The notes under the pieces are model-generated. The model made no database searches and was not told the DNA's origin. It worked only from the letters and a program-made list of their open reading frames with translations. Made by a program: the position numbers and the translations under genes. A DNA stretch of 64,000 nucleotides from Paraphysoderma sedebokerense (taxonomy: Eukaryota; Blastocladiomycota; Physodermatomycetes; Physodermatales; Physodermataceae), in the NCBI GenBank assembly GCA_025602915.1, contig JAHLJZ010000006.1:558001-622000 (forward strand), in the 5' to 3' direction. Shown here piece after piece: positions 1 through 64,000 of this stretch; within the stretch, counting starts at the first letter, position 1; each line of letters starts with the position of its first letter.

Positions 1-3000
1 GATGTCGCTGAGACGGAGGCTGATATGGCTCTTGATGGGATTCAGAATCTTTATCTTCGTCTTTTCCCGCCCTTCTGCGGCGACCTTTACGCTTCAATGC
101 TTCTGCTTCCGCTTTCGCAATCAGATATAAATCTTCTTGTTTTTTTTGTTGTTCCTTGATCTTTGTTTCGCGGTCGACTGTGGACGCAAGGTTCGCGGCT
201 TTCGCTTCCTCCTGGAATGACCGTTGTTAATAACGGTAGACGCTTGTGCCATGAGAACTAAGAACTTAAAAGCTTACGTCTTTCTTACGCTGCGCTTCCA
301 ACTCTTTCTCGTACTTTAACTTCAACATCTCTTGTTCTTTCTTTAATCGCTCCATTTCTAGCTGATCTTCTAATTTCCTTCTAGCGGCCGCCTCTGCTTT
401 AGCCTTTTCTTTTTCAATCATTTGTTGCTTAAGGGCCTCCTGTTTGTAATTTAGAATACCAGGATTTAGGTTCTCTGCATAGGGAAGCATGGAAGGAGAT
501 AAAGTCCAATCGCAAACCTGAATAGCATGTTGCTCATTTTGCTTCCTTATTATTTCATCCCTTTGCCATGGGGGTAAATTATTGATGTCGGTGATCCCTC
601 TTAGAAAAGTAGTTTTGTCGCGTCCGGGTGTGTTATTCGTTGTGGGATTACTACATTTACCGAATATAGTAAGAATTAATATATGTCAGCATCTTAAGGT
701 AGAGGGTGACGATCCATTGCCATAAAAATGATATAAAAGCGGAAAACCTACCTTACAATGCTAGCTTGCCCTTGTACGATTGCGTGATTAAGAACTTGGG
801 GCAACTGAAGCGATTGAGCGGGCGCTGTGTCCACTGGCAACTGTAAGATTCCATGAGGATTCATTATACTTCTATTCAATTGCAAATTAGGATTCAACGA
901 TAATCCTTGCAGCCCAGGAATCAACCCGGCGTTCAGTAAATTAGGTGGAAGTATAGCTGGTTGAACCGATGAATTATTGCCGTCGCTAGCCAACGAAGAC
1001 ATGGTAGGTTCGGCAGCCTGGCTATGTGTAAGTAGATGTTGCTGCAAGAGTTGCTGTTGATTTTGCTGAAAATTCAGTATTGGTGGTAGTTGAGATGGAG
1101 ACAACGCCTGACATATAGAGTTTCGAAAATTGAGCCACCCTTTAACAGTAGTGAATAACATTCGACTCAGATTGACCGCTTACCATTTGTTTAGCAATGG
1201 ATCGATTGGTTATCACCGAACCATCTGAGGCTCTCAGCGGAGCGCCAGCACCACCCTTGCCGAAAGGATTGTAGTTCATTATTTCTTGCATTTTCTATAG
1301 AATCATTGTTACAATTGTGCTCACTGAGAAGAGACAAGAAATTGGTACTTTTTCATCTTCCATTTTCCTCTTCATCTTCTCTTCTTCTTCGCGCATTTTT
1401 TTCAAGCGAACTTGTTCATCTATTTTTTGGCCATTAATGAAGCGTGAATTATAACCTGTAATGCTCAAACGACGTACCGAGTTCACGGAGGTATCTACTT
1501 TTGTCCTCGGAATTTTTTGTCTTCGGCTCCTAAATTTTATAGCTTTAGCCGACCCATCCATCCATGGCTGTTGACAATCATTCATTTACCGTCATTGAGT
1601 GAGTAAAGCTCGATGGTTGCTGAGGCAAATCCGCGATTCGAGGCGGTGCAAGATGTGAGTGACCGCCAGGTGGTAATCTTCAAGATAACCGCAAGGTGAG
1701 GAAAAACTGCTCGTCATAGTCAGGATAAACGTATAACCGAACCTAGCTCCACGAACGTATCCAGCATTCGCTGAGATGTCTGACGGGATATCAGGAGGAT
1801 ATGCACCAGTGGATAAGTTTGAATCACCGCCAATCGCCGACTTAAGGTTAAATTCAATTAGTGGATAATTCGCCACAACTGCATTCCTCCAAAAGTAATT
1901 ACCAAATCTTCCGAGCTTTGTTGCCTACTAGCCCTTCTTGCCAATCTATCTCTTTGGCGTACCGCTTGCTGCTCCGCCATTTGTCGTTCTGAACATTCAA
2001 GATGGTGTTAACTCAGAACATGGAACAGTTCACCCAGCGCAACACGTACTCAGTTCTTCTGCATAACTCTCCCTCATTTGCTTTTCTTTTCTACTTTCTT
2101 CCGCTGAGTTTCCAAGTATATTACTTCTTCTATTCCTGGCAGCCAAAATTCTGCGGTCGTCCACCGGAGTTTGATTTCGCCTACTGTAGGAAATATTTCC
2201 CAATTCCAATGTTTCACTGGCGCTTTGCTTAACATCCAGAGTTTCTCGCCATTGATTTGCTGCAGGATAATGAGCTTGATATTTCTCGTAGTCGCCATAG
2301 TTTCTGATATTCTCAAATTTGTCGGGTTCTTGAAACTGATCTTGACGAGATGACTGTCGAGCCCGCTGTGGGGTAGTATGATTGTATCTTTCAGTGAAAG
2401 AAACCGGTTCACTATAACGAGACCGTCTTGGTGGCATTCTATACTCTTCCCTTTCCCTGTCACCATCATAGGTGTATTCGCCGTATTCTTCGGGAGCTGA
2501 TTCTCTACTTTAATGGTTTGACTGTAAATACGCGATTGGAGAAAAATAAATGCTTGGGGGGATCGAAATTACCGTAACCATTGTGGTCTCTTAGGAGAAC
2601 CTCTCATATTAGAATTAGAATATACATATTCTCGAGATTCTGGTCCATTAGCAGTAGCTAGTCCTTTTGTGTTATGCAATCATATCGAAGGAAGGAACAA
2701 CTGTCAGATTTTCTGATAAGGACGCCAAAACAACCGTAAGATTCGGGTACCTCCATTCTGATTTTGGCCATCGTTATCCCAGGTTCTTCTTGCTTTGCTT
2801 CTGTCGATTTGATTTTCATTTTTCATGGAATTTTGAGATTCATGTCGATGTTCTTCAGGTCGGAAGTAATGCATCGATGGATCAATTCCAGTCGTGCACG
2901 CTATGCTCCTTTTGGCGTCCGAATTGCCAAGATTACCTGCTCTGTGAGTGTCATCGCTCTTGTCTCCAATGGGCTGAGAATGTCGTCTTCGTAACCTAGG

Positions 3001-3132
3001 ATTCAGCTTTGCTTGAGAAGCCAAGAACTGGCGTAGTTCGTCTTCTTGCTGTTTTCTAACTTGTTCTCTTTTTTCTTCTGCCGCTGTGTTTGAGAAAAGC
3101 CATTCCCTTGATGGTGTTGTCACAACTGTCAT
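1..3132 (-). CDS. CSPP1/CCDC66-like centrosome-cilium coiled-coil protein (3' end missing)
   Basis: Multi-exon gene that runs off the left edge. Exons traced by eye on the minus strand: about 3132-2704, 2437-2030, one near 1985-1900, 1840-1735, then 1349 upward to about 1560, 1294-1184, 1107-752, 650-278 and 211-1. Between 1294 and 1184 the protein reads YNPFGKGGAGAPLR, very close to the conserved NP(W/F)GxGGxGAPLRD motif of CSPP1. Further on, DKTTFLRGITD followed by basic-acidic coiled coil (650-278) resembles the FLRxMT block of CCDC66. CSPP1 and CCDC66 act at centrosomes, spindle poles and ciliary axonemes in animals. Highly charged segments (EELKRQMAEQQ, KKMREEEEKMKRKMED) alternate with a Gln/Pro-rich linker. 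The start at 3132 is the first Met of the most upstream coding block; an upstream exon cannot be excluded. Family assignment rests on recalled motifs; the exact ortholog is open. Confidence 0.72.
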
Positions 3133-3561
3133 GATAAGTTCTGTTTAAGATTGAAATGTGTTGGGGTCTTCCAAATCAACAATGGCAAGATAAAACAGAA
3201 AGAGAAAGTCGGTTGGAATTGCGAATGCCTTTCTGTCGGACTTGCGCGATCACCTGAGGCCGTTGAATATCTGGCTGATTCTCAGGAACTCAATCCTCCA
3301 TTCACATCGATTCCCACCAGATATCACCCAAACTTATGAATCAATTTTTCCTGCACATGAATTCTTAGTTCTCATAATGTTCCTTTGAGGAAACCCATAT
3401 TTCTTCATTCAGAAACAAAAAAAGCAATTCGCGATCTTTAAAATATTCAGATGCGAGATTGTGCAGAGAGTCAAAATATCGCCCCAATTACAAGTCTGTT
3501 CGAGTGCCAGGGACTACACATAAAGTTCAAGGTAGAAAATATAATGTTTAGTAATAAAAAC
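3133..3561. other. Intergenic, nothing recognised
   Basis: Lies between the start of the CSPP1/CCDC66-like gene and a tRNA-Glu. Short open frames exist on the plus strand (3151-3339) but have no domain or splice context. It probably holds the promoter of the minus-strand gene. Confidence 0.5.
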
Positions 3562-3647
3562 TTCCATTACGGGGAATCGAACCCCGGCCGCCGCGGAGCT
3601 TTTCAATGAATGAAAGCGCGGAATCCTAGCCACTAGACCATAATGGA
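3562..3647 (-). tRNA. tRNA-Glu(UUC) with 14-nt intron
   Basis: Reverse complement begins TCCATTATGGTCTAGTGG and ends GGTTCGATTCCCCGTAATGGA followed by A, giving a 7-bp acceptor stem, D arm and T arm with GTTCGATTC B box. The anticodon stem CCGCG/CGCGG encloses loop C-TTTC-A-C with anticodon UUC. A 14-nt insertion (TTCATTGAAAAGCT) follows position 37, the canonical nuclear tRNA intron site. Mature length is 72 nt. The intron contains a stretch nearly complementary to the anticodon loop GCTTTCA. Confidence 0.95.
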
Positions 3648-4097
3648 GATAGGGTCTGAGGCACCTAATGCAAGTATATTCAAATTCAATTGTGCACCAT
3701 ATTCAACCTATCTGACCTACCCGCAAATTAACAACATAAAAAAATTATACTTCCGTCATGATATTTCTGTACTTGGCGAGTGAATACTGGGCCATTCTAT
3801 CGCTTGTAAATTACTGCTCCCAGGTGAAATCTCATTATCATCAATGCGAAATCATAAATGTCGCGTAGTGTATCCAACACAAACACAACGTCTGCATAAA
3901 TCTTGTTGGCAGATTTGGTCAGTTCGAAATTCGGCTTTTATGAAAATGAGTCAAGCGTTTTGATCCACGTTGCAAAAATTTTATTAGCGCTCTAAAAGGG
4001 TTCTACATTAACGCGGGACAACAATAGTATTAAAGGATCTAATTTTCTACTGCGCCTGCAATGTATCTTTGCTAACCATAACAGAATACACTTCAAC
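3648..4097. other. Intergenic, nothing recognised
   Basis: About 450 bases between the tRNA-Glu and the stop codon of the repeat-protein gene. AT-rich; I see no conserved coding block. Probably the 3' UTR of the repeat gene. Confidence 0.5.
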
Positions 4098-5240
4098 CTA
4101 ATAGCAACCATAAGAACCATAATCATAGCTGTGACTATAGTCGCTGTAGTCGTAGTGATCTGAACACAATTGCATTAGGTATATAATATTGATATTTTCA
4201 GAATTGGAATTAGAGCTTACCATAGGAGTAATCCTTGTGGTCATCATGACCGTAGTCGTATCCATAATCATAGTCATAATCTTTGTCGTGATGACCATAA
4301 TCGTATCCGTAGTTGTTATTGTCATAATCTTTCTTCTCGTGGTGACCATAATCGTATCCGTAGTTATTGTAGTCATAATCTTTCTTTTCGTGATGGCCAT
4401 GATCATATCCATAACCGTGATCATGGTCTTTTTTGTCATGGTGACCGTAATCATATCCGTAATTATTGTAGTCGTAGTCTTTCTTTTCGTGGTGACCATG
4501 ATCATATCCATAACCGTGATCATGGTCTTTTTTGTCGTGGTGACCATAATCATATCCGTAGTTGTTATTGTCATAATCTTTCTTCTCGTGGTGACCATAA
4601 TCGTATCCGTAGTTATTGTAGTCATAGTCTTTCTTTTCGTGATGGCCATGTTCATATCCATAACCGTGATCATGGTCTTTATTGTCATGGTGACCGTAAT
4701 CATATCCGTAGTTATTGTAGTCGTAGTCTTTCTTTTCGTGGTGACCATGATCATATCCATAACCGTGATCATGGTCTTTTTTGTCGTGGTGACCATAATC
4801 GTATCCGTAGTTATTGTAGTCATAGTCTTTCTTTTCGTGGTGGCCATAGTCGTATCCGTAACCGTAGTCGTGATCTTTCTTATCATCATGGCCGTAATCT
4901 AATGCGGTCAAATACTCCAGGTTAACTCTATAGAAAATTTGGACGGCCATATACTCATAATGATTTACCATAATCCTTCTTGTCATAGTCATAATCTACA
5001 GAGTCCCAATGCAGAACGTTGCAGATGGTTAGCAAGTCAGGCAAAGAAACGCGAACAGTCCATGTAACCATGTTCAATTAAAGGTAACGCACCATAATCT
5101 TTCTTGCTGTCGTGGTCGTGACCGTAGTCGTAGTCGTTTTTGTAGGAGTTTTCGTATCCGTAAGCTAAGCCAATTTATGTTAATCAAATCATAGTACGAA
5201 ATAGTGATCAGTCATGAGCCGTGAGGATGCACTTACTCAT
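4098..5240 (-). CDS. Low-complexity His/Gly/Tyr/Asp-repeat protein (paralog 1)
   Basis: Five exons: 5237-5240 (only ATGA), 5093-5164, 4969-4995, 4221-4898 and 4098-4159, all introns in phase 1. The protein starts MTYGYENSYKNDYDYGHDHD and is built from imperfect units such as YDYGHHEKKDYDYNNYG and KKDHDHGYGYDHGHH. It ends DYSHSYDYGSYGCY. There is no hydrophobic signal peptide or membrane segment. Composition is dominated by D, Y, G, H, K and N, predicting an intrinsically disordered, perhaps phase-separating or metal-binding protein. A paralog at 47632-49027 has the same 4-nt first exon, the same MTYGY start and the same C-terminus, which validates the gene model. Function is unknown; I match it to no named family. 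A TATA box lies about 90 nt upstream of the ATG. Confidence 0.85.
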
Positions 5241-5897
5241 TTTGGGTAGTAGAGAATGCGTGTGATGTGCTAAAGGGATTAAGAAGAGAAGAACAGCTGT
5301 GTCCTAACGTTACCATGCATACTTATGATCTTTTTATATTCCTCTTCACAGTCAAATAATGAGTACCGTACTGAAACAAAAATGTGCCATTTTTCCGGTT
5401 TTGGATTGAATTCCGACGCGGCCTGACGCGACCAGCAATGTGACACAATCGTAGTTCGGCGCTGAACGAATACACAGCCTTCCTTCTCATTCATCCATAT
5501 AGTTTTGTCTGTGCTGTCCATTGTGCTGAGATTGGAAAATAAACACTATAACAGGGGACCTTAATAGGTTTCAGTTTCTGTCTCATTTAGTATTCAGGAA
5601 CTAGTTCCAGACTTTACAGTCGAATCCGTCGAAGTCCGTCGATAATAATATGCGCGTCAATTGTGTTCTTAGTTTCGCCGCTTGCCTCGAATTGGAATGT
5701 AGTGATGAGATCAGGTCAGTAGACAGTAACAGTCAGTAACTCACAGTTGAGTGTTGACCCTCGGAACTGAAGCTGGTTGTTGAAATACACTGTTGTCATA
5801 CTATTATCCGGAGTCTCTTCTGTCTCATTTGAGTCCTGTGTCTCCGTTCCAAGTTCGACGTCACACTCAAACCCTTGTAGAGAAACACTCAACAGCA
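5241..5897. other. Divergent promoter region between repeat gene and copper transporter
   Basis: The two neighbouring genes are transcribed away from this segment. It contains the TATA box at 5331. Open frames here (5279-5521 minus, 5716-5898 minus) have no family signal and overlap the promoter. Nothing else recognised. Confidence 0.5.
5331..5338 (-). promoter_or_regulatory. TATA box of repeat-protein paralog 1
   Basis: TATAAAAA on the minus strand, 91 nt before the ATG at 5240. The paralog at 47632 has TATATATA about 100 nt before its ATG, so a strong TATA promoter at similar distance is shared. Confidence 0.55.
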
Positions 5898-7094
5898 ATG
5901 CTCAACCAGGTCTTACTCTCCACCCTCGCGGTTTTCGCATATTTAGGGTTTAACAATGCTCAGATGACGATGCCTGATGGTAATAACCATACCACCGACA
6001 GTAATACGACCGCCCCCCTTTGCGTTTCCACCCCTTGGGATTCTTCCTGCGCTGACTACAGATATCCCACCGACCTCCAAGACGCCGATAATATAAACCT
6101 ATGCACCCAAATGAACTTCATGTCCGGATGCACTATTGACAAGATTTGTAAGGCCACCTCAATGACGGCGACTAGTTTGAAAGCAAAAGGTTATTGCGAC
6201 GGATTTTCTGTTTTGGCGAATACGTGCAAAAACGACATGCCAAAGATGGGGGGTTGTAAAAATTATGTCAGCATGTGCGCCCCTACAAACTCCACGGTCA
6301 AACAATGCACCGCAGTATGTTCATCTTTTTTTACTTGTCGCCTTATAGTGTAATAAGTATAGTTTTCTCCTCTAATGCTTTTACTGTAATAGTCAACGGC
6401 CATCCCTGGGCTTCCTACCACCTCTACAGTGAACAGTGCCGTTCGCTCCATTTGCAACTCCCACACTATGGAAGGCTGTGAAAAATGCACATTTGCTTCT
6501 CCCACGGCCTTCGGCAATTGCGACTTACTCACGGTGTATTCTCAACTGTGTGTCGCCATGCCGAATATGGAAGAATGCGGCAGCTGGAAAACAATGTGCT
6601 CTCAATCACCAGAACTCCATTCGCTATGCGGGACCGATGTAATGACCACTCCACCTGTCATGAAAATGTTTTTCCATTCCGAACCAACTCACGTCTTATT
6701 CCCCACTTGGATCCCGCGGGTCGCAGGAGATTACGTTTGGTCATTCATCGTTCTTGTGATTATGGGGATAGTAGTTGAGGCGATTCAAACATACAGGCCA
6801 ATCATGGAAAACAGGATAATATCTGCTAAAGTTAACGAAAGCCATTCACCTTCGAATCATGGACCCATTGTCCATGTATACCTTCATTATGTCGCTCTTT
6901 TCCTAGTCCGGGCAGTGGAGGCATTGTTGGCATATTTTTTGATGTTGGCAGCCATGTCGTTTAATGTCGTTATTTTTTCTGCGGTCATATTGGGACTCGC
7001 CACGGGGTATATAATTTTCTTACCAATGCGAGTGAGACGGCGGGCAAGCGGTACTCGTTTGGACGATTCAGAATCTTCCGCGCCGTGTTGTTAA
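5898..7094 (+). CDS. Ctr-family copper transporter with long Cys-rich ectodomain
   Basis: Two exons, 5898-6314 and 6393-7094 (78-nt intron, phase 0). Signal peptide MLNQVLLSTLAVFAYLGFNN is followed by a roughly 250-residue extracellular region with about 18 cysteines. Two blocks look like an internal duplication: a C-x10-C-x3-MPxM-x2-C-x5-MC pattern recurs in each exon. The membrane part has MKMFFHSE then W and Y residues before TM1, an MLAAM (M-x3-M) motif in TM2 and GLATG (G-x3-G) in TM3, the hallmarks of trimeric Ctr copper permeases. The tail RRRASGTRLDD ends in SSAPCC, with the CC often used for copper delivery in Ctr tails. Expected role: high-affinity Cu(I) import at the plasma membrane. 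I recall similar Cys-rich N-terminal extensions in some zoosporic and zygomycete fungi. The ATG at 5898 is chosen because it opens the signal peptide. Confidence 0.88.
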
Positions 7095-7772
7095 TTCTAC
7101 AATAGACAATAATTTAAGTCTTGTATACTACTGGAAAATTATGTAAATAGAGATAACGAATCATAGTTTATACTTTTCCCTCTTGGGATCACTTCAAGCA
7201 TATCTCGATCATAAACAAAAAGATAAATTTACTGGACTTGAAATCGTTCGATTAAGGATTACATAGTGCCTTATCAACGAAATGGCAACGTAAATCGTCA
7301 TTCCACACACACTATGAATAATAAATGAAAATTTAAAGTTCAGCCGGAGATTTTGATAAATGACCAAACGTAATCTCCTGCGACCCGCGGGACCCAAGTG
7401 GGGAATTATAAGACCTGAGATGTTCGGAATACAAAAGTTATGCAGAGTTTACTTTCTTGCATTCTAGTTGTCGATTGACGGAAAGCCGGAACAAATATCC
7501 GCATTCAAACGATTTATTGACAGGCCAACATTTTTAGGTAATAATTTCAAGTGGAAATACCATCCGAGATTTGCTTTCCCGCCTCTGCTTTGGGCCAATA
7601 ATGGAATTTAAAATTTCGTCAAACTAGGCATTCAACTAGACCAATTTTGGAATTTGGAATGTTTGTTAGAAATTAATCGTACTCAAAAACCATTTGGAAA
7701 GCAAATTAAATTTGTCGGGGACAAAAGAGATTTGAATTGATGTTACAGTGTAGAAATGAATCTACAAAAAGT
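7095..7772. other. Intergenic with inverted copper-transporter fragment
   Basis: Holds the 3' UTR of the copper transporter and an inverted copy of part of its exon 2 (7354-7414). The rest is AT-rich with no gene recognised up to the tRNA-Glu at 7773. Confidence 0.6.
7354..7414 (-). repeat. Inverted partial copy of copper-transporter exon 2
   Basis: The reverse complement of 7354-7414 matches 6693-6749 of the Ctr gene with two mismatches and a 3-nt insertion. The copied part encodes the segment just before TM1 (PRVAGDYVW). The copy lies about 260 nt past the stop codon in opposite orientation and is flanked by unrelated sequence on both sides. Confidence 0.9.
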
Positions 7773-7857
7773 TTCCATTACGGGGAATCGAACCCCGGCC
7801 GCCGCGGAGCTTTCCACAGGTGAAAGCGCGGAATCCTAGCCACTAGACCATAATGGA
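7773..7857 (-). tRNA. tRNA-Glu(UUC) with 13-nt intron
   Basis: The 72 mature positions are identical to the copy at 3562-3647 (TCCATTA acceptor stem, GTTCGATTC B box, anticodon TTC). The 13-nt insertion after position 37 (CCTGTGGAAAGCT) differs except for its GGAAAGCT end, which can pair with the anticodon loop GCTTTC(A), using a G-U pair. Confidence 0.95.
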
Positions 7858-8114
7858 TGTATAGGAGGATAATGTATAAAATATAAATAAAGATAAAATA
7901 GTATTATACTTCAGTTACATGTGAACTCCACATAACTAATGAGACATCCAATTTTATTTAGCAAGCTAACTGTTATTTCTACAATCCATATATATATACA
8001 TAAAATAAAACTGTAGCATATGCTTCTCTCACGTCTTGACGGCTTAAATTTATTTACTTAATCAATCTACATGACCCACTATCACCATTCTTTAATTCAA
8101 CAAGATTTTATTCA

Positions 8115-11100
8115 TTAATACCGTCTTGTTGATGTGCCAAGGGTGGTTCTAGTTCCTGTTCCGGCAGAACTGGTGACACTTAGCAATGTGTTTGACCTAG
8201 AACTTGGAGTTTTCGCTGAAGTCGGTATAATCATTCTGATGAAGGAAACCCAGTCGACAGAGGGGACAGAATAGGTGCTATACAAATTGCAAGTTTGTCG
8301 CGTTTAGTGAGTCAAAGTGAATTACAATTTAAATTAGCTCCAATTGAATAATGAAAATTGTAAAGGGTATGGACGTACGTTTTATCATTTGAAGCACGTA
8401 AGACGTAGGTTGCTTTATCAAGAGACTGAACGAAAGAGCCTTTCCCAAACTGAAAGAAAAATAATCTTCGTCAGTGGGATCGAGGGCTACTTAAAGGATA
8501 GACAAAGGAATACTTACCGTTTCGACCAACATCTTGCAATTATCAATTCTAAGTTGTTTAGTTTCATGTTCTTTCAGGAAAGATGGAGCCATATAGAATT
8601 TTCGTCCTAATAGTGCCATCATGCGAGCGAAATATCACAAAATCCGACAAGTCAGGTCATTGAATGATATAATTTGATGAAATGGAATAACGAATATTAT
8701 GAACTTATTTGCCCATACCAGAGAATGGAGTATTGAAATATTGAACACCGTAATTTCCTTCATCCACGAATTTGCCAACCTTTTCGCTTTCAAATAACCA
8801 TTTGTAATCGTAGATTAGCCATTTATGAGTTAGCGCCGCAGCTGGTAAATTCCACAATTTCGAATAGTTTTAGGAAGAAAACACGTATGGTTAATAAGTC
8901 GTACAAAATGAGTTATAACAAATTAAGCAATACTTACCAAATATTTTAAGCTGCATACACATATAAGAAAAATACAGAAAAATTAGTCATTAATGAACAT
9001 TAGAACAGAATATCTTTAAAGTTACTAACCGTCTTAGCAGAAGAAGGTGTGATAACATGAGTTATGCTCTCATCAAATTCTTCAGATTCTAATTTCACTC
9101 TATCGTGTGAATTTGTAATTACAATAATGCAATAGGCTGGTTAGTGACGATTCTGTCGTTCAAAATAGAAATGCATTAACATACTTTCCACCCAATCTGA
9201 CAATAATATCAGTCAGTCTTTGTCTCAAATCTAGATTAAACTCGGCTTGCGGCGCATCACGAAAACCAGAAAATGTCACCATCACTATTTCACATTTCAA
9301 ATGTAAATAAACTATCAGTTTAGGCTACAGAAACAAAAGCTCAGAGTCATTAACAATACATACCGGTAGATCTTGATTGCTGGTTGTGTGCAAGGAATTC
9401 GCGGTTAAATAAGTCTTCATAGTTAATACAAAACAATATTATTTGAAAAATAGTAAAATTCACCTTTTGACTTGGTATTTTCGATTTTGATCCTGACGTT
9501 GAATTAGTTTGCGAACTAGAATTTGAATCTGCAAATACAATATAAACAATGCATTCTAATAAAAAACTGAATTTATTTGAAGTGACGTACTTTCGCCTTT
9601 AACCTTTTTGTTCCGAGTCATGGCGTTTGAAAACGATGACTGCGTTGAACTTGAAGTCGCTGAGTCTGGCGCCTTTCGTTTCGTCGATGAGTTTTCTTTC
9701 TCTCGGGAAACTGAGAGCGTCATTGGATCTGTTACTACGGAAAAGGCATTAATACTCGAGACGTGAATCGCAACCGATAAATTAGGCATGAGTGAAATAT
9801 TTACCGGTTCTATCGTTCCCGCCACTGCCAGAATTTTTCGCTAACTCCGTCGGGTGTCTAGCCACTCCTTTGGCTTTCATTCCACTTGACTTGAGTATTT
9901 CTTCCAATCTTTGTTTCTCCTTAATGATAGTCGCATTTTCCGATCGAATCTTGTCTACCTCCATCTTACGTTCATCGACAGCTGCTTTTGACATTTCAAT
10001 GTCGGACTTCAGCTTCTCTAATTGGTCATTCAACATCTTCACTTCTGCGTTTAATTTCTCAATCAAATTTGACTTGTCTTCAATAATCATCTCCAGTTCC
10101 TTAACTTTGACCTCAAACTCGCTCCGGATGGTGTCACTTTCCTGCTTCGCTTGTTGCATCATTTCTAAATCGCTCTTCATTTCCGCGCTATCTTTCTTCT
10201 CATTCTTCACAGATTCAGTCAATTCATTGATTCTAGTCTCCATCTCCCGCATCCTCGTCTCCTTAGCATTCAATTCTTCCGCTTGCTTGGATAAAATCAG
10301 TTCAGTCTGTTCATGGCATTTCGCCAAACTTTCTTTCTCGGTTTCCATTGTCTTCATCGTTTCAGTTGTCTCTTTTACTTCATTTTCCAATTTAATAATT
10401 TGATTGACATAACCTAGGACTTCATCTCGGAATTTTTTTATAATTGCTTCGTACTCTTTACGTTCTTGATCGGACGAGGTTATCAGCATGTTGTGATTAT
10501 TATATTCTTCTTCATACTTTGTTTGAAGTGCTGTCAGTTTCTCGGTAAGTTGGGCAATGGTTACGTTTGCTTCAGTGACTTGAGCGTCGCGATCGGAGAT
10601 AGATACTTTTAAAGTGTCGACCACCGTGGAGAGTGAAGAGATTTTGGTGATCATCTCATCTACTTGTAAGTTCTTCTCGTAGAGGGTATTTTCATATTCA
10701 TTACGTCGTGATTCTAATTCGTTTCGAAGCTGTGTTAGTTGGTTTTTCGCTGCTTCAATCTCTGTCGTCAAACATTCTCCAATCTCTTTCTGATACGCCA
10801 GTTCTGATTTAGTTTTTTCAATCTCGGAATGATGAACTTCTTTTTCCGCCAGAAACTCAGATGATTTAGTTTCCAATTCTTCAGTCATAACTTGAAGCCG
10901 ACTAGAGACATCTTCATTTTGTGTTGTCAATGAAGAAACTTTCGCCTCTGCCTCGCGATATTGGTCACGAAGAGAAGAAAGCTGAGATTCGAGTTCTTCA
11001 ATATGGGACACTTTTTTGGAAAGATCCGAATTCAGAGCCGCGACATTTTCATCATATTTGGCACTGCAAAGAAGGAAAGCATTAGAGATAAACTGAGAAA

Positions 11101-13574
11101 TTGAGGGACAACCGATGAAACAGCAACACACTTAAGCTCTTGTATATTTTCCTCCAATTCTTGAATCCTGTTATATTTAGAGCTCCTTTCCAGACTGACA
11201 TTCTCGAGTTCAGCTTCCATTTTTTCCGTCTTCTCTTCCATCGTGTGCAAACTTCGTTTTAAGTCTTCCTTCTCTTTCAAGATTTTCCTTCTATTCTTCT
11301 CCAAACTGTCTATCTGCTCAGTTTGAAATTCTAAGTCATCTTTCAACTTTGTAATCTCTTGATTGAGAGATTGAATTGTGGCTTTGAGCTTAGTTTCTGA
11401 TTTCTGAACAGACGAAAGCTGAGAATGATGATACTGTTTTTCAGATTGGAAAGCGGTTATTTGGGATGTCAATGATTCGATTTGAGTATTCAAAGAATCA
11501 TTTTCGGATTTCAAATTATCAAGCTGTTTCGAAACGGTCGCTAATTGAGATTGGCGCGTTGAGAGGGAAGATGATAATTCGGATATTTGAGTTTCGCAGG
11601 ACTGCACAGTTTCCAGTTTAATGCTAATTTCAGACTTCAACGACACAATCTCGGAACTGAGTTTATCGATTTCAGATTCAAGGGATGACTCGGTTGACTT
11701 GAATTCGATTTCCATTTGTTCCTTTGATGTCGCTAGAGCTTCGTATTCCGAATGAGCCTTTGCGAGTTGAGTTTCGAATCCTGAGGATTCATCAGTCAGC
11801 CTAGTCTTTAACAGTTCACATTCCTTTTCTTGTTCTAACAACCGCTCATTCAGCCTTTCAGTTTCACTTTGTCGTTCCCCTAATTTCAAAGAAAACTCCG
11901 ACTTGCTTGCTTCATATTCGATTTTCAAGTTTTCGAGTAAATCATTCATATCGCTTAATCTTTCCTTTAAATTCTGGTTTTCTTTCGAACTGAGAGTGAT
12001 TTCGTTCATCTTTTGTTCCAGTTGAAGTTTCAAGTCCGCGGTCAATGATTCAAGTTGTTCATTCGCATATTGGCTGACATTCAGTTTTTCAGAAATAGAC
12101 AGATATTCCATTTTCAACTCCTCCATTTTCTCATTTTCTTGTTTAAGCTCTATTTGAAGCGTTTCGAGGCGACTCTGTAACTGATTCTTCTCATCTCTAC
12201 AGGTATCGTATTCTGCTTCAAGATTTTTGTAGTCGTTCCTGAGTGCATGTATTTCGGCAACCTTCGACTGAACTTGATCTTCAGATAATCGCAGTGATTC
12301 GGATAAGGTCTGATGACTTTGGTTAAGTTCGTCAAACTGCAACTTCATTTTTCCATACTTTTCTTCTTCGTCATCAATCCGTACTTTCCAAAGCTCGTTT
12401 GACTCCTCTAATTCGGCTATTTTACACTTTAATATTTCTTCCTCCTTATCTTTATCTTCCGTGTGTTTGACGTTTAATTGACGTAAGTTATCGGCCTCTA
12501 CAAGTTTCTCCTGTATAAGTTTGATAGTTGTTTCCGCATTTTCAAGTTGATTGGCGAAGGCTTCTACAAACTCCTCTTTGCCGTTGACTATTTGTTTCAA
12601 CTCGGTCAGTTCGGTAACGCTAGCGTTGTACTTTTCCTTTGTTTCGAATAAAGTTGAAGTCAGCATTTGTATAGATTCAAGATGCGACGAATTAGTCGCA
12701 GCGAGCTCTTCGATACGCGATTTTCCAGTTTCTAGTTCTTCCTGAAGTGAGTGAATGGTGGAAGATTGTTCGTCGATTGTAGATTCATGAGATGAGACCT
12801 TCGATTCCAGATCAAGAAGAAGGTCCGTTTGAGACTGAATTTTGGCTTGGGATTCTGCGAGAACGGAGGAGAGATTACTGATTTCATGTTTGAAACTGAA
12901 GTAAAAAAGCAACAGCATCTTTAGAAGGTGAGGAGTTGAGCGTATTTTGGAAGCACGACAAGATCAATGCTCTCAAATATCGAATATCAAAGGAGAAGCC
13001 GAGGCCTTAAACCAACAGCGAGTGCTCTCAAATAAACAACCGAAAAGAAAACAAACCTATCTCGTTCCACTTTTACAATTTGCAACTCTTCTTTCAACTG
13101 CTCGATCTCCTGGTCCTTAGTTCCCACATCATCAGCTCCTCCCTCTTTATCCATTCTCAACTCTTCAAGTTGCCTTTCCAAGAACCCAATCTTTTCAACA
13201 TTTTCTGAAAGTTCATTCTCATATTTTTCTACCTTCTCTAATAACACTTCAATCTCATCTTCTCTTCCACCTTCGCGTTTTTCATGTTGATTCGCTTCAG
13301 ATTGCAACCTTTGATTCACATCCTCCAATTCCGAAATTCGGCTAGATGATTGAGTCAGAGAAGTCTGTAAAGACTGATTGTCGTTTGAGAGGATCGAATA
13401 CTGGGATTTGTAATACTCAAGTTGGGATGTTAATGTTGCGTAGTCTTGCTTAAGATTATCAAGGACGCTCGAGTAAACTTCCGGTGGCCGAGGTTGTTGT
13501 TGGGCAGTATTCGGACTGGGTCGAGGAGGTATGTTTTGGTCGTCCTCCTCGAGTATATCGATAGCTGACAACAT
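8115..13574 (-). CDS. Very long coiled-coil protein with C-terminal BRCT repeats
   Basis: About 1,500 residues in some ten exons. Exon 1 starts MLSAIDILEEDDQNIPPRP; the next two large exons (about 12.9-11.1 kb and 11.1-9.8 kb) are almost pure heptad coiled coil. A Ser/Lys-rich linker with KRKAPDS (NLS-like) follows. The remaining small exons (9.6-8.1 kb) spell BRCT hallmarks: VMVTFSGFRD, LTDIIVRLGGK, ITHVITPSSAKT, LTHKWLIYDYKWLFES, then RKFYMAPSFL, CKMLVET and SVPSVDWVSFIRMIIP, i.e. two BRCT modules in tandem. Phases agree at every join I checked (for example VERD|SFKHE, QEL|NAKYDE). Tandem BRCTs usually bind phosphoserine peptides in DNA-damage or mitotic complexes; a long rod ending in a phosphopeptide reader suggests a spindle, centrosome, kinetochore or chromatin scaffold. 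I recognise no named ortholog. Confidence 0.82.
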
Positions 13575-13775
13575 GATAGTTGTTTGATGTAATCTTATAG
13601 TTATCGCTCTATAATGAATGAATCTAGTGGAGTTATTTCAGTGAGCTTTTTGTTTTGGGGATGGCGCAGGAAGTGAAAAACGCGTTCCCTTTTCACACCG
13701 AAGTGGAATCTATTGTCGACAATGAATAGGATAATGACGATGATTGAATATTTGAATGAATCACATCTTTATATT

Positions 13776-15862
13776 TTATTCTACATTTTGTCTTGATTCT
13801 ATAAATGATATTTCATGCACATTGAACACTCTCTGCACATGTGTATCAGCCACTATCTTTATAAACCGAAAACTATCTCTCCTCCGTATATGCCACTGAC
13901 AATTATTCTTTCCCTCGCATGATAACCGTGAATTCGAGTCTTTGACAACTTTGTCCTAATTGTGCCATTTCAGACGGCCAAGTTAGCTATTATTCAAGGA
14001 GTCACGCCAAAAGCCACAGACTAAGGAAAAAATGAAGTACCCAATCCTTTCCATTCTCTGAAACCTCAACATGAAAATCCTTCAATAGATTAGCGCCATC
14101 GAGCATGCTAATTTCCAAAAAACCAGTCTCGATGGGATCCAACAGATCCAGCCCAACGTAATCTCCAAATCGAATGTCTATATGAATATCTGGTTAGACC
14201 TGATACAGAAAACTCATGCTTACCATCAAATCAATTGGTGTACAATAAATTACAAAGAAGACGACAACAAACATACTTTCTCTACCTTTCCAAAATGTCT
14301 GGGTATTTCCGTCCACCGCGAAATGGTACGGATGAGTTGTAAATTCATCCGTCGAAAAAGCGCGTTCCCGTATTTTCTCGTTTTCCGCAATCGATGTGTT
14401 TTCAATAAACTTTACTTCTCGAGGATGTGGGAATACGTTGTGATTTGTAAGAAATAAGCACGTGTCCGATTTGCATGGAGACCTGTGAAAATTATGAGAA
14501 TGTAGAGTGAAGACGGTTGCAAAAAAGAGAAATATAACTATATATTAGAAGTACAAACGAGGAAGGAGCATAATACACAGTCAAATTACCTCACATCACG
14601 AAATTTTTCTCTTGGTGATACTTCTAGCAGATTAAACACTCCGGAATGGCTTTTCAAGTTTGCTACTAATATCTCTACCGCTTTCGTCTATGAAAGAGGA
14701 GAAAGGTCAATTTATTTCATCTTTCTCTTTTATTTTGAATGTTCCACTTCTCCGTATCGCCAACCAAGAACATAAAGAAAAGGTTGAATAGGACAAACCA
14801 TATGTCGCCAGTTCAGTGACACTCCTTCCATTCCTTTGGTGAATGCTTCACTTCTATCCGGCAATTCAGTCAATTCTGTCTCTAGTACATAAGGTACCTG
14901 ATTCATCCATAACGTAAAATACATGTCTGAGTACTTTAGTTCATCCCGTTTCGAGGCAATGGCACCGTGAATAGAAAGGAATTGAAGAGCGTGATGACGA
15001 TGGATAAATGCACCGGTACCGAGCCAGGAGAAACAAGTGTGTAGATAGATATCTGTATAGTAGTATCAAATTCAATACATTAGTTGCGCTTGGCATCGAC
15101 AGCATTGTTACCGTAATGAAATGGAATACAAACCATCCTTCCAAACACACCATTTCCACTTTGCAAACGTCAACACTTTCTCATTCGTAATTGTATGAAT
15201 CACACCCGGATATTTTAGGAAATGTTTATACATTGCCCTCGGACTCGTCAACAACCAATCGTCATCCTGAAAGTAACATATACTGTTTCTCGCGAATGAT
15301 GAACAAGCCAGGAATCGTGAAAGAAAGTATAGATTAGATGGTGAATTATAAATTTGCAGTTTCTGAGGTAGAGTTAGACAAGGTGAATCGATAGACGGCG
15401 TTGTGAAATTCTTTATATTTGGTTTGTACGATTTATATATTCAGATGAGGGCCGGCCGGGAGTAAATGAATTAAGGACAAGATTGGAATACAAATTAGCA
15501 TTGAAACCATGACCGAAACTTTCTACATTGATTACTCTTGCAGTTATCGTTTTCTTCCACCCAGAAAGTATGATAAAGTGAAAACGACTCACCTCAAACT
15601 CTAATCTCACATCGACGTTATTATTCCACACCAAAATCTCCGTAATATAGTCCACCCGACACAAATGATCCACAATGATCTGAACATTTTCGAATCTTTT
15701 ATAGTTAAGTATAATGGCCGTTACTTTTTCCGTTTCCGGGAGCTCATTTGGGATCGGGAAAGACTCGAACGGTGTTACGGCCTTTGGAAAGATGAGGGTA
15801 TTGGAAACGCTAAAGAGGAATGGGAGGACAAGGATAGCGAATAATAGTCTTGTATACGGCAT
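13776..15862 (-). CDS. Secretory-pathway GT64-like glycosyltransferase with discoidin-like tail
   Basis: Starts with a signal peptide or anchor (MPYTRLLFAILVLPFLFSVS). The catalytic part has VTAIILNYKR, ITEILVWNNN, CYFQDDDWL (the DxD metal/nucleotide-sugar site), TCFSWLGTGAFIHR and YSDMYFTLWMNQ, matching the exostosin-like GT64 fold. Exon joins used: RLEFE|KLQIYNS (long intron about 15592-15371), CVWKD|DIYLHTC, RHM|TKAVEIL, RDVR|SPCKSD, FWK|DIRFGDY and NGKDW|DKVVKD. After the catalytic domain come HFAVDGNTQTFW and VSENGKDW, the signature of F5/8-type-C (discoidin) or galactose-binding domains, ending in RFIKIVADTHVQRVF. This predicts a Golgi or surface transferase with its own carbohydrate-binding module. 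Donor and acceptor sugars cannot be told from sequence. Confidence 0.82.
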
Positions 15863-16920
15863 TTTTAAATGGAAAAAGAGAATCGCAGAATCAGGGTATT
15901 ACTCATAGAAGATGTATCTACCGTCGTTGTCGTCCTCGAAAGACGGTAACTTTCATGATTCTAACACATACAAAATGAGGATTTTTCCACTTTTCTGATG
16001 GTTTGACCGCGTTCCTTCACTGGACACGACAGAGACCATGGGCACCGGTCAAACTCAACTCCAACATGAAGATTATCAACTGGAGTCCCCGCAGCCGATT
16101 TACTATCTTGAATAATTGTGAGGAAACTTCAGATCAGACATGATCGTCTGAGGAATTAACAGTTCAGTCTCAGTAAAGGAAAAATAGTACTGAAGCAGTT
16201 ACAGAGGTATGATAGCTCAAGTGCACATTAACAGACTAGAAAGCTAAAAATGAGATTCCGGCAAGATGCTGTATATAAGAACTGAATTACTACGTTAATT
16301 GGAAGGAAAGAAGAGAACCAGAATCAGGACACACGCAGTCGAAAATTCCATACTTCTTTCCACTCGGACTACTGTTAGTTGGAGGACAGGGGAAAACAAA
16401 TCTGACTTTCTTACAATCCGGACAAATAAATCTTAATTGTCTTAACCAGAATCGCTTTTGGAATACATGATCCCCTTAATTCGCAATTATCAATAAGAGG
16501 TGATTTCACGTTTTAGTTCTGTCCACTCGAACCACGTTTAATTCAATAACAAGTGATTCCATGTCTTAATTCCATCCACTCGAAATGCTGTTAGTCGAAT
16601 AGCAGGTGAAACCACCTACTAATTTCTTACTGTATTTCGGACTAATATTTCTTAATTGTTTTACCCAGAATTGCTTTTGGAGTGCATGATCCCCTTAATC
16701 CGCAATTATCAATAACATGTTTTGATTTCACGTCTTGATTCCTTCCACTCGGGCAGCTGTTAGTTCAATAACAAGTGATTTCTACGTCTTAGTTTCACGC
16801 ACTTGAACTGCTGTTGATTCAATAACAGGTGAAAACAAATCCTTCACTTCTTGGTATATATATGGACCGAAATAGTGGAAGGTCACTTTTAATATCTCGA
16901 ATATTCAATACAATACATTT
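15863..16920. other. Intergenic, with diverged tandem repeats
   Basis: About 1 kb between the start of the glycosyltransferase gene and the 3' end of NUP85. It contains the repeat array at 16356-16860 and no coding signal I can support. Confidence 0.6.
16356..16860. repeat. Diverged tandem repeat, unit about 219 bp, about 2.3 copies
   Basis: CTTAATTGT at 16432 recurs at 16651 and the following ATGATCCCCTTAAT-CGCAATTATCAATAA block recurs at the same 219-bp spacing. Within each unit a shorter motif recurs: CCACTCG followed by (G)CTGTTAGTT-AATAACAAGTGATT appears near 16360, 16523, 16576, 16746 and 16800 in varying states. Divergence among copies suggests an old duplication. Confidence 0.8.
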
Positions 16921-19900
16921 TTATCCAACATAAACTCTAGCGCAAGCTCTTACAACCGCCAATTTCACGACTTCCAATCGTTGTTCAAACTCGGCTTCAC
17001 TATCCACCCCGGTTCCCTTCATGTACCATTCCTTACAATGACTTAATGATATTTCTTCCAAACATCTCATAATTTCATGGGTATCTTCAGTGGTGAACAC
17101 GGGATTGGATGATTCTATTTCAAGTTTGTTTAGAGTATATAATAAAAGGGGTCAAGAAAATGTAGAAGAAAGAATACGTACCGAGTAAAGGTAACGAGTC
17201 GAACAACAAAGTAGCTAAGAAGCGATCCGGCACAATCGTGGATGACAACAATCTAATCAATTGGGATGCTGCTTTTCGCTGAGCTGAAGGGTCCTGTTTG
17301 GATAAAATCAAAGGTTAATTATCCACCAGCTAAGCAGAAACAGCGAGGTATGGAAACTGACTTTATAGCTTCGTGTAAACATCAGATATTGATAAAGGAA
17401 CGTCAACCGATCGTTCTTCTTAATTTCCGACGTCCCAAATTCCTCAACTATCTCAAGGTACTGAATATCACCTATTTTTCGATGCGTTTGAAGGAAATCA
17501 TTGATCATCAATTAATAATTTCCATTAAAGACGTAAAGCGACCAGGACAAACCAGTTTGAATGTACATATCGCCCAACACATCACAAACTTTTGAAACAT
17601 AATATGGTTCTTCTGCTAATAAATAATTTCGTATAGCTTCGGCGTATTGGTTCTGTTTCATAGCTCTTGAGGCTCGAATCTGGATTTACCGCGGATTGAG
17701 TTAAATGTCAACATGGACACAACAGAAGTAAAGTTGAAAAAAAAGGGAAGTGGGTGCGGAGATATGAAGGGGAACTGGAAGATCCAGAGTAATTACCCTG
17801 TATAGTGTTTTACATTGTTCAATGAAACCATAAGATTGGGCATATGACAATATTTTCTTGAACTTGAGCTCATTTTGAAGCGGGATTCGAAGAATGACCT
17901 TTTTTTGCAACGCAAAGAAAAGAAAAATTAGAATCACACGGCACGGAAGAAGCCAGTAAAAATGGTAATAATATTTACCTCCTCGATGCATCTCCTGCCA
18001 CCCTTGCAATATCCCAAGTAATCGAAACCCAACCTCCACAAACTTTTATGGCTGACTAAACTGATAGCATACTCTAATTTATAATGTTCCAACACCCTCA
18101 TGATATCCGCTGATACCACTCCATCTTCTTCGTGGTCTTCTATCATCTGCGAAAGGTGAGGATATCGAGGAGTTCCATTTTGAATAGTGTCAATTAGGAC
18201 TGTGAAATCTGAGAGGTGAGTTACGAGCCACTGATCAATGTAGTGTGAATGGAATATGGCCTGGCAAAAAGAATTGGCGGGGGTCATTAAACGTTCTGGA
18301 GGAGCAGGGAGAGATAGGAAACTCCTCTTTCACCATTTCGTACTCTCTTTTCACTAACGCTCTCAGCGCCAAATCTTCATGGTCGGTATCATCTTCCGGG
18401 AATTGATTTTCAACCATATCAAAAAGTATTCCCAAATCTCCAACCCCATAACCGAATCCAAATCCACCTCTTCCGCCAAGAGCAGATGATTGTATACTCA
18501 GAACAATCAACCCTACCAATGCTTCCATCCATGATTTCGATTCACGGATTATTGTGGCTTCGTCGCCAGATAAGAGACCAAATATCGCTGAGAGATGGGC
18601 CTTATCACTGGAAGATTGAGTTTGGGATGCGAGACGCTGAAGGTCATTGAATGAACTACCGGAAGCATATGGTTAGACTATGCCGGATATGATAGCGAAT
18701 GGCCCGATGTACATGACAACTTACGGGATTTGCTGTTTCCATGCATTCAGCTGCAGAGAAAATTCTTGCTGCCTCGATTTTACAATGGCAGGACGTGTCT
18801 CCAATAGTCTCTATCCAATCATAGTACAAGGTTAAATGAACGGAGAGCGACCAATTGGCGATTGCATAATTCTTACCAGTAGTTTCAAGTAGATGCTGTC
18901 GTTTTGTGACACTTGAATTTGGTTACTCCTCGAAAGAAGAGTGGCGGCTCTTTGGAATTTACCACGGAGGATCAATCTGATAAAAGCAATTTGACATACA
19001 AACCGACAACAATTTGTCAGAGGTTCATCCAAGTAAAAGAATAAAGAATCTTTGAAGTCTACCGTTTTATTCGGGACCAAAAACTCTCGATGTCATCTTG
19101 GGAATCTTCGCTCTCATCGTAATCATCTGTAGGGGAGTGTGAATCAAGAATTCTGATCAACAAGCAGCGCAAAAGCAACAACAAACCAGGATGATTTTCT
19201 AATAGCCAATCTACCAATAAATCTGCAACGCTATCTGTATTTTCGGATAGAAATACGATTTGCATCATCTGCCAAATTGCGTGCATTTGACAGAAAAGAA
19301 AATATTGCTCTTCTGCGTCAGGATGATTTACAGTTGCCTCCTATTCTCCGCGTTAGATAAAACTTCTCATGTCTCATCATTGAACGAAACAGAATTACCC
19401 TGCACATATCTCGAGTCGTCTTGATTTCTTTCAAATACATCGAACTGTACTGAAGTAACTCATTCGTTGAAATATTTCGTCTAAGCATGGCAGGAATAGA
19501 ACTTATTTAGAACGTCTGGTTTTGTATATACTGTGCAGGATAAGCAAATCTAACCGCTCTGTCATTCCATCATAATCTTCCGTAGGACTAGTTTGTTCAT
19601 GCACGAACACAAAGATGAAGGCCGTGTTGCTAATAAACTAATGATCATATCATATTCACGGGTCAGAATTCTTGCTCGGAGTGAGTAAGTTGAGAGTAAT
19701 GCGGTACACACACTATGGCGTAAATCAGATATACTATTTAATTTGAACAGCGCGATTTGATCGTCGTTTGAGCTACGAGTCTTGTTGATTCCCGGAATCT
19801 ACACACCGAATAGATGGACTAAGCTTAGAGAATACCTATAATAATTGACAGATCGGTTAAAGGACATAGAAGCAGACCTGCTCCACCGGTTTTCGTCCGC

Positions 19901-20048
19901 CCAACCAGGTCAAGATCGAATTAGAAGATGGCGAAAGCACGGCTTCAAAGAGTTTATTTTGTTGCAGTAGATTCCGGGATTCATTTTTACCGATTAATCC
20001 TGCGGGAATAGTGGGAACAGGCGGAATAGACGGATCCGTGAGTGGCAT
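16921..20048 (-). CDS. NUP85: Nucleoporin NUP85
   Basis: Many short exons of an alpha-helical protein. The N-terminus MPLTDPSIPPVPTIPAGL leads to ILTWLGGRKPVEQ. Diagnostic blocks: ADLLVDWLLENHPGLLL, PGHIPFTLHYIDQWLVTHL, YKLEYAISLVSHKSLWRLG, FDYLGYCKGGRRCIEE, then ASRAMKQNQYAEAIRNYLLA and a C-terminal helix RLEVVKLAVVRACARVYVG. The yaxxLxxHxxLWxxxxDYLxxC-GR pattern is typical of Nup85, a subunit of the Y-shaped (Nup84/Nup107) scaffold of the nuclear pore. Acidic insert DDYDESEDSQDD lies near 19.1 kb. The start at 20048 is preceded by an AG that could be a splice acceptor, so a short upstream exon is possible. The stop is at 16921. Confidence 0.85.
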
Positions 20049-20830
20049 ATTTCTGCAATTGAATTTGAATGGAATCGTTTGATGCTGCCAGAGTACGGAA
20101 TCTCCAAAATAAACAAACTGGATCACGCGTTCACTGCATTTGCGTCTGGTTCACAGGCAAAGAAGAATAAAGAGCATAAAGGTATCTATATATTTGAAGC
20201 AGACACAATAGCACCCATATACTTGAAAAAGCAGCATAAAATATTCAAGATACTCAAAGTAGGCATAGTCTAACCGACAATCGGATCAAGGAGATGTGGA
20301 GGTAACTAACGATTAGAGCGTCCAATGCAACTCAGATCGTTCAGACGTCTCGGCCGATGTAGTTATTGCAAGAGGGAATCCAGTATCACAATATTAATTA
20401 ATGGATAATAGATTTATTATCATTCAATCAAAGTGAAAATCTGCCCCGAGTCCACCGCGTTTGATGTCCCCGTGCAAGTCACGTACAATACGCATGGCCC
20501 CATTTCATTCCCTGTCCGAGCGTGTTCTCGTCGCCAGCTCGGAGTTTGGCCTCTAATCAGACGGAGACGAGGAATTGTACGGACAGAAACCATTGAAAAA
20601 AGTATCCTTGGAAGAGTCATACTTGGAGAATAGAATTGTGTCTTTACCTCAGTAGACCGATATCTTTATCTATTTATTTCGGTCCAGCCACCGGCCATTG
20701 CGAATACCTCAGGCGTTTTCAATCTCTTTTTCGAGTCTTCATCAAGAGCAGTGTAGCAATCAATTATAGCATATCAAGAAACAAACCAAAAAGGGAAAAC
20801 CAACGACCACCGGCAAACGAACAAAAGAGA
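20049..20830. other. Divergent promoter region NUP85 / MFS transporter
   Basis: About 780 bases between genes pointing away from each other. Open frames on both strands at 20420-20633 overlap one another and show no family. The plus-strand frame before 20831 lacks an upstream ATG in phase and is taken as 5' UTR of the transporter. Confidence 0.5.
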
Positions 20831-23233
20831 ATGAATTCACCAAGTTTAAATACAAATCGACAGTCGTCTTCTAATCCAGACTCCATGGCTACACGAACCC
20901 AGCCAACTCCGGAAATTCTGCATTCCTCTTATGCATCTAATGTGCCAGCATTATCTCCTACAACACCGAATATCATGTCGCCTATTACTCCTCTCACACC
21001 AATATATCATCCTTCCTCCAATACACAATCACCTGAACAACAGCCCGTCGGTTGTTTCGGCCGATTTATGCAATTTCGAAAATCGAAAAAAGCAGTGCAA
21101 GTTGTGGTAGGAATATCGTTATTTGTAGATATGGTGGTCTATGGCATCGTGGTTCCGATTTTGCCGGTTATCATTCAAGATAAATTGCATGGCGACGAGA
21201 CTGCAGTGGGAATATTGTTTGGATCTTATGGTACCTTTCCTCGTACAACTCAGGATGAATATGACAAGAACCATTGGACGAAAAAAATTTACGCACTTTT
21301 TCCCTTTCCCTGTCTTTCATTGTAACAGCCTTAGGACTATTGATAGCCACTCCCCCGGTTGCGCTTCTTTCTGATAGATACCACGCACGAAAAGGACCCA
21401 TGTTACTTGGTCTCTTGGGGTTGTCATTTACCACCGTAATGTTTGCTTTTGCCGTGGAATACTGGCAACTAGTTCTAGCAAGAGTAATGCAAGGTGTCGC
21501 TGCGGGGGCTAGTTGGACGGTTGGATGTACGTATAAAAACTTTTTGTATGGCTAATCTAGTACGAATCTTGCCGATTGACTTAAGCTATTGTTCTTCGTG
21601 CTTTTAATTGTTCCAGTATCGCTACTAGCCGACGTATTTCCTCCAGAAAAGCTAGGATCGGTATAAATCTTTCCCTTAGTTTTTTGCTCGAATGTGATTT
21701 CCTAGTCTAAACTCATTTAACCTTCGCGCGATCAGGCAATCGGCCCAGTCATGTCTTGTAATCATTTAGGATTCCTCGTCGGCCCTCCTCTCGGGGGTGC
21801 CCTATTTCAGTTATTAGGCTACTCCGCGCCTTTTTATGTTTGCGCTTCATTGGCATTACTCAACTTCGGTGTTCGGCTCTGGGTCGACGAGAGCGATTTG
21901 CTGGTGAAAGTGGACAGAGACGATAATGTAAGAGTGCGTGGAAAATCCGGCAAATCTCAAAAGCATCAACGACAGACAGACGGACCTGGCGAAATTAGTG
22001 TCACTTTACCTACACTACGCACGGAAAGTTCGGAGGGCAAAATGAAAAACAAGGTTGTGCCGATTAAAGAACAGAGTTATGGCAGCACGAATATCACGCC
22101 CCGAAACAGTGAAAATTTCTTGAAAGTAGATCGTGAGGATATTGATCGAGATGGTAGGAATCATACACGAAAGGAAAGCGGCATGAGCGCAAAGAGCACA
22201 ATGACTGCCCGCAGTGTGGAAATCAGAACGACGCCTAGTTTGTGGAGCTTACTGCAAGGGAGAGTTATCTTGCTGAACAGTTTTGTGATTGTTGTTGTCG
22301 GGTATGTTTGCTCGTTTTCTTTCGCCTACCTCAAATTGTGTCAATATTAACGTTGGGGAAATATAGTGGTATCTTTGCAGCTTTGGAACCAACGCTTCCC
22401 ATGCATTTATCTGAGCAATTTGCATTATCTCCCGGTTTGATCGGTGCTGTATTTGTCGCGCTGGTTGTACCTGTATGTATATCTATCTATCTTCCTCGCT
22501 AATCGACCTCACTGACCCTCTCAATCATTAAACTCTCCTGTTTATGAAAAACAGAATATTTTTATGGCCTCGATCGCGGGATACTTTTCCGATCGATACG
22601 GCGGTAAAAAAGTAATGTGGGTGGGTCTGATATTGATGACTTTGTTGACTCCTCTTCCAGCATTGCCGCGAGAATTATGGTTGGAAGTAGTTGTCTTGGT
22701 GTTATACGGCGGGGTCAATGCTGTTGTTTTGGTTTGTATAGTTTCGATTTCCACTCTTATTTTTCGATTCGACACGATACAATCGGTTTATTGGCAGATC
22801 TGTTGAATAGTGGCTGATTGGCTTTTTAATAATGCTCAATAGACACCTATATTACCAATGATGGGAGCTTATGTTCATTCCCGGGGTGGAGGCGCATATG
22901 CACAAGTATATGCTATTTTTAACCTTGGTTAGTACCATTTCCTTCTGTTTCATTCAACCAATGTGCTGTAAATCTAACTCTTATTTTCTCTCAAATCACT
23001 GAACTGAATATTACACTGAGACAGCGTATTCTCTCGGTATACTTTTTGGTCCTATTATGTCTGGATTCATCATTTCGCATTCCAGTTTCCTAGTGAATAT
23101 GTTCGTGTATACGGGCATGTTGGTCTTGTTGATGATAACTTATTGGTACTTCGACGACGACCGAGACAAAGGCTTAGTATACGAAGGGATCGATGAAAAT
23201 GTTATCCACGAAGAAGGGGAAGATAGAGTCTAA
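20831..23233 (+). CDS. MFS transporter, DHA1/VMAT-like
   Basis: Eight exons: 20831-21230, 21329-21526, 21617-21660, 21736-22301, 22367-22472, 22555-22731, 22843-22927 and 23025-23233; phases match at each join. After a disordered N-terminus (Ser/Pro/Thr-rich, about 75 residues) TM1 reads VGISLFVDMVVYGIVVPILP. Motif A appears in both halves (LLSDRYHARKGPML and YFSDRYGGKKVM) and motif C-like GPPLGGALFQLLGYSAP in TM5. A charged cytoplasmic loop of about 110 residues separates the halves. The tail is acidic (VIHEEGEDRV). The layout resembles vesicular monoamine transporter-like or multidrug proton antiporters of the DHA1 group. Substrate unknown. It shares a promoter region with NUP85. Confidence 0.88.
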
Positions 23234-24349
23234 AACTTTGAACGCCTTAAGGAAAGGTGTGCCGAGCACCTTGAAAGATTAAACCCTGCTTTTGATTTAC
23301 ATGGATTACTTATTTTATTCTTAATTTAACTCAAACGTGGGACGAAAAGTGACACGATTATCAAGTAATTAAGATAGAATGATTGAATGACACTGATTTG
23401 TGTAGAAGACAGATAGAAATGTAATTAAATACCAAGTCTAGTAATGAAATGTGAACTTGTAGATGCATTTTTGTATTGGCCGGATTGCATGGCTTTAAGA
23501 CGAAATATCATTCGAAGGTGTGCAAATCGTCTATGATCTATATCTCGTATTTCATGCTATCTGGATTTAGCGTTTCACGGTCTAATCCTTCGTGATCCTT
23601 TGACTCTCAATTCAGCACTGTTCTGCGTGAGTATCAATTTGCCAATCTGATGAACTTGATGTGGGAGATAAAACTGAACAAAATCCAAGTCGCCAGACAC
23701 GAAAACGCATTTCCTCAGATTCCTCCGAATGAACCAACTTTAAAATATTTTGTATCCTGTTCAATTTCTTTGCAAATTCATAGTCACGACATATGATGAT
23801 GATGATATAACGCAGTACAAACGCAACCTGTATTCCAAAACATTTTCGTACATCTAAACCAATTTTAATAGCATTCGGTTATTCACTGATACAGTGACGC
23901 AATTTGTAATTCCACAATGACTGATCGTATGTATCTTTTTTTTTTGAATATCTCCAACAATATCAGCTAATTAATTGCTTGCCCTATATTTTTTTATTGA
24001 TGAAATGAAATAATATTACCTTGATATCCTTGCTTCTTGGCTATTCGTTTGATTTTGTCTCCGCGATACACGAATCTTTTGTACGACTTTCGATGCCGAT
24101 TTCATTTCGGACACTACAACTTTCATAAACGCTTAAAATATTACGCACTTTTCACACCATGAACCGAATTCATACAACTCTCTTTTGGCTCGTCTTCTCT
24201 CAATTTCGCAATATCAATTTCATCTTTACTTTCACCTGAATTCAACTCGACTTTGTCTCGGCATTGAATGAATTATGAATTTTTTGTTACTGAAAGCAGC
24301 GACAACGGTATCCGCAAAACCGGCAAAACTGAGGCGTAAGTCGGGAAAT
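23234..24349. other. Intergenic, nothing recognised
   Basis: About 1.1 kb between transporter and kinase genes, both on the plus strand. It holds the transporter 3' UTR and the kinase promoter. A short GATGATGATGAT run occurs near 23794. No coding block found. Confidence 0.5.
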
Positions 24350-26816
24350 ATGTCGGCTTCGAATTCGATAAATAGTGCGCAATTAAAAGCCATGATATCG
24401 GATCCGATGGGGTTTAGGTTTGTGATTGTGATCTTGGTTATCTTCAGCAGATAGAGTAGAGTGAAGTAAATTTGGAAATTTTGAAATTCTTTGGTGAATT
24501 TGAAAATTGATGTGCTGGAAGTGCAATTCTGGATTTCGGAAAGCTTGAATCACCGCTGGTGGTCGAAGTATGTTGGTTCGGTCTTGGATTATTGGTTGAC
24601 GAATTCATTTTAATCATAGGCATATCGCTCATGCACAAAACCATGGGGAAGCCGGGGATGTGTTGAGTGAGATTTGGAAAACTGGAGAAAAATTGCCGAA
24701 TCTTCAAAACTCTTCAGTGAGTAGTTTTGGTAAGAACATCTCGGATCATGCATACTTTTCGAGAGGTTGAAAGTAACCACATGAGTATTAAATTCAAACT
24801 TTGGCTTTCATTCTTTTTAATTTATTTAGATACATCGGGTACGGCTGCTAATAATCCGACAAATTCACTTACTCCTTCTTCGTCTAAACGAAACGTCATC
24901 TCTCGAACCAATACCGCCGATTCCAACCTTTCAACTACCCCTAGCAACAGCAACCCGATTACATCACAGTCCCGCTCGCGACCGATATCAGTAGCCACAG
25001 CCGAAAGAACCGTCGCTGCCAAAATATACTTCGAAAACTATTTTGACAAACTATTCAAAAATCCGAACCCGTATGGTCGCTCGCGTAGACGAATACAATT
25101 AGAAGCCGAACTTGATGCCCTAGGAGTCAGCGATGCAGAAAAAAGAAAGATCCGATCAGAATGGTTAAATCGGGAATCCCAACATATTCGTAAACTCCGT
25201 GAACGAATTTCCGTTGATTCGTTTGAAATTCTCAAAACCTTAGGTCACGGTGCTTTCGGGACAGTCAAACTCGCTAGGGAAAAAGAAACAGGGAATTTAT
25301 ATGCGTTGAAGATAATGGACAAAACAAATATGTTGCTAAAGGGACAGGAAGGGCATGTTAGGGCCGAAAGGGACTTGCTGTCTGAAGCTTCTGAGATGGC
25401 CGAGTGGATCGTTAGTTTGGTTTATAGTTTTCAGGATAACGACAACCTGTATCTGGCTATGGAGTACATGCCTGGTGGTGATTTACTAAGTCTGTTAATC
25501 AAATTTGATATATTTGAAGAAGATTTTGCTAAATTCTATGCGGCACAAATGGTGTGTTGCATTGAAGAGGCTCATAAGATGGGGTAACTATATTTTCTTC
25601 TTAGTTCTCTTATAGCACGGTCGAACATAACTGAAGTTAATTGCTGACCGATATTAATTATCTGTGTTACTATTATTCGTGATGTAGATATGTCCATCGA
25701 GATATTAAACCAGACAACTTCTTATTCACTGAATCCGGTCACCTGAAAATATCAGATTTTGGATTATCAACCGACTTTCATTGGGTACACGATTCCTCAT
25801 ATTTTGAAGCTCATCGCCGTAAAATGCTGGAACTAGTGTTGGAACCGGAGATTAAAAATGGAACAGCGGTGTTACCGAACGCTGAAGTGGATTTGGATGT
25901 ATTAGTTCCACCTACCAAACAGAACATTTTGGATTGGAGGAATAAAAGTAGACGACAGATGGCGTATAGTGTTGTTGGGACGAATAATTATATCGCTCCA
26001 GAAGTACTAGAGGGGTTGGGTCATGATAAGAAGTGTGATTGGTGAGTCAATTGATCCTTAACTGATCCTCGCAGTATTATGTGCTTGCAAATCTGACACT
26101 TACTCTTGGTTTCAAGGTGGTCGCTTGGTGTAATCATTTTTGAAATGCTGTTCGGTTATCCCCCTTTTTGTTCCTCCACTCCTAACCACACGCGTCAAAA
26201 AATTCTTCAACACAAAAAGTACCTTCGTATTCCGTCATCTCCTCAGGTTTCGCGGGAAGCCCAGGACTTAATTGAACGGTTAATGACAAGCAGATCCAAT
26301 CGATTATCATGTAACGAAAACGGGGATGCTGTCGACATCAAGAATCATCCCTGGTTCAGAGGTATCGATTGGGATAGTATAAGGTACGCACAACCGCCAT
26401 GGTGTCCACAATTAGAGAACGAAGTTGATACGCGATACTTTGATCACATGGTAGAAGCGCAAATAGAAATGGGGATGGGTGGATTAAATATCAACGGAAA
26501 TGGTAATGCCAACGACAATCCAGAAAAATCAAAACCGAGTTTACCTCCTTCCCCTGCTTCGCTGCAGCAGCAGAAGCAAACGAATAAAGATGATGTTTCG
26601 CCGTCAAGTTCAGATGAAAATATCTCCGCTGATCAATCGCATAAAAATACAATTGACGAGATACTGGAAATGAGGAAAAAATTGGCATTTAAAGGGTTTA
26701 CTTTTAAGGTGTTTAAGGGCGGTCCTAAAGATTTGGTAAATAATGGAGTTAACAGCAAGGAATCTGCAGGGCAGAGGTCAAACTCGAAAGACGGAAGGCC
26801 GCGGAGTTCAAAATAG
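24350..26816 (+). CDS. NDR/LATS-family AGC protein kinase
   Basis: Exons 24350-24417, 24620-24729, 24830-25583, 25688-26041 and 26117-26816. The first two small exons (MSASNSINSAQLKAMISD and HIAHAQNHGEAGDVLSE) were found by splice phase; the long frame before 24830 is intron. The Mob-binding N-terminal region is present (IYFENYFDKLF to SQHIRKLRERIS), directly before the kinase domain with GHGAFGTVKLA, YALKIM (catalytic Lys), VHRDIKPDNF, DFGLS and CDWWSLGVIIFEM. As in all NDR kinases, a long insert (EAHRRKML to RRQMAYS) precedes the activation site VVGTNNYIAPEV. The C-terminal hydrophobic motif is FKGFTFKVF, with the Thr expected to be phosphorylated by a Ste20-type kinase. It likely acts in RAM/MOR, SIN/MEN-like or Hippo-like signalling in polarity or division. 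The GTNNYIAPE loop differs from Cbk1 (GTPDYIAPE), so I do not assign it to Cbk1. Confidence 0.9.
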
Positions 26817-27132
26817 CCAAACCAGACATAGATATTTTGCACCGAGGTGTCCACTTTCGACTGTCGCAAGAGAGGGATGGAAAATAACAAGAACGTAATA
26901 TTGTAAGACATTTGTAGATAAATGTATCAAAGTCTATCTATTCGCCATTTTCAATTGTTGGTGCGCGAAAAACTCATTTCATGTCACTAGCAGGAGTCAC
27001 TATGACCCGAACTATTGGCTTTGATTTTCACTGATCTGCAAACAATTAATCCCTTCATAGAATCATTTACAGTCCTTCAACAGAATCCAGCTGCCATAAA
27101 ATAACATTTTATCTAGCAATGATATAGATACA
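26817..27132. other. Intergenic, nothing recognised
   Basis: 316 bases between the kinase and the lebercilin-like gene on the same strand. 3' UTR plus promoter; no other signal seen. Confidence 0.5.
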
Positions 27133-29734
27133 ATGTCTACATATTCCTTGGATTTCGATCATGTCGATTCTTCATCTACTCGCGAAATCTCCGCGTCACA
27201 AAGACATCAATTGACGCATGGTTTGAATAAACCAACAAAAATGAAAGAAGATAAAACAAAAGGTAATACGAAATTGTAGTGTTTTGCTATTACCAGTGAA
27301 TGAATAGACACTGAATTTCAAAATTAGGTTCTATATCTAGATCTGCCCCTCGAGCCGCAGGTAAAGGGAAAAAGAAAAATACATCGGGAGGAACGAAGAG
27401 TGTGTTATTCTCAAATTAAAGTCGACCCACTGCCTAGATTATGTACATTAGTTATTAATTCGTCTCGCACACTAGGACAAGGCCAAAGCTTTAATATATC
27501 AACTGGAATCGCAAGTTTCAAACTGAATTTTGAGGAAATTGATAGATTGCAGAACTTAGTGGACGAATACAAGAAGGAGATAACAAAGTTAAAAGAAGAA
27601 AACAAGACATTAAAGAATGTATGTACTTTTGATATTTCATTTGCTGGCAAGATTAACTTTCTGGTCGGAGCGGCTAAAGTTCTTAAAAACTATTGTTTGG
27701 TTTCAAGGTACAATATCGAAATGAAAAAGCACTGCGAGAATTGGATAAAGAACATAACGAGTTTCCTCAGATATTGGAGTCTCTGACGGAAGAAATGAGA
27801 GTTCTCAAGGTCTTCTTTGTTTCTGTTTATCCTAATTCAAGTTTTGTTGAAACTAACCGACGATTGGGGACAGACGCAAAACAAGAAATATGTCGAAAAA
27901 CTAAACATAAATGAAAAACAGTTCCGTCATTTACATGAAGAATTGATGCATCATAAAGATAAATTAGAGAAAAGGAATCAATCGATGAAGTCGCGGAATT
28001 CAGAGCACCACAGTAAACTGATTGCGCGAATACGGGATCTAGAAGAAAGCATTAAAGAACGGGATGAAAGAATTTCGGTAATGTAGTCTCTGTTGCTCTG
28101 TTGCTCAGTTTAACGACCTGGACTTCAGCCAATTAAGAACTGACGAAGAGAGATTGTAGTATTTAACAAAGCAACAGACGTATGCTCAAAAAGACAGCGA
28201 TCGAGATCAAAAGGATGCCAAAGAAAAATATGCTAGATTAGTTGCTTCGAACCTGGAGGTGCAAGCAAAGTACGACGAGGCGTTAATTAAGATAAAGGTT
28301 CGGTTTTCCTTGAGTTTTTGCCACAGTAATGCATCATTCGAAATACACTGACTCCTGATCTGATAGAATTATGAAAAGTTAATCGCTCGCGAATCAATCT
28401 ATTCAAAACATCTGTCAACTTATATCTCAAGTGCTCCGTCTTCCCGCCCTCACTCGAGATTGTCAAATTCAGCTGTCTCTCCTTCTAGTTCTCCCGTTAA
28501 GTCATCTGCTCGATCGCGAAAATCAACAAATGACGACAAGAGCAATAACGGTTTGATACCGCATAAAACGAACCATTTGCCAATCATTGAATCAGAGAAA
28601 GAAGGGATCGCAGACGATCTCAAGGTCGTTAATGAATCGTCAAAGGGAGATTTGGAAGATAAAGAGAAGTCAAAGAAACATGATCAAAATCAGTTAACAA
28701 AAAGTATCGGATCTAATATTTCCACTGCTATCCCGGGCTCCTTGCCTACTTTACCATCGCGGTCGGAGCAAGATTCCGGCGAGACTCAAAAACAGGAAAA
28801 TGTTCCTTTGATGACATCTGTTAAATCCGTCTTCAAACCCAGCTTCACACCGGTCGCTGTCTTATTTGATAATCAATCATCAAAAGCATCTGAATTGTCA
28901 ATTTTCACTCCGACCACCGCCGAAAAACTAACTCAGAATCAAAGGGAGGTTGTCCCAGCACAGAGAAGCCCTTTCAAACCTTCATTTGCATCATCTTTCA
29001 AAGCCACATCTACGGATGTTCCTATACAGGACACAGCACCTACTTTGCGACCGAAACAAACGCATGAATTATCTCCGCTACCGCAATCTTCCATTTTTCG
29101 CCCGACCTTCCTCTCAAGCTCTCCAAAAACATCGAACTCACCTTCAGCTATAAACGCGTCAACGGAGGAAAGCAGTTCCGGCCAGTCAAAGAAAATAGAA
29201 TTCCCAACTTCAAGCTCTAATACTTCATCACATGCGCCAATGAAAGATTCTGTTACGTTACTGGCAAGCACAGGATCATCATCATTATCGTATAAAGCTG
29301 CTTCTTCAGATTTTTCTAGTTCTGATTTGTCGTCTCCGCATAATGCGAGCAAAATACCCGCCCATCGCGATAAATCAGTGATACCGCTGCCGTTAGCAGA
29401 GCCTGCCTTTTCACAAGCCACTATTAAAACGGATAAGGAGATAGACTCGAAAGAGAAAAATAAGCCGAAATTGGTAAATTTATCGGATGCAGAAATTTCT
29501 GACGACGACCAAGAAAGCGAGAAAAAACATCAGTTGGCTCTAGAGAAGTCAATCAAACCAAAGAAAAAAGCTATCAACTTATCCGACGAAGAAGGGGAAG
29601 AGCAAGATAATGCAGGCTATGTCCCGTCTAAACCAAAGTTAAAGTCAGGGATGAATAATCCTCGGACACAAGCGCCTGTTGTCACAGTTGAGTTCAGTGA
29701 TCATGAAGACATATTAGAAGAGGAACTGATATAG
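27133..29734 (+). CDS. LCA5: Lebercilin-like ciliary protein (LCA5 family)
   Basis: Exons about 27133-27262, 27329-27391, 27487-27618, 27708-27809, 27874-28077, 28168-28298 and 28368-29734. Exons 3-7 encode the lebercilin domain: LNFEEIDRLQNLVDEY, then NEKALRELDKEHNEF, LESLTEEMRVLK, KQFRHLHEELMHHKDKL and ARIRDLEESIKERDERIS, in the family order (N-x-ALR-L-EHxxLPxLLxxHxEEVRVLR). The last exon is about 450 residues of Ser/Pro/Thr-rich disorder with repeated FKPSF motifs and an acidic end (INLSDEEGEEQD, FSDHEDILEEE). Lebercilin links to intraflagellar transport and photoreceptor cilia in animals; a fungal copy fits a species with a flagellated stage. The 5' boundary of exon 3 has two possible acceptors (27473 or 27482 region). 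Confidence 0.85.
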
Positions 29735-30035
29735 TTTTATAAGTAGGACTAAGACACTTTGTTCGTTTAAGGGAATGGTGATTTTGTAAATATTTGACAT
29801 TTTTATTGAGAACACACGTTTCATGAGTTCAGACGTCTGTTGTCAGATTCTACATCAGTACACCAATATTTAACATATAAAAGCAGTCATAATCGAACGC
29901 TATAAAATTCACTCTTCCATTTACTTTTACGCCCGGTACTCATAACTGTACTTTCTATTCCTCAATCATGTTGCCACTTTATACAGTTGGCCCAGTCCCC
30001 AGTAACAGGCGAACCTATCCAACAAGAGCAACAAT
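29735..30035. other. Convergent 3' region
   Basis: Short spacer where the lebercilin-like gene (+) and the CLASP gene (-) end towards each other. Nothing recognised beyond shared 3' UTR sequence. Confidence 0.5.
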
Positions 30036-33000
30036 TCATATCCCTTTATCACCATGGCCCATCCTGGGGCCACTTCCGGGCACCAGAAAACCTTTTCGTT
30101 TCTGAATCTGACTGAAGGTTCGGGTTCGTTCTCCGTCCCCTCTCATGTTATCATCAAATTTCGAAGCGTTAAACCGCCTGCCTGTGTTATCGTGTTTTCC
30201 ATTGTTGTTCTGGGTCTGCTCATGCATGCATGCGTCGATGTAAACCTTCAAGATTTTAGTTTGGGCTGTTGATAACTCTAGAGCTTGAAGTAGCGATTGA
30301 AAATCTGAGTCGGGAAAGTTAGAATTTACAGAGACTAAAAAATCAACCGTCGATTTTCGAATCTCGGGGATGGAGTTATTGAATGCCTGTTGTGAGTGAA
30401 TGGAGAAAAATGCAAATTGTTAGAAACACGATGAACGCAATCAAGGAAGGTGAAAGAAAGACGAAATATGAACCTTCAACACTTCATTCTTTAGGTTCAT
30501 CACTTCACTGTAAACTTCATTTCTATTGAACAGGAATAAGGATTCACTTAGCAAATAAAAGGCGCTAGTAACTTCAATGCTAAATTCCGATAGCTCAGCT
30601 AGATAAGCAGATGTCGTCTCAAATATGTTTGAGGGTTTGAAAACGGTGGAAATGGTGAGAAGAAGCTCGTTCGCCGATGATGCTACCTAGACGAGCGGAA
30701 GATTCTGCATCAATAACTTGTGCCGGAAGCAGAAGAAAATACAGAGAGTAGGGACGGAAACATACTGGCGCCGACTTCGATACCCTCCATACAAAAGCCG
30801 CTCGTAAGATCTTCAATAAAAATCCTTCAAAAGCAAGTGACTGGAGCATTATAATTTGCGTGAATGCGATGATGCAAGTTTCTCTTAATTCACTACTCAG
30901 CCGCTCATCACTGACAAAATCAATAACGCAATTCAACAGCTGAGTGGTATCAGTTTCTTCCTCGCCGCCCCGATCTCCTCTACTGAAAGCTGAATCTGAA
31001 ATATCTGCATCTCGAACAGTCCGAATAAGTGACATGAATGTGGATTCATCCGCATTACGTGACGAGATTGCATGGATAAGGGATTTAAGAGACTTTAAAC
31101 CTGTGGCAGACGGCGGTGGATGTGACGTTGATAAAAAAGGGGATTGAGGTGAACCTGGAGATGGCGGTGCCGAAATCAATGATTTAGATGAGGCAGATGT
31201 GGTTGTGAGAAATGTGTTGCTTTGGAGGTCATCTGCCATCGGAAACGATTCCTTGATAAGAGAAGAATTACAAGTCAGGCTAGGTGTTGCCAAATGAAGA
31301 AGGTTTGAACTGTTGTTCCCTCTTCAATGTCGCCCGAAGGGCAAACATCAAGTTGCAATAAAGTTGATACTTCTTCTACATTTTCCTCCGCCTTTTCTCG
31401 CCCCTCACTCAAGTCACTGTCTTCAACGCATTCCTCTGGTTCATTGATTCCGACAAGATTTCTTACTAATGTTTGAAGATCCATTTCTAAGCTTTGCAGA
31501 ACAAAATCAAAACTTTTTTGGTCTAGAATTCTGAGTATTTTAAGCAGTCGAATAACCGCATGGTAAATACTCAACTGCTGAAGATCGGTCGTCAGAATGG
31601 TAGTCGATCCATGAGATTGTTGATTTTTATGTAGTGACAAAGAAGACGAAGAGCTGGCAGTGGTTGAGAGCGAAGAGGTTGTCAATAAAGGTATCAGTCG
31701 AGCCGTAAAGAGTTTAATGTTGGAGGGTTGACCGAAAAAATCTATCAAGTCTGCCTCATCTTCAGCTCTGAACGGTTCTTGCAGTTCTGTTTCGGGATAT
31801 TGATGATCCAATTCAACAGATGCCAGCTTGACGCCTTTCAGGGTGCATACTGCATGTAATAATTCATTCATATATCCTAATATTACTTTGACTACTTCTC
31901 TCTTGCGTTTACCTGATATCGTTGAGTTGTTGTGATCTACCATTAAGCATTTTACCAATATCGCCGCCCATTCTGATAACGGTTCGTTTCGCCGAATAAA
32001 TTTGATACAGTCTTTGCAATATTCGTAGATTTCTAGCAGAGCGTAAGGTGAATTATCATTGATATTTGAGTTTTGAATACCATAATCGCTGCCTATCCTT
32101 TTGGCAGCTACCAGCAATGTGAGAAGTTTTGAAATTGCAGTTTGGAGTGACATGATCCGTGATTTGACGACATAGTTGTAAAAATTGTCAGGGGGAGTAA
32201 TCAACCTGGCAATTACGGCTGGTTGGGTCGCATCTGTCAAAATGACAGTTAATGCTGTACCAAGTTTGCGTGGAATACTTGAGACATCGCCATTGTTCGC
32301 AAAATACTGATACATTGCGTGAATTCCAGATAAGCGAACCTGTGGATCCGAGTGTTCCATCAGACAGGTCGCGACTTCTAATGGTTTTGTTTGAACCGTT
32401 TTCACTCGCTGGGTGCAGGGAGACCTTGTATTTGTTGAGTGGCTGCGGTTAAGGTTATCTTTATTGGAATGGCTGACAGCAGAAGGCTTTATAGCGGAAG
32501 AAGTCGAAGTCGTTCGGCTTTTGCTGTTGGCAGCCAAACTTTTGCGAGCCGCCGACGAGAACGTTTGTTGCAACCTGAAGAAGAGTTCATTTTTGAGATG
32601 ACTAGAATGCGTACAATGGAAGAGAACACTGAATTCTACCGATCAGCTCTATCTGAAAATTTTGCTGCGTATAATCCAAATAGGCCTCTTGCTGCCTCTC
32701 TCACTCCGGGATTGGCGTCACCGACACCTTTCTCAATGATTTTTTCGATAATCTCGAGGCCGCCTGACTTTTCCAACTTGGCTGAATGTCCCTCCAATAT
32801 CACTGTAAAGAAATTACTGATTTGTAATCTGACCTGGGGATTCTTTTCGGAAGCGTAGGTGAATAATGTATTCAGAAGACGGCCCGAGTAACTACTGTTT
32901 CGCAATATTGCACGAATAGCATCAGAACTGGCGTTGAGTGTTAAGCGTTTCGTCTGAAAAATAAGTTTAAACAAATTTCTGATCCAGATTTCGCTGAATT

Positions 33001-33526
33001 GATCCATATCGGTTCTGAACGTTTCCGCTAGTTCTGTTACAGTCGTGCAAGCGGTTATACATAAAGTCGTTCTCAAAGTTGACATCTACAAGCGGTTACA
33101 ACGCATTGAGTATAAACAATTGGAGTAAGAAGGAAATAATAAATAAGTTAAAGTATTATATGATTGATATAGTACGGTCGATCTAATGTTTGAATAAAGC
33201 ACCCACCGCATTAACCAGGCCGTCCACGAACCCTTGAGATCTCAACCCATTTAAAAACCGATCGACGATTTGATAATCTCCTTCCCATTTTGGATATGTT
33301 ATCAGCATAGAGCGCAGCTTATTCAATTCTAACTCCTTTTGTAACCACGTATGTTCTGTTTCTGGAGTTTGGAGCGCATCGACAAGAGAGGAAAACAAAT
33401 CTTCCACCTGCTTTGGTGAGACTACCTGTATTTATAAAATAACAACATTAACTAAGTAGTCATTAGCGGTTGTGAATGCTGTAGATTTACCTCAGTGGGT
33501 GTGCATTTCCTTTGATAGTTTGACAT
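30036..33526 (-). CDS. CLASP: CLASP microtubule plus-end protein
   Basis: Starts MSNYQRKCTPTE, then VVSPKQVEDLFSSLVDALQT. A TOG-type HEAT array follows: LRSMLITYPKWEGDYQIVDR, SSDAIRAILRNSSYSGRLL, YASEKNPQVRLQISNF and GVGDANPGVREAARGLFGLY, the last being the CLASP/Stu1 family signature. A Ser/Arg-rich linker (AARKSLAANSKSRTTSTSS, THSNKDNLNRSHSTNTRSP), which in the family binds microtubules, separates this from a second helical region starting MEHSDPQVRLSGIHAMYQYF. The C-terminus has EIRKSTVDFLVSVN, QSLLQALELSTAQTKILKVY, matching the CLASP CTD that binds kinetochore and Golgi partners. CLASPs rescue and stabilise microtubules at cell cortex and spindle. No SxIP motif was noted. Exon borders in 30.3-30.6 kb are approximate. 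Confidence 0.85.
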
Positions 33527-33942
33527 GGCGGACAGATCCTATCAGTTGGGCTCAGAAGAATGGACTGTACTTGCGTCCTCGGATCATTCGCATTACCGCG
33601 GGAACAGAAAAAATCGGCATCGAATTAATATAATAATTGAACACAAAGTATAGACTTTAAGCCAATATCGATGAGATAAATAAATGATGATTCTTCACTC
33701 TCATAATGCAAATCATTTAATAATCCAGTACATGCATCCCACAATTCGCCACATTATCCTCTACTCTAAACAACGGTTTCAGTATAATGATCGAAACTTT
33801 CTAGCTTACTCTTATCTACACTTGTGTATGTAACTGAGTGAATTCTAGAGGCATAAATTCGAGTCGCTCCACCGCGGGACAGTTCACACGCGTATTTACA
33901 ACGGGCTCGACTACCTGACAGACATCTTTATAAACGAGATTT
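33527..33942. other. Intergenic, nothing recognised
   Basis: About 415 bases between CLASP and the 3' end of FANCI, both on the minus strand. Contains the CLASP promoter. No coding signal found. Confidence 0.5.
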
Positions 33943-36900
33943 TCAATTGCGTCTCAGTTTTTTTGTTCGTGGTTGATTTTCGACTTCATTGTCACTTTCA
34001 TTTCTGCTATGCTTCTTCAAGTCTTCCTCCTCCTCTGCCTCACTCTCTTCTTCCTCCTGTTGCTCCAAAATCGCTTTATCAAATTTGATATCCCGAACAT
34101 TCAATAACTTAAACGTGCTCAGATACTACAGCGGCAAAATCATGCTGTTAATTAAACGGCTCTTGTAGACGGAAATGGCGTATAAATGAAACATTAGATA
34201 GTGATCTGTGCAATGATACTCACGTCTTTGTTGCTTATTTTTGACAGTTGTCCCAACTTCGAGCTAAACTGCTCAATTCGTTTACGAACCATTGGTACCA
34301 GTTTACTTTCTTTATCAAGAACCACCTATGCAATGGAGATCCATTAATAAACAATAATCAAAAACAGTTAGAAACTAGAGACGGCACCTTTCCCGTGGCA
34401 ATTCCCTTTGTGCCTTTTCCTTTGCCTTTCATTGCTCTCTTTCCCTTGCCTTTCTGATTTCCATCATATTTCGCATGATCTCTGCTCGTTAACAACTCAC
34501 TGAACTTTGGACAGATTTGAACCTTCACCAATTCAATCAGATCATGAGTATTTTTATCAACCCTACTATTCGTACTTGTTTCTTTCAATTTATAATCCAG
34601 CAGTAAATTGATAACCTCGAAAGATGAGTTGAGGTAAATTAAAACTTTGTCAAACGTTGATTGTGGAAGTTTTGACGAAATGATTTCGATCAAGGCTAAG
34701 AGGATATGATAAATGCGTTTCGACAGGCGATTACCTGTTCCTGAGAATTGAGAAAACGTAATCTGACTTTCCGGAACGTAGTCATCTGTCCACAACAGGC
34801 AATAGGAAGAAAAGATACAACAGAGTGAATACTGCGTCGCGCAATAGCTTAAGGAAAGGACAATCCCACCTCGATGCTTCTGCATCAAATTACACTTTTC
34901 ATGCAACTTCTGCAAAAACATTTTAACTTCTTCTAGCAGCGTTCCAATATTTGATAACAGCACATCGGAGACGACGGCAACAGTTCTGTTATCGATAATT
35001 GACATTCCAGAGTACTCATCCATGTTTTCATCATCGTCAATGGCAATAGCGTTACCTAGATGTTCATGCACTCCTTGCGCTACTTTGAATAACTGCGCAA
35101 TCCGAGAGAATTGTTGATTGAAAATTCGACATTTCAGTTACTGACGGCACCTAATTGATAAGAATTATCCAACATTTACGAACCTTATCCAACTCAGCTT
35201 CATTTCTAGTTAAAGTCAACAACAATCCCACCACAATTTTGACAAACTCTTTTTCATCTATTTGGACTTTGCACAGCTTCTCCAGCCAGTTTACCAAATG
35301 ACTTAATACAACTCCGTTATTGGTTTCCGTTTCGATCCTGGCGTCCTCGGTTTTTGTGTATTCCATAGCCAACACTTGAATGATGTTCAACGTCGCCGTA
35401 GATTCCTTGATGAGTACTGAATCGTTCGTGTCATCCAACAACAAACTGGAGGCTAATTTCTAGAAAATTTGATTTAAATCGCCTCTTAGTTCTTTCAATA
35501 TCCGAAGAAAACTAGCAAACTACTGAAATGATACCTTCAACACTTGGATCTGTCTATCCAAATATGATAAATTGCTAGAAGATCCTTCTTGACTAGATGA
35601 AAATGTAATGTTTTCGATAAATTCGGCAGCAGCCGTTGATATATCCAAATTCTGAAAGAAAGGATTCAACTTTTTTGGATACTTCTGAACTATTATATCC
35701 ACAATGCGTTGAAAACTTTCGATGGACAATGTTAACAATGTTCGTCCCTGTTAGAAGGACCGAAGATTTAATACACCGGACTATTGACGATTGAATAATG
35801 TAGAAGCACCTTTTCCTTCTTTCCTCCTCCAGACACTACCGTCGCAGCAAATATACTCTCTTTTTTCAAAAAGCTTTGTAAATAAATTTCAGCCAATGAA
35901 ACGCAATCCTCATACAGCTCCATATCGATGTTGTTATCCGTCGCAGCCTGATGCGTATGTCATGGTGAGATTACATTCTCCCTCGAACAAATACGAATAT
36001 TTTAGGAAAGGTATGCAACATACGCAAGTTAATGCTCCCAAAGCTCTGGTCATTAAATATTTTAACAACGAAAGTTCTGTCGACAATGACTTATCGTCGG
36101 CATTATCGAATTGGATTGTAGATACCATATATTTAAGTAAGCGTGATATTGTAGATAATGACATGATAGTTGATTCAATATGGGGCGGAGCTACTTTTGT
36201 CTCTGTTGGATGAACGAGAGATTAAGCAGAAAATGACACAATGTTAACGAATTACCCGCCAAGAGATGTGCCAGGCAAAGACAATGTAAGAGGAACCATA
36301 CTTTTAGTAGCCGCCGCGTTAAACTTTTCTCTGACGAGATTATGCATCGCATGCATTTTGTTAAATAAATGTACAATAATTGCAAACGCCGCTTCATCGT
36401 TATTCTTCGGATCAGCATTATGCATGTGCAACCGTGTTATGAGTATGTACTCGATCATTGCCTATTCGGATAACGCGCATTGTGTAAGTGAACTGGCCAG
36501 AATCTGCAACGTGAGGAATGGGTAAAATGCGACTATCCACCTCGTAACACCCGCTGACCACCAAACTTCTAACATAATTTTTCGTTGCTTGATCATCACT
36601 GAAACCTACTATCATACTCTTATCCATCTCAAAATCCTCCAAAGTAGCATCCTGTAGCCTGCTGAGTACACTCTCCATTGCACTCCGTCCGTTTTGTATG
36701 GAAATCGGTGTCGAGTATACCGTTTCACTTGCTTCATCGGGATTTGAGAATTGAGCGCGAGATTTTCCCTTCACAAAAGCAGAGGCGCCAAACCCAGATG
36801 CCTTTGTAGGGCAAAGGATGAGCAACAATTGAGAAACGAGCTTGAGTAGCCACGGCACGGGCTCCAGGACTTTGACGTTTAGTTTACCGGCGTCTTCAGT

Positions 36901-39900
36901 TGGTTCCGATGTCTCTGTTCCAATATACACCTTTACTGGACATTTCACGTTTTCGTTCCCTTCAAAAATCTTCAAGAAATGTGGGTACAGAATATCATAC
37001 ACAGCAGGGGCAAGATACTGGAATTGCTTGACCAGAAGAATTTTGTGGAGAGATTGGTATAGTCTGAGACGAAGTTCCGGCTGCTGAGAGGATAGGGTGC
37101 GTCGAAGAAGAGTGAGAAGCTCCAATTGTAGAGGGCTCGGGGTCGGTGTCTGTGATGGAGAAATTGAAGTTGTCCCTGCCAGCCCACCGATTGCTGTCGA
37201 AGGTGAACCGCAAAAGTTCGATGAAGCTGGGACGCCCCCTGAAGATTGAGAAAACGTAGTCTGGAGCAGCAATAAGCAACCAACCAAGCAATTCTCCCGC
37301 GCTGTGACTTCTTTCATGAAAATTCCCTTTTTTAGAGTCAGCATTAAGTTATTTCTGAAGCCAGCATGTAAGACCGCCACAACGCTAAAACATTTCCACA
37401 GCTTGAAAGCCATAGCTATTGGAACTTGAACTATTAAATCGATACAATCTTTAAACACATTAACGTAATCCGCAACCATCGATGGCAGCTCTGTGATAAT
37501 ACACTCAAGTGTATCTAAAAATACTCCGGAGTTCTCTTTCGCAATGATCCTGGAGATAATCTGGTTAAGAATCTCTAAACGGGATATTGACTGAGATTTG
37601 AATATTTCGAGTAATAATTTTCTACCGAAATCATAAAGCTCCATGTCATTGGACGTGACAGAATATTTTCGTAAAGGCAATGATGTTTCTGCAAGTACAG
37701 ACAATCCGGAAATATAGAATTTTCGCTTTTTTTGCTGGGTAAAAAAGCTAGGAGAATTATCTTTAATACCGTCGAGCAGTAGTAATCCGAGCTTCACAAT
37801 GGAGGGTGAAACTTGTTCCCAACCACGAGCAGACTTCGTTAAGATGGTTTCAAACAAATGATCTAACTCAACCTTTTGGAATCCGGTCAAGCCTATTCAA
37901 CATTTCAAAAGCAAAAGCTGTAAATTCAATCCCTGGATTCCAATGGACTTCAAGCCAAACCTCGAGCCCAACCAGCGTTTTCCAGTCGTTTTTGGAATGT
38001 AATTGCTTGGTTGATTTGAGACTTCAAAAATGTAAAGCACTGAATGGCAAATAGTTGCTATCAACATCGTGCATAATAAGCGTCAACAAAATGCTGAAGG
38101 TACCCAATCCTCCCAATGAGATATTCTGGCCATGGCTAGAATCAAAGACACATTAAACGGTTTTAAGTACTCCATTTTTCCTTCCTTCATATATTCTTGA
38201 AATGCTTGTCCTAGTCTCTAGATCATTCAAATGAACGCCATGTGTTAAAGATTCGAAGAGAGTTAAAATCAAAGAGGTAAAAACAATGGAAGGTCACATA
38301 CAAAATCTTTCTGCACCGCGGTGGCGACATGAACTAGTACTGTTCCTTCAGTCTCAGCTAGTTCTTGCATTCTTCTCATAACTTCTTCTTTCTCTGTTTT
38401 GCTCAACTGATTTTGTGCCATTTGGAACTCTAATCGTTCGTTCGCGTTGGCGAAAAATGAAGCAATATGGTGAATGGCAATGTCGGGAAAACCCTATTTG
38501 CATTTGAATAGATTGGAGATAATGAAAAAACAGAAGATTAGATCAAGGAAGACTTTTGTAATGCAGAACGGTGAAGAGAGGTGGGACGACGAATCAAATA
38601 ATGAATACTCAACTGGTTTTCCTTCCTTTGTACGAGCGAGATGAAGCAACTGATATATTAAAGGTGGAATTTCACTTAAAGAAAGTTCATCCACCCTTCT
38701 AACGCTGTCATCGATGCTGCCGCTAAATTTTAGAAATCTAATACAGAAATGAGAATGAGAATGAGCTCACAGTAAAGAGACAGGGAGATAAGCGTGGACT
38801 AACCCGGTCAATTTTTCGACAGCACTTTTCAACTGACCTCGATCCATTATGACATCCTTCAATACCCCCGCCATTGCAATCGTATACTTCAGATTCCACT
38901 TAACTCGCATCAATCCATTCAAGATATCGGCTTTAAAGGCCACGCCTGAAATTGAATTCCATCCGTTCATTTCGGCCTCCGCTACATGTGAATTTGAATT
39001 GTTGATCTCCTGAAATCGATTGGGATGTAGCGACGGGGAAATGAGGCTATCATGAGTCGAAAGTTGGTTAAGAAGGTGGGGGAAAAGCTCGTAGAGTTTT
39101 AGGTGAGGCGAATGTGGGGATTGTGCAGAAATGGATTCAGCAATAAAAATAGTAAATCGTAGGAGGGACAATTCGGGGAATTCTACCGGTAAGTATGTTA
39201 ATTTCGAGTACATTCTGGGACGATGGTCGCGAAGCTATATTTACGTTCCAGCTAGTAAGGCATGAAAATATAGGAAAACCAGTCAACGTCTGGACTTAAT
39301 GAATTGAAGATGCATTCTGCAGGCAACTCAGAGATATTGATTCGGTGAAAAGCATTTACATACCATTAGCAGCAAAAAATCAGTTAGCATCTTTGCCACT
39401 TTGTCGGTGTCGGGGAAAGTCTCCGTTTTGATATACCTGTTGTAATATGAGAATATAAAGTCAATTGATCACTCTGATTACAGCACTAAATATATTCTGC
39501 GACATCATGTGAATTAAGCATCGAACACCGACGTCACAACTGATATCGCAGATGGGTTTCAACAAAGAAATCAAAACGCGACATCTCAAAACATTATACT
39601 AAAACAAACCATTTCCTGAATATCATTAACATTTCTTCCAACCTCCTTGCTCCAGCGTCTTCGTCTTTCGACGAGGCTATAGGTAGGAATTTCAAATAAA
39701 CGAAGGAGCATCAGCAGACTGTAATTTGTTCGTCTTTGAAAGACTCGGGTTGGGCCGTAAGCCCGACCTTGAAAATATCTAGACTCTTTCGAAGAGGCCA
39801 CAAGAAAAAAACAGCGAAGTAGAAATTAGAATGATTATTACAGTTAACGACAAGCTGGATCAATTCCATCGGTTGAGCATGGATTTCTTCATTATCAATC

Positions 39901-40171
39901 TCTAACGGAATTCCTTTTTCGAAAAGATCTAGATGCAGATGAATTCTTAACTACCATTTTCAATGTTTGTGTCAGTGTACTTTTCATTGGACTTGAAACT
40001 AGTCTGAAAGAAAAGAGAAGGCGATATACAAACGTCAGAAATGGAGTCTAGTGAGCAAATAAGTTCCTGGGCTGTTTCAAGTAGTGCTTCCGGGTCCTCA
40101 TTATCGGCAGACTTGTTAACAATCTGGAGTATCTGAATGTCAAGGGGAAGTTGATTCGATTTCATTTTCAT
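33943..40171 (-). CDS. FANCI: Fanconi anaemia protein FANCI
   Basis: About 6.2 kb, many exons, largely helical repeats. Family blocks in order: MDELSLSEIPPLIYQLLHLA (human has MNLQEIPPLVYQLL), LIVQVPIAMAFKLWKCFSV, LKKGIFMKEVTARENCLVG (human VLRKAMFANQLDARKSAV), QLELLTLLRRTLSSQQPELR, and LEDFEMDKS (human ELEDFELDKS). The lysine in LKKGIF aligns with the FANCI lysine that is monoubiquitinated in the ID2 clamp. Directly after it lies a Ser/Thr cluster with SQ/TP sites (FSQSSGG, SISPSQTPTPS), where vertebrate FANCI carries its S/TQ activation cluster. The C-terminus is acidic then basic (EEEESEAEEEEDLKKHS, RTKKLRRN), plausibly a DNA/EDGE-like tail. Role: with FANCD2, clamps DNA at interstrand crosslinks. 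Start MKMKSNQLPLDIQIL at 40171. Exon borders not individually verified. Confidence 0.85.
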
Positions 40172-40756
40172 TCACTCGAAGGGTATTGCTCCATGGGAAT
40201 GTATAAAGCTGAAGGAATGTGATCTTAAACGAAACGCGATGAAGAGAATGTAGTATCCAATTTTGCGCCTCTCCTAATTCATCAATATATAATGCATATA
40301 ACGCTTTCCTAGAAAATCACCCCTCGTTTGAAGATTCCGGAAATATGAAATGTTCTAGATTTTAATTAGCTAACAGATTGTATTTTTCTTTAATGTTTAA
40401 GTGCCGTGATGCTGGGCCGTTTTAGAGTAGTTGGGCCTTCGCCATACGGCCTCAACGAATGGAGTTTTTGGCAAGAACATTGAATGTGTTGTCAAATATA
40501 ATGAATTCTTTTTCGAGGACGTTGCACCGAGAGTAAGATTGCAAGGGCCCTTTACTGCGTGTTTGATTATTAGGAATTAAGTAACCGTCTCATCGGCCTT
40601 AAAAAGCAGCTCGCGATCCAAGGCAGTCCCACTGTTGCCACGTCCAGAATGCTGTCAACGATGAACAACATTAAATTTGAATATGCCCATTTAGAACCCC
40701 AATGACGGTTTACCCCATAAACAATATCCGAATTACAGTTTATACAGGCATCAACA
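40172..40756. other. Intergenic; may hold an extra C-terminal exon of ALG2
   Basis: Contains a minus-strand reading frame (about 40659-40570) ending ILDVATVGLPWIASCFLRP and MRRLLNS. It could be spliced after ESVIAG of ALG2 across a weak donor, giving a hydrophobic tail. Otherwise nothing recognised. Confidence 0.4.
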
Positions 40757-42911
40757 TCACCAAAACCCAGCAATCACACTCTCGAGAGATTCCACGAACT
40801 TTTCTAAAGTGAATTTACTCTCAACCCATTCCCTTCCCCTCTTACTGATTGCTTTGCGCTCCCTTTCATTCATCTTAACGGCTTCACCTAATGCTCGCGC
40901 TACCCCCTGAACGATGTTATCCACGGTTTGCGGGCTATTCCCCGCTGCTCCGGGTTCAACATATCCGTCATCATTACAATCAACTAACCAGCCTGTCACT
41001 CCATTTTTCACGCTTTCTTTGGGTCCGCCACTATTTAAAGCGACAACGGGAACTCCAGCATACATAGCTTCTACGGGGACAATTCCAAAATGCTCATGCT
41101 TAGGTGTATATATCAACACTGATGCGACGGCGAGTAAATAAGTCCTTTGAGGTTCGGAAAACGAGGGGAGAAACACAACCTGAGTCGTCGTTGGAATCGC
41201 GGACCCGACTGCAGATGAGGAGGCGGAAGAGGGAGAATGTCGGAAATAACTAAATGTTGCTAAGTTGTATGATTTTGCCAGAGCCTCTAGTTCTTGATGA
41301 TATTCAACGTTCTCGGGAACTCTGGTATCGTATCCACCTTTTTAAATGAATGGGAGATTAGTTATGAAAACGGTACGAATACGAGATACCATAATCTGGT
41401 TTTTAAATGGTCACAGAAAGAATTTCATACCAGCAATGACCAATTTCAACTTCTCAAATTGCTTTTTAGGGATTATTTTATCGTCCCTTATTTGTGCAAA
41501 AGCATGTATAGCCAAATCAATGTTCTTTTTGCGTTCAAATCGGTTAATCGAGAGTATTATTCTATCGTCTCTAGAAAAGGGTCAAATCATTGTCAGCATA
41601 CGAGGACTCTTGAGCCTCCTGATTCCGCGCAATTGAAAATTCATGTCAGCATAGACAGTTTAAAATGCTGTACAAACCTTCCCTGTCCCATATCTTTCAG
41701 TGGCTTCACGTTCGTATCATTCAAATCCACATTGTTGGAGTAGGCATTAACATTGATACCAGGGTAAACGACTTTGGGCAACTTCTTGATGCGTTTGAAC
41801 GAAGACTGAAAGACAGACCGAGTGAAAAGACTATTAAGTACAATGTCGTCTGCCATCCCTTTTATAATTAGAAATATCAGGTCAATAAGCGACATGAAGT
41901 AAACAAGGTAAGCCGCGGTCGAAGAAGAGATAGTATGAACAAATACCAGTAGTAATTTCTTCAAACCAGTCAAATCCAAAACGGTAGATTCTTTTTAATA
42001 TATTAGTTCTTCTTGTGAGCAATTTGTCTGGAAAATGGCAATAAAAAAGTATCTGAGAAGAGAAAATCAGCTATCATCTTCAGCTTTTCCAAATCACTCC
42101 CTCGCCTTCATTCGCTAGTTCATTTCGCTCTTTTTTCGTTGCTGTCGCCGGCCCTTAAGATGAACATTGCCCGCCCCATTGAACCCTCGCTATTTGACGT
42201 AAATGGCCGGAGATATGACAAACCTTTGCCCCAGTCAGCCTTAAAACCGGCAAGCCAGCACTTATTTGGTCGACGATAATCAAGTCATATTTCCATCGTC
42301 CCAACAACGTATTCCATAGAATTACGAAACAAAGATAATAATTCCTTATTATTGCAAAAAATATATGGAAGTAATTGAATATAGTGGTGGGAAGAAAATC
42401 CCCGTAAGTAGCTACTGACAAGGTTCCTGTGGAAGTCGTCGTTTGTCAGTCTTGAGACCACGGCGAGTATTAAGTAAGTTCAAAAGTATCACCACCATCT
42501 CTGGTTTCAACAAAGCAATGGGTTGTATCATGATGAGATGTAAAAACAGTAACTTTGTGCCCTCGATTTTGTAATCCTACGGCAGCGTCCACAATTAGCC
42601 TTTCCGCTCCTCCTGGTGATGTCGTAAGCATATGACGTTCCATATAAGATCATAATGTTTAAAGACGATTCACAGTGTGGCCATACAATGGTTAGTCGAT
42701 CGAACAAGGGTACAGATGGACACATTATTGTTGTTTGAGTTGGTAGAAAACAAAACGGTTAATTAGAAGCGTCCAAGAGGACGTCAAGGAGAGGAATGTC
42801 AATTAGATGAAACCATAACGGACAGACAGTACACAAAAGAAGAACCGAACCTATGCCAAGGTCAGGATGTACAAAAGCTATGTTGAGTGTCGGCGGAGCT
42901 GATGATGGCAT
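40757..42911 (-). CDS. ALG2: ALG2 alpha-1,3/1,6-mannosyltransferase
   Basis: Starts [20 protein letters not shown], with the conserved [20 protein letters not shown] after the first intron and [32 protein letters not shown] in later exons. The last large exon carries the GT4 donor-site motif [20 protein letters not shown] followed by [15 protein letters not shown] and [13 protein letters not shown]2 adds the second and third mannose to the dolichol-linked oligosaccharide on the cytosolic face of the ER. The E-x7-E pair of GT4 enzymes is visible (EHFGIVPVE). Intermediate exons at 41.3-42.0 kb contain [15 protein letters not shown] and [20 protein letters not shown] in agreement with the family. 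The stop used is at 40757; an alternative spliced C-terminus is discussed for 40570-40660. Confidence 0.87.
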
Positions 42912-43130
42912 ATTGAAGAGCAAATGATTTAGGAAGGTTTCACGAATCACGAACAACCAGGTAATAAAAATACATGAATAAATGGATATATAATAATTTA
43001 TTGTTTACATTCATCATTAGTTTATGGTTGAACAATATTACAGTTATGAAACGATATTAACGTATGATGTAATTTTTTTTTGTTATATATTTACAACCCC
43101 GTCGTCTGGACGAGTAAAGTCCACCTAAAA

Positions 43131-44287
43131 TTATTCACAACTAGTTGAAAATCCCAAGGCGGCAATATTACTATGTTTGGCGGGATTGAAGGCGACATCA
43201 AATTGTCCAGAGCATCGTTCGTCATCCTTACCTGGACACAGCCACATCCTATTCTGAAAGTCCACGTAGATTTCGGTTCCAAAATGCTCGAATCCAATGC
43301 CGGGCTAAATTGAGGGAAAGGTATCAGTAATCTTTGATCCCTAAGTTTTTTTATGAGAACGTCAACATACCACATGAACGATTGGGTCGTTTCCGTTAGT
43401 AACTCTGACGGTATTAATCAACGAATCATAATATTGAGCAAATGCTGCATTGCCGACTCTTGGCTGACTCAAGGTATAAGTAATGATTTGGTCTTTCTGT
43501 AAGTTGAAATTCTGTTGAAAATGTAAAGCTGCAATCCCCGCAAGAGCACCACCCAACGAGTGTCCTGTTGTGGCAATACTGGGCGGCTTCGTATTCGCAA
43601 CTTGAGCTCGATTCCACATTGTCTGAACGACCGTGGTCAGGTTATCTTTCATTGATTCAAATGTTTGCCAAAATCCTCTATGTATAGCTGCATTCTCTGG
43701 TATGGCCGCTGATACCTGTGGAGCGGTATTATTGTATAGAGGTCTGTATGAAACGGTTGAGATCTTAGCATTGTATTGCCAATTTTGAAGGTTCGCGGTT
43801 CCTCGGAATGCCACGACAATTGTATTGCTCTCGGAGTGATATCGAACGTAAGATAATGCTCCAGTGCTTTTGTTTTCGACTATTTCAAATTGGTCTCCTG
43901 AGGACTGCAATCGTGGAAAGCAAGATGAGCATCCGAAAGTTTGCAATGTTTTCACGGAGCTGAAGAAAGTGATTGTTAATTCCAAGCGTTTAGTTTGTAG
44001 CACCTCCACACCAGCATTTGTGCGCCAATATAGGTCCAATCTGGACGAAGTTTAAATACGTACCAGTATGCACTTGCCGAATAATTACCAAACTCCCGCA
44101 ATTTTTTTGTGAATTCTTTGTCTTCAGATACCTCCACTAACGGGGTTCTTGGTCCTAAATCTCCAAATATAAAGTCCAGAAACGACGGTGTGTTGAGAAC
44201 TGAAATTGTCGATGGAGATAATGCAGGCCTTCCCTGTAAAGATTGGATGAAGCACGAGAAAAGAACGAAGCCGAGGAACAGTTTCAT
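43131..44287 (-). CDS. Secreted class 3 lipase (tandem copy 1)
   Basis: Three exons: 44064-44287, about 43935-43374 and about 43310-43131. Signal peptide MKLFLGFVLFSCFIQSLQG. Domain: CSSCFPRLQ, TIVVAFRGTANLQNW (oxyanion strand), ATTGHSLGGALAGIAALHF (nucleophile Ser in GHSLG), NGNDPIVHV (catalytic Asp) and GFEHFGTEIYVDFQ (catalytic His). The C-terminus reads CPGKDDERCSGQFDVAFNP and HSNIAALGFSTSCE. Six or more cysteines fit disulphides of a fungal extracellular triacylglycerol lipase or feruloyl-esterase-like enzyme. The downstream gene at 45036-46171 is a close paralog with the same exon structure, so the pair arose by tandem duplication. Confidence 0.93.
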
Positions 44288-45035
44288 TTGAATTCACTGA
44301 TGACGACTTCACAAAACCCCAATTAGCAACCGTCCAGGTCATATAGCAAGAGATTTATTGGAATCAATAATAAACAATTTAGGCTTTGTGGTCAAAGTCA
44401 ACCTTTTCAGGCAATTCCATTTGTCGGATTTTCCGTGTTTTATGACATTGAGGCGCCAATGATGCTCGCTTGACAAAGGACAATGCCAGACAGGTCGTGT
44501 TCGCGATGGAAGCCCGAAACATTGGCGGCCTTAAGCCAAAAATTAATTGGGTTTTATTTTTCTAAAAGATGGTTCAACAACTTGTGTCACTATTGATGCT
44601 GGCTTCTGTAATGTTGACTGACCTTTGGGAGCGGCAATTTACTTTACAATCATACGACGTAAGTTGATGATTGTGTGACAAATTGAATTGAAATTTAGAA
44701 TTGTGCTCACAATTCTCGGGATTTGGAAACGGAATCTAAGCGGGGGATATTATATCAAATAAAGATAGTCCGACATTGTGAATGATACTTTGTAATTACA
44801 CAAAGCCTAGCTATTTTTGAGTCGTCGCCCGACCAAGATTAATAATCACCTTTATTTTGTGTTGAATACGCAGCGACTTGAAAAAGTGATTCGCACAATG
44901 TTAAACAAGGGCACAACAACAGAAAATGACATCTATTTCTTGATCACCAGAGTATGTCGATTAATCAAAGATATGTCAGTTATCATTCCCCGTAAGCAGT
45001 CTTATGACATCCGTAATTCCACCCGATTTATAATT
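44288..45035. other. Spacer between tandem lipases
   Basis: About 750 bases holding the promoter of copy 1 and the 3' UTR of copy 2. A plus-strand frame at 44817-45137 overlaps the end of lipase copy 2 and is an antisense shadow. Nothing else recognised. Confidence 0.5.
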
Positions 45036-46171
45036 TATTTACAAGTAGTGGAAAAGCCTAAAGCTGCTATATTACTATGTTTTCCAGGATTAAATGCCAT
45101 ATTAAATTGGCCGGAACATCTGTTGTCTTCCTTTTGAGGACACACCCACAGTTTATTTTGGAGGTCCGCGTAAATTTCAGTCCCGAAATGTTGAAATCCT
45201 CTTGCCGGCTGTATTATTAAACATATTGAAGCTTAACAAAATTGTTTTACATCAGAATTGAAATAACACTGTACGTACCGCATGAACGATAGGGTCATTC
45301 CCATTTGTTACCCTAATAGTAGTAATAAGCGAATCATAATAATCTACAAATGCCGCATTACCAACTCTGGGTTGGCTAAACGTGTATGTTACAATTTGGT
45401 CTTTCTGCAAATTTAAACTCTGTTGAAAGTGCAAGGCAGCTAGTGCCGCCATTGCTCCTCCTAATGAATGTCCGGTAGTAGCGATACTCAGCGGCAGTAG
45501 ATTGCCTGATTGGGCTGCCTGGGTCCACATTCCTTGCACTACCGAAGTCAAATTATCTTTCATAGAATCAAAAGTTTGCCAGAAACCTCGATGTATAGCA
45601 GCGTCGTCGGGTATAAAATTGTAGACTTGGGCGTCCATGTTGGTGAATAGAGATTTATAAGTTACAGTGGATATTTTGGCGTTGTTTTGCCAATTTTGCA
45701 TATTTTCTGTCCCCCTAAAGGCAACCACAATTGTGTTGCTTTCATAATGGTATCGTACGTATGACAAGGCTCCCATAGTTTTGTTCTCGATGATTTGAAA
45801 TTGATCAACTTCGGGCTGTAGTCTTGGAACGCAATTGTTACAATTGAAGTCTTGCAGTTTTCGGACAGTACTAATTTCAGAACCCAAACATTGTTTGAAT
45901 ATAGTGTTAACTGTTATTAGCATCAAGTGTATTGAACGATATCCCACTGTACTTACCAGTACGAGCTAGCCGCGTAGTTTCCGAATTCTTTCAGCCTAGC
46001 AGTTAGTTCGCTGTCTCCAGTAACCTGAAGTAATGAATTATTCTGCTCTGTACCGCCTATCAGGGGAAAGAGGAATGCCGGAACGAAAGGTTGTGGTGCC
46101 GGTGCCGGCCTTGCATATATAATTTGGAAGAGGAAGATGACAGAAATTATCAGCGGGACCAATATTTTCAT
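45036..46171 (-). CDS. Secreted class 3 lipase (tandem copy 2)
   Basis: Three exons with joins SSYC|TVRKLQDF and DPIVHA|PARGFQHF as in copy 1. Catalytic set: TIVVAFRGTENMQNW, ATTGHSLGGAMAALAALHF, NGNDPIVHA, GFQHFGTEIYADLQNK. Ends in HSNIAALGFSTTCK. Two ATGs open the frame, at 46186 (MKVFE) and 46171 (MKILVPLIISVIFLFQIIYA). I choose 46171 because it begins directly with the signal peptide and a TATA box at 46211-46219 lies only 25 nt from the upstream ATG, which may therefore not be transcribed. The mature N-terminus has an Ala-Pro run (ARPAPAPQPF). It differs from copy 1 across about a third of positions by eye, so duplication is not recent. Confidence 0.92.
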
Positions 46172-46186
46172 TTCAAAAACCTTCAA

Positions 46187-46881
46187 GCAACTTGCGAAAC
46201 TTGCGAACTACTATATATAATGTTTCACTGAGAAGCTATTGCGCATTATTGTCAACTCCACTCTCGTTAAGATGTCCATTCAACTTGCGTGAGCACTAAT
46301 TTCACTCGTCCATACCCGAAGAGACCCAAGCCGATGCCAGCCAACTTAGGAAGATGGAAATAATTCAAGGTATTTCGGGTAAAATTCGGCGACAATTATG
46401 TTTTTGGGATGTTAACGAGGCTTCTACTTCGATTTAATCGGGAAGAGGTTTTCCTGAATTTCTTATGACAGCGTGATAAGGCGGTTCTTCACAACCCACA
46501 TTACGCGCTGAATTTCTGCATAATAGCGAGTGTGGCACTGTTGAAACGAATGAAAATGAGCCCTTCATACTAAAAGCCAAACATGCTGTTTATCAGAAGG
46601 GCTAGCGAAAAAAATGTACGTGAAACTTCTCCTTTTCTTCCGATATCTTTCGGCTATCCGAGATCGCTCAACATTTTCTATCATAAAGATTTCTTAGTGT
46701 CCAGTTCATTCGGCTGAGACGAATAAATTTACTTCGTCGGCCACACAAGCAAAGTTAGAGTGAGAGTTGTTAAATATCGTTTTCATAAATCTGGAGCTGG
46801 TTTTCACTGATTTAGACGTGAAAATAATCAATTAATTATTTGCAAATAATTACTAACATCTATTTGCCCAATCCTTTCACC
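46187..46881. other. Intergenic with lipase promoter
   Basis: Contains the TATATATAG box of lipase copy 2 (46211-46219). The rest, up to the tRNA-Glu, is AT-rich with no gene recognised. Confidence 0.5.
46211..46219 (-). promoter_or_regulatory. TATA box of lipase copy 2
   Basis: TATATATAG on the minus strand, 40 nt before the chosen ATG at 46171 and 25 nt before the alternative ATG at 46186. Its closeness supports the downstream start. Confidence 0.5.
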
Positions 46882-46963
46882 TCCGTTATGGTCTAGTGGC
46901 TAGGATTCCGCGCTTTCAAAGCAAAGCTCCGCGGCGGCCGGGGTTCGATTCCCCGTAACGGAA
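46882..46963 (+). tRNA. tRNA-Glu(UUC) with 10-nt intron
   Basis: TCCGTTATGGTCTAGTGG to GGTTCGATTCCCCGTAACGGA plus A73. Identical to the other two copies except that one acceptor-stem pair is G-C instead of A-T (TCCGTTA/TAACGGA), a compensated change. Anticodon loop C-TTTC-A is followed by a 10-nt intron AAGCAAAGCT, then CCGCGG. This is the shortest intron of the three. Confidence 0.95.
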
Positions 46964-47631
46964 TATACGTTTTTACTCTTTGATATCTAAGTCAATATTT
47001 TGAATTACTAGTGGAAATTTATTGCAAACCTTTTATCACCCTCTACAATAATTCCGCGAATAATGATGAACACTTTCAATGCCGGAGCGACTGTAGTTAC
47101 CCTCGAACTTCAGAACCTGAAGTATTTTTCAACCGACTGAACTGGTTGAAACATCAAGTTCCATTTTTCAATCGTCCATTAGTTAAGCTATCAAAATCAT
47201 ACAGCGGAACTATTTGGATTTGGCGAGTACATGTAGAAAGAAATGTTTCGCCTGTTCATCTTTCCGGCACAGTCAACAACTTCTATCTCGTCACACATTG
47301 GACCCAGGCATTAGGTTTACTCAAGCCACAGTCAGCATGTCTATTATCTGCTTTTCAAAACGATATTGTCCTATCTACGAGTGCATCCTTGTCACACCAG
47401 GCTTGCTTTGGACTCAAATGAAACCTTATCTATCCGCGCCGCGTTAATGTATCAGAATTACTGATTAACGAAGTCTGGTTTATTGAGTCTTTTGAAGTGG
47501 GTTTATTGGTTGACTGTGAATGCAACTATATATAGAGTTTATATCTTCCATGGAAAACCAGAACTGTGTTCTTTACCACTTCTACAACCATTCTTCCTCA
47601 CAACTTGTACTAAACCTTAGAAACCACCAAA
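46964..47631. other. Upstream region of repeat-protein paralog 2
   Basis: Contains TATATATA at 47527-47534, about 100 nt before the ATG. A 136-codon open frame (47011-47421) starts with GTG, has no domain and lies in the expected promoter. I do not call it a gene. Confidence 0.5.
47527..47534 (+). promoter_or_regulatory. TATA box of repeat-protein paralog 2
   Basis: TATATATA 98 nt upstream of the ATG at 47632, at nearly the same distance as the TATA box of the paralog at 5240. Confidence 0.55.
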
Positions 47632-49027
47632 ATGAGTATGTAGTCCTGTTTGATATTCACTGATCAATGAATATTTGAAATTAATATACTTTTGCTGCTT
47701 TAATTAGCTTACGGATACGACAACAAAAACGAATACGGCTACGGCCACGATGACAAGAAGGATTACGGTTATGAAGACTCCAAGGACTACGGATACGACA
47801 ACAAAGACTATGGCTATGATGACAAGAAAGACTACGGTTACGAAGACTCCAAGGACTATGGCTATGACAACAAAGATTATGGCTATGACGACAAGAAAGA
47901 CTACGGCTACGAAGACTCCAAAGACTATGGCTATGACAACAAAGATTACGGCTATGATGACAAGAAAGACTACGGATACGAAGACTCCAAGGACTATGGC
48001 TATGACAACAAAGATTACGGCTATGATGACGAGAAGGATTATGGCTACGAAGACTCCAAGGATTATGGCTATGACAACAAAGACTACGGATACGATAACA
48101 AAGATTACGGTTATGACAACAAGGATTACGGTTATGACAACAAAGACTATGGTTATGATGACAAGAAAGACTACGGTTACGAAGACTCCAAGGACTATGG
48201 TTATGACAACAAAGACTATGGATACGACAACAAAGACTACGGATACGATAACAAGGACTATGGTTACGACAACAAAGACTATGGTTATGACAACAAAGAC
48301 TACGGATACGATAACAAGGATTACGGTTATGACTCCAAGGACTACGGTTATGACAACAAGGACTATGGTTATGACAACAAGGATTACGGCTACGACTCCA
48401 AGGACTATGGTTACGACTCCAAAGACTACGGTTATGACAACAAGGACTATGGTTACGACTCCAAAGACTATGGTTACGACTCCAAAGACTATGGTTATGA
48501 CAACAAAGACTACGGTTACGACTCCAAAGACTACGGCTACGACAACAAGGACTATGGTTACGACAACAAAGACTATGGTTATGACAACAAAGACTACGGA
48601 TACGATAACAAAGACTACGGCTACGACAACAAGGACTACGGTTATGACAACAAGGACTATGGTTATGACAACAAGGATTACGGCTACGACTCCAAGGACT
48701 ATGGTTATGACAACAAGGACTACGGTTATGACAACAAGGACTACGGATACGATAACAAGGATTACGGTTACGACAACAAGGATTACGGTTATGATGATAA
48801 CAAAGATTATGGCTATGGTTATGATGACAACAAAGACTATGGTTATGATTATAGCCACGATGATTGCAAGGATTATTCCTATGGTAAGTATTCTTGCTGG
48901 ATCTGTTTAATTTTGCCTTTCTTACTAAAATCCTTCCTTTACTGTAGAACACCAAGATTACAACGACTACAGCCACAGCTATGACTACAGTCACAGCTAT
49001 GATTATGGAAGCTATGGATGCTATTAG
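47632..49027 (+). CDS. Asp-Tyr-Gly repeat protein (paralog 2)
   Basis: Exons 47632-47635 (ATGA), 47708-48883 and 48948-49027, both introns phase 1. It begins MTYGYDNKNEYGYGHDDKKD and consists of roughly 60 units of the type KDYGYDNKDYGYDS, where the variable pair is DN, DS, ED or DD. It ends DYSHSYDYGSYGCY, as in the paralog at 4098-5240. Codons for the same Tyr and Gly vary freely (TAT/TAC, GGT/GGC/GGA) while the residues are kept, which supports selection on the protein rather than a passive satellite. Unlike paralog 1 it has very little His. No signal peptide or membrane segment. Predicted wholly disordered, strongly acidic/aromatic; function unknown. Possibilities include a structural or adhesive material or a condensate scaffold, but nothing in the sequence decides. 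Confidence 0.87.
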
Positions 49028-49464
49028 ATTAGCTAGTCTAACTAGATCCTTGCTGTTAGATCCCAAAGCAGAGAAGTTAAAATGTTCAAGATCGCATAAA
49101 TTTTGGTGGTTTGGAATACAGGCTTGTTAGAGGTCGAATAAAATCTTGCTTTTTGGGAAACATCTCTGTCTTGCAACTTTCGCACTATATTCTCGCTTTC
49201 CATACTCCAGATTTTTGTTTAGGTCTCAAAGGTATCTTGTGTATTAAAAGTTTCCAGTTTACGAAGGGGTGACTTCATTGTCATCCGCGGAACGTTTGAC
49301 TTACACTTCAGCGCCCCGAAAATGCGATCACAATTAAGACTTTATTTTGATTCTGAAAACTTACACCATTATGTAAATTTGGAAAATGAGGTTCGCTTGA
49401 GGTCGGAAATCTCATGAAAGCATTACAATAAACTAGTTAAATGAATCCTTTGGCATTTCTCATA
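49028..49464. other. Intergenic, nothing recognised
   Basis: About 440 bases between the stop of the repeat gene and the tRNA-like remnant. Contains an AATAAA at 49138, a likely polyadenylation signal about 110 nt past the stop. Confidence 0.5.
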
Positions 49465-49553
49465 TCCTTTACAGTCCAGTGGCTTGGATTCCGCGCTTTC
49501 ATGCTATCGTCCTTTGAAAGCATCGCAGCGGCCGCGGGAAATGTATCGTAAAA
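49465..49553 (+). pseudogene. Decayed tRNA-Glu
   Basis: Reads CAGTCCAGTGGCTTGGATTC then CGCGCTTTCA, matching the 5' half of the tRNA-Glu genes with several changes in the D arm and acceptor. A 22-nt insertion containing TGAAAGC (a perfect complement of the anticodon loop GCTTTCA) sits at the intron position. The 3' half (GCAGCGGCCGCGGGAAATGTATCG) has lost the B box and the acceptor pairing. Confidence 0.8.
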
Positions 49554-49934
49554 AATTGCCAGACTGCCCTATCCACTTGTATTCGTTTGTTCAACTTCGC
49601 AGGGGCGTTAATAAACGTAGCAAAAAGTGATTTTGTTCTTCCAACTTATATAAAACATGGACATTAGTTATTAAAATCCAATTCAAAAGTGTTGTAATAA
49701 TGGACCCATGATTTGATGCTCCTCGTCGCCAGTGTGAACTTGGTGAACGAGTGATCTTGCATTCATCGTCACTGATTTGCTTACCAAATGCATTTTCGAC
49801 GAGAACTCTCTTCGCCACATCCAGGACACACAAATGTCGTTCCTTCGATCCATCATGACTCTAACCTTCGAAGTGCGATATATTCTCGCTCTCATATCAT
49901 TGAAGTTTGAACCTGGACCGTGATCGAATCCCAG
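49554..49934. other. Intergenic, nothing recognised
   Basis: Promoter side of the acyltransferase gene. Overlapping minus-strand frames (49591-49895) show no family and no consistent splice sites. Confidence 0.45.
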
Positions 49935-51190
49935 ATGCCTCGGTTAGAATCTCATGCCGCCCCATTATTACCCTTTGTACGGAACAATCTTTTGTCTGTC
50001 CTTGCGGACCCGAAGCATTCGTCGATCCTAGGATACCTTCTTGTTCCTTGTGAGCCCAAGTCTGCCTGGCACCTTATTAAAAATGAGAGTGGACAAATCG
50101 GATGCGTAGTGTATTGGAGCGGAACGAAAGTTGTCTTTGACTTTGTTGCGAAGACTACCGAAAAATGGGCGAAGGAAATAGAGTGGACTTTTAAATGGAT
50201 TCTAGGACAAGTTGGTACAGGTTTGTAGCTGTTTGGCATTCCTTTATTGCCCTCTGTAGTGCTCAGAATGGTTGTATATTGATTTCCCCCGGTTTGTTTA
50301 CTGTTCTCACATTCTATCGACTGTCAACAGTTAGATTTTACGCATTGCCAAGTACGATATACTCTACGTTACAATGTCTCTGCAAGTATGATCATTATCA
50401 AAAGTCATATAATATGCTCTATCTACCTGCGTCCAAATCTCGGTCACTTTCTCTGGATTCGAAAATTGAACTGCCCAAGGGCTATTACCGAGGTGTTTTA
50501 ACTGCCGACAACGTAGATGAGGTTAATATCTAATTATGTGATAGTTTATTATCAATTTATACTTAATGTGGCTGTTAATTTTTGTTATATCAGGTTTTAA
50601 GCACAGCAACCCTATCGTACGATCCCTCCTACATCCGTCAACTCATCACTTGCCCGCCATATCGTCACTTGCAGTCTGCCATCTTTTATACCCCTAATTC
50701 GCCCGATACAGTCTCAGACAACGCAGAGTCCACAGAAACTCAGTCTAAAGCAGTGCCAATTGCGTGGGCCCTAAGTCATGTTGATCTATCACTTGGATTA
50801 GTTTACACAAATCCTTCGCACCGAAGGTTAGGATTCGCCAGAGATTGCATTGTTTCAGTTATCAGCAAACAACTGGACTACTTTCGAAATGTGGCGGAGC
50901 AATTTCATTCGGAGGATCTAGATGCACAGAAGGAATGGGATCAATTGAAAGAAACACAACAGAGCTTACCAGGAAGATGCAAACGAGAAAACGGGTTAGA
51001 AGATAGGGGCATGTTTTGCTTCGTTGACGTCCACAACGAAAAGAGTCGCCAGTTGATGAAGAGCATAGGATTCGAAGTCATTGAAGGAATGGAGTATTTC
51101 TGGGGTTATACAACTGATGGACTTGTGACAAAGAATTTGAACGGAGACAATGGTAATCAAGACGGCTTGAACGGAGGATTAGTTGGATGA
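49935..51190 (+). CDS. GNAT acyltransferase, GLYAT/FR47-like
   Basis: Three exons: 49935-50214, 50331-50521 and 50594-51190; phases 1 and 0 agree. The N-terminal half resembles glycine N-acyltransferase-like proteins (LGYLLVPCEPKSAWHLI, then RFYALPSTIYSTLQ and IELPKGYYRGVLTADNVDE). The C-terminal half has the FR47-type GNAT core: PIAWALSHVDLSLGLVYTNP, SHRRLGFARDCIVSVI (the R/Q-x-x-G-x-A/G acyl-CoA loop, here RRLGFA) and FVDVHNEKSRQLMKSIGF, the standard beta6-alpha4 Asn-x-x-S motif. It ends with Asn/Gly-rich residues. Likely a cytosolic acyl-CoA N-acyltransferase of unknown substrate. A linker of about 45 charged residues lies between the two GNAT strands. Confidence 0.82.
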
Positions 51191-51486
51191 ATTGGTTCAT
51201 GTGTTAACATCCATCATTCAATTAGAAATTAATTAAATACAAATTACAATAGTATATTAGCGTCCTCTTCACTCTCGCTCTCTTCAGTCCCTGACTCCCT
51301 ACATCCCAGTTTTCGTCTGAAGCAGGGACACGTGACGGGTAAGAATATACGACCTTAATTAAAATAACGGTATTTCGTTGTCTTGATAGCCTCGCAATTC
51401 ACTTTCAATCGCACATTCATCAATTTCAAACTGCTATTTTTATACTTTATATAAACAACACATAACACACATTGCGGAATCCCATT

Positions 51487-52489
51487 ATGGAACCTTCGGC
51501 ACACACACTCAAAGTTAGAATTTCCAAAATACTCGCTGACGCTGACTTAGACAAAATATCAACCAAAATTGTTAGAAAGCAGCTGGAACAAGAATACAAT
51601 GTCGATCTCACTTCAAGGAAAGGTGAAATAAAAGATATTGTAATGGATGTTTTGGACAACTTAGAATCAAATGAGCCGGAAACAAAGGAACAGTCGGTCG
51701 AAGTCAATGGTAGCGGGGATAAAGTCGATTACGACAGAATGTCCCCTGCTATATCGAACAGTTTAAATTGTAACTCAGGAGAAGTCAGGGAAAAGAGCAA
51801 ACCTCATAATTCGATAAAGAAAGAAAGTACTCCTGTTGATGACCATGCTCTGGCATTGCAGATTCATATGGTCTGTTGTCGTTTTCACACTTTACGAAAT
51901 TCAATGTTGTTCTCTTATTGAATAATGTAAACCTTTCTTAATTTGTTCCATAATCTTGGTACACAGCAAGAAAACAGTGGCCGACGTAGACAGAAACGAA
52001 TGGTTGGAGTCGAAAAGCCTATCAAAATTCGAAAGAAGCCTAAGAGTTCAGAGTTTGTCGATGGCGAGGGAACTCCGAAAAAGAAAAGGGGCGGTGGAGG
52101 ATTGAATAAACCTCTACTGTGTAGTGAAGCTTTGTATAATGTTGTGGGAGAAAGGGAATTGAGTCGTCCTCAGGGTAATTCTATTTTCTACTCCATTCTT
52201 GGATAAACTCCTTTTCGAATTTGCTATTTGCTGACCATCTTCCATATTATCAATGACCACATTCTCGTATCCGCATTCAATTCACGCTTTTGCAGTTGTC
52301 AAACAGCTTTGGGCGTACATCAAAGCCCACGACCTCCAAGATCCTAGCGACCGTAGATTCATTCTCTGCGGACAAGACGAAAAATTAAAGAATTTATTTG
52401 AGGGGAAAGAGAAAGTCAATGCGTTCAGTATGAATAAACATCTGAGTAAGCATTTGAAAGCAAAAGAGGATGTGATTAATCCGAATTAG
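51487..52489 (+). CDS. DEK_C-SWIB domain protein (UAF30/TRI1-like)
   Basis: Exons 51487-51870, 51967-52174 and 52296-52489. The N-terminal DEK_C-like domain reads LKVRISKILADADLDKISTK and VRKQLEQEYNVDLTSRK. After a disordered basic linker, a SWIB/MDM2 domain follows: LNKPLLCSEALYNVVGEREL, SRPQVVKQLWAYIKAHDLQD, PSDRRFILCGQDEKLKNLF, NAFSMNKHLSKHL. This order is that of yeast Uaf30 (RNA polymerase I upstream activating factor) and Tri1. Expected nuclear or nucleolar transcription/chromatin role. The donor of exon 1 (ATG|GTCTGT) is weak but gives the only phase-consistent join. Confidence 0.92.
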
Positions 52490-53562
52490 GAATAACAGTA
52501 TCACACTACAAGGGGTCAAGTTCCGAATTTGGACAGTCGCAATCAAAAACAAATATTAAAGTAGATACGGTGATTACAAAGGCATTTTGTATCGTTGAAA
52601 GAGGCGTCGACTCTCCATTCTACTGCTTGATTTTCTTTGCATTCACATGTCCAGCTATATGTAGTATTCTAATTCTGATCGATGTATATAACTTACCCTA
52701 ATCACTTGTAAAAATAGCCAACATCTTTTTGTGCCGCGCCTTCGAAATTGCAGAAATTTGGGCGGAGAACTCTCGCAGATCAACAATAAAGTTTCTTTCG
52801 GAACGGTCAATTCTTCAATGAAACGCATCTCGATATTTCCGCTATGTTGTTTCTGTAACTCCGTATCCACGCAAGATGTTCAAATGTCTGCTTATTTTGA
52901 CTTTTTTCGGGAAAGAGTCGTCAGAGACTGCACCTCTACACCTCGCGCTGATTGAAGGAGATTTCCCAAAATTTATCCCTCCAATATCTAATGCCCCCAC
53001 TCAATCAGATAGTGAGGAGCTCATCACTTGCTTCAATGTCTTTGCGGTGCTCAATAAAAGTAAATCCAATGAAATTGTGCTTGCCGCAAGTTAAATCGAT
53101 GGAGTTTTTCTCCCATTTTGAACGAAGCCGATGTTGAAACTTGGACTTGTCCACTTCGGCTGATTACGACACATTCATTGAAGCCTTTACAGAACAGTTC
53201 TTCCATCCAGAAAGTTATTATGTGGTTGTTTTGAGGTGAATAGAACTTTGTGCTCCACTATTAGGGGATCTCGATCCGAATGCCGAGAACCCACAGAAAA
53301 CGCGTTAATATAATCGGGTTGGCAGTGATACAATCATTGATATGAATTATGTGGGAAGTTAGTAGTATTTTTAATTCACATTAAAAGAATGCTAGATAGT
53401 TATGATAGTAGTGTGAACATGGTGTGGGTTACTCAGTGAATGTTACCGGACGAGAAGCATTGATCGTACGAGGATAGCCATAAAGATGTTCGCGTTAGCG
53501 GGCCTTCGTCCATCCAACCTCCGTTGACGTTATCTCTCTTAGGATGACATAGATCTATTGCA
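52490..53562. other. Unresolved region, possible small gene
   Basis: About 1.1 kb. Plus-strand frames at 52876-53094 (MFKCLLILTFFGKESSE, later CFNVFAVLNKSKSNEIVLAA) and near 53150-53236 (LSTSADYDTFIEAFTEQFF followed by a GTGAAT donor) look coding-like. A minus-strand frame (52870-52655) ends at a good GTAAGT donor. The two strands conflict and I recognise no family. I leave it uncalled. Confidence 0.35.
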
Positions 53563-56500
53563 ATGATTCAGAAACTATTCATACTTCCTCGTCCGATTTT
53601 TTTGCTGCTCCTCTTATACTCTACCGCCGCGGCTTCCAATCCGCATTTACGTTGGTAATTAACGTTTTGATTTGAAGGACCGTTCCCATGTGTATGGAGG
53701 CTTACTTTTACTCTTGACATATGTTATCTAGGGACATTCATGTCGTTTCTAGCAATTCATCATACCAAATTGATTCTTACGCTCTACCTAGCATTCAGCC
53801 GTCGTCTAACTATAAATTCCGAGTGAGAATAGTCAATGCACAGGTAATTTCTTTACATATCTTGATAGTGTCTTGAATATTGCGTTCTTAACACAAAAAG
53901 TCACTGCTGCAGGATAATTCAGTGTGCTCAACATGCGCCAAAGAGTTCTCTGCGATTGGTGGGAACCCGATCATTCAGTTCAATTCGCAACAAAAAACAA
54001 TCGTCGCTGCCAGTGTAAACAATACATGGCGTCAGGGTAAGTCCTTTTCCCGAAATCAGCATTCCAATCAATCATCCCAATTTGGTTCAGTAACAATATA
54101 TGATACTCTGTACAGATATTCGTGAACCGGTGTCAGAATGGTTAATCCCTTTCATGACAAGTTCATCAGGCCACCTGTTGATCGATGTCACGACAAATGG
54201 ATTCTCAACACCGCGTTTGATCAATGGCGGATTAGATGATGGGCAATTCGATTTTTCAGTTAGTCCTTTTCAACGCATGAACGAGCGAGGGGAAATTCAA
54301 GTTGCGTCAAACTCTTCATCTTCGCGGCAGTGATGTTTCTAAATCGATTTCTATCCAGCATCTGCTTGGAACGAAGATCTCAGTGGCCAACGCCGCCTTC
54401 AAGCCTAATTCACCGAACCAATTCAAGTTAGATTTCATACCTGAAGTATCAACCGAAAGTTTTGCCATATCTAATCGCTTAGATTCGAGTTTCGTCCTGC
54501 TTTCCGAAGATGATTGGGAATCCTTTGAAATCTTAAAGTTGGCGTTTCATGGAGTTGAGATGAACGAGTTATGTAAGTTTCAGAAATTTCGAATTGAAGT
54601 GTATAGATGTAATTAATGCATTAACTGCTGAATTCTTTCACTGGTGAACACTTTTCTAGCCGACAACGTTTGCGATGGAACTGTTGGCCTCAACCTCCAT
54701 TCTTACATCGCATACCAAAATACCACTTTGATACATACTGATGCTGGACTATTTCAAGCCAAAGTACTCGCAAATTTTATCTTCGATTATTGTTGGATCT
54801 GCGTTTTTACCCATGAATGAATTTTTTGCTTTTTGGTCATAGAAAACGAAAACAGGAGGTTACGAATACGTTCGTGTGCTAAAAGAGTGTATCAGCGGAG
54901 TCCAATACACGACACAGGCGGATGAGTATGCTCCAGAATGTCTTACTACTTTTGCATTCGGAAAAGCGAACAAAAAGATATGGAAAATGATTGCTGAAAG
55001 TGGTATCTTTCAGGAATTATTGGTATGTATCTGATTACATCGGTTGCTCGGGTGGGCTCGCCTAATCTTCAGCTCTTAACAAAATGAAGGGAGTCTCTCA
55101 AACCACAATTACACAATTCTTGAACGACCCTGCAATCGAAATCATCGGTGGAGACAAAAGTGTTATCGCCTGTGAAATAGACGTGTTCTTGGTGAAAACG
55201 TCAAACGGAAAATTCAGTGTTGTGACGTTTAATGTGAGCTCTACCATTTTTCTTACTAGCGCATGCTGTTTAATCAAGTATTATCTTATTGATTATCGGT
55301 TGGTTAGGAAACGTCCAAGAAATGGACTCAAACTTTTACATTCCCTGATAGTATTCCAGTCGGTCAGTTTTTATCTTCTTGACAATATCTTCGATAGTCT
55401 GTCTATTCCTTGCTGCGCAATTTACACTCCAATTTTCAATTCCTCAGTATCAACAACAGATCCCGTGTTAATCTTAAACAATGATTCTGCTATTATTCCG
55501 CCCTCATCTAACGTTAGCAGTAACCGGACGTTATTGTTGACAGGAATAAGATTCGGCAGAGAATCATCAAACGACTTGTTTCTCTATGGTAGTGCATTAA
55601 TTTACAGGTACGATCACCGTAATCAGATTTTCATCCGCGATTTTAACTGATTTGCCGGACAGTCCCGATGGAGGAAAGTCGATGTACCTCCTACAGTCAT
55701 TTCCTGAACCGATCACTGTTTCCAGCTTTTCCACATCTAGTAATGGAGCTTCGTACGCTCTGATGACATCAGATGGTCAAGTAATATCTCATCTGCTTAG
55801 TATGCGTGTATCACCATGTAATAACTCTTCGGTCCGTGTTAGATTCATTTCGTGGATGTTGCACTACGAAAATTTGTTCAACTTCAACCGTCCACCCCAA
55901 TTTCACTGGATACGAATTCCCTGGTGTTCTTCGATAAGTTGAATAATTTATGGAATTTAAATGCGTTTGTTAATGGGAGTGTGGTAGATATAGAGAGGAC
56001 GAAAGTAGATTTGGATGCCTACAGCACGTTATGGGGAACTTTAAATCCAGTAAGTTACCGCGTAGGCATGATTTATTCTATCTTTTTTTAACAGCAGCTG
56101 TATTTTTATCACCGTCTGCCATTAGAGGGCTTGCCCGTACGACGAGATATTCTTCGTAGGATCAATTGAACCGGTTTATCTACGGCAACGGTATTTACTG
56201 AAGTTCAGACTCTCAAATATGAAGGACACAACTTTGCCGTTTTTGTGGTAGAGAAACGCCAAATACTGATGTTCACTTTTCGTTTTACTCAGCTTGAAAC
56301 CATCTGAGGCGACTTTTCCGACATCTATATTCCTTGATCGGAGACAATCCTATCTATTCGAGATTCAGATGACTCCAAATGATAATTCTGAGCTGAGAGA
56401 CTTAAAAATATATTTTCAACTGAGTAGAGAAAAATATGTACATTTAACAGTTGACAGACTGGAACTTATTGAGCAGAGGAAGGTAGTTTACAAGGTATAG

Positions 56501-57625
56501 TGGTCGCCGCCATATATACCAAATATCATCGAGCCTTAATTGATTTTTCAATTGGTTTAAGGTCGAAGTCCGAGATACGGCAACGTTACGAAATCATTCG
56601 CATCCAGGTGAAGATTTAATACTGACTGAACTGAGAATGACAGTACACAATGGAGCAGGATGTGACAGTTCGAAAAACGACGGAAATCCCATGGTTAGTA
56701 GTGGGCCTGTTTATAGAAACAATTTTTGCTCTTAGATAAGTCTTGCTGGTAATTAACGAAAACTAGTATTCATCGACGAGATCGTTAATCATACACACCG
56801 GCTGTCCACCATATCAATCCGCCGTTTACACTTCGGGGGTTCTCAAGCATCATGAGTGTGAAAATCCGGATCCAAATGTTCCTTGCGTATTCTTCGATGA
56901 CGGTAACTTGTTTTCCAGGCTTTTCAATATCAAAAGCAAGTCTTTTGATATTTTTTTTATGTAGATTATAAACCGAATTTCGTTATCACCGATGAAGTCT
57001 CTTCTTTATCGAGAAATTATACCGGACCTTACATTCTTCGCGTCATTGGAGGTGGACTATCTTTAAATACTATTGTAGATTATCAAGTTGACGAAGTACC
57101 ACTGATCGATTCAAGTACTTGGGCGCCTCTCAATGATTTGGAGGAATACAATGGATATTCAATTTATAACATGAGCTTTAACGATATCACGTATGTCAAA
57201 TTTCAACCTACTCGTGAGTTACAAATGAATTAACCCGAACTGTATATAGCTGGTCTTGCGGCGTCAATTCAAAATGTGGTTCAATTATTCCTAATTTCCC
57301 CCATGGACCGAAATATTACTTGAAAATCGAAATGTCAACAGACACCGTCTCTTCCAATATTTCTTATTGTTCTCTAAACACTGTTTACATCATTCGATTG
57401 TACGGGTTACCCCTCGACTTTACTGTTTCATTGATTGCTACGTTATCGACGCTATTTGTGACGACAATAGGAGTTTGTGGGGTTGCGGTGGTTAAAGAGC
57501 GAAAACACATTGGAACTTCCGACAATTCTTTGTGGGAACGCGCAGACTCCACCGGTGTAGAAGCCAGCGAGAAGGATAGAGTAACAAAAGAAAGACGGTT
57601 TCGAATTGGAACTTCTAAGTTGTGA
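53563..57625 (+). CDS. CatSper channel auxiliary subunit, CATSPERG-like
   Basis: About 18 small exons; checked joins keep phase. Signal peptide MIQKLFILPRPIFLLLLLYS. A long extracellular region follows, beta-rich with many Asn-x-Ser/Thr sites (IHVVSSNSSYQIDSY, GVSQTTITQFLNDP, MTSDGQ, VDVALRKFVQLQPS). The membrane-proximal part carries the CatSper beta/gamma/delta/epsilon hallmarks: RACPYDEIFFV, HTGCPPYQSAV, a CENPDPNVPCVFFDD block (human CATSPERG CVNVNPEMPCFLF), PNFVITDEVSS, GPYILRVIGGG (human GSYVLLVVGGG), ITWSCGVNSKCG, SNISYCSLNTVYIIRLYGLP (human TYCNYQLTF...HGLPL). A single TM (FTVSLIATLSTLFVTTIGVC) and a short basic cytoplasmic tail end the protein, as in the family. In sperm these subunits form the extracellular canopy of the flagellar Ca2+ channel. 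Gamma is the best match by eye; delta/epsilon cannot be excluded. Confidence 0.85.
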
Positions 57626-58759
57626 GAAGAAAAAGGAGAAGGAGCTGCTTCGGCAAATTTGTCAGCATCAAAACCAACACTAAAGAGTTCTGCGTATGAA
57701 TATAGTGATAGATAAATCAACTATGCGTGTCGGTTATTTAATAAAAGAATAGAGATGCACAGTTACAGTTGCATTAGCAATTGGGAGAGCTCAATTCAAA
57801 GCCGACATTGACGTCAGCAGACTTGTTTCTTGTTACAGGCGATCAACTCGCTACATTGCTGATGGCCATTAAGTGGGGCAGATCATCAGTATATTTTCTT
57901 GGGGGGTAAAAATCTCGGTCTGGGCTGCCTCAGAAGTCAGATCTTAGTGAGACGCTCTATCTACTAATAAATTGCCATATAAAACTAATTACAAGTTAAG
58001 CCCTGACGCTCAAGGCGACCGAAATTTATGCCAAAAAAGTTTCAAAACATGTATCCTTTAGACCTATTGACTCTGTTAACTTCACCTGATGCGGTTTCAA
58101 ACGTCGAGCTACTGAATTTCTTGATTTCAGAAATTTGAAATATTCCCCTTTCTTTTGTAGTATTTCTTCTGGTGAAAATCAGAATCTAGCACATATAACT
58201 AATATAGATAGACGTATGGATTTTCACCAGAAGAAATCCAACAGAAGAAAAGCGAATACTTCAAGTTTATGAAATCAGGAAAACCAATACCTAGACACTT
58301 GAGACCGCACAAAGTGAAGTCAAATAAACCCCATCTCTTGGTACCTCCCATTTAGAACAACAGGTTATTGAAACCAAGGGAATAACAATTGTCTAAAGTG
58401 ATATCAATTCGTCTCTGAGGTAGTAAACTGAATTCAAATATTCAGAATGCTTTTACACTCTTAGTTGTTTTCGGTTAGTAACTTGGTTGATTTAGACAAA
58501 CATTTTATTGAACCGCCATGTGATTGTGTCAACGTCCAATGGCTGGACCATCTCGACGTCCTTTAAAAAAATAAACACTAAATCCTCGTCATATTCACTT
58601 GTTACATTTTTGTTTCTATACATATCTACATAATATATAAATTTAAAATTAAATCGCCATTTCACCCTACACCTATCCAAAAAAACTAAATCCCTATTTC
58701 ATTCACTGTAACATTCAACTTTTTCATTTCGCAAATGGTATAGAACCCGGTAAACTCGA
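57626..58759. other. Convergent intergenic with foldback repeat
   Basis: Between the ends of the CATSPERG-like gene (+) and the LRRIQ1-like gene (-). Contains the inverted repeat at 58078-58321. Minus-strand frame 58492-58680 has no family. Nothing else recognised. Confidence 0.5.
58078..58321. repeat. Imperfect foldback inverted repeat, arms about 103 nt
   Basis: The left arm (58078-58180) matches the reverse complement of the right arm (58219-58321) around a 38-nt loop. The inner 19 nt (ATTTCTTCTGGTGAAAATC) are perfect; the next 45 are about 80-85 percent identical and the outer 40 less so. No target-site duplication or coding content found. Confidence 0.8.
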
Positions 58760-61700
58760 TCAATCCAAACTCGACGAATTCCTCGAAGCCTCAAAAAAAG
58801 GTGGAACCCCAAACTTGATGACGTGGGTGATTGTTGTATCCAGATTTTTCAGATTCTTTAGCATTTTTGGATTTTGAGATTCAATAGACGCGGACTGAAG
58901 TATCGGTGGGAGTAGGTATAAAGATATAGTTTTTCGCGTGGTTAGTTGAGTTGCGGTAAATCAAACAAAAAAAAAACACAACAAAATAAGTAAACCAAGT
59001 TTGGATACCTTTGTACAAAGATTTTGATGGTCCGATTCCACCAATCTTGGTAGTGACAATCCAACTCTAGTTATCTGTTTCTTTAAAATTTTATCACGAG
59101 GTACAACCGTCTCGCTCGATTTCGTGAAACCTTCATTAGAATCAAAATCCCATTCATACTTGATATCCCTTTCTCTTTGACTTTTCTCTCTATGACTATC
59201 AGTCGTTGTTACCTCTACACTCTGATCATTCCGAAATGTAGAGTTAGAATCAGGATTAAGAGTAGATCTAGACCGAATAAACTGTCGTTGTCGTTGTCTT
59301 TGATAAATTTGTTTAAACTTTCGGTACCGATTAACAGGATCCATCATTTTTTCGCGTTGTAAGATTTTACGGTGGAGAGATTGTACCCTTTTTTGGTGTT
59401 TTCTGAAATGAGTATGATACGGGGTCTCTGGCCGCGATTGTTCGGATTCGGATTCCTCAGACTCCTCGACGTTTTGGTTCATATGAGACATCACATCCGA
59501 CGGTACGGAGGTTTGTGTATCGTCGGTGGATTCTGGTGGTTCGAATGTAGAAATGGATGTTGAAGTAGGCGGTTCCGCTATTTTCGGTAGAACTGAGGTA
59601 TGTTGGGTATGTTTCTGTTCATCGCAATACAAAAATGCCTTCAACTCTTCATCGAAACGATTAAATCGGTTTTCATCAAAACTTAAAATCTCCGTTATAT
59701 CAAATTCTATCAACTCCATTACCCCACACGTCCGTTAAATAATTTCAATGAGTTAATTCAACCATTCATTGATGTGAGTTTTAAAGCGGGATATAAACCT
59801 TCTATATCGTCGGGATCAATTTTATTTTTGATTGATGTAGGATTTGTATGACGCAGATATTTAGATTTTCGGGATCGAATCTCCTTCATCACTTTTCGTA
59901 CGCGATAACCTCTCCATGTTTTTTGAATCCGCAGACACATTTGTTCTTGTATCGCTAATTTTTCACTGATTTGTCGCGAGAGTAAACGGTTTTTGTACCG
60001 TTTATAAAAAATACGTATTACCCTAACCGCTATCGAATTTGTTTTGAAACATACAAAAGTTAATCGTCAATTGATTCAAAATATAGTACGGGTGATAGAG
60101 ATAAACCATCATCTTACCGTTTCGTTTTTCGGAAACATCTCGTCTAAGTAACACCCCCCGACACAATCCTTGAAATTTAACAACCACTCTCACCAAACTT
60201 TCTTTCCTTTCTCGTTCTTCTCGCTCTACTTTCATTCTCGTTCCTTGCTCCACCATCCGCGACTTTAAATTCGTTCGACGCTCCAACTCCCTCGTTACTT
60301 CAATTTCTACCATTTCAATTTCCGAATACTGTCTCTTAAGTTCCTCATTCAACTTTATTTCCGTCAACTTTAATTTCTCGATATCACATTTACTATTTTC
60401 AACCCGTTGATAACAAGTTTTAACCTCACATTCCAAATTTTGATTCAATTTCGTTAACTGGGTGTAAAGCCCTTCACAAAGGATAATGTTCGTTTCACTT
60501 TTTTTTGTTTCGAATTGTACCATTTTTTCCGATTCTTCGAGTTCCAATGAAACAGTTTGAAATGTAACCTCCAGTGCGGAACGTTGTTTGTTGATTTCGG
60601 TGAGGTGTTGTGTGAGTACGGATTTTTGAGATTGGGAGGATGAAATGGAAGAGTTTAGGGCGGTTTGTGTGGACTGTTCTTTTGCGATTTGAGTTTCGAG
60701 AGAATAAACCGCGGACTCAAGTTCTTGGAGGAATCGTAGTTGTCGGGGTTCGTGGGTTTCAATGGATTCATCGGGTTGAGTAGTTGATGGGATTATAGAG
60801 TTGGGAATAGGTATGTCGGTGGTATTGTCTGGTGACTTTATGTGGCCAGGAGGGTTCGCAATCGGTGGTATTGTCGAGTAGGTTGTCTCTTCGTGGATGA
60901 GTGGGTGAAGCTGTATACATTGATCGTTATTGGCAGTTGTTTGTATCGTTTGAGAATTGATGGTTTCTTCATATTCCAGTCGAATCCGTTTCTCCTCTTC
61001 CCTCAACACTTCCAAGAATCGCGATTCCTGGGCCGACAATTCTTCGTATTGTCTGCTCAGTAACAACCAAAATAAACACACCCAAATATTAGCATAATCA
61101 TCAGCACAAACGCCCAGAAATTCATACAACCAGAAAAAAAAAACATACGTACCTGATCTTATCTTCTTCCCTGTCTAATCGTCTCGCCAACTCTTCATCT
61201 ACTACCTCCAACTTCGCACCTCCATTCTCAACTGAGTCAATATCACAATCCACAATCTTTCTCTCTAACCTTATTTTCCCTTCCACCAAACCATCTCCGT
61301 CCCCTAGGGTTCCATCCCACACTACATTTCCCGCAACTCTACTCATTAAATCACCCTGTATTACCTCAACCCCATTAACCCCGGTAACTTTATCCCCCGA
61401 TTTTCGTCTCCAGTCTACCAATGACTCAAACCCGTCGTCGTCATTTTTATCCGTGTGTGTTGAATCGTGGAGTAAATACCGTTGAAGTCGGGTTACTTCT
61501 GTAGCCCTTGATTCGTGGAACGATCGCAATAGGTTTAAAGAGGTGATTGTGGAAGAGGAAGTGGTAGTCTACATGAAACATTGAACATCAAACATAAAGA
61601 AAATTTAGAAAATAGAAATGTTGGAAGGAAATAGGTTAGGTTGTGGGTTGGGATCTGTTGCAGTTATCTATTTGATACCGGATCCGCAAAACGATAGTCA

Positions 61701-62165
61701 CGCTCCGCGATCCAAGAAAAGAAACCAAGGAATAGGAAAGGAGTAAAACCCCAAAAATCATACATTCACAGACTCTAAATCATCGATATTTTCTCCATTT
61801 GTACCAGTCCCATCCAGCCCATTGATTTCCACATATCCCACCGTTGGCTCACTAGGGCGTTGACCTCCCTGGTTTCCGATATCCTGTGTCACAATTACAA
61901 AGAATTCAAGAAGCCGTTAATAGAACATCAGAATCAGAATCAAATGTATAAATATAATGGAGTCTAAAAAGTGTAGGAAACAAAATTCGTAAATTCGTAC
62001 CGTGTCGTCAACCCTAAAATCGTCACCCGCATATTGATTCAACAGAATCGTCAACTCTTGTTGAATAATTTCTTCGACGTTAAAGTCTTCCAAATCCGAG
62101 TCGAAATCGGAATCTGAATCGAGGGAGGTAAAAGATTGGTAAAGATATGGGTAAGATGTGGACAT
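58760..62165 (-). CDS. IQ-motif coiled-coil protein, LRRIQ1-like ends
   Basis: Exons about 62165-61999, 61886-61771, 61569-61154, 61050-60120, 59990-59787, 59704-58990 and 58891-58760. The N-terminus is acidic (SLDSDSDFDSDLEDFNVEE). A long coiled coil (61.1-60.1 kb) is followed by three IQ calmodulin-binding motifs: VVKFQGLCRGVLLRRD, VIRIFYKRYKNRLLSRQI and LRIQKTWRGYRVRKVMKE. The join DPDDIE|EFDITEILSFDENRF gives a block resembling human LRRIQ1 (EIDLEDFIFDEAALEEEW), and IKYEWDF resembles its YTYQWLH segment. Unlike LRRIQ1 no leucine-rich repeats are present here. The last exon ends TTITHVIKFGVPPFFEA then SRNSSSLD. Likely a calmodulin-binding centriolar or axonemal protein. Identity is tentative; exon borders approximate. 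Confidence 0.68.
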
Positions 62166-62903
62166 TTAATTGAGAATTTGAATGGATTGGAAGTGGTGAC
62201 CGAGATGCGGGATGGGTGCAGGAGTTTTGAAATGGGACACGTAGTGTTTGGTGATGGAGTGTATGCAAGTTGATGGATTGCTCGATTTCATGTATGTCTT
62301 GGATAGTATCGCCGTTGAAAAAAGAAGGAACTTATATATAGATAGTATTTGCTGGTTTGCGAATCAGTGGCAATCTCGGATTACAGCGATCAATGCGACT
62401 TCCGTATCAATAGCGGCCAGAGATCAATTATGTTTGAATCTTGGGTTGTATTTTAATTATTTGTTTGAAAAAAGTACTACATGTAAATTGTACATTCGAC
62501 TTGTCCTACAACCGAATCAAACCTTCCAACGCTAACGACCATGGTTAGGTTTGATAGAAAAAGAGAAAAACGGTCATCCTATTATACCCAACCAACGCAA
62601 GGATCAAGCAACATCAAAGACTGTATAGCTATAAAGAAGTATTAAAAGAGCAATGTACAACCAAGGGTGGTAGGGGGTATATTTCTGTCTTCACCAATTC
62701 CCAGTCACACCTCGTCCAGCAGCAACACGGTTTAAACGACGACAACACAAAGTCTTAAAAACAGTTGAAGTATATACAGTGAAATTAAAAGAATGAAAAT
62801 GAGGGGAAAATAAAGTGTCCTTAAGCGGGAAAATGGTGATAGTGGGAATAAAAATAAGATGGAAGAGCTGCAGAAAACGACAACCAAAAATCTAGATTGC
62901 GCT
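62166..62903. other. Intergenic, nothing recognised
   Basis: About 740 bases between the LRRIQ1-like start and the Yippee-like stop. A plus-strand frame (ATG 62254 to 62535, 93 codons) has no splice context or domain and I leave it uncalled. Confidence 0.45.
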
Positions 62904-63849
62904 TTAATCGTTCACCACGCTCAGCAGCGCCTTTTCGAGGATATATTTGCCCTCTTTGTATCGCTGAGTTTCTTCGTATGCTTTTTCCTAATCATTGAAA
63001 CGGATAGAAATGGGGGATTAGAAAATTTCAAGTGGAAATAACAAAATTTACATCAAGATAGTACGTATAAAAGGATGTCAGAACTTACATATTTCCATCC
63101 CACCACAATGTTGCAGTGTTGACAAAATATATCGCGAACCTGTTAGAGGATGACAAAAAATCAGTCTACATCATAATTTTTGATGGAGAGGCAAGGAAGA
63201 GCAAGTCAAGAAGGTTATCAGCGTACCGTGTGTAAGCCTGTCGTCATCGATCGGGTCTGTGGTTCACCTTCCGCTACGTTCACCCTATAAAAAGGAGGCC
63301 AAAGGATGAGTATTCCACTCAAAGATGTACGGCGAAATAAAAAGTAAGACAAAAGAGGTTCAAACAAAAAATGAAGAAAAAGAAACGACGACCAAGAAAT
63401 ATATATATCAATGATGAATTGAAAGAGTGTAGTGTGGTATATACGGCAGATTCGGGACGGTTTCCTTCCCACTGGCTGCGCCCTGCTGTTTCGCAAGGAC
63501 GAGCCGAAAATGACACATGACAGGCAATTGAACCGAAAATGGAAAAATGTAGAATAGATGTGGAATACATACACTTTATTGAATAGGAAAGCACGACCAT
63601 GTTGACCTTGGAATTGCTAATTGCCGTTTATGGAAAAGAACAAGATAATGTCAGTGGAAGGAGCTACGCAAATTGCGGAAGGGGAGGAACGGGCAAAGGG
63701 ACAGAGAGAAGGGGAGCAATGAGTTGTCAAAGAGGGGGACATACCTTTGAGATGATCAAGTCGTTTGTGGTAAAGTGGGTTCTGCAATTCGAGCAAGCAA
63801 AGATGTGGCCCTTTTCCGGGGACAGGTAGACTTTGAAGAGGAGACCCAT
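62904..63849 (-). CDS. YPEL: Yippee-like zinc-binding protein
   Basis: Five exons: 63745-63849, 63573-63616, 63227-63284, 63089-63139 and 62904-62987, all phases consistent. Product about 114 residues, the usual length. It starts MGLLFKVYLSPEKGHIFAC, then SNCRTHFTTNDLIIS with the first CxxC, FQGQHGRAFLFNKVVNVAEG, TTGLHTVRDIFCQHCNIVVG with the second CxxC and WKYEKAYEETQRYKEGKYIL. The two CxxC pairs form the zinc-binding Yippee/Mis18 fold. Yippee-like proteins localise to nucleus, centrosome or spindle in animals and include the fungal Moh1 type and a CTLH E3 ligase partner (YPEL5). The second Cys pattern and the KYKEGKYI-E ending match YPEL1-4 more than YPEL5. Confidence 0.93.
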
Positions 63850-64000
63850 TTATTGTGTGGAACGGGGGGTGAGCAGGGAGTGAGTTGCGTGGGAGGTAGC
63901 GTGGTCGAGGTGGGAGAGTAGATTGCAAGGGTTAGATGTGCGTATAGATGTGGGTGTGGGATGTGTAGATGCGGAAGTGATATCATGGAGGGAGGGAGTG

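Follow-up and report, generated by a model that had tools for sequence, protein, structure and literature searches.

The question raised by the locus studied here is whether a fungus encodes CATSPERG, the gamma subunit of the CatSper channel, and, if it does, whether this gene is accompanied by the rest of the channel complex. The locus lies in a 64,000-nucleotide stretch of DNA from Paraphysoderma sedebokerense ("the window"; contig JAHLJZ010000006.1, positions 558,001 to 622,000), a parasite of algae that belongs to Blastocladiomycota. A sequence-only reading of the window had proposed that a CATSPERG-type subunit is encoded there. Its exons were joined by hand, without a gene finder, by choosing introns according to frame, splice sites and size, and the resulting model is listed in Table 1 with the other features discussed below. 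All 17 introns are GT-AG and 45–100 nt long, and no stop codon interrupts the reading frame between the ATG at 53563 and the stop at 57625; with all 18 exons open in this way, a pseudogene was rejected. A home-made ab initio splicing model, based on codon and splice-site signals, missed the gene. The C-terminal half of the hand-joined model is supported by Pfam and PDB matches that cross several exon joins, and the predicted N-terminal half rests on open frames, splice sites and a sub-threshold propeller match.

Only an N-terminal signal and one C-terminal transmembrane segment (a stretch at about residues 879–906) exceed a 19-residue hydropathy mean of 1.6 in the product, which also carries 12 N-x-S/T sequons. 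Hydropathy and sequence thus bear out the type I topology that had been read from the letters (signal peptide, large ectodomain with sequons, one transmembrane segment and a short tail).

The spliced product was scanned with hmmscan against Pfam-A and with phmmer against PDB. The profile search, a check suggested with the sequence-only reading, gave significant matches to CATSPERG profiles and none to an unrelated family that was better: two CATSPERG domains score above their curated cut-offs, and the four families that remain beyond those in Table 1 are all weak (Ig_Rha78A_N 0.0062, fn3 0.043, CATSPERB_2nd 0.069 and ATPgrasp_TupA 0.09). No CatSper family in Pfam-A matched the N-terminal quarter. 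Four PDB chains were matched, two of CATSPERG (7eeb_F, 2.7e-27, from what we take to be the mouse complex, and 9ubw_F, 5.3e-27) and two of FGFR4 (0.31 and 1.2). Gamma is the sole CatSper subunit type among these four, and CATSPERB_2nd reaches just E=0.069 in Pfam, so the protein resembles gamma more closely than beta, delta or epsilon. The best-conserved part in the alignment to 7eeb_F is the membrane-proximal half, where GCPP, C-x7-PC, GGG-x2-LNTI-x-DY, W-x-C, YC and GLPL align with the gamma chain; the conserved cysteines and the GGG sit in the CATSPERG_C domain. The cysteine and Gly-Gly-Gly landmarks noted earlier are therefore real, except that the "VPC" given there is MPC in the alignment. 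The protein shares with 7eeb_F and 9ubw_F the C-terminal and Ig-like domains in the expected order, the landmark cysteines, GGG-x2-LNTI, the signal peptide, the C-terminal transmembrane segment and the short tail; it differs in being 948 aa long where 7eeb_F has 1145 aa, in its sub-threshold propeller match and in its N-terminal quarter. PF22846 has two exon-level matches genome-wide, both in this gene (C6:614928-615442, which is window 56928-57442), and the gene is therefore single-copy. Judged by these matches, P. sedebokerense has its CATSPERG orthologue at this locus, and in this the initial proposal was confirmed.

Table 1. Features of the CATSPERG locus (window coordinates) and other CatSper-related genes of the assembly (contig handles, with coordinates where given).
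Feature	Location	Strand	Basis
CATSPERG coding span	53563..57625	+	Hand-joined splice model, 18 exons, 948 aa; Pfam and PDB homology
CATSPERG exons 1-9	53563-53654, 53732-53843, 53913-54036, 54116-54258, 54359-54572, 54660-54763, 54843-55022, 55090-55233, 55308-55362	+	
CATSPERG exons 10-18	55448-55607, 55663-55780, 55843-56049, 56126-56247, 56293-56494, 56562-56693, 56767-56902, 56965-57190, 57250-57625	+	
Signal peptide region	53563..53637	+	Residues 1-25, hydrophobic core about 1-24; hydropathy, without signal-peptide predictor
Beta-propeller-like region, PF15064 CATSPERG_beta-prop	54843..55896	+	Residues 264-500, introns in span; E=6e-4, 19.1 bits, below cut-off 27
CATSPERG_Ig-like domain PF22851	56315..56660	+	Residues 600-692, introns in span; E=1.9e-8, 34.7 bits, cut-off 27
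CATSPERG_C domain PF22846	56851..57442	+	Residues 732-888, introns in span; E=3.6e-22, 79.7 bits, cut-off 27.6
Single transmembrane segment	57419..57493	+	Residues about 881-905; hydropathy
Charged cytoplasmic tail, predicted	57494..57622	+	Residues 906-948, 43 aa; splice model and hydropathy
CATSPER1-type pore	C47		Best one-domain PDB match CATSPER1, 149 bits
CATSPER2-type pore	C41		Best one-domain PDB match CATSPER2, 121 bits
CATSPER2-type pore, second locus	C36		Best one-domain PDB match CATSPER2, 147.9 bits
CATSPER3-type pore	C40:140001-148000 (L035)	minus	Best one-domain PDB match CATSPER3, 156.9 bits
CATSPER3-type pore, second locus	C1:446001-454000 (L036)	plus	Best one-domain PDB match CATSPER3, 135.5 bits
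CATSPER4-type pore	C5		Best one-domain PDB match CATSPER4, 148.6 bits
CATSPERB	C64		CATSPERB_C 8.4e-11; 3.4e-14 on joined exons
CATSPERE-like subunit	C5:586495-587312		CATSPERD-E_C 8.9e-13; 5.2e-30 on joined exons
Hv1-like tandem pair	C139:15001-24500 (L041)		Each with RLWR motif and heptad-like tail

The view of this DNA as fungal held up. Besides the species' place in Blastocladiomycota, the genome has 46 matches to the chitin synthase family PF03142 (which also matches in 4 of the 14 prokaryote controls), five to Zn_clus (0 of the 14 controls) and six to the radial-spoke family PF04712 (best 9.7e-43), the last of which means that at least one gene of a motile axoneme is present. Transient uniflagellated zoospores are reported in the accessible part of PMC4851982, with which excerpts of PMC6446968 agree; the latter describe the first propagule release as mostly amoeboid swarmers and coatless spores.

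The remaining CatSper genes were then looked for across the genome, as had been suggested. Ion_trans has 47 matches genome-wide, of which 11 regions were read, leaving out the four-domain-like clusters C14, C76 and C32 and the copies with equal scores on C82, C97, C78 and C79. For six of these 11 loci, hand-joined exons were searched against PDB and the best one-domain chain was taken; four-domain Ca/Na channels, whose scores are summed over several repeats, for that reason top five of the six lists, and CATSPER3 ranks first overall only in the C40 list. Read from such hand-joined exons, the genome holds four different single-domain pore types, CATSPER1-4, so the absence of pore genes, which would have spoken against the gamma assignment, did not occur. 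CATSPERB was found as well, with a clear match in Pfam and a weak one in PDB (8e-4). For CATSPERD and CATSPERE, one D/E locus is present, nearer to epsilon (91 bits) than to delta (55 bits). An epsilon-like gene fits the statement in the available part of PMC5362262 that epsilon is ancient and delta a later arrival. The CATSPERD propeller family PF15020 matched nothing in the genome, which says little since its control matched nowhere either. The CatSper genes are not clustered but spread across contigs; CATSPER4 and the E-type gene are both on C5, about 390 kb apart.

For HVCN1, also named for searching, the genome has the Hv1-like pair, whose RLWR we take to be the Hv1 voltage-sensor motif; a Pfam scan of one copy gave Ion_trans only. 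Such a pair would suit alkaline gating of CatSper. SLC9C did not appear: no contig carries both an exchanger match (25 in the genome at E≤0.1) and a cNMP match (15 at E≤0.01), and an exchanger that combines a voltage sensor with a cNMP domain was not found. Exchangers with a long helical tail, presumably of the SOS1/SLC9C kind, lie in tandem on C56 (49823-57161; L051 and L053) and on C156 (L055), and the frames read there show neither a voltage sensor nor a cNMP domain. The set thus resembles the animal complex in having CATSPER1-4, B, G and E-type genes, and departs from it in having two CATSPER2 and two CATSPER3 loci, a single D/E locus and no SLC9C with both domains seen in the genome. Some channel matches recur at equal scores (C41:31842-32813, C82:73763-74734 and C97:31842-32813; also C55, C78 twice and C79), and these equal scores, with equal coordinates on C41 and C97, suggest duplicated contigs or haplotypes in the assembly.

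One of the pore types departs from its animal counterparts in the selectivity filter. Both CATSPER3 genes read TASNW at the selectivity filter, with Ser-Asn in place of Asp-Gly, where the mouse CATSPER3 chain aligned to the C40 gene reads TVDGW. The Asp of the T-x-D-x-W motif is kept in CATSPER1 (TLDEW), CATSPER2 (TLDNW, both loci) and CATSPER4 (TQDGW), so CATSPER3 is the exception at both of its loci. The splice join at the filter is the sole GT-AG option between the anchors in both genes, and the public proteins P0001 and P0002 carry the same TASNW letters as the C40 and C1 genes. A 2008 survey (PMC2572835), in the part available, calls this Asp "absolutely conserved" among the invertebrate and vertebrate CatSpers studied.

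We aligned 74 of the 78 database matches to CATSPER3, leaving out the four weakest. In these rows the filter residue is Asp (D) 57 times, Ser (S) 11 times, Glu (E) three times and Val (V) twice, and one row has a gap. The S row P0068 (Coelomomyces) has a broken alignment at the filter and was not counted; the 10 countable S rows are eight named Blastocladiomycota (Paraphysoderma twice, Catenaria, Blastocladiella twice, Allomyces, and Sorochytrium twice, one with a gap just before the filter) and two rows without species name. Membership of the phylum was looked up for three of the S-row genera, and the others we assume to belong to it. Eight of the nine named Blastocladiomycota rows are thus readable at the filter, and all eight have Ser. 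Glu is found in Cladochytrium (a chytrid), a nemertean and one row without species name, and Val in two rows without species name that are placed among chytrids; because of these rows the loss of the filter Asp is not unique to the Ser clade, having occurred elsewhere too. The named rows of chytrids and relatives nevertheless all have an acidic residue (Asp, but for the Glu of Cladochytrium), in contrast to the Ser of readable Blastocladiomycota.

In a tree of 72 CATSPER3 rows (without P0073 and P0074), Coelomomyces groups with the 10 S rows in a single clade supported at 100/98, and in a 71-row tree, from which the filter columns and P0068 had been removed, the S rows form one side of a branch with SH-aLRT 98; the latter needs one change, as against 9.5 in shuffles. 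Since both trees have a single S clade, the Ser filter is likely to have arisen once, no later than the base of the phylum as sampled. The Ser may alter calcium selectivity. According to the accessible part of PMC10120453, which does not cover the Blastocladiomycota Ser, the filter residue and the next one govern selectivity in one-domain channels. A larger proposal, to which we give an even chance, is that the channel was re-tuned: the ancestor of the phylum would have swapped the CATSPER3 Asp for Ser, so that the filter ring would hold three acidic residues and a neutral fourth and would discriminate differently between Ca2+ and Na+, under a full CATSPERB/G/E canopy and in the service of zoospore or gamete steering. 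The sequence part of that proposal is seen in the aligned CATSPER3 rows; for the other three filters and the canopy, the reading comes from a single species. We found no literature report of the filter change, in searches whose coverage of subscription journals is poor. Loss of the acidic residue from CATSPER3 in every readable named Blastocladiomycota row offers a natural experiment on calcium selection by a heteromeric pore.

Could the resemblance to CATSPERG be that of an unrelated beta-rich, cysteine-bearing surface protein? The weak Ig_Rha78A_N, fn3 and ATPgrasp_TupA matches are what such a protein might give, yet the CATSPERG_C and PDB matches, the domain order and the topology refute it; two Pfam domains above curated cut-offs together with the PDB match exclude chance, and we attach almost no probability to this explanation. 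That the gene came from an animal or protist, as contamination or by recent transfer, seems only slightly less improbable. It would agree with the protein-database search, in which no relative of the product from any species, whether another fungus or P. sedebokerense itself, was matched by residues 540-948 (E≤0.01) or 712-892 (E≤1). Because that search depends on exact 5-residue words in common, distant orthologues could escape it; we infer that an own-species protein in the database would have matched if its length were suitable (0.55 to 1.75 times), and the public gene set of the species may therefore lack this gene. Against contamination, the contig that contains the gene measures at least 622 kb, and the window also has FANCI, DEK_C and Ctr genes; short introns are common to this gene and the CATSPER3 genes of the assembly; and those CATSPER3 genes, public under the species' name, group with Blastocladiomycota in the tree. 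Contig context, intron size and CATSPER3 placement led us to reject it.

There remains the role of the protein. A CATSPERG-derived protein might have been retained without a channel, for example at the surface of amoeboid swarmers, which are common propagules. The divergence of its N-terminal half beyond any Pfam cut-off and the prevalence of swarmers and coatless spores in the first release (excerpts of PMC6446968) would suit this, but flagellated zoospores exist (PMC4851982, in part), and the genome has kept all four types of pore along with two more canopy subunits. In the mammalian complex the gamma ectodomain belongs to a canopy above the pore, and the membrane-proximal half of CATSPERG meets the pore. 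It is this pore-contacting half that is conserved best, and we regard a protein without channel role as unlikely. We consider it very probable instead that the CATSPERG orthologue serves a CatSper channel. Its ectodomain would most likely join CATSPERB and the CATSPERE-type subunit in an extracellular canopy over a heterotetrameric CATSPER1-4 pore in the zoospore flagellar membrane, with its single transmembrane segment packed beside a pore subunit. Such a channel would admit Ca2+ to the flagellum, probably upon voltage and alkalinisation given the Hv1-like genes, and the Ca2+ entry would alter how the flagellum beats and how the transient swimming stage steers. What is observed is the homology to gamma, the order of the domains, the single copy and the presence of pore and auxiliary genes in one genome; that the complex assembles, sits in the flagellum, is gated in this way and affects swimming is inferred.

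How far this is new may be judged from the literature and databases. CATSPER3 is named in public records for many flagellated fungi, and Allomyces, Blastocladiella and chytrids are like Paraphysoderma in having named CATSPER3 orthologues; the available part of PMC13358043, the sole paper returned by a literature search for CatSper in Blastocladiomycota (coverage of subscription journals being poor), lists CATSPER1 and CATSPER2 among flagellated-fungus proteins and states that the complex is not retained by all. The portions available of PMC5362262 (2017, eLife) describe a survey of auxiliary subunits that includes Allomyces, with beta, gamma and epsilon of ancient origin, and those of PMC10120453 a complex kept whole in some single-celled eukaryotes. 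With CatSper in flagellated fungi and single-celled eukaryotes already in print or in databases, a blastoclad CATSPERG extends a known pattern. The novelty claimed in the sequence-only reading was somewhat overstated, in that fungal CatSper (PMC13358043) and the survey with Allomyces (PMC5362262) had been reported before.

A canopy subunit, four pore types and two auxiliaries in one fungal genome are most simply explained by a whole CatSper in the animal-fungal ancestor, and on the simplest reading swimming fungi still carry the whole machine and not a stray channel. The blastoclads Allomyces and Blastocladiella are laboratory organisms. Since, in addition, calcium influx is needed for Allomyces sperm chemotaxis (PMC4685582, in its available part), CatSper could be studied outside sperm.

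Elsewhere in the window, a FANCI gene at 36421-37896 on the minus strand (FANCI_S2 and FANCI_HD2) encodes a component of the Fanconi anaemia pathway, and the DEK_C and Ctr genes are likewise eukaryotic-type. Two regions, 4101-4995 and 47684-49126, hold long overlapping repeat-protein frames (DYGYDDKKDYGYED-type) in several frames and on both strands.
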